A DNA stretch of 64,000 bases from the NCBI RefSeq assembly GCF_007678455.1, contig NZ_VEEP01000001.1:372001-436000 (forward strand), written 5' to 3'. The translations under genes and the position numbers were made by a program. Within the stretch, counting starts at the first letter, position 1. The number at the start of each line of letters is the position of its first letter. This DNA comes from Cytobacillus oceanisediminis 2691. Its GTDB lineage: Bacteria > Bacillota > Bacilli > Bacillales > Cytobacillaceae. This document shows positions 1-64,000 of this stretch, in pieces. The notes under the pieces are model-generated. The model did no database searches, was not told where the DNA came from, and worked only from the letters and a program-made list of their open reading frames with translations.

Positions 1-701
1 TGCTTCTCGCTTTCGTTCTCGCAATCATCCTGATTTATCTTGTCATGGCTGCGCAGTTCGAATCATTGAAGTATCCATTTGTCATCATGTTCACTGTGCC
101 GTTGATGGTGATTGGAGTTGCCATTGCATTGACCGCAACGCAAACTCCAGTCAGCTTAACCGTAATTATCGGTATTATTGTCCTTGCAGGGATTGTAGTG
201 AACAACGCGATTGTGATTGTCGATTACATCAATCAGAAGAAGGAGCGCGGTTTGAATCCGCATGAGGCGATTGTTCTGTCGGTAAAAGACCGCGCACGTC
301 CAATCCTGATGACGGCTTTAACTACCATTCTTGGTTTGATTCCGCTCGCACTTGGAATTGGCGAAGGTACCGAAATCAATCAGCCAATGGGGATCACCGT
401 TATTGGCGGTTTGATCAGCAGTACGTTCCTGACACTGTTCGTGATACCGGTTGTCTACAGCTTTTTTGACAGGGATTATCGCAGAAGAAATAAAATGTAT
501 GCAACACCGGATGGCCATCTTGTACCAGCTTATCTGCTGAAAGAGCATACAGATCCTGAATATGAAACAGGAGTGGAGCAGCGGACAGAATCCTTCCAAA
601 AAGGGAAATACTCGAAGGAAGAGATGGCAGGTATGCTGGAGGAACTTCTCCAACAGATAAAAGAAGAAGATTCAACTCAAGATTTTAGAAGAAGAAGATA
701 A
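1..701 (+). CDS. RND efflux transporter permease, C-terminal part (cut by window edge)
   Basis: This is the last 232 residues of an inner-membrane RND pump of the AcrB/HAE-1 superfamily; the reading frame is open from base 3, so the gene begins before the window. Visible are the terminal transmembrane helices, the typical phrase IYLVMAAQFES that leads into the second half of the permease, and the conserved RARPILMTALTTILGLIPLAL block. Proton-driven export of lipophilic compounds or peptides is the family role; the substrate cannot be read. After the last helix there is an unusually long hydrophilic tail of about 75 residues rich in Glu, Lys and Arg, ending in four arginines. A strong terminator follows eight bases after the stop. 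A second RND permease lies at 38.3-41.4 kb. Confidence 0.93.
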   Translation, partial: LLAFVLAIILIYLVMAAQFESLKYPFVIMFTVPLMVIGVAIALTATQTPVSLTVIIGIIVLAGIVVNNAIVIVDYINQKKERGLNPHEAIVLSVKDRARPILMTALTTILGLIPLALGIGEGTEINQPMGITVIGGLISSTFLTLFVIPVVYSFFDRDYRRRNKMYATPDGHLVPAYLLKEHTDPEYETGVEQRTESFQKGKYSKEEMAGMLEELLQQIKEEDSTQDFRRRR

Positions 702-708
702 AACGTGA

Positions 709-738
709 TGCCTGGCAGAAATCAGCCAGGCATTTTTT
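709..738 (+). terminator. Rho-independent terminator of the RND gene
   Basis: Perfect 8-bp stem TGCCTGGC / GCCAGGCA with an 8-nt loop, followed by six T. Confidence 0.9.
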
Positions 739-829
739 AGTGGCGTGTGAACTTCACGATAAAAAAGGGACTTCAATCAAGAATCATACCCGTTATTCAT
801 CGTATTTTTCTGAATAGTCAGCAAAGTGA

Positions 830-858
830 TTGCGGATGTAAGCGCTTATCGATAAAAT
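830..858 (+). promoter_or_regulatory. Promoter with a CcpA cre site in the spacer
   Basis: A -35-like TTGCGG (830-835) and a -10-like TAAAAT (853-858) are 17 bp apart. The spacer contains TGTAAGCGCTTATC (837-850), which matches the cre consensus TGWAANCGNTNWCA at 12 of 14 positions, including the central AAGCGCTT. A CcpA dimer here would block RNA polymerase, so the dehydrogenase pair downstream is predicted to be repressed by preferred sugars. The promoter call is inference; the cre match is seen directly. Confidence 0.6.
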
Positions 859-889
859 ATAGCTAATTACTGTGTTTAGGAGGACGTTC

Positions 890-1987
890 ATGGAATACGG
901 ATATTTTTTCACTGGCTTTCCAGGATTCATCAGCAATCAATTGATTAGGGAAGTATTACGGAGAAATGAAGGGAAAGGGACAGTTTATGTCCTGGTATTG
1001 CCTTCTATGGCTGATAAGGCAGAGGCTGAAAGGGCTTCAATTGTTGGGGATCTTAACCTTGATGAAAGTCAATTTGAGATTATAACAGGTGACATAACGG
1101 TTTCAGGTCTGGACATAGTTCCGGAAAAGGCTGATCAACTTGAGAATACCGTCACCCATGTCTTCCACCTTGCAGCTATATATGATCTGGCAGTTCCTAA
1201 GGATATCGCTTACCGGGTGAATGTTGAGGGGACCAGGAATGTGAATGAATGGGTGAAAAAATTAAAAAATATCCAGCGCTACACGTATTTCAGCACAGCA
1301 TATGTTGCCGGTAAACGAGAGGGAATCCTTTATGAAGATGAATTAATAAAGCCACCAGGATTCAAAAACTTCTATGAGGAGACTAAATATGAAGCTGAAG
1401 TTCTGGTAGACTCGCTTAAGTCAGAGATTCCGGTCACCATTATCAGGCCGGGAATCGTTAAAGGTCATTCAAAAACAGGGGAAACCATAAAATTTGATGG
1501 ACCATATTTCATCATGAATTTTATCGACCGGCTTGGCTTCATGCCTTTCTTGCCTAAGCTTGGCACGGGCGAAACAGTTGTCAATCTAGTTCCCGTGGAT
1601 TATATTATTGAAGCGACCACCTATTTAACATTTGCAGAAATCGGGTCAGGCAAAACGTATCATCTCACTGATCCGAAACCTTACAAAGTATCAGAGCTGT
1701 ATGAAATGATGATGTTTGAATTGCTGAAGAAGCAGCCAGTGGGTTCGGTGCCTTTGTCCCTGGCAAAAGCAGGGCTTCATTTCAGGGGCTTGAGAAGGTA
1801 TCTTGGTGTTGAAAAGGAGGCGCTCGATTATTTTACATGGAAAGGCCGTTTTGACTCTTCCCAGGCCCAGGACGACTTGAAAGACTCAGGGATCGTATGT
1901 CCGGATTTCAGGGATGGGATTGCTGCAATGGCAGCCTTTTACCGGGAGAATAAGCATAAGCCGCATTATCAGATAAACATAATATAA
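890..1987 (+). CDS. NAD(P)-dependent SDR oxidoreductase, male-sterility/acyl reductase type
   Basis: Extended short-chain dehydrogenase of 365 residues. The N-terminus carries the dinucleotide-binding motif TGFPGFI (about residues 8-14), then the HLAAIYDL segment, a catalytic YEETK (YxxxK) near residue 163 and RPGIVKG after it, the layout of the NAD-binding-4 (fatty acyl reductase/epimerase-like) branch. The substrate is not evident. ATG 890 is preferred over GTG 872 because AGGAGG (878-883) sits 6 nt before it. An aldehyde dehydrogenase gene starts 25 bp downstream and probably shares the transcript, which fits conversion of an alcohol or acyl group through an aldehyde; that pairing is inference. 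A cre site overlaps the promoter. Confidence 0.85.
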   Translation: MEYGYFFTGFPGFISNQLIREVLRRNEGKGTVYVLVLPSMADKAEAERASIVGDLNLDESQFEIITGDITVSGLDIVPEKADQLENTVTHVFHLAAIYDLAVPKDIAYRVNVEGTRNVNEWVKKLKNIQRYTYFSTAYVAGKREGILYEDELIKPPGFKNFYEETKYEAEVLVDSLKSEIPVTIIRPGIVKGHSKTGETIKFDGPYFIMNFIDRLGFMPFLPKLGTGETVVNLVPVDYIIEATTYLTFAEIGSGKTYHLTDPKPYKVSELYEMMMFELLKKQPVGSVPLSLAKAGLHFRGLRRYLGVEKEALDYFTWKGRFDSSQAQDDLKDSGIVCPDFRDGIAAMAAFYRENKHKPHYQINII

Positions 1988-2012
1988 ATACTTGATTAGT
2001 ATAGGCAGGTGA

Positions 2013-3566
2013 ATGAGTATGCATTCAGTTGAAGATGTGCGGAGAATGCCGGTTGCCGCACCGGCTACAGGAAAAATAATCGCTGAAATGGAAGAGACGC
2101 CTGTCCATGAAATGCCGTACTTTTACGAACGGGGAAGGAAGGCCTTCGCCAGTTGGAGTACTTTGCCAATCGCCCAGCGGATCGGTTTTTTAAGAAAGCT
2201 AAAACAATTGATGGTAGATGAGATGGACGAAATTGCGCGGGTCATTTCTGATGACACAGGGAAGGTGCTCACCGAAGCTATTGTGGCTGACATTATGCCA
2301 ACACTCGATGCGATCGACCACATCATCAGGCATGCTGAAAAGGTCCTGGGCAGGCAAAAAGCAAAGACACCATTATTGCTATTCGGCAAGAAATCGTTCA
2401 TCGAGTATATGCCTCGTGGGGTGGTTCTCGTAATCTCTCCATGGAATTATCCTCTTCAGCTGGCGATGGTTCCTATGATAAGCGCGCTGGCAGGAGGGAA
2501 CTCTGTTATTTTGAAACCCTCAGAGGTAACCCCGCTAGTCGGAAAATGTATCGAAGACCTGTTCAAGCGTTCGGGATTCCCTGATGGCACAATACAGGTT
2601 GCCCACGGAGGAAAAGAAGTGGGCGCCGCTTTCACTGCTGGCAAGCCGGATTATATCTTTTTCACGGGCTCTGTACGCACCGGAAAGATCATTCAGCAGC
2701 AGGCAGCTAAGGATTTAATTCCGACTACCCTGGAACTTGGGGGGAAAGACCCGATGGTTGTATTCGGGGATGCCAACCTGGATCGGGCAGCGAAGGCTGC
2801 TGTCTGGGGTGCTTTTACTAATAGCGGCCAGGTTTGTATGAGCGCTGAGCGTCTATATGTTGAACGGACAGTTTATGGGGAATTCCTTGAGAAATTGAAA
2901 GGTGAAGTCCATTCACTGAGACAGGGTGATGGCATCGATGATGATGTAGGTTCCATGACTTTTCCAGCCCAGAAGAACGTGGTGAAGGAGCAGCTGGATG
3001 AAGCACTTCTGCGCGGAGCTAAATTGGCTACTGGACTTAAACCGGAAGATTGGAAGGAAGGCATGTTCCTGCCGCCAACTGTCGTGACGGATGTTGAACA
3101 GGATATGAAGATCATTCAGGAGGAGACATTCGGCCCCTTGCTTCCTGTGGTCCCGTTCGATACGGAAGGAGAGGCGATTGCCTATGCTAATGGCACTGCT
3201 TTTGGGTTAAATGCGAGTGTATGGACAAAGGATAAGGAAAAAGCGCGCCGTGTTGCGTCCCGGCTGGTGTCCGGCGCTGTCGTCATCAATGACGTCATTA
3301 TCACCGTAGCCAATCATGGTCTCCCGTTCGGAGGTGCAAAGGAAAGTGGCATTGGGCGATACCATTCTGAAGCAGGGTTGAGGATCTTTTGCCATGAAAA
3401 AGCGATCATGGAAGACCAGGGACTCATGAAATCAGAGATTCAATGGTATCCTTATAAAGGAAAGTATCCTTTATTCCTAAACTTGTTCAAGAGCTATTTT
3501 TCCGAAAAAAGAGATTGGGTCAACTTTGCAAAGAACTATCTCTCACTATTAAGAAGCAATAAATAA
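2013..3566 (+). CDS. Aldehyde dehydrogenase family protein
   Basis: A 517-residue NAD(P)-dependent aldehyde dehydrogenase that oxidises an aldehyde to the acid in the cytosol. The full fold is present: the ISPWNYP motif, the FFTGSVRTG nucleotide-binding loop, the general base in ELGGKDP, the catalytic cysteine in NSGQVCMSAER (Cys275) and the EETFGPLLPV signature. It resembles class-3/succinic-semialdehyde types more than acylating ones. A tail of about 50 residues after the catalytic domain, rich in aromatic and basic residues, may contact membrane; this is inference. It follows the SDR gene by 25 bp with the ribosome site GCAGGTGA, and a terminator follows, so the two form an operon. Confidence 0.92.
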   Translation: MSMHSVEDVRRMPVAAPATGKIIAEMEETPVHEMPYFYERGRKAFASWSTLPIAQRIGFLRKLKQLMVDEMDEIARVISDDTGKVLTEAIVADIMPTLDAIDHIIRHAEKVLGRQKAKTPLLLFGKKSFIEYMPRGVVLVISPWNYPLQLAMVPMISALAGGNSVILKPSEVTPLVGKCIEDLFKRSGFPDGTIQVAHGGKEVGAAFTAGKPDYIFFTGSVRTGKIIQQQAAKDLIPTTLELGGKDPMVVFGDANLDRAAKAAVWGAFTNSGQVCMSAERLYVERTVYGEFLEKLKGEVHSLRQGDGIDDDVGSMTFPAQKNVVKEQLDEALLRGAKLATGLKPEDWKEGMFLPPTVVTDVEQDMKIIQEETFGPLLPVVPFDTEGEAIAYANGTAFGLNASVWTKDKEKARRVASRLVSGAVVINDVIITVANHGLPFGGAKESGIGRYHSEAGLRIFCHEKAIMEDQGLMKSEIQWYPYKGKYPLFLNLFKSYFSEKRDWVNFAKNYLSLLRSNK

Positions 3567-3573
3567 ATGTTTA

Positions 3574-3607
3574 GCCGTTCCTTATCCAGGGACGGTTTTT
3601 ATTTTTG
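3574..3607 (+). terminator. Terminator after the dehydrogenase pair
   Basis: Stem CCGTTCC / GGGACGG with one wobble or mismatch and a short loop, followed by a T-rich tract. Confidence 0.75.
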
Positions 3608-3818
3608 TTTGCTATAGTGGAGATTTTATATGGATTAACGGGCATTTAAGATTATTTCTTAACAATTATCTGGAAAAATGATAATTCAAGGCACAATTTG
3701 GACAATCTAAAACAAGTAGAAGAACGAAAAGGATAAAAAAGACCCAATTCGAAATTGAAGGAATTTGGGCAATCATATATTGAAAGTCCAATAAATTGTT
3801 TAAAGGATGAAACCTGTC

Positions 3819-4292
3819 GTGGCGATAAAAAAGAAATTAACCAAACTAGAAGCGGTAATGTGGAGCATCGCACTGCCTGGATTTGCCCAATTGCTGACGG
3901 GCAATCTTGTGAAGGGCATATTATTTGTCTTACTAGAGTTCCTTGTTAACGTGCAAAGTAATTTTAACAAAGGAATAATGTACAGCTTTCTTGGTGAAAC
4001 GGGAATGGCCATGCAGGTTATGGATTATCAGTGGCTGATGTTTTACCCCTGTCTATATATGTTCGCCATGTGGGATGCATACAGGAGCGTGATGCCGGAA
4101 GATGAAAAAATCACGTTTTTGCCTTTCGTTTTTTCGGCCTACTTTGTGACTGTTGGTTTGATGATCTCACCCAAGATCAACATTCTTGGTATCTTTCCCG
4201 GTCCTGTGTTTTTGCCGATGATGTTCGTCATTCCTGGTGTACTGGTCGGTTTAATGATCAGGAAACTGATTTTAAGGTTCTATAGCGAATAA
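3819..4292 (+). CDS. Small integral membrane protein of unknown function
   Basis: Not recognised. The protein has about 157 residues: a basic N-terminus (AIKKKLTK), then four or five hydrophobic segments, among them SIALPGFAQLLTG, VKGILFVLLEFLV and a long C-terminal run from about residue 105, and a short basic end. It is probably in the cytoplasmic membrane. GTG 3819 is chosen because AAAGGATGA (3802-3810) is a usable ribosome site for it, whereas ATG 3807 lies inside that site and has no Shine-Dalgarno of its own. It stands alone between two intergenic regions of about 200 bp, with no partner that suggests a role. Confidence 0.7.
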   Translation: MAIKKKLTKLEAVMWSIALPGFAQLLTGNLVKGILFVLLEFLVNVQSNFNKGIMYSFLGETGMAMQVMDYQWLMFYPCLYMFAMWDAYRSVMPEDEKITFLPFVFSAYFVTVGLMISPKINILGIFPGPVFLPMMFVIPGVLVGLMIRKLILRFYSE

Positions 4293-4398
4293 ACCATCTA
4301 CATACTAATCCTGCCCGGTTTTTAAAAAATCAATGATAAAACAATGAAGGGATAATTCCGGTCGATTACAGGCTGGAATTTTTTATTTTTTTTATAAA

Positions 4399-4428
4399 AC
4401 CCCCATAACCCCCCAAGTGCAAACGTAA
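4399..4428 (+). promoter_or_regulatory. Candidate SigI-dependent promoter upstream of the DUF5667 gene
   Basis: Two C-tracts, ACCCCC (4399-4404) and ACCCCCC (4408-4414), are followed by CGTAA (4424-4428). SigI promoters in B. subtilis and clostridia are described with an ACCCCC-type -35 and a CGWA -10. The spacing from the second tract (about 9-10 nt) is short and from the first (19 nt) long compared with what I recall, so this is only a candidate. It is suggestive because sigI itself is the gene after next. Confidence 0.4.
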
Positions 4429-4480
4429 CCATTTAGTGATTAAAGCGGCCGCTCTTAAAAACACATGAGGTGAACAGAGA

Positions 4481-5671
4481 ATGAAAAAACTATCTAACCA
4501 AGAGATGAAGAAAATCGCAAAGAGTACTCTAGCTTTAGTGCTTGCTGGAACGTTCACTTTTTCTCCAATTGCAATGGCAGAAGAAAACCATTCTGAGCTT
4601 GAGACAGTAGAAATGCAAAATATCAGCCCGGAAGAAATTGAAGAAGCAAAATCTCAGGTAGAAGAATTAGAAGAAATCAATCCAACGTTGATTCCTGGGG
4701 ACTTCTTCTACTTTACCAAAATAGTCTTGGAGAAAATCAGGCTTGCTTTTACATTTGATCAGGCTGAAGAAGCAGAATTGCTCGCTACATATGCATCTGA
4801 ACGCCTAGCTGAGGCTAGTGCATTGTTCGCAGAAGGAAAAGAAGAGGAAGCGCTTAAAGTGATTGAAGCGGCAGTTCAATATATGGAAACCTCTCAGGAC
4901 ATCGTTGACGAGGAAACCTCAACAGAAGAAGAAATAGCTGCTGAAGACGGTAAGGTTTCTGAAGAAGATGGTGAAGGTACAGAAGCTGAGTCTGCAGAAG
5001 AAGAAGGGGAACCAGCTGACGATTCGGATGCTGTTGAGCAAACTGAAGAAGAGACAGACGAAGCCACTGAAGAAGAAGCGGTTGAAAATGAAGGCGAAGA
5101 AGCTGTAAGTGTAGATCCTTTTGAGGAAATCGAAGGAATGCTAAGGCAGAATATCATTGCATTAAAAGCGGCTATGGAACATGTCGGCAATGAAAATGCA
5201 AAAGCACAGCTTCAAAAGAATATTGATAAGACATACGCCAAGATGGCAAAGAAATTGGCTAAAATAGAAGAAAAGTATGGTGAGAAACCAGCAGAGGAAG
5301 AAGAAACTGCTGAACCTGTTGAATTAGAACCAGTGGTTGAGCCAGACCTCCTGCCTGCAGATGAAACACCTGAGATTGAAGATGATGCGGCAAATTCTGA
5401 AGAGACAATGCCTGTGGATGATGATTCAGTAGTCGCTGCTCCTGTAAAGGCGGAAAAAGAAAAAGCCAAGCAAGAGCGTAAAGCTGAAAAGGCTGCTGTG
5501 AAACAAGAGCGTAAAGAAGCGAAGCAGCAGGTGAAAGAAGAAAAGCGTCAGGCAAAGCAAGTTAAGAAAGAAGAAAAGCACCAGGCTAAACAAGGGAAGA
5601 AAGAAGAAAAGAAACCACAAAACAAAGCACAACACGGCAATGGCCACGGAAAAGGGAACGACAAAAATTAA
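4481..5671 (+). CDS. Secreted DUF5667 domain protein with acidic and basic low-complexity tails
   Basis: A 396-residue exported protein. Residues 1-33 form a signal peptide (basic start, hydrophobic stretch LALVLAGTFTFSPIAMA). Residues about 60-135 match DUF5667 (PGDFFYFTKIVLEKIRLAF followed by helices). A very acidic Glu-rich block and a second helical region (about 210-265) follow, then another acidic block, then a strongly basic coiled-coil tail of KEEKRQAKQ-like repeats and a His/Gly/Asn-rich end. The charge segregation suggests a wall- or surface-bound protein; function is unknown. ATG 4481 has the ribosome site GAGGTGA. A SigI-like promoter lies upstream and a terminator separates it from sigI. 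Confidence 0.85.
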   Translation: MKKLSNQEMKKIAKSTLALVLAGTFTFSPIAMAEENHSELETVEMQNISPEEIEEAKSQVEELEEINPTLIPGDFFYFTKIVLEKIRLAFTFDQAEEAELLATYASERLAEASALFAEGKEEEALKVIEAAVQYMETSQDIVDEETSTEEEIAAEDGKVSEEDGEGTEAESAEEEGEPADDSDAVEQTEEETDEATEEEAVENEGEEAVSVDPFEEIEGMLRQNIIALKAAMEHVGNENAKAQLQKNIDKTYAKMAKKLAKIEEKYGEKPAEEEETAEPVELEPVVEPDLLPADETPEIEDDAANSEETMPVDDDSVVAAPVKAEKEKAKQERKAEKAAVKQERKEAKQQVKEEKRQAKQVKKEEKHQAKQGKKEEKKPQNKAQHGNGHGKGNDKN

Positions 5672-5693
5672 TATCGTTTGAACAATAGACTCG

Positions 5694-5722
5694 AAAAGAT
5701 AGCCAGTAACGGCTATCTTTTC
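5694..5722 (+). terminator. Terminator between the DUF5667 gene and sigI
   Basis: Perfect stem AAAAGATAGCC / GGCTATCTTTT around a 6-nt loop; the T-tract is only four or five long. Confidence 0.75.
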
Positions 5723-5755
5723 CCTGCCTAACCACAATAGAGAAATTGACAGATA

Positions 5756-5764
5756 TGATATAAT
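5756..5764 (+). promoter_or_regulatory. Possible extended -10 element for sigI-rsgI
   Basis: TGATATAAT is a perfect extended -10. A TTGACA at 5746-5751 is far too close to be its -35. A transcript starting about 7 nt later would begin inside the GGAGG used by GTG 5781, so either the promoter or the translation start may be placed elsewhere. Confidence 0.3.
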
Positions 5765-5780
5765 GTGTGGAGGAAAAGAG

Positions 5781-6536
5781 GTGAGGCTATTGCTAAGTTT
5801 ATTGTTCATGGCAAAGAAAAAGCGCAGGCCGCTGGAAGAAACCGTTGAGAAAATCCACCAGGGGGATGCTGCACTTAGAGAAGAATTAATTGATTCTTAC
5901 AAACCTTTTATTGCCAAGACTGTTTCGTCTGTCTGCAAGAGGTACATACATGAGTCTGACGATGAATTTAGCATTGGCCTCATCGCCTTTAATGAGGCAA
6001 TCCAGAAATATTCATCCGAAAAAGGGAATTCCTTGTTAAGTTTTGCAGAAGTAATGATCAAGCGTAGGGTAATTGATTATATCCGCCAGCAGAGCAGGAA
6101 TCAAAACCTGAGCTTTAATATCGCTAATGACCCAAATGAGGAAGAGCAGCATCGGTCAACACTTGAAGATGAACTTTCACTTGATGAGTTCCGTAAAAAG
6201 ACAGAACAGGAACTGAGAAGAGAAGAAATCATCCAATTCCAAACGATATTATCTGAATTTGATTTGTCATTCCAGGACTTACTGGAGCAATCACCAAAGC
6301 ATGCTGATGCCCGGAAAAATGCCATGCTCGTCGCGAAGGCGATGGTAGAAAATGAAGAATTGAAGGGCTTGCTGCTTGAGAAAAAACGATTGCCAATCAA
6401 GCAACTGGAAGAAATGGTCAAAGTCAGCAGAAAAACTATAGAGAGAAACAGAAAATATATTATTGCAATTGCACTTATTTTAATTGGGGATTATGTGTTT
6501 TTAAAGGATTATATTAAAGGGGTGTTGGAGACATGA
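5781..6536 (+). CDS. sigI: RNA polymerase sigma factor SigI
   Basis: Heat- and wall-stress sigma factor of about 251 residues. It has the region-2 helix PFIAKTVSSVCKRYI, the segment DDEFSIGLIAFNEAI and VIDYIRQQ, and a C-terminal SigI-specific region (SPKHADARKNAMLVAKAM, then SRKTIERNRKYIIA). GTG 5781 is preferred: GGAGG (5769-5773) is 7 nt upstream and the resulting start, RLLLSLLF, lines up with the B. subtilis SigI start as I remember it; ATG 5763, TTG 5790 and ATG 5808 are alternatives. It overlaps rsgI by ATGA, so the factor and its anti-sigma factor are translationally coupled, as in B. subtilis. Confidence 0.95.
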   Translation: MRLLLSLLFMAKKKRRPLEETVEKIHQGDAALREELIDSYKPFIAKTVSSVCKRYIHESDDEFSIGLIAFNEAIQKYSSEKGNSLLSFAEVMIKRRVIDYIRQQSRNQNLSFNIANDPNEEEQHRSTLEDELSLDEFRKKTEQELRREEIIQFQTILSEFDLSFQDLLEQSPKHADARKNAMLVAKAMVENEELKGLLLEKKRLPIKQLEEMVKVSRKTIERNRKYIIAIALILIGDYVFLKDYIKGVLET

Positions 6537-7612
6537 GAAAAGGAGTAATCCTTGAAATCAATGAGCTATACCTAACATTGTTGACCCCCGAAGGCGAGTT
6601 TTTGCGCGCCCGAAAGCTTCAGCAAGACTATCAGGTTGGAGAAGAAATTCACTTTTTTCCAGAATCGGAAACAGTAAAGAGAAAAAAGTTCGACGTTTCA
6701 GTTTTAACTAGTCTTAAGGCAAGGTCAATTATGCTGGCTGCAGCGCTTATGCTCGTTATGGCCGCGATCCTGCCGGTATACCAGGACGGACAGGTATACG
6801 CATATATGTCCATAGATGTGAACCCGAGCATTGAATTGGCGGTCAATGATGATTTGAAGGTTCTTCAAATGAAAGGGTACAATCCTGAGGGGAAAGAAAT
6901 TATCACAGAAATTGAGGGCTGGAAGAAGAAAGATGCCGCCCTTGTTGCAGAGATGATCCTTGATAAAATCGAAGCCCAGGGATATTTCAACAATAAGAAT
7001 GAAGTCGTCATTGCTACTGTCCATAATACAAAGGCAAGAAAATCAGTGGACCAGAAATTGGAACAAAAAATTGCTGAAATTAAGAAGACAACAACTGATG
7101 AAGACCTGAACCTTAAGTTAATGGAAGCAACAAATGAAGACAGGGAGAAGGCTGTTAAGCAGGGTGTTACAACTGGTGTGTATAAAGAGAAGCAAAAATC
7201 TGCTGCACCGAATCCTGCTGCAAAGCCGGTTGAAAAAGAAAAGAAAGCCGAGCCGAAGAAAGAGAAGAAGGAGCCAGTCCAACAGCCTGTAAGGCAGGAA
7301 CCGGAGCCGGAGCAAAAAAAGAAGGAAGCACCCGGCCAGGTAAAGAAAGAAAAGCCGGAGCCTCCAAAAGGCAATTCAAATTCAGAACCGCGAAGGAATC
7401 CAGCTCCTGATATAAAGAATGAGAAAAATAATGCCGTATTGAACAGCAATAGCCACTCAAATAACAATCATGCTAATAATGGGAGAACTAAGCCTGATCA
7501 AAGCGGACAAACTTACAAACAAGAAAAAAAAACGAACAAGAATCAAAACCACAATAATGGCCGAAGAGGAAACGCAGGGAACACCACAAAAGACAACTCA
7601 GGCAAAAAATAG
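6533..7612 (+). CDS. rsgI: Anti-sigma-I factor RsgI
   Basis: A 359-residue single-pass membrane anti-sigma factor. Residues 1-55 are the cytosolic RsgI N-terminal domain that binds SigI (GVILEINELYLTLLTPEG). One transmembrane helix lies at about 64-82 (SIMLAAALMLVMAAILPVY). The extracellular part starts with the family phrase MSIDVNPSIELAVN, continues as a helical domain to about residue 215, then turns into a low-complexity Lys/Glu/Pro region and finally an Asn/Gly/Lys-rich tail likely to run through the wall. The low-complexity end is longer than in minimal homologues and resembles that of the DUF5667 protein two genes upstream. A strong terminator follows. Confidence 0.93.
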   Translation: MRKGVILEINELYLTLLTPEGEFLRARKLQQDYQVGEEIHFFPESETVKRKKFDVSVLTSLKARSIMLAAALMLVMAAILPVYQDGQVYAYMSIDVNPSIELAVNDDLKVLQMKGYNPEGKEIITEIEGWKKKDAALVAEMILDKIEAQGYFNNKNEVVIATVHNTKARKSVDQKLEQKIAEIKKTTTDEDLNLKLMEATNEDREKAVKQGVTTGVYKEKQKSAAPNPAAKPVEKEKKAEPKKEKKEPVQQPVRQEPEPEQKKKEAPGQVKKEKPEPPKGNSNSEPRRNPAPDIKNEKNNAVLNSNSHSNNNHANNGRTKPDQSGQTYKQEKKTNKNQNHNNGRRGNAGNTTKDNSGKK

Positions 7613-7620
7613 AGAATTTT

Positions 7621-7650
7621 AAAAGTCCGGAACATGATTCCGGACTTTTT
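7621..7650 (+). terminator. Terminator of sigI-rsgI
   Basis: Perfect stem AAAAGTCCGGAA / TTCCGGACTTTT with a 5-nt loop and a T run. Confidence 0.9.
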
Positions 7651-7703
7651 CCATGTCAATATTCAGTTTTAGCCAAGATGATATTGCTGAGGAATTGATT
7701 GAT

Positions 7704-7904
7704 TTATTCTTGTCTTTGTCCAGAAAGCTGGGCCTGAGCCTGCTGAACTAAACGCTTGGTGATTTCTCCTCCAACTGAACCATTCGCTCTTGAAACAGTA
7801 TCAGAACCGAGGCTTACACCGAATTCCTGTGCAATCTCATATTTAACCTGGTCCATAAATTGTTCCACACCAGGCACAAGCAATTTATTTGAATTTCGAG
7901 CCAT
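7704..7904 (-). CDS. sspD: Alpha/beta-type small acid-soluble spore protein
   Basis: A 66-residue SASP that coats spore DNA in the A-form and protects it from UV. It shows the full family signature: [23 protein letters not shown], then [13 protein letters not shown]. The germination protease (GPR) site is EIAQEF. The start is the ATG at 7904-7902, with AAAGGAGATGA just upstream; the longer frame is not needed. Position between rsgI and ktrD matches sspD of B. subtilis, which is the basis for the symbol. A perfect inverted repeat lies in its mRNA leader (7927-7949). Confidence 0.95.
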
Positions 7905-7926
7905 GCCGTCATCTCCTTTGAGTCGA

Positions 7927-7949
7927 TTACAGAGATCATTTCTCTGTAA
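7927..7949 (-). promoter_or_regulatory. Perfect inverted repeat in the SASP leader
   Basis: Arms TTACAGAGA and TCTCTGTAA (9 bp, no mismatch) flank a 5-nt loop. On the coding strand it ends 22 nt upstream of the SASP start, just before AAAGGAG. It has no T-tract, so it is not a terminator. It could be an operator or an mRNA-stabilising 5' hairpin; I cannot decide between them. Confidence 0.6.
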
Positions 7950-8115
7950 CGATAGTTTTGTCAATCCTGGTGAGAACATGAATGGTAACTTTTAATATTT
8001 TGGATAAAGTTTTCCGGAAATGTACAATATCAAGGTAACTGCAGAAAACACTTTATTAATCAATTGGTTTTCTTTATCATAGATAATAATGAATTAGGCC
8101 AGAAAGGATTCAATC

Positions 8116-9471
8116 ATGTGGACTAATATTAGAAGAAGATTAGACAAATTAGCTCCGGCACAAATCATTGTGGCGTATTATTTAATTGCGGTAATTGTCT
8201 CAATGATTCTATTGAGCTTGCCAGTTGCCATACAGCCCGGTGCAAAATGGACTTTTATGGACGCTTTGTTCACTGCAGCAAGTGCTGTCAGTGTCACAGG
8301 GCTTTCGGTTGTCATACTTCACGACACCTTCACTGTTACAGGAATCTTTATCCTTATGTTTGTGCTGCAGTTTGGCGGTATAGGCGTCATGGCGCTTGGC
8401 ACCTTTTTCTGGCTGATCATCAGGAAGAAAATTGGCTTGAAAGAACGCAGGCTGATTATGATGGATCAGAACCAGACCAGTATGTCCGGACTAGTAAAAA
8501 TGCTGAAGGATATTCTGGTCATTATTGTCATTATCGAGTTAGTCGGTGCATTATTGTTAGGGTTGTATTTTCTTCAATACTTCCCAACATGGCAGGAAGC
8601 TTTTCTCCACGGTTTGTTTGCATCCGTAAGTGCTACAACCAATGCAGGTTTCGATATTACAGGAGCCTCTTTGATTCCGTACGCCCAGGATTATTTTGTG
8701 GTGATAATCAATATTCTCTTGATTACACTAGGGGCAATTGGTTTCCCTGTGCTGATAGAATTGAAAAGTTTTCTTTTCAGGAGAAAAAAGAGTACACCAT
8801 TTCATTTTTCACTTTTCCTGAAGATCACTACACTGACGTTTCTCATTCTCTTGATTTTCGGAACAATCGCTATTTGGGGTCTGGAATTCAACCATTTCTT
8901 CTCAGATAAGTCTTGGCTTGATTCGTTCTTTTATGCATTTTTTCAATCGGCGACAACAAGAAGTGGCGGTATGGCGACTATGGATGTCAATGATTTTACA
9001 GACCCGACACTATTCCTGATGGCAGCCCTGATGTTTATAGGTGCTTCACCAAGCTCTGTTGGCGGTGGAATCCGTACGACTACTTTTGCACTGAACCTCT
9101 TGTTCCTTTATCATTTTGCCCGAGGAAGAAGAGCAATCAAGATCTTCAACAGGGAACTGCACCAGGATGATATTATCAAATCCCTGGTTGTTTCAATTAT
9201 GGCAGTCATGATTTGTTTTCTTGCTGTCATTATCATGATGGTGACAGAGGACCATGAATTGCTGGCGATTATCTTTGAAGTAGCATCAGCATTTGGGACC
9301 ACAGGATTATCGATGGGAATCACACCTGATCTCTCAAATATCGGCAAATTGATTCTGATCATCCTGATGTTCATCGGAAGAGTAGGAGTCATTTCCTTCC
9401 TGCTGATTATCGGCGGCAAAACGACCAAGGAAAGCATCGGTTATCCTAAGGAACGTGTGATTATTGGATAA
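8116..9471 (+). CDS. ktrD: Ktr potassium uptake channel subunit (TrkH/KtrB/KtrD family)
   Basis: A 451-residue membrane protein with the four M1-P-M2 repeats of the Trk/Ktr/HKT superfamily. The four pore loops, each with its filter glycine, can be seen: SVTGLSVV, SATTNAGFDI, SATTRSGGMA and FGTTGLSMG. It forms the potassium (with sodium) translocating subunit and needs a cytosolic RCK partner (KtrA/KtrC type), which is not in this window. Length and position after the SASP gene match KtrD of B. subtilis, which is also encoded apart from its regulatory subunit; KtrB is the alternative. ATG 8116 follows AAAGGATT. A terminator follows directly. Confidence 0.9.
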   Translation: MWTNIRRRLDKLAPAQIIVAYYLIAVIVSMILLSLPVAIQPGAKWTFMDALFTAASAVSVTGLSVVILHDTFTVTGIFILMFVLQFGGIGVMALGTFFWLIIRKKIGLKERRLIMMDQNQTSMSGLVKMLKDILVIIVIIELVGALLLGLYFLQYFPTWQEAFLHGLFASVSATTNAGFDITGASLIPYAQDYFVVIINILLITLGAIGFPVLIELKSFLFRRKKSTPFHFSLFLKITTLTFLILLIFGTIAIWGLEFNHFFSDKSWLDSFFYAFFQSATTRSGGMATMDVNDFTDPTLFLMAALMFIGASPSSVGGGIRTTTFALNLLFLYHFARGRRAIKIFNRELHQDDIIKSLVVSIMAVMICFLAVIIMMVTEDHELLAIIFEVASAFGTTGLSMGITPDLSNIGKLILIILMFIGRVGVISFLLIIGGKTTKESIGYPKERVIIG

Positions 9472-9475
9472 ATGT

Positions 9476-9505
9476 AAAAATCCGGGAGAATTCCCGGATT
9501 TTTTT
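9476..9505. terminator. Bidirectional terminator between ktrD and the DUF3905 gene
   Basis: Stem ATCCGGGA / TCCCGGAT with A-rich left and T-rich right flanks, so it can act in both directions. Confidence 0.85.
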
Positions 9506-9851
9506 AATCTTGTCCCTTGCTAACATCTTTTGTTGGATGCATGAATGGATAGCCCTGTGGTTTTCTCTTTTCCTCGAGAAGCTCCCTGTTTTCTGCTGTG
9601 TTCCAGCCAATGTCATTGGTAGGATGGACCCATTCGTCGCCAGCCATGACGGCCGGATCCGTCTCATCCGACCAATTTTCCAGCGGTGAATCCTCAGAAG
9701 CGTAAAGACTGTCTCCGATAATGACACCGTGCTCATTCTTAAATGGTGCTTTCATTTCTATCCCGGTATCCTTGAAGCTTGGAGCGTTGATTTGATGGGG
9801 CAATGTTTCCTCAATATCCATTGGTTTCAGCTCAGGATCTTTTTTCGCCAT
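9504..9851 (-). CDS. DUF3905 domain-containing protein
   Basis: A soluble 115-residue protein with no signal peptide or membrane segment. The sequence matches what I recall of DUF3905, a family confined to endospore formers, with segments LPHQINAPSF, GVIIGDSLYASEDSPL and DEWVHPTNDIGWNTAENR. It is acidic with many Asp, Glu, Pro and Trp. Function is unknown. AGGAGGAGCAGAA precedes the start codon. It is transcribed divergently from two very small spore-protein-like genes, which hints at a sporulation role, but no sporulation promoter could be assigned. Confidence 0.8.
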   Translation of the reverse strand: MAKKDPELKPMDIEETLPHQINAPSFKDTGIEMKAPFKNEHGVIIGDSLYASEDSPLENWSDETDPAVMAGDEWVHPTNDIGWNTAENRELLEEKRKPQGYPFMHPTKDVSKGQD

Positions 9852-9987
9852 TTCTGCTCCTCCTTTTTGAGTTTATCTTTTGTTGTATGCCGCTTTTTAT
9901 AAGACAGTTCCGTTTGTAAAATAAGGTAATCAAAACTGTACATAGCAAATCACCGATTGAAAAAAATAAAGGATGGAGGTGTTCAGA

Positions 9988-10149
9988 ATGGCTAAACGGA
10001 AGGCAGAAAGAAATGCAGTGGCTAAATATACAAACACGCCTAAGAAAAATCTTCAGGAAAGTGAATTTTCTGCTGAATTTGCTCATGGTGAAGATCCGGG
10101 GAAATTTGCGAACAGGAATTCAAAGCAGGGCAGGAAAGGAAGAGCATGA
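9988..10149 (+). CDS. Small basic protein with GPR-like motif, candidate SASP
   Basis: A 53-residue, Lys/Arg-rich ORF. Support is a strong ribosome site (GATGGAGGTG) 8 nt before ATG, no alternative gene here, and translational coupling (TGATG) to a second small ORF. Residues 25-32 read SEFSAEFA; EFSAEF aligns with the GPR cleavage site EIAQEF of the SASP at 7.7 kb and with motifs in two other small ORFs of this window (10149 and 56788). I do not recognise the family with certainty; YfhD-like small spore proteins carry a comparable EFSxEL motif. Candidate spore protein degraded at germination, by inference. Confidence 0.7.
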   Translation: MAKRKAERNAVAKYTNTPKKNLQESEFSAEFAHGEDPGKFANRNSKQGRKGRA

Positions 10150-10292
10150 TGAAAAAGCATGAGGCGCGTCACCAGAAGCCTTTGAACGTTGAGTTCGGCA
10201 TGGAATTTGGCGATATTAATGCGGGAAAGTTTTATGAACAGCCGTTTGCTGGTAAAAAGGCGAAACATAAAGCTGAAAAGGACTGCAAATAA
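10149..10292 (+). CDS. Small basic protein with GPR-like motif, coupled to the preceding ORF
   Basis: A 47-residue ORF that starts inside the stop of its neighbour (TGATG, 1-nt overlap). It is basic (KKHEARHQK at the start, AKHKAEKDCK at the end). The centre reads NVEFGMEFGDINAGKF; EFGMEF again has the spacing of a GPR site, and the surrounding pattern (two E-F pairs, then Gly-Lys-Phe) matches the upstream ORF, EFSAEFAHGEDPGKF, so the two look like diverged paralogues. The gene ends one base before a bidirectional terminator. Function is inferred only. Confidence 0.65.
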   Translation: MKKHEARHQKPLNVEFGMEFGDINAGKFYEQPFAGKKAKHKAEKDCK

Positions 10293-10293
10293 A

Positions 10294-10320
10294 GAAAGCC
10301 GGCTGAATCAAGCCGGCTTA
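10294..10320. terminator. Bidirectional terminator
   Basis: Stem AAGCCGGC / GCCGGCTT. The stop codon of the radical SAM gene on the minus strand lies inside its loop. Confidence 0.8.
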
Positions 10321-12068
10321 AGATCTTCCTTTTTAATGGAAAAAAATTGAGGTTTTTCTGACTTGGAATCAAAATAGACAAGGATATGTGACGGTGAATC
10401 CTCTATTGTTCCATCTTTGATCAGTAAATCCAGATTGATTGTGATATCTTCTAGCAGGGTATGTTTGTACAGATCCTTTTCATTAAGCTTCAAATTCATG
10501 AACTCCTGGCCAAGGGCCCCAGGATTCTTAATGATTTCTCTATATAAATCAGATCGCTGCTTCTTATCAGATGACAGCTCCCACCATGGCTTTCGGGGCT
10601 TGTATTTCATGCTGGCGAGATAGTCGTATTTCATCAAGCTGACAATCTGCTCAATGTGCTCCACACCTTTTTCCTGCAGGAACTGGTAAAGTCTTTTAAA
10701 TAAGTCCTCAAGCTGGTGGCCAATCCTCGACCATCCTTTTGTTTCCCAGTATGAGCCGAATTCCTGGAAGAAATCGAATGGGGATGGAAAAACCTTTGTA
10801 ACCAGGAATTCGACTGTATTATCCATCCTGTGGTCATTCCAATACTTCTCAAGCACATCCTCAACCTGTTTGATCTTAATGATGTCATTAAAATCAAGTA
10901 CATTATTCCCGAGGATTTCATATGGCGAATGGTCCATATAGACATAATCATGGTCTGCGGCTCTCAGCCTTAATCCAGTCCCTCTGAGCATCTTCAGGAA
11001 TCCAAGCTGCAATTCTTCCGGTCTCATCGCAAATACATCATTGAAGGTTTTTTTGAAGGAATGATAATCCTCTTCAGGTAAACCTGCAATCAAATCAAGG
11101 TGCTGGTCGATCTTGCCGCCTTCCTTGACCATGGTGACAGTCCGTTTCAGTTTATCGAAATTTTGTTTTCTCATGACCAGTTCATTTGTATAATCATTCG
11201 TTGACTGGACCCCAATCTCAAAGCGGAACAAGCCGGCAGGTGCCTCCTCGTTCAGGAAAGCGATCACCTCGGGCCGCATGATGTCGGCAGTGATTTCGAA
11301 TTGGAACACCGTACCAGGGAGATGCTCGTCAATGAGGAAACGGAACATTTCCATTGCGTAACTCCGGCTAATATTGAAAGTCCTGTCCACGAACTTAATG
11401 GTCTTCGCACCATTTGCCATTAAATAGCGGATATCATCCTTAATCTTCTCCCTATCAAAGTAACGGACACCGACTTCAATGGATGAGAGGCAAAATTGGC
11501 AGCTGAATGGACAGCCGCGGCTTGTTTCAACATAAGTTACCCTTTTTGAAAGATGGTCAGCATCCTCTTCGAAGCGATAGGGAGAGGGGAGGTCTTTTAA
11601 GTCAAGCTTATTGCGCTGAGGGTTCAGCTGGATGCCTCCTTCATTCCGGTAGGCGATGCCATGTACTTCTGAAAAGTCACGTCCGTTTGAAAAACCTGCC
11701 AGAAGCTGCTTTAATGTCTGTTCACCCTCACCTATGACAATCACGTCAAAATCAGGCACTTTTTCCATCCATTCCAGGACATCATAGGTAACCTCCGGGC
11801 CTCCCACGACAATTAGGATGTCCGGATTGATTTTCTTGATCATTTTAATGACTTTAATGGTTTCTTCGATGTTCCAAATATAGCAGCTGAAACCAATTAC
11901 ATCAGGTTTCTTTTGGATCAGATCTGACACTATATTGATTACGGGATCCTTTATTGTATATTCAGCAATGGTCGCATCATATTCCGGCTGAGCATATGCT
12001 TTAAGATATCTGATGGCAAGGTTCGTGTGTATATACTTCGCGTTTAGCGTTGTTAAGACGATATTCAT
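10308..12068 (-). CDS. B12-binding radical SAM protein with DUF4080 C-terminus
   Basis: A 586-residue cytosolic enzyme. Residues 1-140 form a cobalamin-binding Rossmann domain (LTTLNAKYIHTNLAIRYL, then VGGPEVTYD and VIVIGEGEQTL). The radical SAM core follows, with the cluster motif CPFSCQFC (CxxxCxxC) and the SRGCPF context. The last part resembles DUF4080. Members use a 4Fe-4S cluster and S-adenosylmethionine for radical chemistry, often methylation at unactivated carbon; the substrate here is unknown. ATG at 12068 is chosen over 12095 because AAAGGAG lies 8 nt upstream. It is monocistronic, and its stop codon is part of the terminator loop. Confidence 0.88.
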   Translation of the reverse strand: MNIVLTTLNAKYIHTNLAIRYLKAYAQPEYDATIAEYTIKDPVINIVSDLIQKKPDVIGFSCYIWNIEETIKVIKMIKKINPDILIVVGGPEVTYDVLEWMEKVPDFDVIVIGEGEQTLKQLLAGFSNGRDFSEVHGIAYRNEGGIQLNPQRNKLDLKDLPSPYRFEEDADHLSKRVTYVETSRGCPFSCQFCLSSIEVGVRYFDREKIKDDIRYLMANGAKTIKFVDRTFNISRSYAMEMFRFLIDEHLPGTVFQFEITADIMRPEVIAFLNEEAPAGLFRFEIGVQSTNDYTNELVMRKQNFDKLKRTVTMVKEGGKIDQHLDLIAGLPEEDYHSFKKTFNDVFAMRPEELQLGFLKMLRGTGLRLRAADHDYVYMDHSPYEILGNNVLDFNDIIKIKQVEDVLEKYWNDHRMDNTVEFLVTKVFPSPFDFFQEFGSYWETKGWSRIGHQLEDLFKRLYQFLQEKGVEHIEQIVSLMKYDYLASMKYKPRKPWWELSSDKKQRSDLYREIIKNPGALGQEFMNLKLNEKDLYKHTLLEDITINLDLLIKDGTIEDSPSHILVYFDSKSEKPQFFSIKKEDLKPA

Positions 12069-12164
12069 TTTAAAATCTCCTTTATAAAAATCCACAACAA
12101 GTCAACTTCCAATTATAGCTCAGTTTAGACAAAAAAGACAGGCTGAATCCTGTTGAAGAAAAGG

Positions 12165-12196
12165 AAAGAGCCATTCTCGATGAATGGCTCTTTTTC
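12165..12196 (-). terminator. Terminator of the acyltransferase gene
   Basis: Perfect stem AAAGAGCCATTC / GAATGGCTCTTT. On the minus strand it is followed by a pyrimidine- and T-rich tract; the plus-strand side also has a T run. Confidence 0.75.
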
Positions 12197-12205
12197 TAGT
12201 CATAT

Positions 12206-13249
12206 CTACTGGCTCAACATTTTTCTGCGATAAAAGCGGACGATGGCTCCAATCCTGGTTTTAAGGCGGTTGATTCTTGATGTCTTGAACTCGATTAGCG
12301 GCTGGGCGAATGCGGCCGCATATTTGCTTGACAGCAAGAGAGTCAGCACCAGGGCGATGAATGCGAGCAGGATAAAACGTTCGGGACTGTGGAAAAAGTC
12401 CTGGACCTCACTTTCGCGGAAAACTCGGACAAAAAAACCATGCAGTAAATACACATAAAGTGTATTTTTCCCAAGATCAGTAAAGAAATATTGCTTTTTA
12501 GGCACGATTGTCAAGAAGCTAAATACCATCAGCAGACTTAACAGGTAAAAGCTTAAGCGAGTAAACATGCTTGAAATCGATGCAGCTTCCATCATAGAAT
12601 AGGGCTTTGATCCAAGAAGCCATTTATAGTCAATATCCGGATTGAAGTAGAATCCTAAAAAAACGACTGTGAATGAAATGAGCGCGCCAATTTTAAACGA
12701 TGGCCTTGTCAATGTTTTAATATGGTCCTTCGTTAAATGGTATCCGAGCAGGAACAATGGAAAGTATACGAATGTCCTGGAGAGACTCAAATAATTGGAT
12801 ATCCAGTCAACATAGCCTACGCCGAGCCCCAAGCCAAAAGCAATCAAAAGACCTGTAGGTGCGCTAAGCTTTGCAAAACCAATCAACATAAGGTTCCAGC
12901 AGAACAGGCTGATCAAGAACCATAATGACCAGTGCGGATTCAGCGGATCGATCGTAAAGGTCGATTTGCTGTATAGAAAATAGTAAAAAATTGAATAGAT
13001 GAGCTGGAAAATGAAATATGGCAGAATCAATTTCTTGGCTATTTTCATTACATAACCCTTTTTGTTGAAGCCTCTTGCAAAAAAGCCTGAAACCAGGATG
13101 AAGGCTGGCATATGGAATGTATATATGACTTTATAAATATTGTAGATCATTTCATTGTCTTCAATGAACGAGCGCAAAAGATGGCCAAATACGACGAAAA
13201 AAATCAAGATGAACTTGGCATTGTCAAAGTAGTAATCTCGCTTCTTCAT
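12206..13249 (-). CDS. Membrane acyltransferase, acyltransferase-3 family (YkrP-like)
   Basis: A 347-residue integral membrane O-acyltransferase. The N-terminus has the family hallmark DYYFDNAKFILIFFVVFGH (the active-site His is in FVVFGHLL), followed by about ten hydrophobic segments and a basic tail (RRKMLSQ). These enzymes acylate surface polysaccharides or other hydroxyls on the outer face of the membrane; the substrate is not evident. Start at 13249 has GGGAGGAAAT before it. Order ktrD - this gene - histidine kinase - mtn genes matches ykrM-ykrP-kinE in B. subtilis, so YkrP is the likely counterpart. Confidence 0.85.
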   Translation of the reverse strand: MKKRDYYFDNAKFILIFFVVFGHLLRSFIEDNEMIYNIYKVIYTFHMPAFILVSGFFARGFNKKGYVMKIAKKLILPYFIFQLIYSIFYYFLYSKSTFTIDPLNPHWSLWFLISLFCWNLMLIGFAKLSAPTGLLIAFGLGLGVGYVDWISNYLSLSRTFVYFPLFLLGYHLTKDHIKTLTRPSFKIGALISFTVVFLGFYFNPDIDYKWLLGSKPYSMMEAASISSMFTRLSFYLLSLLMVFSFLTIVPKKQYFFTDLGKNTLYVYLLHGFFVRVFRESEVQDFFHSPERFILLAFIALVLTLLLSSKYAAAFAQPLIEFKTSRINRLKTRIGAIVRFYRRKMLSQ

Positions 13250-13342
13250 ATTTCCTCCCTTAATTAGAGACCCCCAAAAAATACTCACCTATATTTACCC
13301 TTTTCAGGATAAAGACAAACCAGGCTATTTGCTCAAAATTAA

Positions 13343-13382
13343 GGAACTGGTTCCTGGTTCAGGAATCGTTTCCTGAATCAGG
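13343..13382. promoter_or_regulatory. Overlapping palindromes in the divergent region before the oxidoreductase operon
   Basis: GGAACTGGTTCC (13343-13354) overlaps a 13-bp hairpin with arms 13353-13365 and 13370-13382 around TCGT; the one imperfect pair would be a G-U wobble in RNA. No T-tract follows, so termination is unlikely. It lies about 100 bp upstream of the acyltransferase start and 210 bp upstream of the oxidoreductase start, a natural place for an operator. A TATATAAA sequence follows at about 13418, which could be a -10. Confidence 0.5.
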
Positions 13383-13594
13383 GTTAAGTGCTGTATTAAT
13401 ACAATTTCATTTCTGTTATATAAAAGGAATCCATTATAGCATACGGATTAAGTGAATAATTTTTGGGTGTGTTCTAATAAAAAAATTCAAATGTTTGATA
13501 TATGTCACAGCTTAATGATCTTGTTATCTATAAAATTAAAAGTGGGGAATGTTCACATTCAATTACCTTAACAACAAAATTGGGGAGGGAGATT

Positions 13595-14608
13595 ATGTCT
13601 ATCTTACCGAAGAAGAATGAATTAGGGTTTTATGAGATAAGGCTTGAATCGATTGGGGGGCTTGGCGCCAACCTTGCCGGAAAGATGCTTGCCGAAGCAG
13701 GAGTTCTTGGTCTTGGGCTGAATGGTTCCAACTTTTCTTCATATGGTTCCGAGAAAAAAGGCTCGCCGGTAAAAAGTTTTGTCCGGTTCTGTGATCCAGA
13801 TACTGAAATCAGGGTCCATAGTCCGATAGAAGAGCCGCATGTTGTTGGTGTCTTCCATGAAGCGCTTTACAAAACGGTTGACGTTGTCAGCGGCTTGCGC
13901 CCGGATGGAATCCTGCTCGTTAACTCAACAAGGGATTTTGATGATATCAAACAAGACCTTCAGCTCGAATATGGAACACTCGCGATTGTCGATGCACTTT
14001 CGATTGCCGTCGAGGAAAAAACGAAGGTGAATACTGCGATGCTTGGAGCTTTGTACCGCATTATTGACTTTCTTGATCCTGAAGCAATGAAACATGTAAT
14101 CCGTAAAACTTTCGAAAAGAAATATCCTCATTTGGTAGAACCAAACATTCGAACATTCGAAAGGGGCTATAATGAGGTCCAATTCAAGACATACGAACTT
14201 GAAGAAGGAGCACAGGGCAAAGATTTCAAGCGTCCAATACCGCTGCTAGGCTATGAAACACAGGGTCTTGGCGGAGTCATTACTGCCCAGGCAAACAGCA
14301 TTCTCAAAGATTTAAGCGGTTCCAGACAGGGATTCGTGCCGCAATTCAACCAGGCAGACTGTATCAACTGCGCGGCATGTGACACTGCATGTCCTGATTA
14401 TTGCTTTGTCTGGGAAGAAGGCGAAGATAAGCGCGGCAGAAAGCAAATGTTCCTGAAGGGAATCGACTACCAATATTGCAAAGGATGCCTGAAATGTGTC
14501 GAGGCATGTCCTACATCAGCATTAAGCGAACTGAGGGAAATGATCGGCTATGCTGAGGAAAATCAAGTAAAACAAAACTATCCTTATGTGACTGGAGGGG
14601 TTTCTTAA
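13595..14608 (+). CDS. 2-oxoacid:ferredoxin oxidoreductase, gamma-delta fusion subunit
   Basis: A 337-residue subunit. Residues 1-190 match the gamma domain (ESIGGLGANLAGKMLAEAG; SNFSSYGSEKKGSPVKSFVR). The C-terminal 90 residues are a delta-type ferredoxin with two 4Fe-4S motifs, CINCAACDTACP and CKGCLKCVEACP. Electrons from the thiamine site pass through these clusters to ferredoxin. ATG 13595 (GGGAGGGAGATT upstream) is preferred; the frame is open to 13502 but lacks family similarity there. It is coupled (TAATG) to the alpha-beta gene. Separate gamma-delta and alpha-beta fusions are an uncommon layout, since most two-subunit enzymes fuse gamma with alpha. Confidence 0.88.
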   Translation: MSILPKKNELGFYEIRLESIGGLGANLAGKMLAEAGVLGLGLNGSNFSSYGSEKKGSPVKSFVRFCDPDTEIRVHSPIEEPHVVGVFHEALYKTVDVVSGLRPDGILLVNSTRDFDDIKQDLQLEYGTLAIVDALSIAVEEKTKVNTAMLGALYRIIDFLDPEAMKHVIRKTFEKKYPHLVEPNIRTFERGYNEVQFKTYELEEGAQGKDFKRPIPLLGYETQGLGGVITAQANSILKDLSGSRQGFVPQFNQADCINCAACDTACPDYCFVWEEGEDKRGRKQMFLKGIDYQYCKGCLKCVEACPTSALSELREMIGYAEENQVKQNYPYVTGGVS

Positions 14609-16902
14609 TGTCCATTCTTGAAGAGAACATAAAAGCAATGAGCACAGCAGAGCAGGTGGCCACTTTTGAATCGGGAAATGAAATGGCGGCAATGGCTGCA
14701 GCTCAGATCAATTATCATATCATGGGCTATTTTCCAATCACCCCTTCAACAGAAGTCGCCCAGTATCTGGACATGATGAAAGCAAGGGGAGAGCATGATA
14801 TCAAGTTGATCCCTGCTGATGGCGAGCATGGTTCCGCGGGAATCTGCTATGGAGCTGCTGCAACGGGAGCGCGCGTGTTCAACGCAACAAGCGCGAATGG
14901 ATTGATGTACATGCTTGAACAGCTTCCGGTCCAATCCGGCACACGGTATCCGATGGTACTGAACCTGGTCACACGCTCAATCAGCGGTCCGCTTGATATT
15001 CGCGGCGACCATTCAGATTTGTATTTTGCCTTGAATACCGGGTGGGTGATCCTGACAGCGAGAACGCCTCAGGCGGTTTATGATATGAATATCATGGCGC
15101 TGAAAATAGCTGAGCATTCCGATGTCCGCCTGCCGGTGATGGTTGCCTATGATGGCTTCTTCACATCACATCAAAAGCGGAAAGTGAATTATTTCAAGGA
15201 TCGTGCAGTCGTCCAAAAATTTGTTGGAGAGGCACCGACTGAATACAATTTCGCGCGAGATCCTAAGAAGCCGTTGACGATTGGTGCGCACATGAATGGC
15301 GACGACTTGATCAACAACCACTTCCAGCAATCAGAAGCAATATACAGAGCGAAAGATGTTTATAAGGAAGTGGCTGCAGAGTATGCAAAACTGTCAGGCC
15401 GCAATTATGACATTCTCGATCTCTATAAAATGGAGGATGCGGAAGTAGCGCTGTTTCTTTTGAACTCAGCTGCAGAATCTGCCAAGGATGTTGTAGACAG
15501 ACTGAGGGAGCAAGGAATCAAGGCAGGCGTCATTAGCCCTAACATTATCCGTCCATTCCCTGCTCAGGAAATCAGGGAAGCTTTAAAGAATGTGAAATCC
15601 CTTCTTGTTGGGGAAAGAGCAGATTCTTACGGCGGACATGGCCCGAACCTGACGCACGAAATCAAGTCCGCGCTTCAGGAAGACAGGAACAATGGAACCA
15701 TCGTCCAGAGCAGGGTGTTCGGCTTGGGCGGCAAGGACTTTTATGCAGATGATGCTGAAGCATTTTTTGCTCTGGCGATGGATGCTATGGAAAAAGGCTA
15801 CGCCGAAAAACCTTTCGACTACTACGGACATATTCCTGGCGAACCCGATAAAACATTGAAGACTGTCATTGAACCTCAGCATGGTGATGTGTATAAATCA
15901 GGACTCATCCAGGTAACTAGGGATGAAGAGAAAAACAAACTGAATGTTAAAATTCCGCCATTAAGGGCGCTGACTTCAAAGCCAAAACGGATTGCCTCAG
16001 GCCATGGTGCATGTCCTGGCTGCGGTATTTTTGGCGGACTTGAAATGTTCTTCAAAGGCATAGAAGGAGATCTTGTCATCCTGTTCCAGACGGGCTGTGC
16101 GTATGTTGTTACAACAGCATATCCTCACACATCCCATAAACAGACGACGATCCATAATCTGTTCCAGAACGGGGCAGCAACACTGTCAGGGACACTGGAG
16201 GCATTCCTTGAATTGAAGCGCCGCGGTGAAATCGAAGTGTCAGCAGATGCCACATTTGTTATGGTAACCGGAGATGGCGGCATGGACATCGGTATGGGAT
16301 CGGCAATCGGAACAGCGCTGCGCGGCCATAAACTGATCATGCTTGAATATGATAACGAGGGATATATGAATACAGGTTCGCAGCTTTCATATTCCACTCC
16401 ATTTGGCCATATGACCAGCACATCGAATGTAGGAAAGGCCCAAAAAGGAAAGGCGTTCCACCATAAGGATACTGCACAAATCATGGCTTCAACCAATATA
16501 CCTTATGTCTTCACGGGTACAGAGGCATTCCCTCAGGATCTTTTGAAAAAGGCAGCGAAGGCACAATGGTATGCCCAGAATGTTGGAACTGTGTATGGCA
16601 AGCTTCTGATCACTTGTCCGCTTAACTGGAAGTCAGAAGATCGCTATGGACAGACGATCGTTGAAGCAGCAGTCAATTCCAACTTCTTCCCGCTTTATGA
16701 AGTGGAGCAGGGAATCACGAATATAACATATGACCCTGAAGCGAAAAACAAGAAAATCCATCTGTCAGACTGGCTAAAATATATGGGAAAAACAAAGCAT
16801 TTGTTAAAAGAAGAAAACAAAGACATGCTTGTTGAATTCGAAGAAGAAGTTGAAAAAAGATGGCAGCGCCTTAAGGCAAAGCACGAAAACGAATATTTAT
16901 AA
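14608..16902 (+). CDS. 2-oxoacid:ferredoxin oxidoreductase, alpha-beta fusion subunit
   Basis: A 764-residue subunit. Residues 15-220 are the pyrimidine-binding alpha domain (GYFPITPSTEVAQYL, DGEHGSAG, TSANGLMYM, RGDHSDLY), residues 275-370 domain II (SPNIIRPFPAQEI, VGERADSYGG), and residues 455-720 the thiamine-diphosphate beta domain with HGACPGCGIF, TGCAYV and the Mg/ThDP motif GDGGMDIGMG with YDNEGYMNTG. The enzyme would oxidatively decarboxylate a 2-oxoacid to acyl-CoA while reducing ferredoxin, reversibly. Whether pyruvate, 2-oxoglutarate or a branched-chain acid is used cannot be told. Proximal cluster cysteines (CPGC, TGC) are present. No Lrp- or aro-type partner gene adjoins. Confidence 0.88.
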   Translation: MSILEENIKAMSTAEQVATFESGNEMAAMAAAQINYHIMGYFPITPSTEVAQYLDMMKARGEHDIKLIPADGEHGSAGICYGAAATGARVFNATSANGLMYMLEQLPVQSGTRYPMVLNLVTRSISGPLDIRGDHSDLYFALNTGWVILTARTPQAVYDMNIMALKIAEHSDVRLPVMVAYDGFFTSHQKRKVNYFKDRAVVQKFVGEAPTEYNFARDPKKPLTIGAHMNGDDLINNHFQQSEAIYRAKDVYKEVAAEYAKLSGRNYDILDLYKMEDAEVALFLLNSAAESAKDVVDRLREQGIKAGVISPNIIRPFPAQEIREALKNVKSLLVGERADSYGGHGPNLTHEIKSALQEDRNNGTIVQSRVFGLGGKDFYADDAEAFFALAMDAMEKGYAEKPFDYYGHIPGEPDKTLKTVIEPQHGDVYKSGLIQVTRDEEKNKLNVKIPPLRALTSKPKRIASGHGACPGCGIFGGLEMFFKGIEGDLVILFQTGCAYVVTTAYPHTSHKQTTIHNLFQNGAATLSGTLEAFLELKRRGEIEVSADATFVMVTGDGGMDIGMGSAIGTALRGHKLIMLEYDNEGYMNTGSQLSYSTPFGHMTSTSNVGKAQKGKAFHHKDTAQIMASTNIPYVFTGTEAFPQDLLKKAAKAQWYAQNVGTVYGKLLITCPLNWKSEDRYGQTIVEAAVNSNFFPLYEVEQGITNITYDPEAKNKKIHLSDWLKYMGKTKHLLKEENKDMLVEFEEEVEKRWQRLKAKHENEYL

Positions 16903-16911
16903 GAATTTAAG

Positions 16912-16938
16912 AAGCCGGGGATTCCCGGCTTTTTTTTT
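16912..16938 (+). terminator. Terminator of the oxidoreductase operon
   Basis: Stem AAGCCGGG / CCCGGCTT, 5-nt loop, and a run of nine or more T. Confidence 0.92.
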
Positions 16939-17057
16939 CAACAGTGTCTGCCAAAAAGTCTTGTAAATAAGCAGGAAATAATCACGAAATTAAAGGGATT
17001 TTCAACATCAATGTAGAATTTACTAGAAAAATGGGAATCCGACAAGGAGGCTTTCTG

Positions 17058-18635
17058 GTGAGTAGTGCTAATGGACGGGATGATATTAAGGCACTGAAGG
17101 GAAAAATAGCCGCTTTAGAAAAAGAAAATTCCTTTTTAAAAGAGATGGTAAAAGACCAGCAAGCAGCCGCTGATTGTTCATTCGATGTGGAACCAGATGC
17201 CAGCCAAACAAATTTAGATGAAAGATTTCTCGATGACGGAGGCTTATTAAAAAGCTTATTCCGCGAAGCGCTTGACGGCATTGTGTTTTGGGGGACATCT
17301 GGACAGATCATTGCAGCAAATCAAGCGACCTGCAAAATTTTTGGCCTTACTCTGGATGAATTAGTGAAACATAAAATCTCGGATTTTATTTATCAAAAAG
17401 ATGAGAAATATAGCGAAATGAAAAAAATCATCAAAGAAAAAGGCGCGCTGCGTGAGGAAGCGTTCTTCTTGCTGCCAAGCGGGGAGAAACGGCTTCTTGA
17501 ATTTACCGTCAAGCTAAATGCTGGTGACGGGTACCATATGACGATTGTGCGGGATGCAAGTGATCGATTCCGAATGGAACAGGAAATACGCAAGAGCGAA
17601 GAGAGGTTCAGGAAAATCTTTGAGGGGTCAATCGAGGGCATGATTCTCTGGGATGAAAATTGCAAACACTATGAAATCAACCCTTCCGGCATGGCGAAGC
17701 TTGGATTGAAGCCAGAAGACCTGGAAGAAGAAAATTTCAGGAAACTTTTCCTTAGCCTTGGATTATCCGAAGCCCTGATTGATGACAAGATTGAAGAACT
17801 GATGCGAAAAGGAAGGCTGGATGGAAGGATTACCATCCCATATGAAGATGGCAGGTTGAAGCATTTTGAATACACGGTCAAACGGCATCTGGTCGACACC
17901 CTGAATTTGATTATCTTCAGGAATATCACTGAAAAAGTCGAAATGGAAGCACAGCTCCGAAAATCCGACACTTTGAATATATTAGGGGAGCTGGCAGCTG
18001 GGATAGCTCATGAAATCCGGAATCCAATGACTGCGCTCAAAGGATTCATCCAGCTTCTTGAGAACAGCTCGGGTGATAAGTATTCCCTTTATTTCCAGGT
18101 GATCAAATCAGAACTCCAGAGGATAGACTCGATCATAAATGAGTTCCTCATCCTTGCAAAGCCGCAGGCCATCAAGTATGTCAAAGAAGATATTTCGAAA
18201 ATAATGAAGGAGACCGTTGACCTTCTGACAGCACAGGCAGTCCTCCATGACGTTCAATTCAGGACGATTTATGACGACAGTTTACCCAATCTCTTTTGTG
18301 AACCGAATCAGTTGAAAAAAGTATTTATCAATATCATAAAAAATGCCATTGAAGTCATGCCAAAAGGCGGATTCGTATATATTGAAATCAGCAAGGCACC
18401 AGGGAACAAGATACATATTTCAATCAAGGATGAGGGAGAGGGAATCCCTGCTGATAAAATTGAGAAGCTTGGGGAACCATTTTACACAACAAAAGAAAGA
18501 GGAACTGGCCTGGGACTAATGGTTAGTTTCAAAATTATTGAAGAACATGGAGGAACGATTGAAGTAGAAAGCGAACTGGGACACGGAACTACTTTCCATC
18601 TGTATTTGCCAATCACTGAAGGAACGCCTGATTGA
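17058..18635 (+). CDS. PAS-PAS sensor histidine kinase, sporulation-kinase type
   Basis: A soluble kinase of 525 residues. A short N-terminal coiled coil (IAALEKENSFLKEM) is followed by two PAS domains (about 55-175 and 190-300), then HisKA with the phospho-acceptor His318 in AAGIAHEIRNPMTALKGF, and an ATPase domain with N box (NAIEVM), G1 (DEGEGIP) and G2 (GTGLGLM). No membrane segment is seen. The HEIRNPxTxxKGF phrase is typical of Bacillus kinases that feed Spo0F, and the place between ykrP-like and mtn genes matches kinE, so a phosphorelay input is plausible; no response regulator adjoins. GTG 17058 is preferred over ATG 17031 because AAGGAGG (17044-17050) is 7 nt before it. Confidence 0.9.
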   Translation: MSSANGRDDIKALKGKIAALEKENSFLKEMVKDQQAAADCSFDVEPDASQTNLDERFLDDGGLLKSLFREALDGIVFWGTSGQIIAANQATCKIFGLTLDELVKHKISDFIYQKDEKYSEMKKIIKEKGALREEAFFLLPSGEKRLLEFTVKLNAGDGYHMTIVRDASDRFRMEQEIRKSEERFRKIFEGSIEGMILWDENCKHYEINPSGMAKLGLKPEDLEEENFRKLFLSLGLSEALIDDKIEELMRKGRLDGRITIPYEDGRLKHFEYTVKRHLVDTLNLIIFRNITEKVEMEAQLRKSDTLNILGELAAGIAHEIRNPMTALKGFIQLLENSSGDKYSLYFQVIKSELQRIDSIINEFLILAKPQAIKYVKEDISKIMKETVDLLTAQAVLHDVQFRTIYDDSLPNLFCEPNQLKKVFINIIKNAIEVMPKGGFVYIEISKAPGNKIHISIKDEGEGIPADKIEKLGEPFYTTKERGTGLGLMVSFKIIEEHGGTIEVESELGHGTTFHLYLPITEGTPD

Positions 18636-18657
18636 ATGATAATCAGGCGTTTTTTTG
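18623..18657 (+). terminator. Terminator overlapping the kinase stop codon
   Basis: Stem AACGCCTGATT / AATCAGGCGTT followed by T; the TGA stop lies in the loop. Confidence 0.9.
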
Positions 18658-18851
18658 ATCTTGTTGAGCGACAGTCTCTAGAAATTTTATCAAGATAGGG
18701 CTTCGCAAGTTTTGGAAGGAAATCACTCTGTTTAAACCATAATGAGCAATGTGAAATAAGTGAAAATGAAAAGAGCTTTTCAAATAACGGAAGATGCTAT
18801 ATATTAGATGTATACCTAATTAGATGATCATGAAATAATGGAGGGATTATC

Positions 18852-19436
18852 ATTCAGCTGGATAGAATTGTCGCTTTTCATAAAGCAATGGGCGACCCTA
18901 CAAGGATAAGAATTGTTGCGCTGCTGGCCCGCGGGCCGCTTCATGGCCAGGCGATCGCTGGCAAATTAGGCCTCACGCCGCCCACAATCACACATCATAT
19001 AAAAAAACTGCGTGATGTCAATGTCATCATTGAGCGCAGGGATAAGAACACAATCTATTTCCATTTGAACGAGTCGGTCATCAAGCAGCAGACCAAGTCA
19101 CTTGGCAAGTTAATCATGAAAAAGGAAGAGGAGGTGGAAGCATTGCTCGATCAGAATATCGAAAGGCAGAAGGTCATTGAGAATTTCATGACAAAAGACG
19201 GTAAATTAAAAAATATTCCGGCCCAGCGGAAGAAAAGGCTGATGATTTTTGAATACATGATCCGTGGTTTAAAAGCGGGTAAAAAATACCCGGAAAAAGA
19301 GTTGAACGAATATATTAAAAAGTTTCACGAGGACTATGCTACAATCAGGCGTGAATTCATCATCAATCACTATATGTATCGCGAAAATGGGATTTACGAA
19401 CTGAATCCGGAAGAGATGTGGGCACAACCAGAGTGA
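18852..19436 (+). CDS. ArsR-type regulator with DUF2087 domain; probable ATT start
   Basis: A winged-helix repressor of about 194 residues. Residues 1-90 are an ArsR/SmtB DNA-binding domain (GDPTRIRIVALLARGPLHG, LTPPTITHHIKKLRDVNVI), and the C-terminal 70 residues match DUF2087 (RKKRLMIFEYMIRGL, KYPEKELNEYIKKFHEDY). Homologues as I recall begin with M-QLDRIVAFHKAMGDPTR; the codons for QLDRIVAFHKA lie directly upstream of ATG 18888, and the base triplet at the Met position is ATT (18852), 6 nt after GGAGGG. ATT initiation, as in infC, is therefore proposed; ATG 18888 has no ribosome site and would cut the first helix. The ligand is unknown; metal-binding cysteines are absent. Confidence 0.75.
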   Translation: MQLDRIVAFHKAMGDPTRIRIVALLARGPLHGQAIAGKLGLTPPTITHHIKKLRDVNVIIERRDKNTIYFHLNESVIKQQTKSLGKLIMKKEEEVEALLDQNIERQKVIENFMTKDGKLKNIPAQRKKRLMIFEYMIRGLKAGKKYPEKELNEYIKKFHEDYATIRREFIINHYMYRENGIYELNPEEMWAQPE

Positions 19437-19455
19437 TGGTCCTATCTCATTCAAA

Positions 19456-19491
19456 AAAACCGCCACAGGGCTTTTCCCAGGCGGTTTTTTT
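19456..19491 (+). terminator. Terminator of the ArsR-type gene
   Basis: Stem AACCGCC / GGCGGTT with a nested GGG/CCC pairing and a T run; it lies 14 bp before the convergent mtnU stop. Confidence 0.85.
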
Positions 19492-19505
19492 GCTGGATAT
19501 ATGCA

Positions 19506-20288
19506 TTAATACAGTTCAGGCCGCCTGTCTGCAAAAATAGGGATTTTGCTCCTCGCCTCTTTAACCTGATCAAGATCGATTTCTGCGAACAGGATCTCCT
19601 CGCCTTCCCCGCCTTCAGCGATCACGTCACCCCAGGGACCGATGATCATTGAATGGCCCGCAAATGTATTGTTAGGATCCGCTCCGGCGCGGTTGCAGGC
19701 AATGACAAAACATTGGTTTTCAATGGCACGGGCAATAAGCAAAGCGCGCCAGTGTTCAAGCCGCTGGATAGGCCATTCTGCGACAATGAAGAGTGCTTCA
19801 ACATCCTGAAGGGCATGGGCACGCACCCATTCCGGGAAGCGGATGTCATAGCAAATCAGCCCGGCGAAATTATGTCCGTCCAAAGAGAACAAGCCTTTTT
19901 CTTTCCCAGCAGCGAGGTATAAGTGCTCATCCATAAGCTGGAACAGGTGAAGCTTACTGTATTTTCCGGCAAAATTACCATTCTTGTTATAAATGAGCAT
20001 TGTATTTTCAATGCCAGCTTCTGTTTTGTTGGCAACGGAACCGCCAATAAAATGGGTTTGGTGCTTCACAGCTGCTTCATGGAAAAAAACTCTGGCCTTC
20101 TGTGCTTCTTCTTCGGCTGTGCCATCCAAATTGGCCAGATCGTATCCGGTTGTCCATAGTTCAGGAAGGACCATGACATCTGGATTATGAGAACTTGCCC
20201 GGTCAATCATAAGGGATGCAGCAGCGTAGTTTTTTTCAGGGTTTCCGAATGCTATATCCATCTGCAAGCATGCAATCTTGAATTTCAT
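19506..20288 (-). CDS. mtnU: Carbon-nitrogen hydrolase, omega-amidase of methionine salvage
   Basis: A 260-residue nitrilase-superfamily amidase. The catalytic Glu-Lys-Cys triad can be seen in VMVLPELWTTG, KYSKLHLF and LICYDIRFPEW. MtnU (YkrU) is thought to hydrolyse the 2-oxoglutaramate-type amide produced when an MtnE-type aminotransferase uses glutamine to make methionine, pulling the transamination forward. The gene is divergent from mtnE, 125 bp apart, as in B. subtilis, which supports the assignment. A GGTGA ribosome site precedes the ATG. No S-box lies in the divergent region, unlike upstream of mtnW. Confidence 0.9.
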   Translation of the reverse strand: MKFKIACLQMDIAFGNPEKNYAAASLMIDRASSHNPDVMVLPELWTTGYDLANLDGTAEEEAQKARVFFHEAAVKHQTHFIGGSVANKTEAGIENTMLIYNKNGNFAGKYSKLHLFQLMDEHLYLAAGKEKGLFSLDGHNFAGLICYDIRFPEWVRAHALQDVEALFIVAEWPIQRLEHWRALLIARAIENQCFVIACNRAGADPNNTFAGHSMIIGPWGDVIAEGGEGEEILFAEIDLDQVKEARSKIPIFADRRPELY

Positions 20289-20413
20289 ATAAAGTCACCG
20301 CCATAGTTTCTGAAAATTATATCTTTACAAGTTACTATTTACGTTATATCATTTGTGACTAGAATTTCAAATTAAAAAATTTAAAATTTATAAATAATTA
20401 AGCAGGTGAGAGA

Positions 20414-21610
20414 ATGGAGTTCGAACAATCTGAGTTATTGAAAAGCCTGCCCAGACAGTTTTTTGCTTCGCTCGTGCAAAAGGTGGGCACATATACCGAA
20501 AAAGGGGCTGATGTCATCAATCTCGGACAGGGGAATCCTGACCAGCCTACCCCGGAACATATTGTGGACACATTAAAAACAGCTGCCGAAAATCCTCTGA
20601 ACCATAAGTATTCACCATTCCGTGGATTTCGGTATTTAAAAGAAGCGGCAGCTGAGTTTTATAAAAGGGAATATGGCGTCGATCTTGATCCTGAAGAGGA
20701 AATTGCCATCTTGTTTGGCGGCAAGGCTGGACTGGTCGAAATTCCTCAATGCTTGTTGAACCCTGGAGACTCGATCCTTGTTCCAGATCCTGGCTATCCT
20801 GACTACTGGTCAGGAGTCGAGCTGGCAAGGGCAGAAATGATAAAAATGCCGCTGAGAGAAGAAAATGGCTTCCTTCCTGACTACACCGAGTTAGGCTCCG
20901 AAGAACTCGCCCAGGCGAAATTGATGTTCTTGAATTATCCTAATAATCCCACTGGAGCGATTGCGGATCAAGCATTCTTTGACCAGACAATCGATCTTGC
21001 ACAAAAACATAATATATGTGTTGTCCACGATTTTGCTTATGGGGCGGTTGGCTTTGACGGAAAACGCCCATATAGCTTTCTGCAGTCAAAGGGTTCCAAG
21101 GATATAGGCATCGAGATTTATACTTTATCGAAGACGTATAATATGGCCGGATGGCGAGTGGGTTTTGCAGCTGGCAACAAGAGTGTGATTGCTGCAATTA
21201 ATTTACTCCAGGACCATATGTACGTCAGTTTGTTTGGTGCGATCCAGGAGGCTGCGGCCGAAGCGTTGCTTGGATCACAGGAATGTGTAGCAGAATTGAA
21301 TGACTTGTATGAATCAAGAAGAAACATACTCATTGACGGTTTGACCGGTATTGGCTGGAAGGTCACTGCACCCAAAGGGTCTTTTTTTGCCTGGCTTAAG
21401 ATACCCGAAGGATTTACCTCATCCGTTGATTTTGCTGACTTTCTTCTGGAAAAAGCCCATATTGCCGTTGCACCTGGAATTGGGTTTGGCGACTATGGTG
21501 AAGGCTATGTTCGGGTAGGCTTGCTCACTTCTGAAAAGAGATTGAAGGAAGCAGTCAGCAGAATCGAAAGCTTAGGAATTTTCAAAAAAGATATTGACAA
21601 TGATTTGTGA
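20414..21610 (+). CDS. mtnE: Methionine-salvage aminotransferase
   Basis: A 398-residue fold-type I PLP aminotransferase. Landmarks are the NLGQGNPDQPTPEHI substrate loop, YPNNPTG, the PLP lysine in YTLSKTYNMAGWRVG, and GEGYVRVGLL near the end. In the salvage pathway it aminates 4-methylthio-2-oxobutyrate to methionine, the last step. Placement next to mtnU and ahead of mtnWXBD gives the assignment; on sequence alone it could be a general aminotransferase of the same subgroup. The start has GCAGGTGAGAG upstream. The S-box riboswitch follows it, so mtnE must be controlled by a separate promoter. Confidence 0.9.
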   Translation: MEFEQSELLKSLPRQFFASLVQKVGTYTEKGADVINLGQGNPDQPTPEHIVDTLKTAAENPLNHKYSPFRGFRYLKEAAAEFYKREYGVDLDPEEEIAILFGGKAGLVEIPQCLLNPGDSILVPDPGYPDYWSGVELARAEMIKMPLREENGFLPDYTELGSEELAQAKLMFLNYPNNPTGAIADQAFFDQTIDLAQKHNICVVHDFAYGAVGFDGKRPYSFLQSKGSKDIGIEIYTLSKTYNMAGWRVGFAAGNKSVIAAINLLQDHMYVSLFGAIQEAAAEALLGSQECVAELNDLYESRRNILIDGLTGIGWKVTAPKGSFFAWLKIPEGFTSSVDFADFLLEKAHIAVAPGIGFGDYGEGYVRVGLLTSEKRLKEAVSRIESLGIFKKDIDNDL

Positions 21611-21672
21611 ACCTGACATAATCCTAATTAATAAATTCACTTTAACCAATTAAATAACTTAATTAAATTATT

Positions 21673-21826
21673 TTCTTATCAAGAGCAGGCGGAGGGACGA
21701 GCCCGATGAAGCCCGGCAACCGATCCAGCATAATGCTGGGCACGGTGCTAATTCTTGCAGCGAAAGCTGAAAGATAAGAAGAGTTTAGTGAACGTCCTAA
21801 CCTCTTCTTTGTGAAGAGGTTTTTTT
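21673..21826 (+). promoter_or_regulatory. S-box (SAM-I) riboswitch with transcription terminator
   Basis: The aptamer runs from TTCTTATC (21673-21680) to GATAAGAA (21773-21780), which form P1. Between them are the conserved AGAGCAGGCGGAGGGA, GATGAAGCCCGGCAACC, the P3 hairpin CCAGCATAATGCTGG, GGTGCTAATTC and GCGAAAGCTGAAAGAT. The expression platform is the terminator CCTCTTC / GAAGAGG (21801-21819) with a T run to 21826. Bound SAM stabilises P1 and lets the terminator form, so mtnWXBD is expressed only when SAM is low. Unusually, 400 bp of repeat sequence lie between the terminator and mtnW. Confidence 0.97.
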
Positions 21827-21840
21827 AATGTTTTTTACAA

Positions 21841-22207
21841 TTTGATTGGCTCCAGTGCCCCGCCCTTGAGACGCTTGGCTAGCTGCGGCTCCTAACTCCT
21901 CGAGACGTTTCGGTCCTGTCAATGAAGTCAAAGAACGACTTCACTGTCAGGCCCTCCAACGCTTGTCGGAGTTGGGCAGTCGCCTCCGCTTTTCGAGTTA
22001 TCTAGTGTCGCCTCCTGGAAACTCCGAAACTTCAACTCCGCCGGCAGAAGCAAAAAGCGCTTCTTTATCGGAGTCTCCAGTTTCTGCGTTTCTGGGCAGT
22101 CAACTATACTTTTCGATTTCGGTCCTGCGCAATGAATTCAAAGAACGGCTTCACTGCCTGGCCCTCCAGCGCTTGTCGGGGCTGGATAAGGCGCTATCGA
22201 TTTTCTA
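21841..22207 (+). repeat. Compound intergenic repeat with two related hairpin modules inside the mtnW leader
   Basis: Two direct copies of a module of about 90 bp, 21908-21998 and 22117-22206, share TTTCGGTCCTG, CAAAGAACG, CTTCACTG, GGCCCTCCA and CGCTTGTCGG. Each carries a hairpin around the loop AAAGAAC and a second hairpin CCARC / GYTGG: CCAAC with GTTGG in copy 1, CCAGC with GCTGG in copy 2, a compensatory A-T to G-C change. A GGGCAGTC...TTTTCGA segment also recurs 120 bp apart (21974, 22094). From memory this belongs to a repeat type scattered through Bacillaceae intergenic regions. A spurious 81-residue frame crosses it. Confidence 0.8.
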
Positions 22208-22227
22208 ACTGAAAGGAATTGATTTTC

Positions 22228-23451
22228 ATGAGTGAAATTACAGCAACTTACATAGTCCATGACGCTAAGCATAATCCAGAGAAAAAAGCAGAGGGAATAG
22301 CACTTGGTTTGACAGTGGGATCCTGGACAGATTTGCCGGAATTGGACCAAAAACAATTAAAAAAGCATAAGGGAAGAGTGGTTTCGGTTGAAGGCAGTGG
22401 CCTGGACGCAAATTCTGATACCGTGGCGACCATTAAGGTCGCTTATCCGGCTATCAATTTTTCTCCAGACCTGCCGGCAATTCTTACAACGGTTTTTGGC
22501 AAGCTATCGCTCGACGGAAAAATAAAGCTGGTCGATCTCGAATTCGGAGATCAATTGAAAAAAACTTTTCCAGGTCCCCGCTTCGGGATTGAAGGAATTC
22601 GCAATAAGCTGGGTGTTTATGACAGGCCATTGCTGATGAGTATCTTCAAAGGAGTGATCGGCCGCGACCTTCCATTCCTGTTAAAACAATTAAAAGAACA
22701 AAGTCTTGGCGGAGTCGACCTGATCAAGGATGACGAAATATTGTTTGACAATGAGCTTGCTCCTTTTGAAAAGCGAATCATGTCAGGAAAACAGGTCCTT
22801 GAAGAAGTCTATCAAACTACCGGTCACAGAACGCTTTATGCTGCCAATCTGACGGGCAGAACGACCCAGCTGAAAGACAAGGCGAGAAAAGCAGCTGAGT
22901 TGGGAGCGGACGCATTGCTGTTCAATGTTTTTGCCTACGGACTTGATGTACTGCAGGAGCTAAGGGAAGATGATGAGATTGGCATTCCGATCATGGCGCA
23001 TCCCGCGGTAAGCGGTGCGTTTACAGCAGCGGATGAATATGGTTTTTCCCATTCTTTGCTGCTCGGGAAGCTTCTACGCTATGCTGGTGCAGATTTCTCG
23101 CTGTTTCCATCTCCTTATGGCAGTGTCGCCCTTGAAAAACAGCAGGCTCTTTCGATCGCTGAGGCATTGACTGCCGAGGACCAATTCAAGAGAACATTCC
23201 CTGTCCCATCCGCTGGTATCCATCCGGGAATGGTTCCCCTTCTTATCGAGGATTTCGGACTGGATTCGATCATCAATGCTGGCGGCGGTGTTCATGGACA
23301 TCCCGGGGGAGCAAAGGGAGGCGGAAAAGCTTTCAGGCAGGCGATCGACACAGTGCTTAAAGGTAAAACGCTCGAGGAAGGTGCTCATGAATTCAATGAG
23401 TTGAGGGCAGCAATCGAACTTTGGGGTTTGTCTAAGGCGGTGGCAAAATGA
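22228..23451 (+). CDS. mtnW: 2,3-diketo-5-methylthiopentyl-1-phosphate enolase (RuBisCO-like)
   Basis: A 407-residue RuBisCO-like protein of methionine salvage that enolises 2,3-diketo-5-methylthiopentyl-1-phosphate. The active-site lysine region [11 protein letters not shown] and the phosphate loop region [20 protein letters not shown] are present, and it lacks carboxylase-specific features. ATG 22228 is preferred to TTG 22219 because GAAAGGAATTGAT is spaced properly for it. It is first in mtnWXBD, each of the next genes following by an ATGA overlap or a short gap. Expression depends on the S-box at 21.7 kb and must pass through the repeat region. Confidence 0.95.
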
Positions 23452-24110
23452 GCCACCCAGTCATTTTCTGTGACTTTGATGGTACAGTGACCGAAAAGGA
23501 TAACATTATAGCCATCATGAACCGGTTTGCTCCAGATGGGTGGGAAGAACTGAAGGAAGGAGTGCTGAATCGTACGATTTCCATCAGGGAAGGAGTCGGG
23601 AAAATGTTCTCCCTCCTTCCAGTCAGCCTGAAGGAGGAAATAATAGAGTTTGCCTTGAAAAATGCGAGAATTCGTCCCGGGTTCCAGGATTTCCTTGATT
23701 TTGCGAGAGAGGAGGGGATTCCTGTCTATATTGTCAGCGGCGGGATTGACTTTTTCATTGAACCGATCATCAAATCATTCGGGCCGATTGAAGGCATTTT
23801 TTGCAATGGCTCAGATTTCTCAGGTGAATCAATAAAAATTGAATGGCCAAACAGCTGTGATGATCAATGTTCAAATGATTGCGGTTGTTGTAAGCCAACC
23901 ATCATGAGGAATCTGGATCAGGACGGAATCTATAAAATCGTCATCGGTGATTCCGTGACCGACCTCGAAGCAGCCAAACAGGCAGATTATGTGTTTGCGA
24001 GAGATTATTTAAAAGATAAATGCGAAGAATGGAAGATTCCATATACACCTTTTGAGACATTCCATGATTGTATTGAAGCTCTTAAAATTCAGACAGGGGT
24101 GAGAGGATGA
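23448..24110 (+). CDS. mtnX: 2-hydroxy-3-keto-5-methylthiopentenyl-1-phosphate phosphatase
   Basis: A 220-residue HAD-superfamily phosphatase. Motif I is [12 protein letters not shown] with the nucleophile Asp at residue 8 or thereabouts, motif II is VSGG, and motif IV is [12 protein letters not shown] Cys-rich insertion ([15 protein letters not shown]) typical of MtnX is present. It removes phosphate from the enol made by MtnW to give the acireductone. It overlaps mtnW and mtnB by ATGA on each side, so translation is coupled. Confidence 0.95.
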
Positions 24111-24742
24111 GCATTTTAGAATCAAAATGGGAAGAGCTGGCTGATGTGAAAGCCGAATTAGCAGAGCGGGATTGGTTCATGGGAACAAGCGGGAACCTGG
24201 CGATTAAAGTGGAGAGCGACCCGGTGCAATTCCTTGTGACAGCAAGCGGGAAAGATAAGCGGAAGCGGACGGATGAGGACTTCTTACTTGTTGACCAATA
24301 TGGTCGGCCGGCAGAGGAAACACACTTAAAGCCTTCTGCTGAAACCCTCCTTCATGTGGAGGTCTATAAGAAGACCAATGCAGGCTGCAGCCTGCATGTC
24401 CATACCATTGACAATAATGTGATTTCCGAGGTGTATGGTGACAGGGGGGAGGTTCAATTCAAAGGACAAGAATTGATTAAGGCATTTGATCTTTGGGAGG
24501 AAGATGCTGTTCTCAAAATTCCCATTATTCCAAATTATGCTCATATCCCAACGCTTGCTAAGGCATTTTCCGAACACGTAAAAGGGGATACTGGAGCCGT
24601 TCTGATTCGCAATCATGGTGTTACCGTCTGGGGCAGAAGTGCCTTCGAAGCCAAGAAAATCCTCGAAGCGACGGAGTTTTTGTTCCGTTATCAATTGAGA
24701 CTGCTCGAGCATAAACCATTCCAGCTGTTCAAAGTAGTTTAA
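24107..24742 (+). CDS. mtnB: Methylthioribulose-1-phosphate dehydratase
   Basis: A 211-residue class II aldolase-family metalloenzyme. Zinc ligands are in [10 protein letters not shown] and in NHGVTVWG, with the early [12 protein letters not shown] motif. It dehydrates methylthioribulose-1-phosphate to the diketone used by MtnW. The gene overlaps mtnX by 4 nt. The earlier kinase and isomerase (mtnK, mtnA) are not in the window. Confidence 0.95.
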
Positions 24743-24793
24743 ATGAATTATTAAAATTATTTACAAAGCGACTTAAATAAAGGAGAGATTCAG

Positions 24794-25333
24794 ATGGCAT
24801 ACATTGTTAAGCAGAACACACAGGAAAGAATCATTGAGGAACAACAGGTAGAAGCATTCCTGAATTCACAGGAAGTCATTTATGAAAAATGGGAGATCAA
24901 TAAGCTTCCAGCCAGCCTTCAGGAAAAATTCCTGTTATCTGATGAAGAAAAGCAGCAGATCCTTGATGTATTCAAGGCTGAAATCGATGATATTTCAGCG
25001 CGTCGCGGTTATAAAGCACAGGATGTCATTTCGCTGTCAGATCATACACCAAATCTTGACCAGCTGCTTGCGAATTTCAAGCAGGAGCACCACCATACAG
25101 ATGATGAAGTAAGGTTCATTGTCAGCGGGCATGGTGTATTCGTTATACAGGGAAAAGACGGTGAATTCTTTGAAGTATTCCTGAATCCGGGGGATTTAAT
25201 CTCTGTTCCTGAAAATATCCGCCACTACTTTACGCTTCAGGAAGACCGCCAGGTGGTAGCAGTCAGGATTTTCGTTACCACTGAGGGCTGGGTGCCGATT
25301 TACGAAAATGATAAAGTAAGCCAGTCACAATAA
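24794..25333 (+). CDS. mtnD: Acireductone dioxygenase
   Basis: A 179-residue cupin-fold dioxygenase. The metal-binding cupin motif HHHTDDEVRFIVSGHG and the second-motif His in IRHYFTL are present. With iron it cleaves the acireductone to 4-methylthio-2-oxobutyrate and formate; with nickel it gives an off-pathway product and CO. It is the last gene of mtnWXBD, 51 bp after mtnB with its own GGAGAG site. No clear terminator follows within 150 bp. Confidence 0.95.
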   Translation: MAYIVKQNTQERIIEEQQVEAFLNSQEVIYEKWEINKLPASLQEKFLLSDEEKQQILDVFKAEIDDISARRGYKAQDVISLSDHTPNLDQLLANFKQEHHHTDDEVRFIVSGHGVFVIQGKDGEFFEVFLNPGDLISVPENIRHYFTLQEDRQVVAVRIFVTTEGWVPIYENDKVSQSQ

Positions 25334-25485
25334 GAAGTCGCAAACTTTGTCGAAGAAAAAAATTTCGGGAATGAAAATTGTCTTATTTTGCGATTCTATT
25401 TACATTCATCAAAGCATTTGCAATAATTCTTCAAGTAATCTATTTATTTTATTAAGCAATTAAAGTAGTAGAGGAGATTTTAGAA

Positions 25486-25731
25486 GTGTATCAAACGCAA
25501 AATGCTTTATTGAAAGAAATTGATCGCGTCCGGGAATTGATGATCACTGCTGCACTGGAAACTGGATATACAAGTAATGAAACAGTGCGACACAGCCAGG
25601 AACTTGACACCTTGATTTATGAATATCAGGCATTGTGCAAGGAGACAGAAGTGCAACGGCAAAAAACAAAAATCCTCTTCAGACAGATAATCTTGCTTAC
25701 CAAGAAACAATATATTTTGTCACATGCTTAA
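25486..25731 (+). CDS. Spo0E-family aspartyl-phosphate phosphatase
   Basis: An 81-residue helical hairpin protein. The family signature SQELDTLIYEYQ (SxxLDxLI) is at residues 36-47, preceded by an amphipathic helix (LLKEIDRVRELMITAALETG). Such proteins dephosphorylate Spo0A~P and hold back sporulation. The C-terminal 30 residues are longer and more basic than usual (KTKILFRQIILLTKKQ). The start is GTG 25486 after AGAGGAGATTTTAGAA. A TTTGTCGAA sequence, which fits an 0A box, lies 140 bp upstream but could be chance. A second Spo0E-like gene is at 47.9 kb. Confidence 0.85.
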   Translation: MYQTQNALLKEIDRVRELMITAALETGYTSNETVRHSQELDTLIYEYQALCKETEVQRQKTKILFRQIILLTKKQYILSHA

Positions 25732-25742
25732 ATGTTCAGATT

Positions 25743-25778
25743 AAAAGCCACCGCTGGCCCATGGCGGTGGCTATTATA
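25743..25778 (+). terminator. Hairpin terminator after the Spo0E-like gene
   Basis: Perfect stem AGCCACCGC / GCGGTGGCT around a 9-nt loop; the following tract is only T/A-rich, so termination may be weak. Confidence 0.65.
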
Positions 25779-25911
25779 TTTAGGCAATTCCCCCCTTATA
25801 AGCATCTAAGTATATCTCCGTTCAAGGAAATCCACTAATAACATTGACAGAACCAAAAATATGTAACAATTTGCTCAAAATTTCACGATAATATGACTTT
25901 GTGTGATTTTT

Positions 25912-25954
25912 ATCATATTTTTATAAGCTTATTTTATATATTTTTAACATAGAA
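25912..25954 (+). promoter_or_regulatory. Fnr-like site and possible promoter far upstream of fixA
   Basis: TGTGATTTTTATCATA (25912-25927) differs from TGTGA-N6-TCACA at one position. Its centre is 29.5 bp before a TATTTT hexamer, the same distance as in the hemerythrin promoter at 30.6 kb. If used, the fixABCX leader would be about 440 nt. The 668 bp between the Spo0E-like gene and fixA hold no convincing gene (an 82-residue frame at 26039 is hydrophobic, AT-driven and lacks a ribosome site). Confidence 0.4.
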
Positions 25955-26346
25955 AGGTTTATATCATCAAATTCAATTTACCCCAACATCATGTTGATTT
26001 CAGCGGATTACCATTTTATCGATTTGGTTCAATGATCGATGCTCATCCAAGTTTTTTCAACCTCAAATTTTACTATCAATATCATCTTTGTTTTTCACTT
26101 TTTTAATTGTTGGTACTATGCTTGTAATGCGATTCATATATCGTACTACAAAGCATTTTATTTTTATAAGGCCTTGAAAGGATGTTTCCTCATAGAGAGA
26201 AGAAATCTGTCAACATGGCCGTTTATAAATAGTTGTTTTCTGAAGTACTCGTTCTTTCTATTCACGATTGACGATACAGAAGAGTGATGGACCTTATATT
26301 GTCCCTCTCTTTCAAGAAGAACGGCCTATATAGGAAAACAGCCAAA

Positions 26347-26360
26347 AGTAACCGCTTACA
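26347..26360 (+). promoter_or_regulatory. CcpA cre site 40 bp upstream of fixA
   Basis: AGTAACCGCTTACA matches the cre consensus TGTAANCGNTTACA at 13 of 14 positions and is nearly palindromic. Lying downstream of the supposed promoter, it would act as a CcpA roadblock and predicts repression of fixABCX when glucose is present. Confidence 0.6.
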
Positions 26361-26399
26361 ATTTAATAGTTTTTCAATCCAAGGAGGGGAAAAGAGAGT

Positions 26400-27227
26400 A
26401 TGCACATTGTCGTATGTGTCAAGCAAGTGCCCGATACTAAGATCATTAAAATCAATCCCAAGACGAATACTCTGGACAGAAGGAGTGCACCTGCGATATT
26501 GAATCCTTATGATGCCCATGCTGTTCAGGAAGCGGTCAAAATCAGGGATAAAACAGGTGGAACGATTTCTGTTTTGTCCATGGGACCGCCACAGGCAGTT
26601 GCAGTCATCAAGAAAAGCGTTGAAATTGGCGCAGACCAGGGCTACTTGATCTCTGACAGAGCGTTCGCTGGTGCGGATACACTGGCTACAAGCTATGCTC
26701 TTTCCAAAGCGCTCGAAAAAATTTCAAAGAATAACCCGATTGACCTTGTCATTTGCGGAAAGCACGCAATTGATGGCGACACAGGACAAGTAGGACCGGG
26801 TATCGCCCGTCGTCTTGATATACCGCCAATCACAAATGTTATAGAAGTTTCAGAGGTTAATAAGGATGAAAAATATGTTCATATCAAACGGAAGCAACTC
26901 GATGGTTATGAGGTACTTCAATCGCAGCTTCCTTGTTTGCTGACAGTTGAAAAAGAGATCAATGACATCGAATATGCACCAATGCCGAACATGATCAAGG
27001 CTGCACGCTATGCACCTGTAATATGGTCAGTGAATGACCTAGAGAATGTGGATAAAACACAGCTTGGCTTAAAGGGATCTCCAACCATCGTTGGCAAGAT
27101 GTTCAGCCCTCCCAAACTGGAAGGCGGAAAAAGATTGGAAGGAAACCCAGATTCTCAAGTAGAACAGCTGATGGGAGTCTTGCTGGAACGAAAAGATTTA
27201 TTGAAATTAAATACAGCCAACTCTTGA
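26400..27227 (+). CDS. fixA: Electron transfer flavoprotein beta-type subunit FixA
   Basis: A 275-residue ETF-beta homologue. It starts with HIVVCVKQVPDTK and has the FAD/AMP-binding signature GKHAIDGDTGQVGP, which in this form is typical of FixA and other bifurcating ETFs rather than of the beta-oxidation EtfB. In FixABCX the FixAB pair takes electrons from NADH and splits them between the FixC quinone branch and the FixX/ferredoxin branch. AAGGAGGGG precedes the ATG. It is the first gene of a tight fixABCX operon with a cre site upstream. The ETF of fatty-acid oxidation would be a separate gene pair elsewhere. Confidence 0.92.
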   Translation: MHIVVCVKQVPDTKIIKINPKTNTLDRRSAPAILNPYDAHAVQEAVKIRDKTGGTISVLSMGPPQAVAVIKKSVEIGADQGYLISDRAFAGADTLATSYALSKALEKISKNNPIDLVICGKHAIDGDTGQVGPGIARRLDIPPITNVIEVSEVNKDEKYVHIKRKQLDGYEVLQSQLPCLLTVEKEINDIEYAPMPNMIKAARYAPVIWSVNDLENVDKTQLGLKGSPTIVGKMFSPPKLEGGKRLEGNPDSQVEQLMGVLLERKDLLKLNTANS

Positions 27228-27254
27228 TTCCGAATTTGAAGGGGGAATAAAAGG

Positions 27255-28280
27255 ATGCAAGAAAACCAGGGAGTCTGGGTATTCATTGAAGTAAATGACG
27301 GAAAAATCGAAGGTGTTTCGCTGGAATTACTGGGTGCCGGCAGAAAGCTTGCAGACAAGCTGGAGGTTCCGCTTGCTGGTGTGATGCTCGGCGAAGGTGT
27401 TATGCCTTTGGCAAACGAAGTGATTTATGCTGGGGCAGACCAGGTATATGTGGTCGATCATCCAGTCCTGAAAGATTACCGGACTGAGTCGTTTATGAAA
27501 GGTGTTTGTATACTCGCAGAAAAATATAAACCCGAGATTTTCCTTTATGGTGCGACACCAAATGGAAAGGACCTGGCCAGTGCGGTTGCAACTGATTTAA
27601 GCACAGGGTTGACTGCAGATACGACAATGCTTGACGTTGATGTGGAGAAAAGGCTGCTCGAGGCAAGCCGTCCGGCATTTGGCGGAAATATCATGGCCAC
27701 GATCCTTTGCAAAAAACACCGGCCGCAAATGGCGACCGTAAGACCGAAAGTCATGAAGGCCCTGGAAGCTGATACAGGCCGAAAGGGAGTCATCATTGAG
27801 GAAGAGCTGGAGCTTAGGGAAGAGGATATGCGCACAAAAGTGCTTAAAATTGTGAAGGACGTAACAAAAAAGGCAAGCCTGGCGGAAGCTCATGTCATCG
27901 TGGCAGGTGGAAAAGGAATGGGCGATATCCAGGGATTCCAGCTGATTCATGAACTGGCCGAAGTCATCGGCGCAAGCGTCGGAGGAACAAGGGATGTTGT
28001 TGAAGCAGGCTGGCTTAAGCATGAACAGCAGGTCGGGCAGACGGGAGAGACCGTCACACCAAAAATTTACTTTGCAATCGGGATATCTGGAGCGATCCAG
28101 CATGTGGAGGGCATGAAAAACTCCGAATTGATCATCGCAATCAACAAAGACCCGAATGCACCGATTTTCGATGTCGCCACATACGGCATAGTGGGTGATG
28201 CATTGGAAATTATTCCAAAGCTGATCAAACAGTTCAAAGAGCTCAGCAAAGAGAAGGGCGGGGAAATGAGCTATGTCTGA
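27255..28280 (+). CDS. fixB: Electron transfer flavoprotein alpha-type subunit FixB
   Basis: A 341-residue ETF-alpha homologue. The C-terminal FAD domain is complete: GGTRDVVEAGWL, QVGQTGETVTPKIYFAIGISGAIQH, then INKDPNAPIFDVATYGIVGD. The N-terminal half has the NGKDLASAVATDLSTGLTAD phrase of FixB. It pairs with FixA and overlaps fixC by 8 nt. The ribosome site is AAGGGGGAAT. The role is as for FixA: bifurcating flavin subunit in the cytosol, docking to membrane-associated FixC. Confidence 0.93.
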   Translation: MQENQGVWVFIEVNDGKIEGVSLELLGAGRKLADKLEVPLAGVMLGEGVMPLANEVIYAGADQVYVVDHPVLKDYRTESFMKGVCILAEKYKPEIFLYGATPNGKDLASAVATDLSTGLTADTTMLDVDVEKRLLEASRPAFGGNIMATILCKKHRPQMATVRPKVMKALEADTGRKGVIIEEELELREEDMRTKVLKIVKDVTKKASLAEAHVIVAGGKGMGDIQGFQLIHELAEVIGASVGGTRDVVEAGWLKHEQQVGQTGETVTPKIYFAIGISGAIQHVEGMKNSELIIAINKDPNAPIFDVATYGIVGDALEIIPKLIKQFKELSKEKGGEMSYV

Positions 28281-29568
28281 AAAATTTGATGTAATCGTCG
28301 TAGGAGCCGGCCCTGCTGGAACATCATGTGCCTACAACTGTGCAAAAAACGGATTGAAAACATTGTTGATTGAACGTGGGGAATATCCAGGCTCAAAGAA
28401 CGTTATGGGAGGAGTTCTTTACCGTAAACAGATGGAAGACATCATTCCCGAGTTCTGGAAGGAAGCACCGCTGGAAAGACCAGTCGTTGAACAGCGGTTC
28501 TGGATGATGGATAAAGAATCAGTTGTCCAGTTTGGTTACAAAGGTCTCGAATGGGCGGTCGAACCATATAATAACTTTACAGTACTGCGGGCACATTTTG
28601 ACCAATGGTTCGCACAGAAAGCTGTCGAACAAGGGGTATTATTGATAAATGAAACAGTTGTTACGGAATGTATCGTTGAAAACGGTAAAGTGATAGGCGT
28701 AAGGACCGATCGTCCAGATGGAGAAGTGTTTGCAGATGTTGTCGTGCTGGCAGACGGGGTTAATTCCCTGCTTTCCAAGCAGCTGGGCTTCCATAGGGAA
28801 TTCCGGCCTGACGAGGTGGCCCTGACGGTGATGGAAGTCATCAATCTTCCGAAGGACAAAATCAATGAACGCTTCAATCTTGAAGGAAATCATGGAACGA
28901 CTATTGAGATTTTCGGGGATTCTACACAAGGCAATCTGGGCACTGCCTTCCTTTATACGAACAAAGAAAGCTTGAATATCGGGGTAGGAACGACACTTTC
29001 AAGTATGATCAAAGCAAAGCTTAAGCCATATGAGCTGCTGGATTATCTGAAAAAGCATCCAATGGTCCGTCCATATCTGGAGGGAGGAGAATCGGCGGAA
29101 TATCTCGCCCACTTGATTCCTGAGGGTGGATTCCATTCTGTTCCGAGAGTTGCCGGAAACGGGGTGCTTGTCGTAGGGGATGCTGCCCAGCTTGTCAATG
29201 CAATTCACCGTGAGGGTTCCAATATGGCGATGGCTTCGGGACAAATGGCTGCAGAAGCGATCGTTGAGGCCAAGAAAGATGGCGACTTCAGTGAGCGCAG
29301 CCTGAATCGCTATAAGGAAGCATTATTTGGAAGTTTCATCATTAAAGACCTTGAAAAGTATAAGGATGCGGCACATACCTTCGAGACATACCCGCAATAT
29401 TTCAAGGAATATCTGCCAATGATGAACAAAGCGATGAGCAAATTCTTTACAGTGGATGGGACACCAAAGAGAGAGAAGCAAAAAGAAATCATGCGAAGTG
29501 TAACGGCCGAAAAAGGAACCTTTAAGGTAATGCAAGATATCTATCGTGCCTGGAAGGCGGTGAAATAA
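28273..29568 (+). CDS. fixC: FAD-dependent oxidoreductase FixC (ETF-quinone oxidoreductase type)
   Basis: A 431-residue flavoprotein of the geranylgeranyl reductase/ETF-QO family. The FAD motif IVVGAGPAGTSCAYNCAKNG is at residues 8-27, the ERGEYPGSKNVMGG substrate loop follows, and VVGDAAQLVNAIHREG is the second FAD contact. It receives electrons from FixAB and passes them to quinone (the downhill branch). The iron-sulfur part that is fused in mitochondrial ETF-QO is here encoded by the next gene, fixX, which starts within the stop codon (TAATG). Confidence 0.93.
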   Translation: MSEKFDVIVVGAGPAGTSCAYNCAKNGLKTLLIERGEYPGSKNVMGGVLYRKQMEDIIPEFWKEAPLERPVVEQRFWMMDKESVVQFGYKGLEWAVEPYNNFTVLRAHFDQWFAQKAVEQGVLLINETVVTECIVENGKVIGVRTDRPDGEVFADVVVLADGVNSLLSKQLGFHREFRPDEVALTVMEVINLPKDKINERFNLEGNHGTTIEIFGDSTQGNLGTAFLYTNKESLNIGVGTTLSSMIKAKLKPYELLDYLKKHPMVRPYLEGGESAEYLAHLIPEGGFHSVPRVAGNGVLVVGDAAQLVNAIHREGSNMAMASGQMAAEAIVEAKKDGDFSERSLNRYKEALFGSFIIKDLEKYKDAAHTFETYPQYFKEYLPMMNKAMSKFFTVDGTPKREKQKEIMRSVTAEKGTFKVMQDIYRAWKAVK

Positions 29569-29852
29569 TGTCAACAACAAACATCGAGGAAAAACAATTT
29601 CTTTTAAGGTTTAAGTGTGACACGAAATCGCATCTTACCGTACTTGACCATGACGTCTGCATGACACAGTGCCCTGATAAACTTTGCACCGTATTCTGCC
29701 CGGCTGAGGTTTATAAATGGGAAGGAAAAAGGATGCAGGTAGGCTATGAAGGCTGCCATGAATGCGGCAGCTGCCGGATCGGCTGCCCGTACCAGAACAT
29801 CAAATGGGAATATCCAAAAGGCGGCCACGGAATCGTATTCAGGCTCGCGTGA
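29568..29852 (+). CDS. fixX: Ferredoxin-like protein FixX
   Basis: A 94-residue iron-sulfur protein. It has the FixX hallmark HDVCMTQCPDKLCTVFCPAE and a complete 4Fe-4S motif CHECGSCRIGCP, then the end PYQNIKWEYPKGGHGI. FixX docks to FixC; in diazotrophs FixABCX delivers low-potential electrons to nitrogenase ferredoxin or flavodoxin. No nif gene is in the window, so another acceptor is likely here, possibly the 2-oxoacid oxidoreductase pool (inference). A terminator follows 13 bp downstream. Confidence 0.93.
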   Translation: MSTTNIEEKQFLLRFKCDTKSHLTVLDHDVCMTQCPDKLCTVFCPAEVYKWEGKRMQVGYEGCHECGSCRIGCPYQNIKWEYPKGGHGIVFRLA

Positions 29853-29865
29853 TATAGAATAAGTA

Positions 29866-29911
29866 AAAGCTGGCGATTGAACTTTCATGGTCGCCAGCTT
29901 TTTGCTTTTTT
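29866..29911 (+). terminator. Terminator of fixABCX
   Basis: Stem AAAGCTGGCGA / TCGCCAGCTTT with a 14-nt loop and a T-rich tail. The following 200 bp, to 30116, show nothing I can call. Confidence 0.85.
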
Positions 29912-30116
29912 ATTTGGCTTGGGTACTTAGGGAACTTTGAAGAAGAGAAAGGAATATTGGTAATCAAAGTATTGGTATTGTCATTCAATAGGGGGAGGGA
30001 TACCAGTTTACAAAATCAATCTTATAGAAATGTTCTATATTCATCATATGTAAGTTAATTCACAAGTGGGTACAAAAAAGAGTGAAGCTAAAGGAGGTAA
30101 AGATTTAGAGGGGAGA

Positions 30117-30452
30117 TCAGCTGATTTTTTCTTGATGACGCATCAAGTGAAGTTCATCGTTGCGGATTTCTTTTTCTAATTTCCGCGCTTCAAACATGGC
30201 ATCATCAAACCGATCAAACTTTTCCGAAGCATATACGGGTTTGCTGGCATCATAGATTCCGGAAGAGTCTGATTTATAAATGGCAACACTCCAATGGAAA
30301 AAATCTTTTTCTTCTTCCTGATGACCCTGCAATCCGATCATTAAATGTGTATGAAACAGGTCAGGCTGGATGCCAAGGAAGGATTTCTGGTCACTAAGCC
30401 CCGCGGGGACAAGTGATTTACCATAAAAATCGCGATATAAAGAGTTCTGCAA
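30117..30452 (-). CDS. Conserved-looking hypothetical protein
   Basis: Not recognised. It has 111 residues, soluble, aromatic-rich in the first half (LYRDFYGKSLVPAGLSDQKSF, HTHLMIGLQGHQEEE) and charged helical in the second (FDDAMFEARKLEKEIRNDELH). No signal peptide, membrane helix or cysteine is seen. The frame begins at a TTG (30452) with AGGAGTG about 8 nt upstream. The codon use looks like that of its neighbours. It lies between fixX and the hemerythrin gene on the opposite strand. Confidence 0.6.
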   Translation of the reverse strand: MQNSLYRDFYGKSLVPAGLSDQKSFLGIQPDLFHTHLMIGLQGHQEEEKDFFHWSVAIYKSDSSGIYDASKPVYASEKFDRFDDAMFEARKLEKEIRNDELHLMRHQEKIS

Positions 30453-30591
30453 TCTACATTCACTCCTTTTACATTAGCTATAACTTCATTATATGTAAGG
30501 TATCTAGATATTTGAAGGTTAATTGTTAAAATTTTTAGAAATTTTAACGAAGTGTCATATTTCCTTCACATTTACACTCGTATAATGCTAA

Positions 30592-30635
30592 TTGTGATTC
30601 CTATCACAACTTGTGAGATCACTGGTTTTTATAAT
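30592..30635 (+). promoter_or_regulatory. Fnr/Rex-type operator at -41.5 of the hemerythrin promoter
   Basis: TTGTGATTCCTATCACAA (30592-30609) is a perfect 7-bp inverted repeat and matches TGTGA-N6-TCACA exactly. A TATAAT lies at 30630-30635; a start about 7 nt later (30642) puts the palindrome centre (30600.5) at -41.5, the class II activation geometry of CRP/Fnr proteins. Rex has a closely related target (TTGTGAA-N4-TTCACAA), from which this differs at two positions. There is no good -35, as expected for an activated promoter. Another TATAAT at 30581-30586 would place the site over the start and imply repression instead. Confidence 0.65.
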
Positions 30636-30667
30636 GAAGGTATAAAATGTATAGGAGGCAGGTTAAC

Positions 30668-31195
30668 ATGACTGGCTGTATAAGCGGTTTAAACCAGGAT
30701 TCTAGTTTTACATTAAGTGAAGGTCTTCAACAGTTAAAAAGTGAACACCCGCCATTATTGGAAAAGCTTGCGGACCTTTTGGATCTTTCACGAAAAGTTG
30801 AGGAAGGTATGGAAATAGAGGAGAACTTTTTAAAGCTGAAGGAGCTGGTCGTCGAATTCCTCGCTGAACTGGAGCCTCATTCAGAGCGGGAAGAGGGCGT
30901 TTTGTTTGAGATGATGGCTGCTTATATCGGCAGGGAAATGGGACCAATAGCGGTGATGGAATATGAACATGATCAGGCAAAACGGTTTATCGGAACTTTC
31001 CTTCATAACACAAAGGATGGAACGGGACTAACAGCAGAGCAGATGATCGACAATGCGCAACTGATCAAAAATGCGAACTACACTTTGGTGAGCCATTTCT
31101 CAAAGGAAGAGAGCATCCTGTTCCCTATGGCAGAAAATATGTTCAGCAAAGAAGAAAAGCAAGAATTGGCTCAGCGCATTAAGTTAATCAAATAA
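30668..31195 (+). CDS. Hemerythrin HHE domain protein
   Basis: A 175-residue four-helix protein with the iron ligands of the HHE family: a His in EHPPLLEKL, LEPHSEREE, MEYEHDQAK and VSHFSKEESILFP. Such proteins bind a di-iron centre and are linked to oxygen or nitric-oxide handling; the closest well-known relatives are ScdA/YtfE-type, but the N-terminal ScdA domain is replaced here by about 25 residues. ATG 30668 follows AGGAGG by 9 nt; the earlier ATG at 30647 is inside the leader. An Fnr/Rex-like site predicts low-oxygen control. Confidence 0.85.
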   Translation: MTGCISGLNQDSSFTLSEGLQQLKSEHPPLLEKLADLLDLSRKVEEGMEIEENFLKLKELVVEFLAELEPHSEREEGVLFEMMAAYIGREMGPIAVMEYEHDQAKRFIGTFLHNTKDGTGLTAEQMIDNAQLIKNANYTLVSHFSKEESILFPMAENMFSKEEKQELAQRIKLIK

Positions 31196-31201
31196 AAATA
31201 A

Positions 31202-31232
31202 AAAGGGTGAAGCTGCGATTGCTTCACCCTTT
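31202..31232. terminator. Bidirectional terminator
   Basis: Perfect stem AAAGGGTGAAGC / GCTTCACCCTTT between convergent genes. Confidence 0.85.
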
Positions 31233-31242
31233 ACCTTTACAA

Positions 31243-31437
31243 TTAAGCCTTTGTGATTGTCACCAGCTTAATGTCTTTTGTATCGAATTTATAAAAAACA
31301 TCATCTTCACCGGTGTATTCAATCATGCCTTCCTGGTCTTTGGCATCCTGGATGGCTTCAGAAATGTTTTCCACTTCGATTGGTCGTGAAACGGCAAAAT
31401 CTTTTTCAAAAAAATAATTAATCTTAAATTTAGACAT
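31243..31437 (-). CDS. Small hypothetical protein
   Basis: A 64-residue acidic protein of unknown function, starting SKFKINYFFEKDFAVSRPI and ending KFDTKDIKLVTITKA; alternating hydrophobic residues suggest a small beta-rich fold with one central helix (ENISEAIQDAKDQEG). AAGGGAGATT lies upstream of the ATG and a bidirectional terminator downstream, so it is a real single-gene unit. Confidence 0.7.
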   Translation of the reverse strand: MSKFKINYFFEKDFAVSRPIEVENISEAIQDAKDQEGMIEYTGEDDVFYKFDTKDIKLVTITKA

Positions 31438-31550
31438 GATAATCTCCCTTCAATATATCCTTACTACCTTTTTTTCCTTAACAGGGGCATGCCTAAACGT
31501 AAAAAATGCAGTTGGAAAATTTTAATTGCCGATCAGACCGGTGTGGCGAT

Positions 31551-32783
31551 TTACTGGTTCCATTCTGCCAATTGTTGATCTGTCGGAAGGAACATCGTCA
31601 GGATTCCCAGCAGGGGAAGGAAGCCGACGCAGATAATCATCATTGGAAGCCCGATCATGTCAGCGAGATATCCAAGGCCGACAGACCCAATAGCACCCAT
31701 ACCGAATGCCAATCCTACTGTCAGTCCGGCCATCGTACCAATTTTGCCAGGAACCAGTTCCTGGGCATATACGACCGTAACGGAAAAGCTCGACATCAGG
31801 ATAAAGCCGCTGATGGTCAAGAGGATGACTGCAACAGAAAGTGGCATATATGGGATGATTGCCGACATAGGAGCAGTCGCGATCATGGAAAGGAAAATGA
31901 TTTTCTTCTTTCCAAAACGATCAGCGAGCGGGCCGCCAAAGAATGTTCCAAACGCACCTGCAACCAGAAAAGCGAACAGGAATAGTTGTGCCTCCTTAAT
32001 CGAAAGTCCATATTTGTCAATCGCATAAAAAGCATAGAAATTCGTCATGCCAGAAATATACCAGGACCTTGCAAAGATTAAAAATAAAATCAGGACTAGA
32101 GCCATCTTGATATTTCTAGAAATGCCTTTATTGATTTTAGTTGTGGCTTGTCTGGTTTTGGCTGCAATCTTTTCAAAGTTCAATTTACGGTTGTACCATG
32201 TCGCAATATAGATAAGCAAACCTACGGCTATGGCAGCGACAAGCGTAAACCAAACAGCTCCAACCTGGCCTAGCGGAACTAGTATCAGCGCAGTTATGAG
32301 CGGAGCTAGTGCCTGCCCGGAATTTCCGCCAACCTGATAAATGGACTGTGCCAGCCCCCTGCGCGGTCCTGCTGCCATATAGGCAACCCTCGAGCCTTCA
32401 GGATGGAAGACAGCTGAACCAAGTCCGATGAATAAAACAGAGAGAATGACTAACTCGAAACTTGATGCGAAAGCCAGGCCGAGAACACCGAACATTGTAG
32501 AGGTAAGGCCGAGCGGAAGGGCAAACGGCATCGGCTTTTTATCGGTTGCCATCCCAATCAAAGGCTGAAGAATGGAAGAAACGATATTCAAGGAAAAGGC
32601 GATCATCCCTAGCTGGGTAAAAGAAAGGCCCATCGATTTTTCGAGTATAGGGAACATCGCCGGAATGACGGACTGGATAGAATCGTTCAATAAATGTACT
32701 AATCCGATGATAAAAAGTATTTTATAGGCTGTCACATTTTGATCTTGCGTTTTTGCTCTGACAGCAGCTGCTGTTTGGCTCAT
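31551..32783 (-). CDS. MFS transporter, fosmidomycin-resistance (Fsr) type
   Basis: A 410-residue major-facilitator protein with 12 hydrophobic segments. The HLLNDSIQSVIPAMFPIL start, LQPLIGMATDKKP loop and FHPEGSRVA phrase are those of the Fsr-like drug:proton antiporter group. The central cytosolic loop (about residues 200-220) is basic. Export of a drug or metabolite is likely, but the substrate is unknown. AAAGGAG is 8 nt before ATG. Monocistronic on the minus strand, divergent from a phosphotransferase gene. Confidence 0.88.
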   Translation of the reverse strand: MSQTAAAVRAKTQDQNVTAYKILFIIGLVHLLNDSIQSVIPAMFPILEKSMGLSFTQLGMIAFSLNIVSSILQPLIGMATDKKPMPFALPLGLTSTMFGVLGLAFASSFELVILSVLFIGLGSAVFHPEGSRVAYMAAGPRRGLAQSIYQVGGNSGQALAPLITALILVPLGQVGAVWFTLVAAIAVGLLIYIATWYNRKLNFEKIAAKTRQATTKINKGISRNIKMALVLILFLIFARSWYISGMTNFYAFYAIDKYGLSIKEAQLFLFAFLVAGAFGTFFGGPLADRFGKKKIIFLSMIATAPMSAIIPYMPLSVAVILLTISGFILMSSFSVTVVYAQELVPGKIGTMAGLTVGLAFGMGAIGSVGLGYLADMIGLPMMIICVGFLPLLGILTMFLPTDQQLAEWNQ

Positions 32784-32925
32784 GTTTTTCTCCTTTAAAA
32801 TTTATTTCGGTTTCCTACATATCATTTTACAAAAAAAGTCACCAGATAAGAATAGCTTTTCTATTAAAAAATATGGTCTAATATAATTTGAGAAAATACA
32901 GATTATTCAAAGGAGAGACCGATTC

Positions 32926-33918
32926 ATGGAACAGACAGTGAATTTACAGATGACAGGGGAAGTGTTGAATGATTTTCTGGAGCGTTTTGGTTTAGAGCCT
33001 GAAGTAAAGAAGCTTGGGGATTTCGAGAATTATGTATTTGAAACGTATAGGGCTGGCCATCCATATATCATGCGAATCACTCATAGTACCCATCGCTGTA
33101 AGGATGAGATTTTATCCGAGCTCGACTGGATGAAACATTTATACTGTGAAGGCCTGTCTGTTCCAGAAGTTTTTCCTTCGTTAGGCGGAAGTCTGGTTGA
33201 AGAAGCAGCAGCGGAGGATGGCAGCATTTTTTACGGATGCTTATTCGCAAAAGCAAGAGGAAAGGCTGTCTCTGTCCGATCAGAGCAATTCAGTGATAAA
33301 CTATTTGAAAAGTGGGGAGAGGTAACTGGAAGGATGCACAGAGCAACAAAGAACTACCAGCCATCCGAAGGCATCAAAAAACGCAGCAGCTGGGATGAAG
33401 ATGACCTCCTCCAGGTTGAAAAGTATTATCCTGCTGAAGAGCAGGAGCTGGTCGAGAATGCAAAAGAAGTGATATCGGCTATTTCATCTCTCCCGAAAAA
33501 AATCGATAATTTTGGAATCATCCACACGGATATTCATTCTGGCAATTTCTTTTATGATGGGGAAGAGGTCCATGTTTTTGATTTTGATGATGCCAGTTAC
33601 CACTGGTTTGCATCGGATATCGCAATTCCTTTGTATTATTCCTTGCTTTATCGAATTCCAGCCAGTGAAAAAGAGGAACGCCAGCGCTTTGGGCAATTGT
33701 TTCTGGACTCATTCATCAATGGGTACCAGAAAGGGAATCAACTCCCCGAAGGATGGAAAGAACATGTTCCATTGTTCCTGATGCTTAGGGATGTTGTCCT
33801 GTATGCGGTCTTGCATAAGAAAATCGCTCCTGTAGACAGAGATGATAAATTGCTGGCAATGATGGATGAGATCGCCGAAAGAATTAAATATAAAGTCCCA
33901 ATTGTGAATATCGGCTGA
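32926..33918 (+). CDS. Kinase-fold phosphotransferase (APH family)
   Basis: A 330-residue protein of the aminoglycoside phosphotransferase/choline kinase fold. The catalytic loop is HTDIHSGNFFYD (HxDxxxxN) and the Mg-binding loop is VFDFDDASY. The N-lobe has ENYVFETYRAG and YIMRITHS. Bacillus members of this group are mostly metabolic small-molecule kinases, not resistance enzymes; the substrate is unknown. A GGAGAGACC ribosome site lies 8 nt upstream. Nearest neighbours give no context. Confidence 0.85.
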   Translation: MEQTVNLQMTGEVLNDFLERFGLEPEVKKLGDFENYVFETYRAGHPYIMRITHSTHRCKDEILSELDWMKHLYCEGLSVPEVFPSLGGSLVEEAAAEDGSIFYGCLFAKARGKAVSVRSEQFSDKLFEKWGEVTGRMHRATKNYQPSEGIKKRSSWDEDDLLQVEKYYPAEEQELVENAKEVISAISSLPKKIDNFGIIHTDIHSGNFFYDGEEVHVFDFDDASYHWFASDIAIPLYYSLLYRIPASEKEERQRFGQLFLDSFINGYQKGNQLPEGWKEHVPLFLMLRDVVLYAVLHKKIAPVDRDDKLLAMMDEIAERIKYKVPIVNIG

Positions 33919-34037
33919 TGAAGATGAAGAAGACTGCACAAAAAACACCAGAGCAACCACTGCTGGTGTTTTCTGTTGTTGATCGGGTACCTATGCCTGA
34001 TGTGGGATGGCACTTGAAAGAGAGAAATTGGCGCCAC

Positions 34038-34778
34038 TTACCAGCCGCGGCTTGATCCGCCGCCACCCGAGGAACCGCCTCCTCCTCCCCGGGGCCCTCC
34101 ACCCCCTCCGCCGCCTCTTGAAATGATCGATAGAAGCATATAGGTGAGGGTACCGCCAAAGAACATGAAATCGAGGATGATCACACCGACTACGATAATG
34201 ATAAGCAGCCAGGAAGGGATGGGGAAATCCTGCTGCTGCTGAACATCATTCGGGGCGCTCCCATATTCTTTCGTACCTGACACCTCATTAGCTAGTGCCT
34301 GGTACGTATTCATTACTGCCAGGTCTGACTGGCCATTTTTCAAGTGGGGAATAGCGTATTCGTCAAGGATTCTCCCTGCCTTGCCATCAGGAATGACGCC
34401 CTCAAGTCCATAACCGACCTCAATCCTGATTTTCTTTTCCTGCATGGCAATAACAAGCAATACACCATTATCATTTTCTTTGGTTCCCAGGCCAAATTTA
34501 CGGTATGCCTCAACGGAATATTCCTCGATGCTTCTCTCCCCGATCGAATCTACGGTCAGAACAGCAATCTGTGAGGTTGTCTGGTCATCAATCGACCGGC
34601 CGATGGTTCGTAATTGGATTTCTTCATTTTCACTTAAAACGTCCGCGAAATCCTGGACATAGATATCTCCAACAGGTGCCGGTATCTCACTTGGTGCCGC
34701 GATTGCACCGGATGGAAGCAGCAAGAGCAGGATGCCAAGCAGTGCTGCCAATCCGGGGAATCTTTTTGGAGTCATCAT
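34038..34778 (-). CDS. TPM domain protein, YgcG family
   Basis: A 246-residue exported protein: signal peptide (GLAALLGILLLLLPSGAIA), a TPM domain at about 40-165 (VYVQDFADVLSENEEIQLRT-like start, TVDSIGERSIEEYSVEAYRK, then VGYGLEGVIPD), one transmembrane helix near 190-215 (WLLIIIVVGVIILDFMFF) and a Gly/Ser/Arg-rich end. TPM proteins often pair with LemA, as here, with a 1-nt overlap (TGATG). Proposed roles include membrane-protein repair or secretion; function is not known for this pair. Confidence 0.88.
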   Translation of the reverse strand: MMTPKRFPGLAALLGILLLLLPSGAIAAPSEIPAPVGDIYVQDFADVLSENEEIQLRTIGRSIDDQTTSQIAVLTVDSIGERSIEEYSVEAYRKFGLGTKENDNGVLLVIAMQEKKIRIEVGYGLEGVIPDGKAGRILDEYAIPHLKNGQSDLAVMNTYQALANEVSGTKEYGSAPNDVQQQQDFPIPSWLLIIIVVGVIILDFMFFGGTLTYMLLSIISRGGGGGGGPRGGGGGSSGGGGSSRGW

Positions 34779-35347
34779 CAGCCTCCAAAGTCAACCTCAG
34801 GAGCTTCCTGTGCCCGAGGGTCTGCTTTGAAATATTCCTTCTCATCAAATCCTGTTATGTTTGCGATAAGGGCACCTGGAAACTGTTTAACCATTTTGTT
34901 GTATATGGACACCTGGTCATTGTAATCCTTCCTGGCCACAGCCAGTCTGTTTTCTGTGCCGGCAAGCTCGTCCATCAATTGTGTGAATTGCTTATCCGCT
35001 TTCAGGTTTGGGTAATTCTCGACCACCACTAACAATCTGCTTAATGCACCTGACAATTCAGCATTTGCGGTTGCCTGCTCTTCTGGTGTATTTGCGCCAG
35101 CCAGCCTTGCGCGGGCATCTGAAATCGATTGGATCACTTCTTTTTCATGTGAGGCATATCCTTTTACTGAATTCACCAGATTAGGAATCAGGTCCAGCCT
35201 TCTTTGCAGCTGGTTCTCTATCTGGGCATAAGCCTGGTCGACATTCTCTTCTTCAGCGACAAATTTATTGTAGCTGCCAACACCCATCATGATGAAAATT
35301 CCCAGTATCACCAATAAACCAATAACAATTCCTAAACCTTTTTTCAT
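34778..35347 (-). CDS. LemA family protein
   Basis: A 189-residue membrane-anchored protein: an N-terminal helix ([21 protein letters not shown]), then an extracellular helical bundle with the LemA phrases [34 protein letters not shown] and the end [18 protein letters not shown] 35347 with GGGAGTG is preferred to the longer frame. It is transcribed first, coupled to the TPM-domain gene. Function in Bacillus is unknown. Confidence 0.92.
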
Positions 35348-35609
35348 CCAAGACACTCCCAATTCTCTGTTGAAGGCTTTCGCTAAAATGGTTAAACGAA
35401 AGCCTTGATGTTTATGCAGATGACCGTATTTTTCCCTCATTAGACATGTTTTTAAACTTTTTGCATGGGTTAATCTTTCCCGATGTTCACCTGGATAATG
35501 AATCGAAATAGTTTTTCATGATAAAATTAAGGGAAATACTGATAAAAACAACAAATTCAGATATACTCTAGTTATGGATTAGTCGTTAAAGGTAAAGGAA
35601 TGAATACGC

Positions 35610-36047
35610 ATGAACAATGAGACAGAAAAATCTTTAAAATTATTTATTGTATTGTCCCGTGCCTATCGGGCAGTTAATGAAAAAGTGAATAAGGTTATCC
35701 AAAAGAATGGACTAAACCCAACGGAGTTTGCCGTGCTTGAGCTTCTCTACCATAAAGGTGAGCAGCCACTCCAGCAAATCGGCGGGAAGATCCTGCTTGC
35801 AAGCGGCAGTATCACCTATGTAGTGGACAAGCTTGAAGAAAAGGGCTACTTAAATCGGGTGGCATGTCCAAAAGACCGAAGAGTGACATACGCAAAAATT
35901 TCAGAAGACGGAAAAAAATTAATAGAAGAAATTTTTCCAGAACACAGCGCCTTAATTCACGAATTGATGGACAGCCTGTCAGATGATGAAAAAGGTACGG
36001 CGATCGAGCTGTTAAAAAAGCTGGGTCTATCTGTAAGCAAATATTAA
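35610..36047 (+). CDS. MarR-family transcriptional regulator (MhqR-like)
   Basis: A 145-residue winged-helix repressor. It has the wing-helix block NPTEFAVLELLYHKGEQPLQQIG, the recognition helix in LLASGSITYVVDKLEEKGY and the wing RVACPKDRRVTYAKIS, very close to what I recall of B. subtilis MhqR (YkvE), a quinone- and diazenedicarboxylate-sensing repressor, and of the same length. One cysteine (in ACPKDRR) is present. The typical MhqR targets (dioxygenases, azoreductase) are not adjacent, so the symbol is withheld. AAAGGAATG precedes ATG. A terminator overlaps the stop. Confidence 0.85.
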   Translation: MNNETEKSLKLFIVLSRAYRAVNEKVNKVIQKNGLNPTEFAVLELLYHKGEQPLQQIGGKILLASGSITYVVDKLEEKGYLNRVACPKDRRVTYAKISEDGKKLIEEIFPEHSALIHELMDSLSDDEKGTAIELLKKLGLSVSKY

Positions 36048-36070
36048 AAACGGCGATTGCCGTTTTTTTT
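36047..36070 (+). terminator. Terminator of the MarR gene
   Basis: Stem AAAACGGC / GCCGTTTT with a GATT loop and a long T run. Confidence 0.88.
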
Positions 36071-36193
36071 GTTATCCTGGCAATAAAATTTTTCGAAAAG
36101 ACAAGGCATTAAACAGGAAAAAAGGGACCATCCGTAGAATAGGATGGAGATGGGGTGAATTTTCACCCTTATATAGATAAAGGGGGCAATACG

Positions 36194-37888
36194 ATGAGGT
36201 TTGAGGAATATACATATACACGGCCGAATTTGGACGAAGTGACGGCTAAATTCGATCAGCTTCTTGAACAATTCAAGAATGCCGGAACGGTTGAGGAACA
36301 AAGTGTTGCTATGGATGGAATCAATGGCCTGCGAAATGATGTCGGAACCATGTTCAATCTTTGCTATATCCGTCATTCGATTGATACTGAAGATGAATTT
36401 TATAAGCAAGAGCAAGATTTTCTTGATGAACTGGCACCAGAGGTAGAAGGTCTAGTGACAAAATATTATGAAGCACTTATGTCATCTCCATTCCGTGCCG
36501 AGCTTGAAGCGAAATGGGGAAAGCAGCTGTTCGCACTTGCTGATGCACAATTGAAGCAATTTTCTCCGGAAATTGTTCCTTTGATGCAAAAGGAAAATAA
36601 ACTTTCTACCCAATATACAAAGCTTGTAGCATCAGCAAAAATTATGTTCGAAGGAGAAGAAAGGACGCTTGCTCAGCTTGATCCATTTACAGAGTCAAAG
36701 GACCGTGAAACGAGGAAAAAAGCCAGTGAAGCGAAATTCGCATTTTTCTCAGAGCATGGAGAAGAGTTTGACCGCATTTATGATGAACTGGTAAAAGTAA
36801 GGACGGAAATGGCACATAAACTCGGCTACAGCAACTTTGTCGAGCTGGCTTATTACCGTATGTCCCGAACGGATTATGACAGCAGCATGGTAGCGGCATT
36901 CCGTGACCAGGTCCATAAATACATCGTACCTGTAGCGACGAAGTTGAAGGAACGCCAGAAAAATCGAATTGGTGTCAATGAGTTGAAATATTATGATGAA
37001 CCATTCGATTTCAAGACGGGTAATGCTGCACCGAAGGGAAGTCCGGAGTGGATCATTGAAAACGGCCAGAAGATGTATGATGAACTCTCGGCTGAAACAG
37101 GTGAGTTCTTCAAATATATGAACGATAACAACCTGATGGATTTGGTTGCCAAGAAAGGGAAAGCCGGTGGGGGTTACTGCACATATATTGAAAACTATAA
37201 ATCGCCGTTCATATTCTCGAATTTCAACGGAACTTCAGGGGATATAGATGTCCTGACACATGAAGCAGGGCATGCCTTCCAGGTATACTCAAGCCGCCAT
37301 TTTGAGATTCCAGAGTATAACTGGCCAACATATGAGGCATGTGAAATACACTCTATGAGCATGGAATTTTTCACATGGCCATGGATGGATCTATTTTTCA
37401 AAGAAGATACCGATAAGTACAAATTCTCTCACCTGAGCAGCGGCCTGCTGTTCCTGCCATATGGAGTCTCTGTTGATGAATTCCAGCACTGGGTATATGA
37501 GAATCCCGAGGCAACACCTGCAGAGAGAAAACAGCAATGGCGTGAAATCGAAAAAAAATATCTGCCGCACAAAGATTATGATGGCAACACCTATCTGGAA
37601 GAAGGCGGATTCTGGCAGCGTCAGGGCCATATTTACAACTCGCCATTCTATTATATTGATTACACGCTTGCACAAATTTGTGCATTCCAATTCTGGAAGC
37701 GTTCAAGGGAAAACAAGGAAGAAGCCTGGAATGACTATGCTAACCTCTGCAAACTCGGCGGAAGCATGGCATTCACCGAACTTGTGAAGGAAGCAAACCT
37801 GATATCACCATTTGAAGAAGGCTGTGTCGAGTCAGTGATAGGCGAAATCGACAGCTGGCTGGAATCAGTCGAAGACAGTAAATTGTAA
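36194..37888 (+). CDS. M3-family oligoendopeptidase
   Basis: A 564-residue cytosolic zinc peptidase. The metal site THEAGHAFQ (HExxH, His356) and the downstream Glu in YEACEIHSMSMEF are present; NFNGTSGDIDVL precedes the site, as in the M3B/PepF-related group. It is shorter than PepF (about 600 or more). It trims oligopeptides of medium length. ATG 36194 has AAAGGGGGCAATACG before it; the earlier frame to 36155 is leader. The gene is monocistronic, ended by a hairpin at 37.9 kb. Confidence 0.9.
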   Translation: MRFEEYTYTRPNLDEVTAKFDQLLEQFKNAGTVEEQSVAMDGINGLRNDVGTMFNLCYIRHSIDTEDEFYKQEQDFLDELAPEVEGLVTKYYEALMSSPFRAELEAKWGKQLFALADAQLKQFSPEIVPLMQKENKLSTQYTKLVASAKIMFEGEERTLAQLDPFTESKDRETRKKASEAKFAFFSEHGEEFDRIYDELVKVRTEMAHKLGYSNFVELAYYRMSRTDYDSSMVAAFRDQVHKYIVPVATKLKERQKNRIGVNELKYYDEPFDFKTGNAAPKGSPEWIIENGQKMYDELSAETGEFFKYMNDNNLMDLVAKKGKAGGGYCTYIENYKSPFIFSNFNGTSGDIDVLTHEAGHAFQVYSSRHFEIPEYNWPTYEACEIHSMSMEFFTWPWMDLFFKEDTDKYKFSHLSSGLLFLPYGVSVDEFQHWVYENPEATPAERKQQWREIEKKYLPHKDYDGNTYLEEGGFWQRQGHIYNSPFYYIDYTLAQICAFQFWKRSRENKEEAWNDYANLCKLGGSMAFTELVKEANLISPFEEGCVESVIGEIDSWLESVEDSKL

Positions 37889-37920
37889 AAAGAAAAGTGG
37901 AGCCTGCGGGCAACACTATA

Positions 37921-37967
37921 GACTGCAGACAAACTTGATGGAAATCCAGTTTGACTGCAGTTTTTTG
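37921..37967 (+). terminator. Terminator of the M3 peptidase gene
   Basis: Imperfect long stem: ACTGCAG-CAAACT pairs with AGTTTG-CTGCAGT, followed by six T. Confidence 0.8.
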
Positions 37968-38110
37968 TTTCTATTATGCAATTTATGGTTCCCGACATCT
38001 AAGCGTTATCTGGGACTGAATAGATTTTCGTTGATAGTCACTGCAGAGTGTATACCTGGAAATGGATAATAGCTGAATTTGTTGGTATTATTAGTGGCAT
38101 TTAACCGCTT

Positions 38111-38206
38111 TTGGTGCCCGCTTTTTATGAATCGTAAGAAATCAGTTCACCAATAGCCATTATTGGTGTCCGTTTTTTAGGAATCTGAAGAAAACAGGCC
38201 ACCAAT
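38111..38206. repeat. Short tandem repeat with 52-bp period and palindromic junction
   Basis: TTGGTG recurs at 38111 and 38163 and CACCAA at 38148 and 38200, both exactly 52 bp apart. The junction CACCAA-TAGCCATTA-TTGGTG is an inverted repeat around a 9-nt loop (8-bp arms if the TA ends are counted). The spacers (CCGCTTTTTATGAATC... and CCGTTTTTTAGGAATC...) are similar. Period and loop equal those of the large array at 54 kb, although the sequence differs. The rest of the 450-bp gap holds only the two flanking terminators. Confidence 0.7.
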
Positions 38207-38309
38207 GCCACTTCTGATGAATGATTGAGTTTAGAGGCTTCAAGGCATTGAGATAACAACTCCTTCTTATTCGGTGATTACACTTTCCCCATTGCTGATT
38301 CAATAGGAA

Positions 38310-38336
38310 AAGCCCGCACCTAAATGCGGGCTTCAG
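38310..38336 (-). terminator. Terminator of the RND permease gene
   Basis: Stem AAGCCCGCA / TGCGGGCTT with a 6-nt loop and a short T run in the minus direction. Confidence 0.8.
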
Positions 38337-38338
38337 TC

Positions 38339-41300
38339 TTACATACTGCGTTCTTTTTTCACTTGTTTGAAGAAGAAGACTTCATAGATCACTGGGATCA
38401 GGATTAATGTCAACAGGGTGGAGGAGGTAAGTCCGCCGATTACGGTTACTGCCAGCCCTTTTGAGATCAGGGTGCCTGATGAGGTGGTGAGTGCCAATGG
38501 AATCAATGCAGCGATTGTTGCAAAAGCGGTCATCAGGATGGGACGGAGCCTTGTAATTCCTGCCTCAATTAAAGCTTCACGTACAGGCATTCCTTTTTCG
38601 GTTCGATTCTGGCCAATACGGTCTACCATGACAATGGCATTGGTCGTAACGATTCCAATTAGCATCAGCAAGCCTATCATGACACTGACTGACATGGGTT
38701 CATCGGCAATCCACAATCCCAGGAGGGAACCGATTGGGACAAATATCAGGGAGGATAGGATAATGAACGGAATCCTTGCCTGCCCGAAGGTAATCAACAT
38801 CGTCAAGTAGACCAGCCCGATGGCCACAACCATTGCGATTCCCAGTTGAGTGAAGGTTTCAACCGTTTCATCGCTTCCGCCGCCGCCTTCAAGTGAAACT
38901 CCATCTGGAAGGTCGATATCATTTTTGACCCCTTCAATGACAGCAGTCGAAACGGCCCTGATATCATTGGAATCGATCTGCGCAGAAACCCGGGCGAAAA
39001 TTTTGCCATCCAGTTTCTGTATGGAGGTAAATGCTTCTGTCTCGGTTATTCTCGCGATTTCTGTAATTGGAATAGGTCCTTGCTGGGTGAAAATCATGGT
39101 ATTTTTTAAATCTTCGATTGTCTCGGACTGCTCATCATAGATAATCGAAACTTTTCGATCTTCGCCATCGAGCGGCAAGGTACCGGCATCGACTGGTTTT
39201 GTTTTATCCGTGATGGTGCCGAGAATCTGGAAGCCCGAAAGACCAAGCTGCGCTGTTTTTTCTGGGTCGATATCGACCAGTACCTGTTTTTGTTTTTCAG
39301 AAAAGTTGTTAGAAACATATTTTAAGTCATTCTGCTTATTCATGTAATCTTCGACTTTTGCTGCTGCATCCTGTAAGGCGGCTAGGTCAGTAGAATATAA
39401 GTCGATATTGACATTGTTATTGGAAGGAGGTCCACCTGTTGACTGCTCCTGGATGCCGATTTTCGCATCCGGCTCGAGGGAAAGGACTGTATCTTCCATT
39501 TCTTTCTCGAGCTTCGGAATGAACTCAGAAACACTCGCTCCTTCTCCAAGGCTGATAAAATAGTTCGCCTGGTTCTGGCGTTTTAGACCAGTCTGAAAAT
39601 CCCGGCTTCCGATTCCGACGGTTACATCATTGATTTCTTTTTGTTCTGCGAACATATTCTCGACTTTCAGCGAAACTTCATTTGTTTTTTCCAGTGAAGT
39701 AGAAGATGGCAGCTGGAATGTAGCAACAAGCAGCTTTTGCTCCTCGTTTGGTATAAATGTGAAACCAAGTCCTTTAACCAGGAATCCCGAACCTGCAAGC
39801 AGGGCAATTGACAGGAAGATCACTAGCGCTTTATGGTTCAGTGACCATCTGATGGAAGAGGCATATGCTCTTTGCGTGGCACCTTCTTTTTCTTCCTTTG
39901 GCACTCTCTTGAAAGAGAACTTTGCCAGGATTGGTACGATCGTGACGGCAACAATCAAGGATGCAAGCAGTGAAAAGACGATTGTCAGTGCGAAAGGCAA
40001 AAAGAATTCTCCAGTAATTCCACCGACAAGGCCAAGCGGCAAGAAGACTACAACGGTCGTAATCGTAGATGAGGTGATGGCTTTCAGGATTTCCTTAGTT
40101 GAATCCTGAATCAGATCATCCGTCATTCCCTGATTGGTTTTCCGGACCCTCCGGAAGATATTCTCGATGACGACAATGCTGTCATCGACGACACGTCCTA
40201 CTGCCACTGCCATCCCGCCGAGGGTCATGATATTCAATGAAATATCAAGCTGGTTTAAAAAGATCGACGAAATCAATAGTGACAGCGGAATGGAGACAAT
40301 CGCGATAATCGTTGCCCTGAAATTCCTCAGGAAAATCAATACCGCAACAGAAGCAAACAGGGCACCGAGCAACCCTTCCTTGACGAGAGTGTTGACCGAT
40401 TTTTCAATTCCTTCAGCTGAATCGAATCCAATTGCGTATTCCAGGCGGTCGTCATAACTATTGATGACAGCTAAAACCTTTTCAGCAACTTCGACTGTAT
40501 TCGCGTCCTGCTTTTTCGTGATGGCCATTGATAATGATTCTTTTTCGTTAAATCGCGTGATTTCCGGTTTTTCAGTTACTACTTTGATTGAGGCAAGCTC
40601 GCTTAACTTTACCTGGGGAGCATCAGGCACAAATTTAGATTGGATCACCAGGTTTTCAAGCTCTTCAATTTTTTCTATTTTTTCCTGCACCCGTACCGGA
40701 ACCTGGATTTCGTTTTCGTTCAGGTTGCCTGCCGGGAAGCTTAATTTTCTGGAATCAATTGTTTCTTTAATATCATTCAAACTGAGCCCCAACTGTGCTG
40801 CTCTTTCCTGGTCCACGGTGATCTGGAGGATGTCATCGGTCATGCCGCCAACAGAAACACTGTTTATTCCCTGGATTTTATTCAGTTCCGGAAGGATTTC
40901 TTCGTTTACAAGAGTCTCTAGATCTTCATCACCTTTTGCAAACAGGGAGATATTGAAAATCGGGAATGTACCAAAAGAGAATCTGTTTATATTCGTCTGC
41001 ACGTTCTCAGGCAGTCCAGCTTCCTTGATGAAGGTGTTGACCTGTTGCTCAGCATCATCAAGCTTAGTATCAAACGGGAATTCCAGATTGATGATGGCGA
41101 TGCTCTCAAATGAAGAACTTTGCATTTTCTTGATGCCATCGATCCCTTTGAATTTTGTTTCAAGCTTCTCGGTTACTTGTTCATTGATATCCTGCGGAGA
41201 AGCCCCCGGGTATATGACTTCCACAGAGAGCTGGGGAAATTCGATATTTGGCAGCAAATCAACCTTTAGCCTGGTGAATGAGTACAGGCCGCCAAGTATC

Positions 41301-41365
41301 AGTAAAAATGAAATGATGAATACAGCGAATGCATTTTTAAGACTGAATCTTGTCAAAAATCCCAT
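38339..41365 (-). CDS. RND-family efflux permease (AcrB/HAE superfamily)
   Basis: A full-length 1008-residue permease with the usual duplicated architecture: TM1 (AFAVFIISFLLILGGLYSF), a large extracellular loop (about 35-330), TM2-6 with the proton-relay Asp pair in AVGRVVDDSIVVIENIF, TM7, a second large loop (about 545-845), and TM8-12 ending in LISKGLAVTVIGGLTSSTLL. It would export amphiphiles or lipids using the proton gradient. It is not closely like B. subtilis SwrC at the N-terminus as I remember it, so no symbol is given. No membrane-fusion partner gene is adjacent. It is a paralogue of the fragment at the window start. Confidence 0.93.
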   Translation of the reverse strand: MGFLTRFSLKNAFAVFIISFLLILGGLYSFTRLKVDLLPNIEFPQLSVEVIYPGASPQDINEQVTEKLETKFKGIDGIKKMQSSSFESIAIINLEFPFDTKLDDAEQQVNTFIKEAGLPENVQTNINRFSFGTFPIFNISLFAKGDEDLETLVNEEILPELNKIQGINSVSVGGMTDDILQITVDQERAAQLGLSLNDIKETIDSRKLSFPAGNLNENEIQVPVRVQEKIEKIEELENLVIQSKFVPDAPQVKLSELASIKVVTEKPEITRFNEKESLSMAITKKQDANTVEVAEKVLAVINSYDDRLEYAIGFDSAEGIEKSVNTLVKEGLLGALFASVAVLIFLRNFRATIIAIVSIPLSLLISSIFLNQLDISLNIMTLGGMAVAVGRVVDDSIVVIENIFRRVRKTNQGMTDDLIQDSTKEILKAITSSTITTVVVFLPLGLVGGITGEFFLPFALTIVFSLLASLIVAVTIVPILAKFSFKRVPKEEKEGATQRAYASSIRWSLNHKALVIFLSIALLAGSGFLVKGLGFTFIPNEEQKLLVATFQLPSSTSLEKTNEVSLKVENMFAEQKEINDVTVGIGSRDFQTGLKRQNQANYFISLGEGASVSEFIPKLEKEMEDTVLSLEPDAKIGIQEQSTGGPPSNNNVNIDLYSTDLAALQDAAAKVEDYMNKQNDLKYVSNNFSEKQKQVLVDIDPEKTAQLGLSGFQILGTITDKTKPVDAGTLPLDGEDRKVSIIYDEQSETIEDLKNTMIFTQQGPIPITEIARITETEAFTSIQKLDGKIFARVSAQIDSNDIRAVSTAVIEGVKNDIDLPDGVSLEGGGGSDETVETFTQLGIAMVVAIGLVYLTMLITFGQARIPFIILSSLIFVPIGSLLGLWIADEPMSVSVMIGLLMLIGIVTTNAIVMVDRIGQNRTEKGMPVREALIEAGITRLRPILMTAFATIAALIPLALTTSSGTLISKGLAVTVIGGLTSSTLLTLILIPVIYEVFFFKQVKKERSM

Positions 41366-41439
41366 TAGAATACCTCTTTTCTATAAAAAAGCTATGACTC
41401 TATTCTATATGCCTTCTATGTAGTTTTCATTTTTAAACT

Positions 41440-41478
41440 GTAAAAAATAAAAATAACCCGAAGTTTCAAAACTTCGGG
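41440..41478 (-). terminator. Terminator of clpE
   Basis: Stem CCCGAAGTT / AACTTCGGG with a 4-nt loop; in the minus direction it is followed by a T-rich tract. Confidence 0.85.
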
Positions 41479-41491
41479 CATCAAATAAATA

Positions 41492-43645
41492 TTATTTCTG
41501 CTTGATGATAATCTGGTCAGTTTCAATGACCGCTTCCAACTGGTTTGCTTCCGGAGCTTCAAGAATGAAATCGGCAATGGAATCCTCCAGTTGTTCCTGG
41601 ATGGAACGACGCAGCGGGCGTGCACCGAATGCTGGATGGTATCCAAGCTCAGCCAGTTTTGCCTTCACTTCCACTGTCACTTCAAGGCTGATATTCTGCT
41701 CTGCAAGTGTTTCTTTCAACTCTGCAAGCATCAAATCCACAATCTGAAGAAGGTGTTCCTTCTCAAGAGACTTGAACTCTATGATACTGTCGAAACGGTT
41801 CAGGAATTCTGGCTTGAAGAATCCTCCGAGTGAATCGAGAATGCTTGATTCATTGACAGCAGTATTCTGGTCAAATCCTACCTTGATGGTTTTATGTCCA
41901 ACACCTGCGTTGCTTGTCATAATGATGACTGTGTCCTTAAAGCTTACTGTACGGCCTTGGCTGTCAGTCAGGCGGCCGTCTTCGAGAATCTGCAAGAACA
42001 TATGCTGTACATCTGGATGAGCTTTTTCAATCTCGTCCAGTAAAATGATGCTGTATGGGTTGCGGCGGACTTTTTCCGTCAACTGGCCAGCTTCATCATG
42101 GCCTACATAGCCTGGAGGAGAACCAATCAGCTTGGAAACACTGTGCTTCTCCATATACTCACTCATGTCGAGACGGACCATTGCCTCCTTTGAACCAAAG
42201 AGTTCCTCAGCCAAAGTCTTGGTCAGCTCTGTCTTACCGACACCAGTAGGGCCGACGAACAGGAACGAGCCGATTGGACGGTTCTTTGATTTCAGACCCG
42301 CACGGCTGCGGCGGATCGCTTTGGCTACTTTCTGCACGGCATCTTCCTGTCCAATGACTTTGCCATTCAGGTTGGCAACAAGATTTTTCATCTTTTCCTG
42401 TTCATCTTCCTGAAGCTTGCCGACGGGAATGCCAGTTTTCTTCTCGATGATTTCCTGGATATGCTTGACTGTTACAACAGGTCGTTCAGCATTGCCATTT
42501 TCGTTTATTGCTTTCTCAAGCTTCGCTTCTTCATCACGGAGCCTGGCAGCAGTTTCATAGTCTTCCTGCTTCAATGCTTCTTCCTTTTCCTTCGCAATTT
42601 CAGCAAGGCGGCTTTCAGCATCATTTTTATTTGTATAGTCAGAAACCAGGTTTAGCTTGGATCCTGCTTCGTCCATTAGATCAATCGCTTTGTCTGGAAG
42701 GAAACGATCCTGGATATAGCGTTGAGAAAGCTGGACACATGCCTTGATGGCCTCATCCGCAAAAGTCACCTGATGGAAATCCTCATACTTGGACTGAATT
42801 CCTGCCAGGATTTCGATTGCCTCGTCCACAGTTGGTTCCAGTACATGGACGGGCTGGAATCGTCTTTCTAAAGCTGCATCTTTTTCAATTTTGCGGTATT
42901 CCTTCAGGGTTGTCGCACCTACTACCTGAAGTTCACCACGGGCAAGTGCTGGCTTCAGGATATTGCCTGCATCCATGGAACCTTCAGCAGAACCTGCACC
43001 TACAAGCTGGTGGATTTCGTCAATGAAAAGAATGATGTTTTTGCGTGCCTGTAATTCAGAAATCAATTGCTTCATTCTTTCTTCGAATTGACCACGGATT
43101 CCGGTGTTCGATACCATTGAAGCGACGTCTAAAAGGTAGACTTCTTTATTCTTCAGCTTCTCTGGCACATCACCTTCGACAATCTTTAAGGCAAGGCCTT
43201 CTGCAATAGCTGTTTTACCTACACCAGGTTCACCGATCAGTACAGGGTTATTTTTATTTCTTCTATTTAATATTTCAATCACACGTTTAACTTCTTCGTC
43301 CCGGCCAATAACAGGGTCAATCAAACCTGTCTTGGCAATTTGAGTCAGGTTTCTTCCATATTGGTCAATAAAGCCATTCCCACCGCCGGCTGTTTTAGTT
43401 ACAGAAGCAGGTTTTGAATTCTGGGGTTCATCATTCATATTCCCAGAGAATTGTTTGAACATATCATTAAACGGCGAACCTCCGAATCCGTTAAACCCGG
43501 ACATTGGGCTGCCGAGTGAAGCACCTAATTTTTCTCTCTCTTTTTGGTAGCAGTCTTCACAGAGCATTAAATGCTTCTGGTTACCATTTAAGCTTACCTT
43601 CAATTGAATATTCGCCTGTTTTTCCTGGCAATTTTGGCAGAGCAT
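41492..43645 (-). CDS. clpE: ATP-dependent Clp protease ATPase subunit ClpE
   Basis: A 717-residue HSP100 unfoldase that feeds ClpP. The N-terminal zinc finger specific to ClpE is present (CQNC at residues 3-6, CEDC about 25 residues later). D1 has Walker [14 protein letters not shown] and Walker [11 protein letters not shown]; a UVR-like coiled coil ([20 protein letters not shown]) lies between; D2 has [13 protein letters not shown] and [19 protein letters not shown] lies before the ATG. The promoter is covered by two CtsR operators, so heat induction through CtsR is expected. In B. subtilis clpE also precedes ykvI. Confidence 0.97.
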
Positions 43646-43690
43646 TTAAATTCCTCCTTCAAATTTTTCCTATATTTAATCAAAAAAGTC

Positions 43691-43753
43691 TTTGACTTTG
43701 ACTATCTTTGATCAATTTAACTTTATTATACTTTGACCAACTTTGACTTTCAA
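43691..43753 (-). promoter_or_regulatory. clpE promoter with two CtsR operators
   Basis: On the minus strand TTGAAA (43753-43748) and TATAAT (43730-43725) are separated by 17 bp. A CtsR box AGTCAAA-GTT-GGTCAAA (43748-43732) fills the spacer and another, GATCAAA-GAT-AGTCAAA (43713-43697), lies just after the start region; an extra half site AGTCAAA is at 43697-43691. This fits direct CtsR repression. The remaining 300 bp up to ykvI contain only repeat-like sequence with AGGCTCTTTTCG (43887) and AGGCTGTTTTTAC (43943) and no gene. Confidence 0.92.
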
Positions 43754-44055
43754 GATATTTGTCTGTAGAAATTATTGGTAATTCAATATAACATTGCGGG
43801 CATACTCTCCTCATGATAAAACGCTATTTTCGCCTAAAGTATTGCTTTCCGGGCTAATTCCATTTTCAACTCCCTATATGGCTTCGAGGCTCTTTTCGAC
43901 TGTGCACCGAGATGGATGGAAAGGAATATTCGAAAACCGAGCAGGCTGTTTTTACTGATGATGTGAAAGCAACGGAGTTCATGAAATGAGCTTAATAAAA
44001 AGCTCGTCATGGTTTGTCTTTCCATACATATATTGAGAAGAGGGAGGGGAACGCT

Positions 44056-45105
44056 TTGAAAACAAATTGGGGTGCTGCCTTTCAAATTGCAGCTGTTTAT
44101 GTCGGAACTGTGGTGGGGGCTGGTTTTGCGACCGGAAGGGAAATCGTTGAATTCTTTTCCCGTTTTGGCATATTTGGACTGATTGGAGTGTTCATGGCTG
44201 GATACATTCTTACATATATGGGTGCTAAATTAATGCGTATTGCTGCGGCCATCGGTGCCCGTTCATACGAGGAAATGAATGTGCATTTATTCGGGCGGTT
44301 TTTTGGAAGGATCATTAATATATTGATGCTGTTCATGCTTCTTGGCGTTTGTGCTGTTATGCTTTCCGGAGCCGGGGCAGTATTTGAGGAACAGCTTGGA
44401 TTATCGAAATCACTTGGAATCATTGTTACGATTGCTTTGTCACTTGCAGTAATGGTAGTCGGCCTAAAGGGCGTTTTTGCAGTTAATACTTTTGTGGTTC
44501 CGATGATGATCTTATTCAGCCTGATTCTATTTTCCCTGTCAGTCAAATTGCCTGGTTTTTTTGAACAGGTTGTGTTTATTCCATATGCCGAGGATGGCTG
44601 GAAAGCCGTAATCGGCCCGTTTTCCTATACGGCACTGAACCTGTCTCTTGCCCAGGCGGTGCTTGTACCTGTCGCGGCAGAGATAAAGGACGATCAAACA
44701 GTTAAGTGGGGGGGGATTCTTGGGGGAATTGCACTGACATTGATTTTGCTCTCAAGTCACTTGACTTTGATTATGCTCCCAGGATTCGATACATTCGAGA
44801 TTCCGATGGCGGTTATCATGAAACAGCTGGCAGCCAGCCTTTATTGGATATTTGTCTTAATTGTTTATGGTGAAATTTTCACATCTGTAATCGGCAATAT
44901 CTATGGTCTGGAAAGACAGATACAAAAACATATAAAAGTGCCAAGCATGCTGATTGTCTCTTTTCTCTTCCTGATCTGTTATTTCATCAGCTTGATTGAT
45001 TATGGAACACTTCTTTCGTTCCTGTATCCGGTATTCGGCTATATCAGTTTAGTATTCATTGTCTTACTGTGGATGAAGCCTGTCAATTTAACAAATCGAT
45101 CATAA
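44056..45105 (+). CDS. ykvI: YkvI-type membrane transporter-like protein
   Basis: A 349-residue membrane protein with about ten helices, resembling the YkvI family, distantly related to amino acid/sodium symporters (AFQIAAVYVGTVVGAGFATGREIVEFFSRFG at the start, the GxxxGxGF pattern of the LeuT-like fold). The substrate is unknown. TTG 44056 is preferred because GGGAGGGG ends 6 nt before it; the frame upstream to 44014 lacks a ribosome site. Adjacent to clpE as in B. subtilis. A MITE-like repeat begins 5 bp after the stop. Confidence 0.88.
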   Translation: MKTNWGAAFQIAAVYVGTVVGAGFATGREIVEFFSRFGIFGLIGVFMAGYILTYMGAKLMRIAAAIGARSYEEMNVHLFGRFFGRIINILMLFMLLGVCAVMLSGAGAVFEEQLGLSKSLGIIVTIALSLAVMVVGLKGVFAVNTFVVPMMILFSLILFSLSVKLPGFFEQVVFIPYAEDGWKAVIGPFSYTALNLSLAQAVLVPVAAEIKDDQTVKWGGILGGIALTLILLSSHLTLIMLPGFDTFEIPMAVIMKQLAASLYWIFVLIVYGEIFTSVIGNIYGLERQIQKHIKVPSMLIVSFLFLICYFISLIDYGTLLSFLYPVFGYISLVFIVLLWMKPVNLTNRS

Positions 45106-45109
45106 AAAA

Positions 45110-45294
45110 AGGCTGTTTTCGTAAAGATTGTTGTTAAAATCTTAAAGCCGATTTTAACGTGCTATAAGCAATTTTGCAGTTCGTTTTTAAGTGTGCAAGC
45201 TCTTTTCTCATAATAAGCTTGAATTTTATAAAGAAAACTAGGTCATTCAATCCAATTTAGTAGTCAATAGCAACAAAGTTTGAGAAAAGAGCCT
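45110..45294. repeat. MITE-like 185-bp element with imperfect terminal inverted repeats
   Basis: The left end AGGCTGTTTTCGTAAAGATT (45110 onward) and the reverse complement of the right end, AGGCTCTTTTCTCAAACTTT (from 45294), match at 20 of 26 positions over the full ends. A third copy, GCTCTTTTCTCA, lies inside at 45199-45210 and is a perfect 12-bp inverted partner of 45281-45292. There is no ORF. Both flanks are A-runs, so no target duplication can be judged. Related AGGCTSTTTT sequences occur at 43887 and 43943. Confidence 0.55.
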
Positions 45295-45300
45295 AAAAAA

Positions 45301-45328
45301 AAGAAGGGGGGTGCCCTTCTTTTTTTAT
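45301..45328. terminator. Bidirectional terminator
   Basis: Stem AAGAAGGG / CCCTTCTT with A- and T-rich flanks between convergent genes. Confidence 0.85.
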
Positions 45329-45988
45329 TTATTTCTCTTCTTTCATGATTGTCTTCGCCATTTGGATGAAGGCATCACGATGATCAGAACCTTCTTTTGT
45401 GAATAGAGTAAGCTTCAAAGGCTGTTCTTCATTTTTAATAAGGTAGGTGGTAACATTGTCTGCTCCGTTTTTTGTTTCCATACCCCAGGCATTGCTGAAA
45501 AATGGATCCTCAGGAATTTCAGTTTCATTTACCTCAGGCCCGACTGCGGCCAGCTGCGCCTTTGCGTTTTCTTCAACCATTTCCCATTCTGCATCTGCTG
45601 GAAGCAGTTCTATCCTCATGAAGATACTGTCATCCTCGGTCAACATCAGAACATCTTTGTTTGGTTCTTCTGCTGTCAATTCATAATCAGGCAAGACATA
45701 CATTGAATAATTTTGATTATCGTTATACTTTAGAAAACCGGTTTGCTGCTTCTGTTCTCCATTCAATGTATAATCAAGGTTCTGTTCCATGATTCGGATC
45801 AGGCCTTCTTCATTGGTCTTTTCCTGTTCCGCCGCTTGCTGCTCTTCATTCGCAGCTTCCGGTGCAGATGCCTGCTGTGATTCAGGTGTCTTTTTCACTG
45901 CTTTTTCAGACTCTTCTGCGGATCCGCAGCCTGCAATGATAAATGCCGACAAGCCAATGAGTGCGATTGGTTTTACTAATTTGTTCAT
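45329..45988 (-). CDS. Lipoprotein of unknown function
   Basis: A 219-residue exported lipoprotein. The signal peptide ends in the lipobox IIAGC, with Cys21 as the lipidated residue. A low-complexity acidic Glu/Gln/Ala linker follows (about 22-60), then a globular domain (NLDYTLNGEQKQQTGFLKYN, NYSMYVLPDYELTAEEP, EWEMVEENAKAQLAAVGPEV, then TYLIKNEEQPLKLTLFTKEG). No family recognised. The ribosome site is AGGGGGC. It is a single gene with a terminator shared with ykvI. Confidence 0.8.
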   Translation of the reverse strand: MNKLVKPIALIGLSAFIIAGCGSAEESEKAVKKTPESQQASAPEAANEEQQAAEQEKTNEEGLIRIMEQNLDYTLNGEQKQQTGFLKYNDNQNYSMYVLPDYELTAEEPNKDVLMLTEDDSIFMRIELLPADAEWEMVEENAKAQLAAVGPEVNETEIPEDPFFSNAWGMETKNGADNVTTYLIKNEEQPLKLTLFTKEGSDHRDAFIQMAKTIMKEEK

Positions 45989-46104
45989 GTCGAATTGCCC
46001 CCTGTTATTTCATTTGGTGTTTTCTACAATTTTAGACGAAAAAAAAAGAAAGAATGTTACAATCCCTTATCAAAATAACATGGACATGTCTCTTCCGGCA
46101 ATAA

Positions 46105-46140
46105 TGAAAATGACCCACGAGCCAGCGTGGGTCATTTTCA
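46105..46140 (-). terminator. Terminator of the CPBP protease gene
   Basis: Perfect 14-bp stem TGAAAATGACCCAC / GTGGGTCATTTTCA with an 8-nt loop. Confidence 0.85.
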
Positions 46141-46159
46141 TTATTCATTATTTTCATTG

Positions 46160-46771
46160 CTACCTGAGAGGAAGAAAAACAAATAATAATAAATCAAAAA
46201 CAATATGGGATACAATCACGAGCGGCATGCTCCGTTTCCACGCATATAAAATGCTCCATGCAAGGCCGGCGATCACTGCAGCCAGTATCAGAATGAACTG
46301 ACCGGAATAGAAATGGACAGAAGAATATAGAAGTACAGATAAACCAATCGTCATTTTCATTCCAAAGTATTGACTAAGTCGTTTTTGAATGAATCCGCGC
46401 CAAAAAATTTCCTCTCCAGGAGCAATAATCAAGACAAGTACAATATAATGCCAGAATAATTCAGGAGAAAATCTGCTGTACAGGCGGGTGATTTGACCTG
46501 AAAAAGGCAGGTTCAGCAATTCGATCAATAAACTTCCGAACCAAAAGAGACCAAATAAGCCTGCTCCTGAAACAATTCCTAATGTTAAATAAGTGAGTGT
46601 GGATGCATTGTCCTCGATTTCTTCATGGATGATAGAAAAGCTTATAAGAACAAGCATTGAAGCTGTGAAAATATACCAGAAAACGTTTTGATCCTCGAAG
46701 GTAAAAAACATAAGAAGATGCGCGATTAAAATGCCCAGAATCAGTCTGGGATCCGCCATCCATTTCTTCAT
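46160..46771 (-). CDS. CPBP-family intramembrane metalloprotease-like protein
   Basis: A 203-residue membrane protein with five or six helices. The CPBP/Abi motif 1 is APGEEIFWRGFIQKRL (EExxxR), followed by SVLLYSSVHFYSG (motif with His) and VSHIVFDLL (third motif), so the residues needed for type II CAAX-like proteolysis are all there. The substrate is unknown. ATG 46771 (AAGGGG about 10 nt upstream) is preferred to the TTG at 46798; the Met three codons in is also possible. Confidence 0.88.
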   Translation of the reverse strand: MKKWMADPRLILGILIAHLLMFFTFEDQNVFWYIFTASMLVLISFSIIHEEIEDNASTLTYLTLGIVSGAGLFGLFWFGSLLIELLNLPFSGQITRLYSRFSPELFWHYIVLVLIIAPGEEIFWRGFIQKRLSQYFGMKMTIGLSVLLYSSVHFYSGQFILILAAVIAGLAWSILYAWKRSMPLVIVSHIVFDLLLFVFLPLR

Positions 46772-46896
46772 TCTCGATAAACCCCTTTCCAGAAACAAAA
46801 TTTATTGTACCAAATAATTCATTAAAGTTGTAAGGAAAAGATTTCTACAAGATGGGGTATGTTAAGACAGAACGAAAAACGATGGGAGGAAAGAGC

Positions 46897-47013
46897 ATGT
46901 CTCAATCGAAACGCGAAAAGGAGCGTAATTGGACTGTCCGCAAACAGGACCAGCATCCTCACGGGAAAGTTAAATCGTACAAGGAATTAGCTGGCAAAGA
47001 AACAAAGGAATAG
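46897..47013 (+). CDS. Very small basic protein, DUF6254-like
   Basis: A 38-residue ORF, SQSKREKERNWTVRKQDQ then HPHGKVKSYKELAG, with a strong ribosome site (GGGAGGAAAGAGC) and a terminator 50 bp downstream. The pattern fits the small Bacillaceae family I remember as DUF6254. It is highly charged with no hydrophobic core. Function is unknown. Confidence 0.7.
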   Translation: MSQSKREKERNWTVRKQDQHPHGKVKSYKELAGKETKE

Positions 47014-47061
47014 AAAAATTTGAAGAGCCGGAACGCAGCTCCGCAGCCGGAATGTTTACCA

Positions 47062-47099
47062 AAGAAGAAAAAGCAGCAAAGGCTGCTTTTTTCTTCTTG
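47062..47099. terminator. Bidirectional terminator
   Basis: Stem AAGAAGAAAAAGCAG / CTGCTTTTTTCTTCTT (one extra T) between convergent small genes. Confidence 0.8.
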
Positions 47100-47110
47100 C
47101 ATAAAATATA

Positions 47111-47299
47111 TTAATAGGCTGTTTCTTTTACAATTTTATAATTTTTATGATTGATTACTGTACGCTGGTCCAGTTCCAAATCCCTGAAATTGTTCATATA
47201 TGTTAAATCAACAATGACAGAATTCTCATTTACCTTTTCCACAACTCCCTGTAATCCCTCTTTGAATTCGATTACATTTCCAACTTCAGCTTTCTTCAA
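47111..47299 (-). CDS. ykvS: YkvS family small protein (DUF2187)
   Basis: A 62-residue protein with a small beta-barrel (SH3/KOW-like) fold by its pattern: KKAEVGNVIEFKEGLQGVV, ENSVIVDLTYMNNF, VINHKNYKIV. It is almost the length of B. subtilis YkvS. TTG 47299 gives the family start KKAEVGNVIEF; AAGGAGCGAGG lies upstream, while the longer frame to 47338 adds leader only. Function is unknown. Confidence 0.85.
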   Translation of the reverse strand: MKKAEVGNVIEFKEGLQGVVEKVNENSVIVDLTYMNNFRDLELDQRTVINHKNYKIVKETAY

Positions 47300-47606
47300 A
47301 TAACCTCGCTCCTTCGTTATATTTCGAATTACTAACATTTTGCCTTAAATATTTCAATGCGTAAAGAAAAATCTGTAATAAAGTTTAAATGTTCACGAAA
47401 TTTTCAAATTTAAAATTTAGAAAATTCAATTTATATTTTTATTATATAGAAAAATAACATTTCTATCCAGAAAAAATTTTAAAAGTTTTTTAGGATTTTT
47501 CCCATTTAATTAAGTTCGAAAACATGTATCTGTAAGATTGCAATTTGCAAATTGAACAATAGGATATAAAATGGTTTTAACCTATTAGTTATAAGGGGTG
47601 TGAAAT

Positions 47607-47801
47607 ATGGACAAGGAACAAGCTGAAAGAATGCTCGAAAACTTGAAAAATAGAGAGGTTGAAGAGATTTTTGTTGCGAAGCAGGATTTTATGGTTTTCC
47701 GTGAAGTGATTGTTAAGAGAGAAGACTTTAAATATTTCAGGGGTATTGCCCAAAGAGGCGGAGATGTCATTTATCAATATATGGATGAACCAAGGAGCTA
47801 A
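47607..47801 (+). CDS. Small hypothetical protein
   Basis: A 64-residue charged protein not recognised: a helical start (DKEQAERMLENLKNREVEE) followed by a beta-like part (IFVAKQDFMVFREVIV) and KYFRGIAQRGGDVIYQY. GGGGTGTG precedes the ATG. The 250-bp AT-rich region upstream may carry its promoter, but no clear -35/-10 pair stands out. A Spo0E-like gene follows 91 bp downstream. Confidence 0.7.
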   Translation: MDKEQAERMLENLKNREVEEIFVAKQDFMVFREVIVKREDFKYFRGIAQRGGDVIYQYMDEPRS

Positions 47802-47892
47802 TCCGATTACCTATGTTAAAGGGGAAAAATGTACTATACCTATTAGTGGAATAGTAGTAAAATATTAACATAGACTGATGAGGTGATCGCAG

Positions 47893-48066
47893 ATGGAAAC
47901 TATGTGCCGTAATAGAATAAAAAAAGAAATCGAACAAAAACGAGAAGAAATGATTTATTCGGCAAAAGAAACAGGTTTTCTAAGCGTCCAGACCATATCA
48001 GTAAGCCAGGAACTTGATCGGCTGTTAAATATTTTTCAGGAAGAAATTCAGCCATTATCAAAATGA
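47893..48066 (+). CDS. Spo0E-family aspartyl-phosphate phosphatase (short)
   Basis: A 57-residue ORF with ribosome site GAGGTGAT 6 nt before ATG. It is the helical hairpin of the Spo0E family: first helix RIKKEIEQKREEMIYSAKET, then the signature SVSQELDRLLNIFQ (SxxLDxLL). It would dephosphorylate Spo0A~P. The Ile of the canonical LDxLI is Leu here. A terminator follows directly, so it is a stand-alone gene, the second Spo0E-like one in the window. Confidence 0.8.
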   Translation: METMCRNRIKKEIEQKREEMIYSAKETGFLSVQTISVSQELDRLLNIFQEEIQPLSK

Positions 48067-48075
48067 ATGTTGAGG

Positions 48076-48098
48076 GACACTTAAGCAGTGTCTTTTTT
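48076..48098 (+). terminator. Terminator of the short Spo0E-like gene
   Basis: Stem GACACT / AGTGTC with a 5-nt loop and six T. Confidence 0.8.
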
Positions 48099-48189
48099 AT
48101 ATCTCTAATTGGTTGAAAATTCACATATTTATTTGCTGATGATAAACTTTTTTAAGGCCTTATAAGAAATATGAGGGGGATGATGAGGG

Positions 48190-49134
48190 ATGGAGTTAAT
48201 AGACAAGCTTGAACAGCTGAAGGAGGAAATAAGGAAGGTTGTGGTCGGACGGGACCAGGAAGTAGAAATGATGGTCATATCCCTTTTGAATGATGGCCAT
48301 ATTCTAATGGAAAGTGTGCCGGGAACAGGAAAAACGCTTCTTGCGAAAACATTCGCAAACGTCATAACGGGAAAGTTTTCAAGGGTCCAGTTTACACCAG
48401 ACGTTTTGCCAAGTGACATAACTGGCATCCAGTTTTTCAATCCGAAGCTTCAGGAGTTTGAATTGAAACCAGGTCCTGTGGTAACCAATATCCTTCTAGC
48501 AGATGAAATTAACCGTGCCACCCCAAGAACACAGTCTAGTTTGCTGGAAGCAATGGAAGAACATCAGGTGACAATCGATGGACATACGATTCCGCTGAAC
48601 ACTCCTTTTCTTGTCATTGCAACACAAAACCCGGTTGAATCACAGCAGGGTACCTTCCAGCTGCCTGTTGCCCAGATGGACCGCTTCTTCATTAAACTTT
48701 CACTTGGGTATCCAGAAATCAATGAAGAAAAAGAAATGATCAAAAAGCACAGATTTGGAACTGAAGCTGCAGAAATCAATGCTGTCTTTAAAGAGGAGGA
48801 TATCCTCTTTCTTAAGCAGGAACTAAGGAAGGTTAAACTGGCTGATGTGGTTGAAGAGTATCTATTGAAAATCACTAGGGAAACAAGGAATCATGGATCC
48901 ATCGAATTAGGCATCAGTCCCCGTGGAACGCTTGCTCTTGTAAAAGCAGCACAAGGCAGGGCGCTTGTTAAGGGACGGAGCTTTGTGGTGCCGAATGATG
49001 TAAAGGAAATGGCTCCATTCGTCCTTGCCCACAGAATTTATCTTTCCGCAGAGGCTTCACTGACGATGACGACGGAAAAAGTAGTCGAGGATTTGCTGGA
49101 ATCTATCCCGCTTCCGGTAGAAGCTGAGGTTTGA
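48190..49134 (+). CDS. MoxR-family AAA ATPase
   Basis: A 314-residue chaperone-like AAA+ ATPase. Walker A is VPGTGKTLLAKT, Walker B is LLADEINRATPRTQSSLLEA, sensor 1 is VIATQNPVE, and the lid has ELGISPRGTLALVKAAQG. MoxR proteins usually act with a DUF58/von Willebrand protein encoded next door, as here, in assembling or activating membrane or periplasmic complexes. GATGAGGG lies before ATG. First gene of a three-gene operon; the YeaC-YeaD pair of B. subtilis has the same arrangement. Confidence 0.92.
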   Translation: MELIDKLEQLKEEIRKVVVGRDQEVEMMVISLLNDGHILMESVPGTGKTLLAKTFANVITGKFSRVQFTPDVLPSDITGIQFFNPKLQEFELKPGPVVTNILLADEINRATPRTQSSLLEAMEEHQVTIDGHTIPLNTPFLVIATQNPVESQQGTFQLPVAQMDRFFIKLSLGYPEINEEKEMIKKHRFGTEAAEINAVFKEEDILFLKQELRKVKLADVVEEYLLKITRETRNHGSIELGISPRGTLALVKAAQGRALVKGRSFVVPNDVKEMAPFVLAHRIYLSAEASLTMTTEKVVEDLLESIPLPVEAEV

Positions 49135-49138
49135 TGCC

Positions 49139-50335
49139 ATGCAATGGAAAAAAAACGTGATTGAGGATCGCTTTTTGTCCATTCTGGCATTTCTCGGTAT
49201 TTTATTGGTGATTGTAAGCTTTTACATAAACTCCTGGCTGATTTTCGGAGTCGGTATTCTGATCATTTTTCTGGCATTCGCCAATTCCTATTATTTAAAA
49301 CATATAGGAGAGGGACTGTTTTTTGAGAACAACCGGAATCGCAATCGCTTTTTCATTGGAGACCGGGGGGATTGGAACCTTCATTTCCTCAATCAGGGGC
49401 TGCCAATCATGAAAGGGAATATCTCTATTTATTTTGACAGTGCAGTTGTCCCTGCTTCAGCTGAATATTATATCCATCAATCAAGAGTAGATGTCACCCT
49501 GCCGTTTTCGATCGGACGAAAAGAAAAAGCCAACATTCATATTCCTTTTCTTGCTGAAAAGCGGGGACTATCGAAAATCAGGAAGCTGGAGCTTCATATT
49601 CCGCATTTTTTTGGCTTCGGGGACACGATTCTTGAATTTACCGATGTGATCAATATGGAGACACTTGTCTATCCAAAACCGCTATCGGTGAACAATATTG
49701 ATCGCCACAAATCAGTCAAGCCTGGAAACAGCCCATCTATTTTCTCTGTTTTTGAAGATAACATGGGACCGGTTGGAACAAGGGATTATCTGCCAACCGA
49801 CAGCTTCAACAGAATTAACTGGAAAGCAAGTGCAAGGAGAATGACATTGCAGACAAAGGAATTTGAAAGGATCAATGAGGCTGGAGCCGTTTTGTTGATC
49901 AACGTTTCTGATGGGTATTCAGTAACCAGCAAGCTTGAATTTTTAATGAGCAGCATTGCGGAAATGGGTTACTTTTTTCATCGGAACAATATCCCTTTCT
50001 CCCTTTGCATGAACATAAGGTCTGCCGGGTTGACGCCTTTTACCTATCTTCCATTAGGTTCTGGAAAGGATCATCTGCAAAAGCTCCTGGATTTATTGGC
50101 GATTGCCGATTTTCACTCTCCCACCATTCCGCATGAACAATTGCTTTTCTTCTATAAAAGGCATTTGGCGCTCGCACCCGTCATGATATATGCTGGGGTC
50201 CGTACACCAAGGACAGATGGCTATATGCAAGAGTGGTCAAGGGAAGGGGTACAGCTTTTTCAACTGCAACAACATAACGAAGGTGGATACCTTGAACCGC
50301 TAAAAACCGTGTTAAAGGATGTGGCCGGCAAATGA
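49139..50335 (+). CDS. DUF58 domain membrane protein
   Basis: A 398-residue protein. Two N-terminal membrane helices (FLSILAFLGILLVIVSFYI and LIFGVGILIIFLAFA) precede an extracytoplasmic or cytoplasmic beta region and the DUF58 core with GTRDYLPTDSFNRINWKASA and QTKEFE. It is the usual partner of MoxR. The start is 4 bp after the moxR stop. The third gene overlaps by ATGA. Precise target unknown. Confidence 0.9.
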   Translation: MQWKKNVIEDRFLSILAFLGILLVIVSFYINSWLIFGVGILIIFLAFANSYYLKHIGEGLFFENNRNRNRFFIGDRGDWNLHFLNQGLPIMKGNISIYFDSAVVPASAEYYIHQSRVDVTLPFSIGRKEKANIHIPFLAEKRGLSKIRKLELHIPHFFGFGDTILEFTDVINMETLVYPKPLSVNNIDRHKSVKPGNSPSIFSVFEDNMGPVGTRDYLPTDSFNRINWKASARRMTLQTKEFERINEAGAVLLINVSDGYSVTSKLEFLMSSIAEMGYFFHRNNIPFSLCMNIRSAGLTPFTYLPLGSGKDHLQKLLDLLAIADFHSPTIPHEQLLFFYKRHLALAPVMIYAGVRTPRTDGYMQEWSREGVQLFQLQQHNEGGYLEPLKTVLKDVAGK

Positions 50336-51591
50336 ATATTCGTGTCTTGCATGTCTTTTTTCGCTTTTATATCGAATGGACCTTTGCCAGTCTGATTTTT
50401 GTGATTATGCATTTGTTATCCTCACAGCAAATGCCATTGACTGCAATGATGGCTATAGCTGCGGCAGCCTCATTGGTTTTCGCGATCCTGTTGGAGAAAA
50501 AGCCGAATTTTGCCAAGCCAGTGTATGTACTTGTCATCCTGCCGTTGATTGTCCTGCTTGGAAATATAAGCGGACTGGATCTTTTTTATACAGGGACCAC
50601 CGCAGTAATGGTCTTTTGGAGGACCCTGAAATTTCATGAGGATTCTACAAGTCATTCGGAAAGCGTTTGGCTTGTCGTCACCTTTCTCGCAGGAGTGTTC
50701 GTTTCCCCGCTTGGGTATTTTTATGGCGGGAGCTATTTAATGCAGATCGCGATCCTTTTGATTTTTCAGTTGATGTTTATCTTATCGGGGCAATTTTTGC
50801 TAAAATGGCTGGATATTGAAACGGCTGCGAAAAATAGGTTCGCATTTACCTATTCCAGCCTGCTGGGTGGAATGCTGCTTCTGGTCGCTGCACTGACCTT
50901 CGGAAGAAATCTTTTAAAGGAATCATTCTTTTTTGTCCTGCAAGCAATTGGATGGATTCTTTCCCTGCTGCTATATCCACTTTTCTCATGGATTGCCTCT
51001 CCTGCCCTACAGGAAAGGGCAAGTAAAGTCCTCCCAAACAGAAAGCCGAATGTGGAAGATGCCCATTCTTTTGAGACGGCCAAGCTGGGTTTTGATCCGA
51101 ATTTCTGGGGACCAATCCTTTTTGTGTTTTTAGTGGTAATCGCTTTTTATTTTATTTATAAAAAAACAAGTTTGTTTAAAAAAGAACAAGGAACGAGTGA
51201 AATCCAGGCTGGGTTTGTCACAAATACTCCCTTCAATGATTCTTCACTGAATAACCTGCTTTCAAGGAAGCGGATGGCAATGCCCGCCAATCAAGTACGG
51301 AAAGAGATTTTTCAACTGGAAAAATTCGCACATAAAAGAGATCTTGGGAGACTTAATTTTGAATCAATCAATGAATGGTTTGAAAGACTCGGTATTCTAT
51401 ACGATCACAGAACCATCCGGACATATGAAAAAGTAAGATATGGTAATGATCAGGAAGAACCTGTAGAAGGCTGGTTCAAAGAGGATATCAAGGCCATCAA
51501 GAAACAACTAATTTCACTTGAAAAACATTCCAAAGAAGAAAATAAAACAGGACTGAAAGACACCTTAAGAAACATTTTAAAACGAAATTAA
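50332..51591 (+). CDS. Membrane protein of the MoxR/DUF58 operon
   Basis: A 419-residue protein with about seven hydrophobic segments in residues 1-205, a soluble linker, another helix (FWGPILFVFLVVIAFYFIY) near 260, and a charged C-terminal domain (about 320-419) rich in Glu and Lys that has the flavour of DUF4129 (FNFESINEWFERLG-like block, RTYEKVRYG). In many operons of this type the third gene is a transglutaminase-like membrane protein; the Cys-His-Asp core is not seen here, so I do not call it that. Confidence 0.75.
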   Translation: MNIRVLHVFFRFYIEWTFASLIFVIMHLLSSQQMPLTAMMAIAAAASLVFAILLEKKPNFAKPVYVLVILPLIVLLGNISGLDLFYTGTTAVMVFWRTLKFHEDSTSHSESVWLVVTFLAGVFVSPLGYFYGGSYLMQIAILLIFQLMFILSGQFLLKWLDIETAAKNRFAFTYSSLLGGMLLLVAALTFGRNLLKESFFFVLQAIGWILSLLLYPLFSWIASPALQERASKVLPNRKPNVEDAHSFETAKLGFDPNFWGPILFVFLVVIAFYFIYKKTSLFKKEQGTSEIQAGFVTNTPFNDSSLNNLLSRKRMAMPANQVRKEIFQLEKFAHKRDLGRLNFESINEWFERLGILYDHRTIRTYEKVRYGNDQEEPVEGWFKEDIKAIKKQLISLEKHSKEENKTGLKDTLRNILKRN

Positions 51592-51617
51592 AATCTTTTG
51601 TCACAATTTCGTTAAAA

Positions 51618-51631
51618 TGAAAACGTTTTAC
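51618..51631 (+). promoter_or_regulatory. Weak cre-like site upstream of ptsHI
   Basis: TGAAAACGTTTTAC contains the palindrome AAAACGTTTT and matches the cre consensus at 12 of 14 positions, but it lies before a terminator and about 55 bp upstream of the proposed ptsH -35. Confidence 0.3.
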
Positions 51632-51645
51632 TAAAAAAAATGCGC

Positions 51646-51671
51646 AAAACCTTTAAAAAACAAGGTTTTTT
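51646..51671 (+). terminator. Terminator of the MoxR operon
   Basis: Stem AAAACCTT / AAGGTTTT with an 8-nt loop and T run. Confidence 0.7.
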
Positions 51672-51673
51672 CA

Positions 51674-51702
51674 TTGTCTATAGTGGGGTGAAATGCTATT
51701 CT
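51674..51702 (+). promoter_or_regulatory. Candidate SigA promoter of ptsHI
   Basis: TTGTCT (51674-51679) and TATTCT (51697-51702) are 17 bp apart, giving a leader of about 190 nt before ptsH. No ptsG or GlcT antitermination site precedes ptsH here. Confidence 0.45.
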
Positions 51703-51901
51703 TTTGTGTGGGATGCCAATCCATATTTCTGAGGAAATGATTGGAAACAATATATGGTGTGAAAGAACAACACAAATGGGTAAAATACAAATATCATTTT
51801 GGCCAGGCCAGATTTTGACCTTTCGCTGAATTGAACCATTTAGTTCGGAAGGCATCATGTATGGTCATCTTAAACATTTATTTAAAGGAGATTGATCTAG
51901 T

Positions 51902-52168
51902 ATGGTACAAAAACAATTCAAGGTTGTTGCTGAAACAGGAATCCATGCTCGCCCTGCTACAATGCTTGTTCAGGCTGCAAGTAAGTTCGATTCAGAAATC
52001 CACTTAGAATATAAAGAAAAAAAGGTTAACCTTAAGTCAATCATGGGTGTAATGTCATTAGGAATCGGCCAGGGTGCAGACATCGCGATCATCGCTGAAG
52101 GAAGCGACGAGCAAGATGCTCTTAATACGCTGGAAGAAACTCTTAAAAGAGAAGGCTTAGCTGAATAA
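51902..52168 (+). CDS. ptsH: Phosphocarrier protein HPr
   Basis: An 88-residue HPr. His15 ([10 protein letters not shown]) is the enzyme I phosphorylation site, and Ser46 ([11 protein letters not shown]) is the HPr kinase site that turns HPr into the CcpA co-repressor. This links to the cre sites proposed in the window. AAAGGAG lies 10 nt before the ATG. It is coupled to ptsI by TAATG. Confidence 0.98.
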
Positions 52169-53883
52169 TGGGCTTTCTCCAGGGTATTGCTGCTTCAAAT
52201 GGCATTGCCATCGCAAAAGCCTATAAGCTTGTCGAGCCGGATTTTTCTTTTGAAAAAAAATCGGTAGATGCCCCTGCTGAAGAGGTTGCACGGTTCCAGA
52301 CAGCGCTTCAGACATCAAAAGCTGAGCTTGAAAAGATCCGTGATCATGCAGGAACAGCTTTGGGTGCAGATAAAGCAGCGATTTTTGATGCACATCTTCT
52401 AGTATTAAGTGATCCAGAACTGATTTCACCCATCGAAGATAAAATCACAACTGAAAATGTCAATGCAGAACACGCATTGAAAGAAACTGCTGATATGTTC
52501 ATTGGCATGTTCGAATCTATGGACAATGAATATATGAAAGAACGTGCAGCAGATATCCGCGATGTAACAAAGCGAGTGCTTGCACATCTTTTGGGAATCC
52601 AAATTCCTAATCCAAGCATGATTGCCGAAGAAGTGGTTATTGTCGCTGAGGATTTGACTCCTTCAGATACAGCCCAGTTAAATCGCCAGTTTGTAAAAGG
52701 TTTTACAACCAATATTGGCGGCCGTACATCACATTCTGCAATCATGGCTCGTTCCATGGAAATTCCTGCGGTTGTCGGCACCAAGGCAGCTACAGAAGAA
52801 ATCAATAACGGCGATCTCGTTGTTGTGGATGGGTTGAAAGGTGAAGTTCATTTCAATCCGACTCCAGAGGTTCTTGATGCATATAAACAGATTCAGGAAG
52901 ACTTTGAGAAGCAAAAAGCAGAATGGGCAAAGCTTGTTAATGAAAAATCAGTAACAGCTGATGGCCATCATGTAGAGCTTGCCGCGAACATCGGGACACC
53001 GAAGGATTTAAAGGGTGTTGTCGAAAATGGCGGTGAGGCTGTAGGACTATACCGTACGGAATTCCTCTATATGGACAGGGACCAGCTTCCTACTGAAGAG
53101 GAACAGTTTACAGCATACAAGGCTGTTCTTGAAGGCATGGAAGGCAAGCCAGTCGTAGTCCGCACATTGGATATCGGCGGTGACAAAGAACTTCCATATC
53201 TTGACTTGCCAAAAGAAATGAATCCTTTCCTTGGTTTCAGGGCAATCCGTCTTTGCCTGGAGGAAGTAGATATTTTCCGTACACAGTTACGCGCTCTATT
53301 GCGTGCCAGCGTTCATGGCAACCTGAAGATCATGTTCCCGATGATCGCTACTCTTAATGAATTCAGGCAAGCAAAAGCGATGCTGGAAGAAGAGAAAGCT
53401 AAGCTTGTAGAGGAAGGCATCAAGGTTGCCGACCACATCGAACTTGGAATCATGGTCGAAATCCCTTCAACTGCGGTCCTTGCAGACCAGTTCGCAAAGG
53501 AAGTTGACTTCTTCAGTATCGGAACAAATGACCTTATTCAATATACGATGGCTGCAGACAGGATGAACCAGCAGGTATCCTACTTGTACCAGCCGTATAA
53601 TCCGTCCATCCTTCGTCTTGTGAAAATGGTTATTGATGCAGCGCATAAAGAAGGCAAATGGGCTGGCATGTGCGGGGAAATGGCCGGTGACGAAACTGCT
53701 ATTCCGATTTTGCTTGGTTTAGGTCTTGATGAGTTCTCAATGAGTGCTTCTTCAATCCTGAAAGCACGCTCTTTGATCAGAAACCTGAACAAAGCCGATA
53801 TGGAAAAGCTGGCTTCTGACGTCTTAAACATGAGCACCACAGAAGAAGTAGTCGAAGCAGTAAACAAAGCAGTCGCTTTGTAA
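52168..53883 (+). CDS. ptsI: PTS enzyme I (phosphoenolpyruvate-protein phosphotransferase)
   Basis: A 571-residue enzyme that transfers phosphate from PEP to HPr. The active His189 is in [13 protein letters not shown]; the PEP-binding domain shows [41 protein letters not shown] and the catalytic Cys in [11 protein letters not shown]. Length and order are standard for Bacillaceae. A terminator lies 110 bp downstream. Confidence 0.98.
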
Positions 53884-53993
53884 TATATTTGTAATACAAA
53901 AAATGTTTTACCCTATAGATGGCGGGTATATATGAATAAGCACTTTGGTTAGACTGAAAGTAAGCTAATCATTCTCATTTTCCCCCAGATTTG

Positions 53994-54022
53994 GCCGGCT
54001 GTTAAACAGCCGGCATTTTTTT
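53994..54022 (+). terminator. Terminator of ptsHI
   Basis: Stem GCCGGCTGTT / AACAGCCGGC followed by seven T. It separates ptsHI from the tandem array. Confidence 0.88.
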
Positions 54023-54075
54023 GTGCCTAAAAGCCAATTCGCATGAAATATAAGGGCGGGATGCCCGGCAGTAAC

Positions 54076-54870
54076 AACTTCGGACATGTTTGAAGAAAAA
54101 TGGAGAGAAGTTGTCCGAAGCAGGATCGGCTTTGGACAGGTTTGAAGGAAAATGGAGAAAAGCTGTCCGAAGCAGGAGCAACTTCGGACAGGTTTGAAGG
54201 AAAATGCCAAAATGTTGTCCGAAGCAGGATTGACTTCGGACAGGTTTAAAGAAAAATGCAGAAAAGCTGTCCAAAGCTGGGGCGATTTCGGACAGGTTTG
54301 AAGTGAAAAGCAGAAAAGCTGTCCGAAGCAGGATCGACTTCGGACAGGTTTGACGGAAAAAGCAGAAAAGCTGTCCGAAGCAGGGGCGACTTCGGACAGG
54401 TTTGCAGGAAAAAGCAAAAAAGCTGTCCGAAGCAGGGGCAAGTTCGGACAGGTTTGCAGGAAAAAGTAGAAAAGCTGTCCGAAGCAGGGGCGACTTCGGA
54501 CAGGTTTGACGGAAAAAGCAGAAAAGCTGTCCGAAGCAGAGGTGACTTCGGACAGGTTTGTCGGAAAAAGCTGAAAAGCTGTCCGAAGCAGTGGCGACTT
54601 CGGACAGGTTTGAAGGGAAAAGCAGAAAAGCTGTCCGAAGCAAGAGCACCTTCAGACAGGTTTGCAGGAAAAAGCAAAAAAGCTGTCCGAAGCAGTGGCA
54701 AGTTCGGACAGGTATGACGGAAAAAGCAGAAAAGCTGTCTGAAGCAAGATCAACTTCGGACAGCTCTAGAGAATATAGCAGGAAACCTGTCAAAAGTCAG
54801 TCCAACTTCCAGACAAGTTCATAAGGAAGAGCATCAAAGCTATCTAAAACAGTACTTATCTGACAGGTGA
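54076..54870. repeat. Tandem hairpin array, 16 units with an exact 52-bp period
   Basis: The GGACAG element occurs at 54082, 54134, 54186 and so on every 52 bp to 54862 with no insertion or deletion, degenerating at both ends. Each of 15 junctions is an inverted repeat, typically CTGTCCGAAG - 9 nt - CTTCGGACAG, and the junctions centred in units 6, 7, 9, 10 and 11 are perfect. Loops are variable purine-rich 9-mers (CAGGGGCGA, CAGTGGCGA, CAGAGGTGA, CAGGATCGA). The 23-bp spacer reads about GTTTGACGGAAAAAGCAGAAAAG. Long frames through it on either strand (up to 263 codons) follow from lack of stops in the unit and are not genes. There is no gene between 53884 and 54948. Confidence 0.95.
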
Positions 54871-54948
54871 ATAAAGTGCTGATAACGGCTGCCCCTAATG
54901 ACTGTACAAATAAAAAAGGTGCCTGTCACGCAACAGCAGGTCAGCTTC

Positions 54949-55614
54949 TTAAACTTTAAATGGGTTTTTCCACTCCATCAGCATTCCATAATTCAGTGAT
55001 TCTTCATCTTCCAGATAATTGGCTACCGGTTTTACCGGAGTACGGCCGCAGCGGAGCAAAAAGGAAACGACCGGATCCCTCAATTCACCACCCAGAACTT
55101 TTTCTACATACTGGTCAATCGACAGTTGTGCAGAGAATGCGTGATAACCTGGCATCCTGCCGCCTCCCAAAAGTCTATCCAATCCTAAATGAACAACTGT
55201 CTCATACATGCATTGCATCATCCATTTTCCAAGTCCTAATTTACGATAGGCAGGGCTGATGCAAATATCTACAATATAAAGGGTGTTGCCGTCCGGATCA
55301 TGGTTCCGGATATAGCCATTATCGGTAATATCAGCCCAGGAATGTTCTTCATCACCTTTTTTCATTTCAACGATCAGGCCGGTGATCGACCCTGCAATGC
55401 GGCCGCCAACTTCGACACATATAGCACCTTCGGTGAACAAGCTAATATGATTTGTCAGCTGCTCTTCATTCCACCAGAGTTCTTCCGGAAATGGCGGGGG
55501 AAAGGCTTCCTGCTGGACACGGATTAACTGCTCAAAATCGTCTCTCGTATAATTTCTAAACGTTGCCTTGACAGGTTTATTATTTTCGTAAACATAAATC
55601 TCTTTATAAAACAT
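54949..55614 (-). CDS. GNAT-family N-acetyltransferase
   Basis: A 221-residue acetyltransferase. The acetyl-CoA loop is SPAYRKLGLGKWMMQ (R/QxxGxG/A), preceded by LYIVDICI and GRIAGSITGLIVE. The N-terminal 30 residues and a C-terminal extension with GGGRMPGYH are extra to the fold. Start 55614 has CGAGGTGCGAAC upstream; the 318-codon frame is an over-extension. It sits where ykwB, also a GNAT gene, is in B. subtilis, near ykwC. Substrate unknown. Confidence 0.85.
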   Translation of the reverse strand: MFYKEIYVYENNKPVKATFRNYTRDDFEQLIRVQQEAFPPPFPEELWWNEEQLTNHISLFTEGAICVEVGGRIAGSITGLIVEMKKGDEEHSWADITDNGYIRNHDPDGNTLYIVDICISPAYRKLGLGKWMMQCMYETVVHLGLDRLLGGGRMPGYHAFSAQLSIDQYVEKVLGGELRDPVVSFLLRCGRTPVKPVANYLEDEESLNYGMLMEWKNPFKV

Positions 55615-55843
55615 GTTCGCACCTCGAAAAGTCGTCATAACCACAGTATAAAAAGTTCGGGCACACAAGGTCAACTTGTGATCCATTAAATAAAGTCGAT
55701 TGTTTAAAAAGACCAAAGAAAGGGTAACATAATGATGCGCATAAAAATGGTAGATCGCTCTGGAGGCCGGGATTAATTTCTCGGCCTTTTTTGATTCTAA
55801 TGTTAGAATATATTTAAAATTAAAGAGGGAAGAAGGAGTACAT

Positions 55844-56725
55844 ATGCTATCCAAAGAAGATACTGTAATTGGATTCATCGGAACTGGTGTGATGGGGAAA
55901 AGCATGGCAGTTCATCTGCTTGAAGCAGGCTATCAGCTGACGGTTTTTACCAGGACAAAGGAAAAGGCTGCTGAATTGCTGGAAAAAGGTGCGGTCTGGT
56001 CAGAGTCACCACGTGAGGTTGCCCAAAAAGCGGATGTTGTTTTTACAATCGTTGGTTACCCATCAGATGTAGAAGAGGTTTATTTGGGCGAGGAGGGACT
56101 AATCGCCAATGGGAAGCCTGGGAGTTATCTGATTGATATGACAACATCCACTCCATCCCTGGCAAAGAAGATTTATGAGGCAGCAAAAGAAAAAGGAATC
56201 CATGCGATTGATGCTCCTGTTTCCGGTGGTGATGTAGGTGCCCGGGAAGCAAGGCTCGCGATTATGGTCGGCAGTGATGACGAGGCCTTCCTTGAAGTGG
56301 AACCGCTGCTTAATATACTGGGCACGAATATCGTCCATCAAGGAGAGCCTGGTGCAGGCCAGCACACAAAGATGGCCAACCAGATTGCCATAGCATCGAA
56401 CATGATCGGTGTATGTGAGGCAATCATCTACGCCGAAAAGGCCGGCCTTGATCCTGAGGCCGTATTGAAAAGCATTTCTACCGGTGCTGCAGGCAGCTGG
56501 TCACTGTCAAACCTGGCACCAAGGATGATAGCAGGCAATTTCGAGCCTGGTTTCTTTATCAAGCATTTCATCAAGGATATGAAAATAGCCCTCGATGAAG
56601 CGAAACGGATGGACATGGAAGTGCCTGGACTCTCGATGGCTCTTTCATTGTATGAGCAGCTTGCTGAAAAAGGCGAAGAAAACAGCGGTACACAGGCGTT
56701 ATATAAGTACTGGAAACAATCATAA
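55844..56725 (+). CDS. ykwC: 3-hydroxyisobutyrate dehydrogenase-family oxidoreductase YkwC
   Basis: A 293-residue beta-hydroxyacid dehydrogenase. The NAD(P) motif is IGFIGTGVMGKSMAVHL, the substrate motif is DAPVSGGDVGAREA, the catalytic Lys is in GQHTKMANQIAIA, and the C-terminal domain has GSWSLSNLAPRMI. It is very similar to what I recall of B. subtilis YkwC. The natural substrate is not established. AAGGAG lies 7 nt before ATG. Confidence 0.9.
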   Translation: MLSKEDTVIGFIGTGVMGKSMAVHLLEAGYQLTVFTRTKEKAAELLEKGAVWSESPREVAQKADVVFTIVGYPSDVEEVYLGEEGLIANGKPGSYLIDMTTSTPSLAKKIYEAAKEKGIHAIDAPVSGGDVGAREARLAIMVGSDDEAFLEVEPLLNILGTNIVHQGEPGAGQHTKMANQIAIASNMIGVCEAIIYAEKAGLDPEAVLKSISTGAAGSWSLSNLAPRMIAGNFEPGFFIKHFIKDMKIALDEAKRMDMEVPGLSMALSLYEQLAEKGEENSGTQALYKYWKQS

Positions 56726-56787
56726 TATTTGCTAGTCATAGACCCCTCCCCAGGTAAAGATACTAAAACCTAAAGGAGGGGATTTCT

Positions 56788-56964
56788 ATGGCTAAAAGGA
56801 CAAAAAAGAACGATCCGCAGCAAAAGAACAAAAAGGGTTTCGACTCTGCTGTCATTGATTCTGAGTTCTCACATGAGATTGGCAGTGCGGCGACAAATAA
56901 GATCCATAAAGATAAGGCGAAAAAAGAGAAAGCTCCTAAGAATAACGGAAAATTCAAGGGATAA
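56788..56964 (+). CDS. Small basic protein with GPR-like motif, candidate SASP
   Basis: A 58-residue Lys-rich ORF with a very strong ribosome site (AAAGGAGGGG) and a terminator directly after the stop. Residues 24-34 read VIDSEFSHEIG; EFSHEI has the spacing of the GPR site and aligns with EFSAEF and EFGMEF of the small ORFs at 9988 and 10149. Upstream, TCATA and GATACTA are 18 bp apart, which loosely resembles a forespore SigG promoter. Spore-protein status is inferred. Confidence 0.65.
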   Translation: MAKRTKKNDPQQKNKKGFDSAVIDSEFSHEIGSAATNKIHKDKAKKEKAPKNNGKFKG

Positions 56965-56967
56965 TAC

Positions 56968-56998
56968 AAAGCCGTTCCTCAATAGCAGGAACGGCTTT
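56968..56998. terminator. Bidirectional terminator
   Basis: Perfect stem AAAGCCGTTCCT / AGGAACGGCTTT between the small ORF and patA. Confidence 0.88.
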
Positions 56999-57002
56999 CA
57001 AA

Positions 57003-58148
57003 TTATTGTCGTAAATATCTTTCCAAACGGTCAAGCCCTTCTTTTAGAGTATCCATAGAATATGCATAGGAAAGGCGGAAATACCCCTCTCCAAATTCAG
57101 AGAAAGCACTCCCCGGAACAACTGCCAGCTTTGCTTCTTTGACTAAATCCATGCAAAAATCAAATGAGGAAATATTGCTTGCCGGAATTTTAATGAAAAA
57201 GTAGAACGCTCCTTCAGGCTTGATGACATCAAGGCCCATGGAGGTGAGTCTTTTGAATACATAATCGCGCCTAATGGCATACTCCTCTTTCATTGGCAAT
57301 GCGTCATCAACCCCTGCCGTCAAAGCCTCCAGCGCAGCCATTTGGGAAATCGAAGTTGCACAGGTCACATTGTATTGATGTACCTTCAGAATATGTTTCG
57401 CCAGATATTCAGGGGCAAAAAGCATTCCTATCCGCCAGCCTGTCATTGAGTGTGATTTGGAAAGCCCGTTAATGACAATTGTCTGTTCCTTCAGGAATTG
57501 CGCAATTGATATATGTTCCTGCTCGTAAACCAGTTCACTGTATATTTCATCAGCCAGCACAAAAATATCCTTGTCCATCAGGAGTTTTGCAATTTCTTTG
57601 AGTTCGGTCTCATTCAGGCTGACCCCGGTAGGATTCGATGGATATGGAAGGACAATACACCTTGTTTTTTCGGTAATCAGGCTCTCAATCAGCGCGGCTG
57701 TCATCCGAAATCCGGTTTTCCTGATGTCCGCATAGATTGGGGTGGCACCGCAAAGCTTGATGATTGGCTCGTATCCTGGATAAACAGGACCGGGCAGGAT
57801 CACCTCACAGCCTTCATCAAGGATGGTCCGGAAGGTGATATCAATCGCTTCACTTGCTCCCACTGTGATGATTGTTTCTTGTTCAGCTGAATAAGAAACA
57901 TGGTACTTATCTCTGTAGAAATCCGCTGCGGCCTCTCTAAGCTGAATCAGACCGGCATTATGTGTATATGTAGTGATATTAGACTCTATAGCCTGCTTGC
58001 CAGCTTCTTTAACATGTTCAGGGGTTTTGAAGTCAGGCTGTCCGATCGTCAAAGAAACCATATCCTCCACATGGGCAACCATGTTGAAAAATTTCCTGAT
58101 GCCGGAGATCTCTATGTTTTTAACCCGATTATTAATTAAATGCTCCAC
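57003..58148 (-). CDS. patA: Aminotransferase A (N-acetyl-LL-diaminopimelate type)
   Basis: A 381-residue fold-type I aminotransferase. Motifs are SLTIGQPDFKTPEHV, VLPYPSNPTGVSL, the PLP lysine in INGLSKSHSMTGWRIG and GEGYFRLSYAYSMDTL at the end. Close to B. subtilis PatA, assigned to lysine/diaminopimelate synthesis. The GTG at 58148 gives the start VEHLINN, matching MEHLLN of PatA, with GGGAGGG 9 nt upstream; the ATG three codons earlier abuts that site and is unlikely. Confidence 0.92.
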   Translation of the reverse strand: MEHLINNRVKNIEISGIRKFFNMVAHVEDMVSLTIGQPDFKTPEHVKEAGKQAIESNITTYTHNAGLIQLREAAADFYRDKYHVSYSAEQETIITVGASEAIDITFRTILDEGCEVILPGPVYPGYEPIIKLCGATPIYADIRKTGFRMTAALIESLITEKTRCIVLPYPSNPTGVSLNETELKEIAKLLMDKDIFVLADEIYSELVYEQEHISIAQFLKEQTIVINGLSKSHSMTGWRIGMLFAPEYLAKHILKVHQYNVTCATSISQMAALEALTAGVDDALPMKEEYAIRRDYVFKRLTSMGLDVIKPEGAFYFFIKIPASNISSFDFCMDLVKEAKLAVVPGSAFSEFGEGYFRLSYAYSMDTLKEGLDRLERYLRQ

Positions 58149-58284
58149 GTATGACATCCCTCCCATTATCATTCCTATTTTACCATGTTAAAGTGGAAAG
58201 TTGTAAATTCATCTAAAAGGAAAAAGGGTTAATGAAAGAAGCAGAGAATATTAATTTAGGTAGAAATGGAAAGGGGTGTTCCGC

Positions 58285-58758
58285 TTGGACTTGGAACAAA
58301 TCAAAAAACATTATACAGAGTTTGATATCTGGATCCAATCATTGAGAAATCTTGACGCCAGTGAATGGCTTATGCCGCTGGGAGAGGGGAAATGGACGGT
58401 AGCCGCGGTAGTATCCCATCTGCTCTTCTGGGATAAATTTTCATTGGAGGAGCGATTTCCGTATTTTAAAGAAGACGCAGTTTTGCCATCATTTCCTGAT
58501 TTTCAGGAAATCAATGACAAGGCGCGTGAATATGCTGAAAATAATGCGACAAAGGACCAAATCCTTGATGAACTCCTTGAGGTCCGTCAAGAGTTCCATG
58601 GAATGCTTGAACACATGAATCAAGACGCTCTTGCAGTCTCATTCAAAATTTCCGACCATCAAATGACGACTGGTGCATATTTTGCGGACTTTATCTGGCA
58701 CGATCTCCATCATCAAAAACAAGTAGATGCTGTGTTAGGAAGGGCAGTCGCAAATTGA
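58285..58758 (+). CDS. DinB-family protein
   Basis: A 157-residue four-helix protein of the DinB/YfiT fold. The candidate metal-binding histidines are in VSHLLFWDKF and FIWHDLHHQKQVD. Members are metal-dependent thiol transferases or damage-inducible proteins of unknown action. TTG 58285 is preferred, with GGAAAGGGG upstream by about 8 nt; GTG 58276 is inside that distance. Monocistronic. Confidence 0.8.
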   Translation: MDLEQIKKHYTEFDIWIQSLRNLDASEWLMPLGEGKWTVAAVVSHLLFWDKFSLEERFPYFKEDAVLPSFPDFQEINDKAREYAENNATKDQILDELLEVRQEFHGMLEHMNQDALAVSFKISDHQMTTGAYFADFIWHDLHHQKQVDAVLGRAVAN

Positions 58759-58834
58759 TTTCATATGCAGACCTTTTTTGGTGTGCTTTAAATTTTTTCG
58801 ACAAAAACAAACAATCAAAAAAGGATGAGTAGTT

Positions 58835-59404
58835 ATGTCAAATACCGTAAAACATAGAAGGATAATTTTAGATTTAGCAATTACTTTAGATGGATTTATT
58901 GAAGGGAAAAATGGAGAAGTTGATTGGTGTATCATGGACCCTGATATGGAGTTTACTGATTTCTTGAATCAAATTGATACTATTTTATATGGCAGGAAAA
59001 GCTACGATTCATGGGGACAATATTTTCCAAAAAATGATGACCCTGATACCGAAAAGGAAATATGGAAACTGGTTCATAGTAAAAAGAAATATGTTTTTTC
59101 CAGAACACTGAATGCGATTGATCATCAAGCAATAGTCATAAATGATAATATCCTTGGAGAAGTAAATAAATTGAAGCAAGAGCCTGGTAAAGACATTTGG
59201 CTATATGGCGGAGCAAGTCTTATTAAAACTTTTATAAATCTCGGGCTTGTTGATGAATTTAGATTATCTATTCACCCTGTTGCATTGGGGGAAGGAAAAC
59301 CGTTGTTTATTGATTTAAAACAGAGGATTAATTTAAAAATGGTTAATACAAGAACATTTTCCTCAGGCGTTGTGCAAATAATTTATCATTGGCACGGTAA
59401 CTAA
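58835..59404 (+). CDS. Dihydrofolate reductase-like (RibD C-terminal) protein
   Basis: A 189-residue NADPH-binding protein of the RibD_C/YyaP family: RRIILDLAITLDGFIEGKNG, TILYGRKSYDSWG, KKYVFSRTL, WLYGGASLIKTFI. It is probably a reductase but not true FolA. Base composition is clearly more AT-rich than its neighbours (many TTA, AAT, ATA codons), which hints at recent acquisition. AAAGGATG about 9 nt upstream of ATG serves as its ribosome site. A terminator follows. Confidence 0.85.
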   Translation: MSNTVKHRRIILDLAITLDGFIEGKNGEVDWCIMDPDMEFTDFLNQIDTILYGRKSYDSWGQYFPKNDDPDTEKEIWKLVHSKKKYVFSRTLNAIDHQAIVINDNILGEVNKLKQEPGKDIWLYGGASLIKTFINLGLVDEFRLSIHPVALGEGKPLFIDLKQRINLKMVNTRTFSSGVVQIIYHWHGN

Positions 59405-59439
59405 AACCTATTGTAATAAATAATCTAATATTGAATGTT

Positions 59440-59474
59440 AAAGGGGAATCCATAAATAATGGGTTCCCTTTTTT
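59440..59474 (+). terminator. Terminator after the dihydrofolate reductase-like gene
   Basis: Imperfect stem AAAGGGGAATCC / GGGTTCCCTTTT and T run. Confidence 0.75.
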
Positions 59475-59515
59475 AATGCAATTATCAACACAAAATTTTT
59501 ACAAGGCCTTTTGCC

Positions 59516-59542
59516 TAAAGGTATTAGCCGACCTGCCGATAA
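59516..59542 (+). promoter_or_regulatory. SigD promoter of cheV
   Basis: TAAA (59516-59519), 15 bp, then GCCGATAA (59535-59542) is an exact match to the flagellar SigD consensus. It lies 41 bp upstream of the cheV start and shows that the organism controls chemotaxis through SigD. Confidence 0.9.
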
Positions 59543-59583
59543 TAGGTATATAGTACTTATATTTTTTTTAGAGAAGGAAGAGC

Positions 59584-60489
59584 ATGATGAATGATAGCAG
59601 TATTTTATTAGAATCGGGCACGAATGAACTGGAAATTGTCGAGTTCGGCATCGGCCAGAATAAATTTGCCATAAATGTCATGAAAGTAAAAGAAATTCTC
59701 AATCCTGTGCCTGTCGTGGAGATTCCACAGTCACATCCATTTGTAGAGGGAATCATGGAACTGAGGGGAGAGGTGCTTCCTGTCATTAATGTTGCGTCAG
59801 CTTTAGGACTGCCTCAATCTGGCAATCCTCAAATGGATAAGTTCATAGTAGCGGAATTCAATCAGCAAAAGACAGTATTCCATGTCCATACAGTTTCGCA
59901 AATTCATCGTATCTCATGGACTCAGATTGAGAAACCATCTGATTTGTATCAGGGACAGGAGAGCCAGGTGATCGGTGTGATCAAGCTGGGAGGAGAGATG
60001 GTTCTTTTCCTGGACTTTGAAAAGATTCTACTTGAGATCAATCCTGATTCTGGGGTGAAAATCAGTGATGTCAAAAAGCTGGGGCTGAGAGAGCGTTCTT
60101 TGAAAAAAATTGTGATTGCAGAGGATTCTGCGATGCTGAGAAAAATGCTTCATGACACATTGAGTGAAGCAGGATTTGAGAACCTGGAGTTCTTCGAGAA
60201 TGGGCAGGATGCAATCACTTATCTTGAACATCTGGCAGGAAACCCACAGGAGCTGCCAGGGGCAGTCCAGCTTGTGATCACGGATATTGAAATGCCGCAG
60301 ATGGATGGCCATCATCTGACAAAGAGGATAAAGGAGCATCCGGTTCTGTCAAAGCTCCCGGTAATCATCTTCTCTTCGTTGATCACGAACGAGCTCCGCC
60401 ATAAGGGAAGTGTTGTTGGTGCGGATGCCCAGATCAGCAAGCCGGAGATCGCACAGCTGGTCCTGAAGATTGATGAATTAATTTTATAA
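59584..60489 (+). CDS. cheV: Chemotaxis protein CheV (CheW-REC)
   Basis: A 301-residue coupling protein. Residues 15-155 are a CheW domain (FAINVMKVKEILNPVPVVEI, MELRGEVLPVINVA), and residues 175-300 are a receiver domain with the phospho-acceptor Asp234 in VITDIEMPQMDG, the Ser in IFSSL and the Lys in ISKPE. It couples receptors to CheA and is tuned by phosphorylation. GAAGGAAGAGC precedes ATG. Expressed from a consensus SigD promoter. Confidence 0.96.
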   Translation: MMNDSSILLESGTNELEIVEFGIGQNKFAINVMKVKEILNPVPVVEIPQSHPFVEGIMELRGEVLPVINVASALGLPQSGNPQMDKFIVAEFNQQKTVFHVHTVSQIHRISWTQIEKPSDLYQGQESQVIGVIKLGGEMVLFLDFEKILLEINPDSGVKISDVKKLGLRERSLKKIVIAEDSAMLRKMLHDTLSEAGFENLEFFENGQDAITYLEHLAGNPQELPGAVQLVITDIEMPQMDGHHLTKRIKEHPVLSKLPVIIFSSLITNELRHKGSVVGADAQISKPEIAQLVLKIDELIL

Positions 60490-60507
60490 GGCAGATTGGC
60501 TATCAAA

Positions 60508-60538
60508 AAAAGAAAGCTGGGCTTCCAGCTTTCTTTTA
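60508..60538. terminator. Bidirectional terminator
   Basis: Perfect stem AAAAGAAAGCTGG / CCAGCTTTCTTTT between cheV and ykyB. Confidence 0.88.
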
Positions 60539-61006
60539 AGGATATCTTTCGCCAAGCTTTTTGAATACTGGCTTTACATATTTTCTTGTCCTGGCAGTAC
60601 TGGAAGCTTCCTGTGCCTCCTTTAAACCTGTGTAGGATGACAATAATTTCTTTGCATTAGTCAACGATATCGATGCTTTCGGATTCCGGACTGTCTGGTC
60701 AAGTTTTCCCAGATGGGGCAGCAATTCAAAGTCCTGTTTAGTCGGCGGGATATGGAAAGTATAATCTCCGCAAACCACGAGTACGTCTGACTGCTGCTGA
60801 CTGTTCCTTGGATTGTTTGAAAAATGAAGACCAGCCTTTTTGGCTTTTCCTTCCCTGAGCATTTTTTTAATCGCATCATGTTTTAACTGATAAAGAAATT
60901 TCGGATTTGGAGCAGTCTTGGCATGACGGTTCACGGTGAAGATAGCTTGCGAGAGGTTCTCAATCGTTGGACGGAGTTGGGGAATATTGTTCCTTTCATT
61001 CTTCAA
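60536..61006 (-). CDS. ykyB: YkyB family protein
   Basis: A 156-residue soluble basic protein corresponding to B. subtilis YkyB by sequence pattern (LSQAIFTVNRHAKTAPNPKFL, GLHFSNNPRNSQQQSDVLVV, YTFHIPPTKQDFELLPHLG) and by its place after cheV. The function is unknown. The start is TTG 61006 with AAAGGAGCC 7 nt upstream. Confidence 0.88.
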   Translation of the reverse strand: MKNERNNIPQLRPTIENLSQAIFTVNRHAKTAPNPKFLYQLKHDAIKKMLREGKAKKAGLHFSNNPRNSQQQSDVLVVCGDYTFHIPPTKQDFELLPHLGKLDQTVRNPKASISLTNAKKLLSSYTGLKEAQEASSTARTRKYVKPVFKKLGERYP

Positions 61007-61116
61007 TGGGATAGGCTCCTTTCTTCGTTAGGACTTATGCAAGTCCTTTATAACCATATTTCTATTATACCCTTTATTTGGCTTTTTGAGAAATAGAAGC
61101 CTATCATCAAGCATTA

Positions 61117-61614
61117 TTATGGTCTGATGGTTACTCTTGTACCATTAGGTACTAGCCGGGCCAATTCGAGGACATCCTTATTATGCATGCGTATACATCC
61201 TTTTGAAACTAACTTGCCGATGGAGGCAGGATTATTTGTTCCATGGATTCCATACCCAAGTTTGGAAAGCGATAACCACATAACCCCATATGGCCCGCCT
61301 GGGTTGGGTTCTCTGTTGACAATGACAAATTCTCCTACCGGAGTTTGAGTCAGCATTTTCCCGATGCCGACTGGGTAGGTTTTTACTTCATGGCCTGCTC
61401 TGGATAAACTTAGCCTTTTGCTGGTTAATGATACTGAAATGGAATAAGGAATGGAAGCAGGCTCCGGAAGTCCGGGGATTGAAATTCGCTGGCCTGGATA
61501 GATGATCGCCGGGTTGATGATTCCAGGATTCGCAGACAGGATTTGGCCGATGGGCCGGCGGTAATTAGCTGCGATAATGGCCAAAGACTCGCCTTTTTTA
61601 ACAATATGATACAT
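61117..61614 (-). CDS. ykuD: L,D-transpeptidase with LysM domain
   Basis: A 165-residue wall enzyme. Residues 1-48 are a LysM domain ([28 protein letters not shown]). The YkuD domain has the active site [20 protein letters not shown] (His124, Cys140). There is no obvious signal peptide, as in B. subtilis YkuD, which is found in spores. It makes alternative peptidoglycan cross-links. GAGGAGGAGA lies before ATG. Confidence 0.95.
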
Positions 61615-61816
61615 AAAATCTCCTCCTCTGAATCAGCTTATGCCTGTTGGAGGGGAAGGTCACCCTGCGGTTTCCGGATGTCGATTTTTAGCGAAAATTA
61701 GTAAATATTTAAAAAATAGTATCGTTTTTCCTTATTCAAAAAGGTAAAATAGGGATATAAAACTATTTCGGATCATGGACCAGGTACAAATGTACTTCTG
61801 GAATGAGGATGGTTAG

Positions 61817-63931
61817 ATGGATCAGATGAAGCAATCACGAATCACAAAAAGGAGGAGCACAGCTCCCAATAAAATAGAACAGATGATTTCAGATATCATC
61901 TTTAAACATGTGACGGATCTTGTTTTTATCATGAAGGTAGAACCGGGATTTCAATTCCGTTACTTATTTGCGAATGAAAACGGGCTGCTTCACGCGGGAA
62001 TGGACCTGCGTGATATTGGAAGGACGATGGAGGAAGTATTGCCTGTTGACCGGTTGGCCCATTTGCAGCAGCAGTATGTAAAATCCGTGAAAACTGGTGA
62101 GGAAGTCGTTTTCCATCATGAAGTTGATCTGGAAAATGACAAACAGGTTCTTGGTGAGACGCTGCTGACCCCGGTCAAGAATGTTTCAGGGGACGTTCAA
62201 TATGTTGTAGCGGTAACCCGGGATATTACCGAAACGATGAAGGAAAAGAATAGATTGATTGACAGCGAGCAGCGCTATCGTTCACTTATCGACCATAATC
62301 TTGATGCGGTTTTTTCGATCGATCTAAAAGGAAAAATCCTTGATGTCAACCCTGCTGCACAAATATTGACCGGTTATACGGTCAAACAGCTTAAATCGAG
62401 GAAGATCACCAGCTTGATTTGCGAGAGTGACCTGCCGCCATTCTACGAACTTTTGACTGATACGAAACATGGAAATGCAAAGGAATCGCTTGATTGCCGC
62501 TTCATGCACCGAAAGGGCAATTTTCTGACCGTCCATTTGAAGACGATACCAATTGTGATACATTCTGAAATAAAAGGCATGTATATCATTATACGGGACC
62601 TTTCCGAACAGGCTAAAAATACCGAGTTGATAAGATACATGGCATTCCACGATCAGCTTACAGGGCTGCAAAACCGAAGGGCACTTCTAGATCATCTTGA
62701 TAGTCTTGTGAAAAGCCGAATGAAGCAAAAAACTCCATTCGCCCTTCTCTTTCTTGATATCGATCGGTTCAAGTACCTGAACGATACACTGGGTCATCTT
62801 GTTGGCGACCAGATTCTGAAACAGGTTGCCGATCGACTGGTCGAAATCCAAAAAGAAAACTGTACTGTGTATAGACAAGGCGGTGACGAATTCATTATTG
62901 TCCTTGAAGAAACAGGGAGGCTGGCTGCAGGTGAATTTGCGCAAAAAATATTATCCGGATTCAATGAATCCTTTTATTTCAATTCCCAGGAGTATTATAT
63001 AACACCAAGCATTGGAATCAGTCTTTATCCCAATGATGGCAGGGATGCTGAATCCTTGATTAAATATGCTGATGAAGCATTATATAGTGTTAAGGAAAAA
63101 GGGAAAGCACACTACCAATTTTATCGGTCGGACATGCAATCAACGGGCATTAATGTCATTACCCTAGAGGCCCATTTGCGAAAAGCTATCGAACGGGAAG
63201 AACTGGAACTTTATTTTCAGCCGCAAGTGAACTTAATTACCAATGAAGTCTCCAGCTTTGAAGCTTTGCTTAGATGGAACAGCATTGAATTAGGCTTTAT
63301 TTCTCCGGCTGAATTCATTCCGCTTGCAGAAGATACCGGGTTGATCATCCCAATCGGCAACTGGGTAATTGACAGGGCATGCCGTCAGATCAGGGAATGG
63401 TCTGAGAAGGCAGGGAGACCAATCAGGATTGCGGTCAATATATCCCCGAAGCAATTCTTGCAGCTCGATTTAGTCAGGGTAATTAAAAATGCGGTTGAAC
63501 AGCATGAAATAGATCCTGGTCTTCTGGAAATTGAGATCACAGAAGGAGCAATGCAGGATACGAAAGAAACGATCCCAACCCTAAAACGTTTGAAAAATCT
63601 AGGAATCAAAATTTCCGTTGATGATTTTGGGACAGGCTACTCATCACTCAGTTATTTAAAGCAGTTTCCTATTGATGTATTGAAAATTGACCAGAGTTTC
63701 ATAGGGGATATAAAGTATAACGGCAAGGATGCCGCCATCATAACAACCATCATTCACCTTGGCAAAAGCCTGGGCATGGAAGTGATTGCCGAAGGTGTCG
63801 AAGAGCCAAGCCAGGTGGAATTCCTGTCAAATGCCGATTGCGAAAAAGCCCAGGGGTTCTTTTTTGCCAGACCATTAAAAGTAATGGAAGCAGAAGAGAG
63901 ATTCATCCTGAAATCGAAAACAAGCAGCTGA
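61817..63931 (+). CDS. PAS-GGDEF-EAL cyclic-di-GMP protein
   Basis: A 704-residue cytosolic signalling protein. Two PAS domains (about 20-135 and 150-265) precede a GGDEF domain (about 275-430) with an intact GGDEF motif (355-359) and an EAL domain (about 445-700) with FEALLRW (Glu482), [16 protein letters not shown] and IAEGVE. Both cyclase and phosphodiesterase residues look intact, so it may be bifunctional; no RxxD inhibitory site is obvious before GGDEF. No membrane segment. It could adjust motility near cheV, by inference. A terminator follows. Confidence 0.92.
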
Positions 63932-63949
63932 TCAGCTGCTTGTTTTTTT
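63920..63949 (+). terminator. Terminator of the GGDEF-EAL gene
   Basis: Self-complementary ACAAGCAGCTGATCAGCTGC plus TTGT followed by T run; the TGA stop is at its centre. Confidence 0.88.
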
Positions 63950-64000
63950 GTGGCGGAGTGTAAATAATGTAAGTTCAGGCTGTGACAAAAACCTGAACGG

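What the first reader, a model, noticed from the sequence alone, without database searches (positions are those of the whole stretch)
54076..54870. Hairpin array with an exact 52-bp period and no indels
Seen: 16 register-perfect units, 15 junctions each forming a roughly 10-bp stem (CTGTCCGAAG / CTTCGGACAG) around a variable 9-nt loop, with 23-bp conserved purine-rich spacers. Substitutions occur but no indel, so length and phase seem selected. 52 bp is close to five helical turns, which would put all palindromes on one DNA face. It lies downstream of the ptsHI terminator and in no gene. It does not look like CRISPR: spacers are conserved, loops only slightly variable, and no cas gene is near. 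Possible roles (inference): an array of protein-binding palindromes for nucleoid structure, a target or reservoir of a mobile palindrome, or an RNA with serial hairpins.
Basis: partly seen in the sequence, partly recalled or inferred. Interest (0 to 1): 0.75.

Follow-up and report, generated by a model that had tools for sequence, protein, structure and literature searches.

The report
Replication-oriented 52-bp satellite array behind ptsI
This is one of many intergenic repeat arrays in a Bacillus-like bacterium, repeating every 52 base pairs although their sequences differ; the repeat class has been published, its purpose is unknown, and the window's type of array points along the direction of DNA replication.

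Summary
The array is real: 14 contiguous 52-bp units (54077-54804) without an indel, then a decayed, shifted tail, behind the ptsHI terminator. It is not unique: 736 kb of the same contig hold 22 intergenic array loci of 51-53 bp with several unrelated sequences. This is the "52 nt tandem repeat" class of Bacillus published by Subirana and Messeguer (PMC8161180): constant length, variable sequence, function unknown. The genus is very probably Mesobacillus (inference).

I did not find these points in the text I read. (1) In the GACAG/CTGTC family both intervals are fixed (23 bp in 536 of 556 units, 19 bp in 544 of 556). (2) Per substitution, indels are about 6 times rarer than in ordinary intergenic DNA, about 15 times if one ill-fitted array is dropped. 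(3) Orthologous intergenic sites can carry different unit sequences at the same step. (4) Orientation follows replication in 52 of 53 arrays counted in four complete genomes; composition alone predicts 74%.

Best mechanism (inferred): helically phased, replication-polarised DNA sites for an unidentified protein.

The parts
54077..54804 (+). Array of 14 contiguous 52-bp units, consensus ACTTCGGACAGGTTTGAAGGAAAAAGCAGAAAAGCTGTCCGAAGCAGGGGCG; orientation called + because GACAGG...GCTGTC reads on the + strand
54805..54870 (+). Decayed tail: one-base shift, recognisable GACA/CTATC remnants, out of register
54163..54191 (.). Example of a junction palindrome (10 of 10 pairs, 9-nt loop); the same element recurs at 52-bp steps through the array, with 8-10 pairs in 13 junctions
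53994..54014 (+). Intrinsic-terminator-like hairpin of ptsHI; the array starts 62 bp further on
52168..53883 (+). ptsI (PEP-utilising enzyme domains), upstream neighbour
51902..52168 (+). ptsH (HPr)
54949..55662 (-). GNAT-family acetyltransferase gene, convergent neighbour (stop at 54949; start not determined)

Best explanation
Identity (shown): one locus of the published class of 52-nt intergenic tandem repeats of Bacillaceae, a polymorphic minisatellite whose copy number changes mostly by about whole units. Mechanism (inferred): the functional unit is double-stranded DNA. Two inverted, slightly unequal half-sites (core TYnnGACAGSTTT) sit at fixed spacing in each unit, and units repeat at about five helical turns, so equivalent sites lie on one face of the helix and can be bound cooperatively by a protein not yet identified. 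The array has polarity: the purine-rich GACAGG...GCTGTC strand is the leading-strand sequence. The role would be in chromosome organisation or fork-coupled processes rather than in the neighbouring genes. Copy number and much of the sequence may drift; step and polarity may not.
For: Both intervals fixed: 23 bp in 536 of 556 and 19 bp in 544 of 556 units from 117 arrays (same-species copies in G041 counted too); unit exactly 52 in 526 of 556. Indel/substitution ratio in arrays 39/1315 over all 22 (14/1192 without one badly fitted array) against 65/370 in intergenic non-array DNA and 16/1855 in coding DNA between strains. TRF reports 0% indels for 12 of the 22 real array loci but for 1 of 85 simulated arrays with the intergenic indel ratio. 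Non-coding repeats of period 19 or more in the 736 kb: 31 of 33 fall at 20-21, 41-42 or 51-53 bp. T at position -4 of both half-sites is the majority base in 94 of 94 oriented arrays although the search did not ask for it, which suggests sequence recognition; G.T against A.C mismatches show no consistent strand preference. Orientation agrees with replichore in 52 of 53 arrays counted in four complete genomes and with array-masked GC skew in 79 of 87. Convergent sites agree 16 of 16 and divergent 13 of 16, where gene direction gives no cue (skew not masked).
Against: No binding protein is known or was found. Strand composition alone would orient about 74% of such units, and the arrays counted for polarity are partly orthologous between the four genomes. 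Three tandem arrays (one in C111, two in L217) follow neither genes nor skew, and two (L205, L206) follow their genes against a weak skew. Some arrays do have indels (TRF 3-6% at 47639, 203359, 271981). The half-site register of the other superfamilies is not significantly the same. The C family has a different layout and three E arrays have 53 bp. Intrinsic curvature is not generally raised (4 of 29 consensuses above z 2; model parameters recalled). RNA-seq reads match this class in B. coagulans (PMC8625621).
Confidence: 0.42

Rival explanations
1. Selfish or neutral minisatellites. Replication slippage or unequal exchange at hairpin-prone DNA makes and deletes whole units, the length being set by the duplication machinery; orientation bias reflects orientation-dependent stability during lagging-strand synthesis plus strand composition.
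For: Flank-to-flank length differs by 51-606 bp at 8 of 12 arrays between two strains of mostly about 99% identity, mostly close to whole units. At the ptsI site arrays shrink to about one unit (G017, G003) or half a unit (G007) or are absent (G001, G015, G011, G002, G008). Some arrays show 156-bp and 104-bp higher-order units. Composition alone predicts 74% polarity.
Against: Does not explain why point indels inside units are rare while substitutions are common, nor why both intervals are fixed separately.
Confidence: 0.3
2. RNA-level element: arrays are transcribed into chains of hairpins acting as small RNAs, sponges or weak bidirectional terminators behind operons.
For: Four units (54181-54388) fold better than shuffles on both strands (z -5.33 and -7.24). 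On the minus strand hairpins are followed by CTTTTC and pass a loose terminator scan at 5 places. Arrays in tandem gene pairs lie nearer the upstream stop in 40 of 55. In tandem pairs the array has the direction of the genes in 34 of 40, though replication explains this too. RNA-seq matches in B. coagulans. The first two pairs beyond CTGTC pair more often than shuffles.
Against: Fixed loop lengths are not expected for RNA hairpins. Significant inverted repeat in 16 of 28 consensuses only. Three tandem loci with a clear contrary skew (L015, L259, L264) follow skew, not genes. No Rfam match at the array.
Confidence: 0.2
3. REP/BIME-like palindromes spread by a RAYT (Y1) transposase.
For: Palindromic, intergenic, dispersed, and present as a remnant of one hairpin in G007. 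Y1_Tnp matches exist in 18 of 21 genomes of the genus.
Against: No Y1_Tnp match in array-rich G006 and G015; matches in array-poor G008 and G011, some of them broken. Tandem with exact period rather than dispersed singles or doublets.
Confidence: 0.03

Closest known systems
52-nt tandem repeats of Bacillus/Firmicutes (Subirana and Messeguer 2021, PMC8161180; parts 1-4 of 5 read)
   Same: 51-53 nt period, non-coding, many sequence families per genome, unstable length between strains, short motifs together with their reverse in one unit, function unknown; protein polymer on DNA or small RNA suggested by the authors
   Different: Not a different thing. A word search of the main text found 0 of 'leading', 'orientation' and 'palindrom'; the one 'replication' and the helix-turn remark concern the 20-21 nt class. 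Polarity, fixed two-interval geometry and the indel comparison are added here.
Transcribed satellites of B. coagulans (PMC8625621; parts 1-2 of 3 read)
   Same: 52-nt repeats; RNA-seq reads match them
   Different: Strand, ends and function of the transcripts are not shown in the parts I read; not testable here for Mesobacillus
BIME/REP elements of enterobacteria (recalled)
   Same: Intergenic palindrome arrays, often at 3' ends
   Different: No exact helical period (recalled); linked to RAYT transposases, whose family does not track the arrays here
Replication-polar motifs such as KOPS/SRS or Chi (recalled)
   Same: Leading-strand orientation over whole replichores
   Different: Those are short dispersed oligomers; these are phased tandem arrays with inverted half-sites

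Membership tests
52-nt tandem repeats (Subirana and Messeguer) | Repeat of 51-53 nt, at least four repeats | tested here: met
52-nt tandem repeats (Subirana and Messeguer) | Several families of the same length but different sequence in one genome | tested here: met
52-nt tandem repeats (Subirana and Messeguer) | Outside protein-coding genes | tested here: met
   22 of 22 array loci lie between genes by own ORF caller; one weak call (score 9) overlaps the window array; no Pfam match for the 263-aa ORF
52-nt tandem repeats (Subirana and Messeguer) | Length only partly conserved between strains | tested here: met
   8 of 12 arrays differ by 51-606 bp between G000 and G041
52-nt tandem repeats (Subirana and Messeguer) | Transcribed | not testable with these tools
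   reported for B. coagulans
CRISPR array | Unique spacers between repeats | tested here: not met
   14 units, intervals included, match one consensus at 35-51 of 52
CRISPR array | cas genes | not tested
   no cas search was run
REP/BIME with RAYT | Y1 transposase in genomes that carry the element | tested here: not met
   no match in array-rich G006 and G015, matches in array-poor G008 and G011; present in 18 of 21 genomes over all
Replication-polar motif (KOPS/SRS-like) | Orientation biased with replication direction | tested here: met
   52 of 53 arrays counted, against 74% expected from composition
Replication-polar motif (KOPS/SRS-like) | Read by a translocase or helicase | not testable with these tools
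   needs experiment
Intrinsic terminator | Stem followed by a U run | tested here: inconclusive
   5 minus-strand sites pass a loose scan with short T runs; other families not scanned

The most novel reading that the evidence does not exclude
The arrays form a genome-wide, replication-polarised, helically phased DNA system in which step and direction, not sequence, are the signal: different unit sequences occupy the same intergenic sites in different species while the period persists, and a dedicated protein reads fork direction or organises each replichore.
Probability: 0.22. Interest if true: 0.88.

Novelty: new member of a known kind. Interest (0 to 1): 0.6.

Why it matters
Why some Firmicutes keep dozens of arrays with one length and no common sequence was left open in 2021 (PMC8161180), and my searches found no later answer. 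Four constraints seen here narrow it: fixed spacing of two inverted half-sites, few indels, arrays of different sequence at the same intergenic sites, and near-complete alignment of the window family with replication direction. These turn the question into direct tests (pull-down with 52- versus 47/57-bp arrays; flipping an array). If the polarity is functional rather than compositional, a chromosome-organising signal of a new layout would be involved.

Tried and rejected
Coding repeat: 52 is not a multiple of three; the open minus-strand ORF reads all three frames of the unit and has no Pfam match. Rfam: nothing at the array. CRISPR: units, intervals included, are alike. RAYT/REP. Intrinsic curvature: no general excess (wedge parameters recalled, not from a call). 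RNA covariation: over 84 distinct array consensuses the first two pairs beyond CTGTC pair more often than shuffles (64 of 84 against 43 expected; 34 of 84 against 22), the third does not, and slid pairs also share information, so subfamily structure cannot be excluded. One common superfamily for all arrays: the GCCCG...CGGT arrays take the same best register as the window family in four of seven, without significance. Universal hairpin: 16 of 28 only. The distance profile does not define one arm distance and was not used. The control is useless because the pattern is nearly its own mirror; one search has a valid one. Enrichment at convergent sites: 22 array loci split 16 tandem, 4 convergent, 2 divergent against 477, 89 and 90 of all gene gaps, so none seen. 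Paper searches with terms on tandem repeats, 52 bp, replication direction or leading strand gave no further paper on the subject; of the four papers listed two were already known and two were not opened, nor were the other papers listed apart from the three named here. The 2020 J. Bacteriol. paper of the same authors is not held, so 'not in print' rests only on what I read and searched.

Full report
What is there. The window lies in contig C111 of an unnamed draft genome of 4.9 Mb in 477 contigs. Between ptsI and a convergent GNAT gene lies a run of 14 contiguous 52-bp units, 54077-54804, each matching the consensus at 35-51 of 52 positions, no indel; the next two blocks fall to 17 and 12 of 52 after a one-base shift. 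TRF reports 13.2 copies, 0% indels. The start is 62 bp behind a terminator-like hairpin at 53994-54014. Because GACAG can pair with CTGTC on either side, each unit also has an inner inverted repeat with a 23-bp interval.

It is one of many. The own genome holds 281 forward and 265 reverse matches of GACAG-N20-26-CTGTC-N16-22-GACAG against 0 and 0 in the mirrored control; the two strands interleave, so these are about 280 units. In the genus 17 of 20 genomes have at least 13 forward matches and three have at most one (G008, G011, G014); of 21 genomes outside it, one (G032) has 28 and the rest at most 4 on a strand. More strikingly, 736 kb of contig C111 hold 22 array loci of period 51-53 with several unrelated sequences. 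G014, without any match to the GACAG pattern, has six arrays of period 52 in 400 kb with other sequences; G021 has two short ones in 200 kb; samples of G023, G022, G030 and G033 (200, 140, 140 and 120 kb) show none of that period.

Prior art. This is the class described by Subirana and Messeguer for 176 Bacillus genomes: repeats of 20-21 or 52 nt with constant length and variable sequence, several families per species, unstable between strains, with short motifs and their reverse in one unit; they propose a DNA-binding protein polymer or small RNAs (PMC8161180, parts 1-4 of 5 read; word search). The same authors find RNA-seq reads matching 52-nt satellites in B. coagulans (PMC8625621, parts 1-2 of 3 read). 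Of PMC6749651 four passages were seen. So the finding is a new member of a known kind, whose function is open.

Length is held, sequence is not. From 117 arrays of the window family (C111, own-genome regions, G041 and 80 titled loci) I collected 556 units: 526 are exactly 52 bp, the first interval is 23 in 536, the second 19 in 544. The GACAG and CTGTC cores were required by the search and the intervals were free within 20-26 and 16-22; the titled loci had been fetched with a similar pattern. Between G000 and same-species G041 the ratio of indels to substitutions is 65/370 in intergenic non-array DNA and 16/1855 in coding DNA; between units and consensus in the 22 array loci it is 39/1315, or 14/1192 without one locus where two sub-arrays were fitted together. 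Of 85 simulated arrays (17 of the array types, five times each) with the intergenic ratio all are detected and one shows 0% indels, against 12 of 22 real loci with 0%, so the lack of indels is not caused by the detection; a few real arrays do have 3-6% (47639, 203359, 271981). The comparison sets within-array divergence against between-strain divergence, which is a limitation. Non-coding repeats of period 19 or more in the contig stand at 20-21 (6), 41-42 (3), 51-53 (22), 122 and 178, that is, at about two, four and five helical turns apart from the last two; the window array itself fell in that call's coding list because of a spurious ORF call (my reading).

Positions are reused. At the ptsI site, arrays of two or more units follow the conserved terminator region in G000, G041, G013, G016, G009, G012, G006, G005, G019 and G018; G017 and G003 have about one to one and a half units, G007 half a unit (my reading of the sequences); G014 has a 52-bp array of another sequence; G001, G015, G011, G002 and G008 show none; G004 ends too early and G010 has no intact ptsI. 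That is 14 of 19 assessable. Elsewhere three of five mappable G014 arrays (of six) lie in the intergenic region that carries an array in G000, with different units; seen from the other side, 3 of 10 mapped G000 arrays have one in G014. In at least one pair the units may be diverged homologues (by eye), so replacement and divergence are not separated. Between G000 and G041, 8 of 12 arrays differ by 51-606 bp, mostly close to whole units.

The palindrome is common but not general. An inverted repeat beyond dinucleotide shuffles is present in 16 of 28 array consensuses. Against a profile of the window family built without C111 and G041 arrays, its seven C111 members, three of four D arrays, G, L019 and three G014 arrays are significant at p 0.05 or better; one D array, F, the seven GCCCG...CGGT arrays, E (53 bp) and C are not. 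Hence period, rather than one palindrome, is the constant.

Polarity. The unit is almost self-complementary, but GACAGG...GCTGTC differs from its complement. An oriented exact pattern in four complete genomes, with oriC placed by dnaA and the terminus taken as half way round, gives 29 arrays on the right replichore, all +, and on the left replichore 23 - and 1 + (exception: G041 at 3.319 Mb): 52 of 53. For G009 all 57 forward but only 43 of 51 reverse hits were listed; G019 and G015 were searched but none of their places was listed, so they are not in the count; the looser search gave a partial list and is not counted either. Composition of leading-strand intergenic DNA alone predicts 74%; with the 53 arrays taken as independent P is 2e-6, for 29 of 30 it would be 1e-3; orthology between genomes makes the number of independent arrays smaller than 53. 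In single loci orientation agrees with the GC skew, array masked, in 79 of 87. In convergent sites it agrees 16 of 16 and in divergent 13 of 16 (skew not masked). In tandem sites orientation equals gene direction in 34 of 40; of the six that do not, three (L015, L259, L264) follow the skew instead and three (one in C111, two in L217) follow neither; two (L205, L206) follow their genes against a weak skew. Replication is thus the better predictor, on few discordant cases. Over families, 19 of 21 array loci of the contig are purine-rich on the leading strand (mean 0.576 against 0.523 for intergenic DNA; a repeated unit varies more than ordinary DNA; the two-copy array at 410111 was not in that list), and 5 of 6 in G014.

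Context. All 22 array loci lie between genes by my own ORF caller: 16 tandem, 4 convergent, 2 divergent, about as expected from the frequency of such gaps. Of 111 window-family arrays considered in loci (G041 left out), 87 could be classified: 55 tandem, 16 convergent, 16 divergent; tandem ones lie nearer the upstream stop in 40 of 55.

Mechanism. Shown: fixed geometry, few indels, polarity, instability of copy number. Inferred: a protein binding phased double-stranded sites with polarity, acting on chromosome organisation. Rivals are neutral satellites with length set by the duplication machinery and orientation-dependent stability, and an RNA role. I put 0.42, 0.30 and 0.20 on these.

Noticed in passing
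window 38111-38210: A second, two-copy 52-bp repeat (TTGGTGCCCG...CACCAAT type) in a convergent intergenic gap of the same window.
   Followed up: partly
window 43690-43750, 5532-5611 and 51151-51190: Short tandem repeats of 25, 33 and 20 bp reported by TRF, not examined.
   Followed up: no
window 21673-21780: SAM riboswitch (RF00162) on the + strand.
   Followed up: no
L194, L216, L227 and ten other loci titled Chryseobacterium sp. ISL-80: Records named Chryseobacterium carry these Bacillaceae arrays; the organism label is probably wrong.
   Followed up: no
G009 and G016: No unit of the exact oriented pattern between about 1.9 and 3.4 Mb, around the presumed terminus, in these two genomes, while G041 and G018 have some near theirs.
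   Followed up: no
C111:144640, 448410, 707550: A family with CATAAGGG...CCCTTATG arms has 53 bp, not 52, in all three arrays.
   Followed up: partly
L025:1144-1433: An array of 56-bp period beside a 52-bp array.
   Followed up: no
G032: A genome of another family of the order has 28 forward matches to the two-interval pattern; transfer or convergence not examined.
   Followed up: no
C111:249503-249902, 564427-564665 and L073: Repeats of 122-178 bp (TCGGTCCGCCCAATGAAGTCAAAGA...) in intergenic DNA of the genus, a different repeat family.
   Followed up: no
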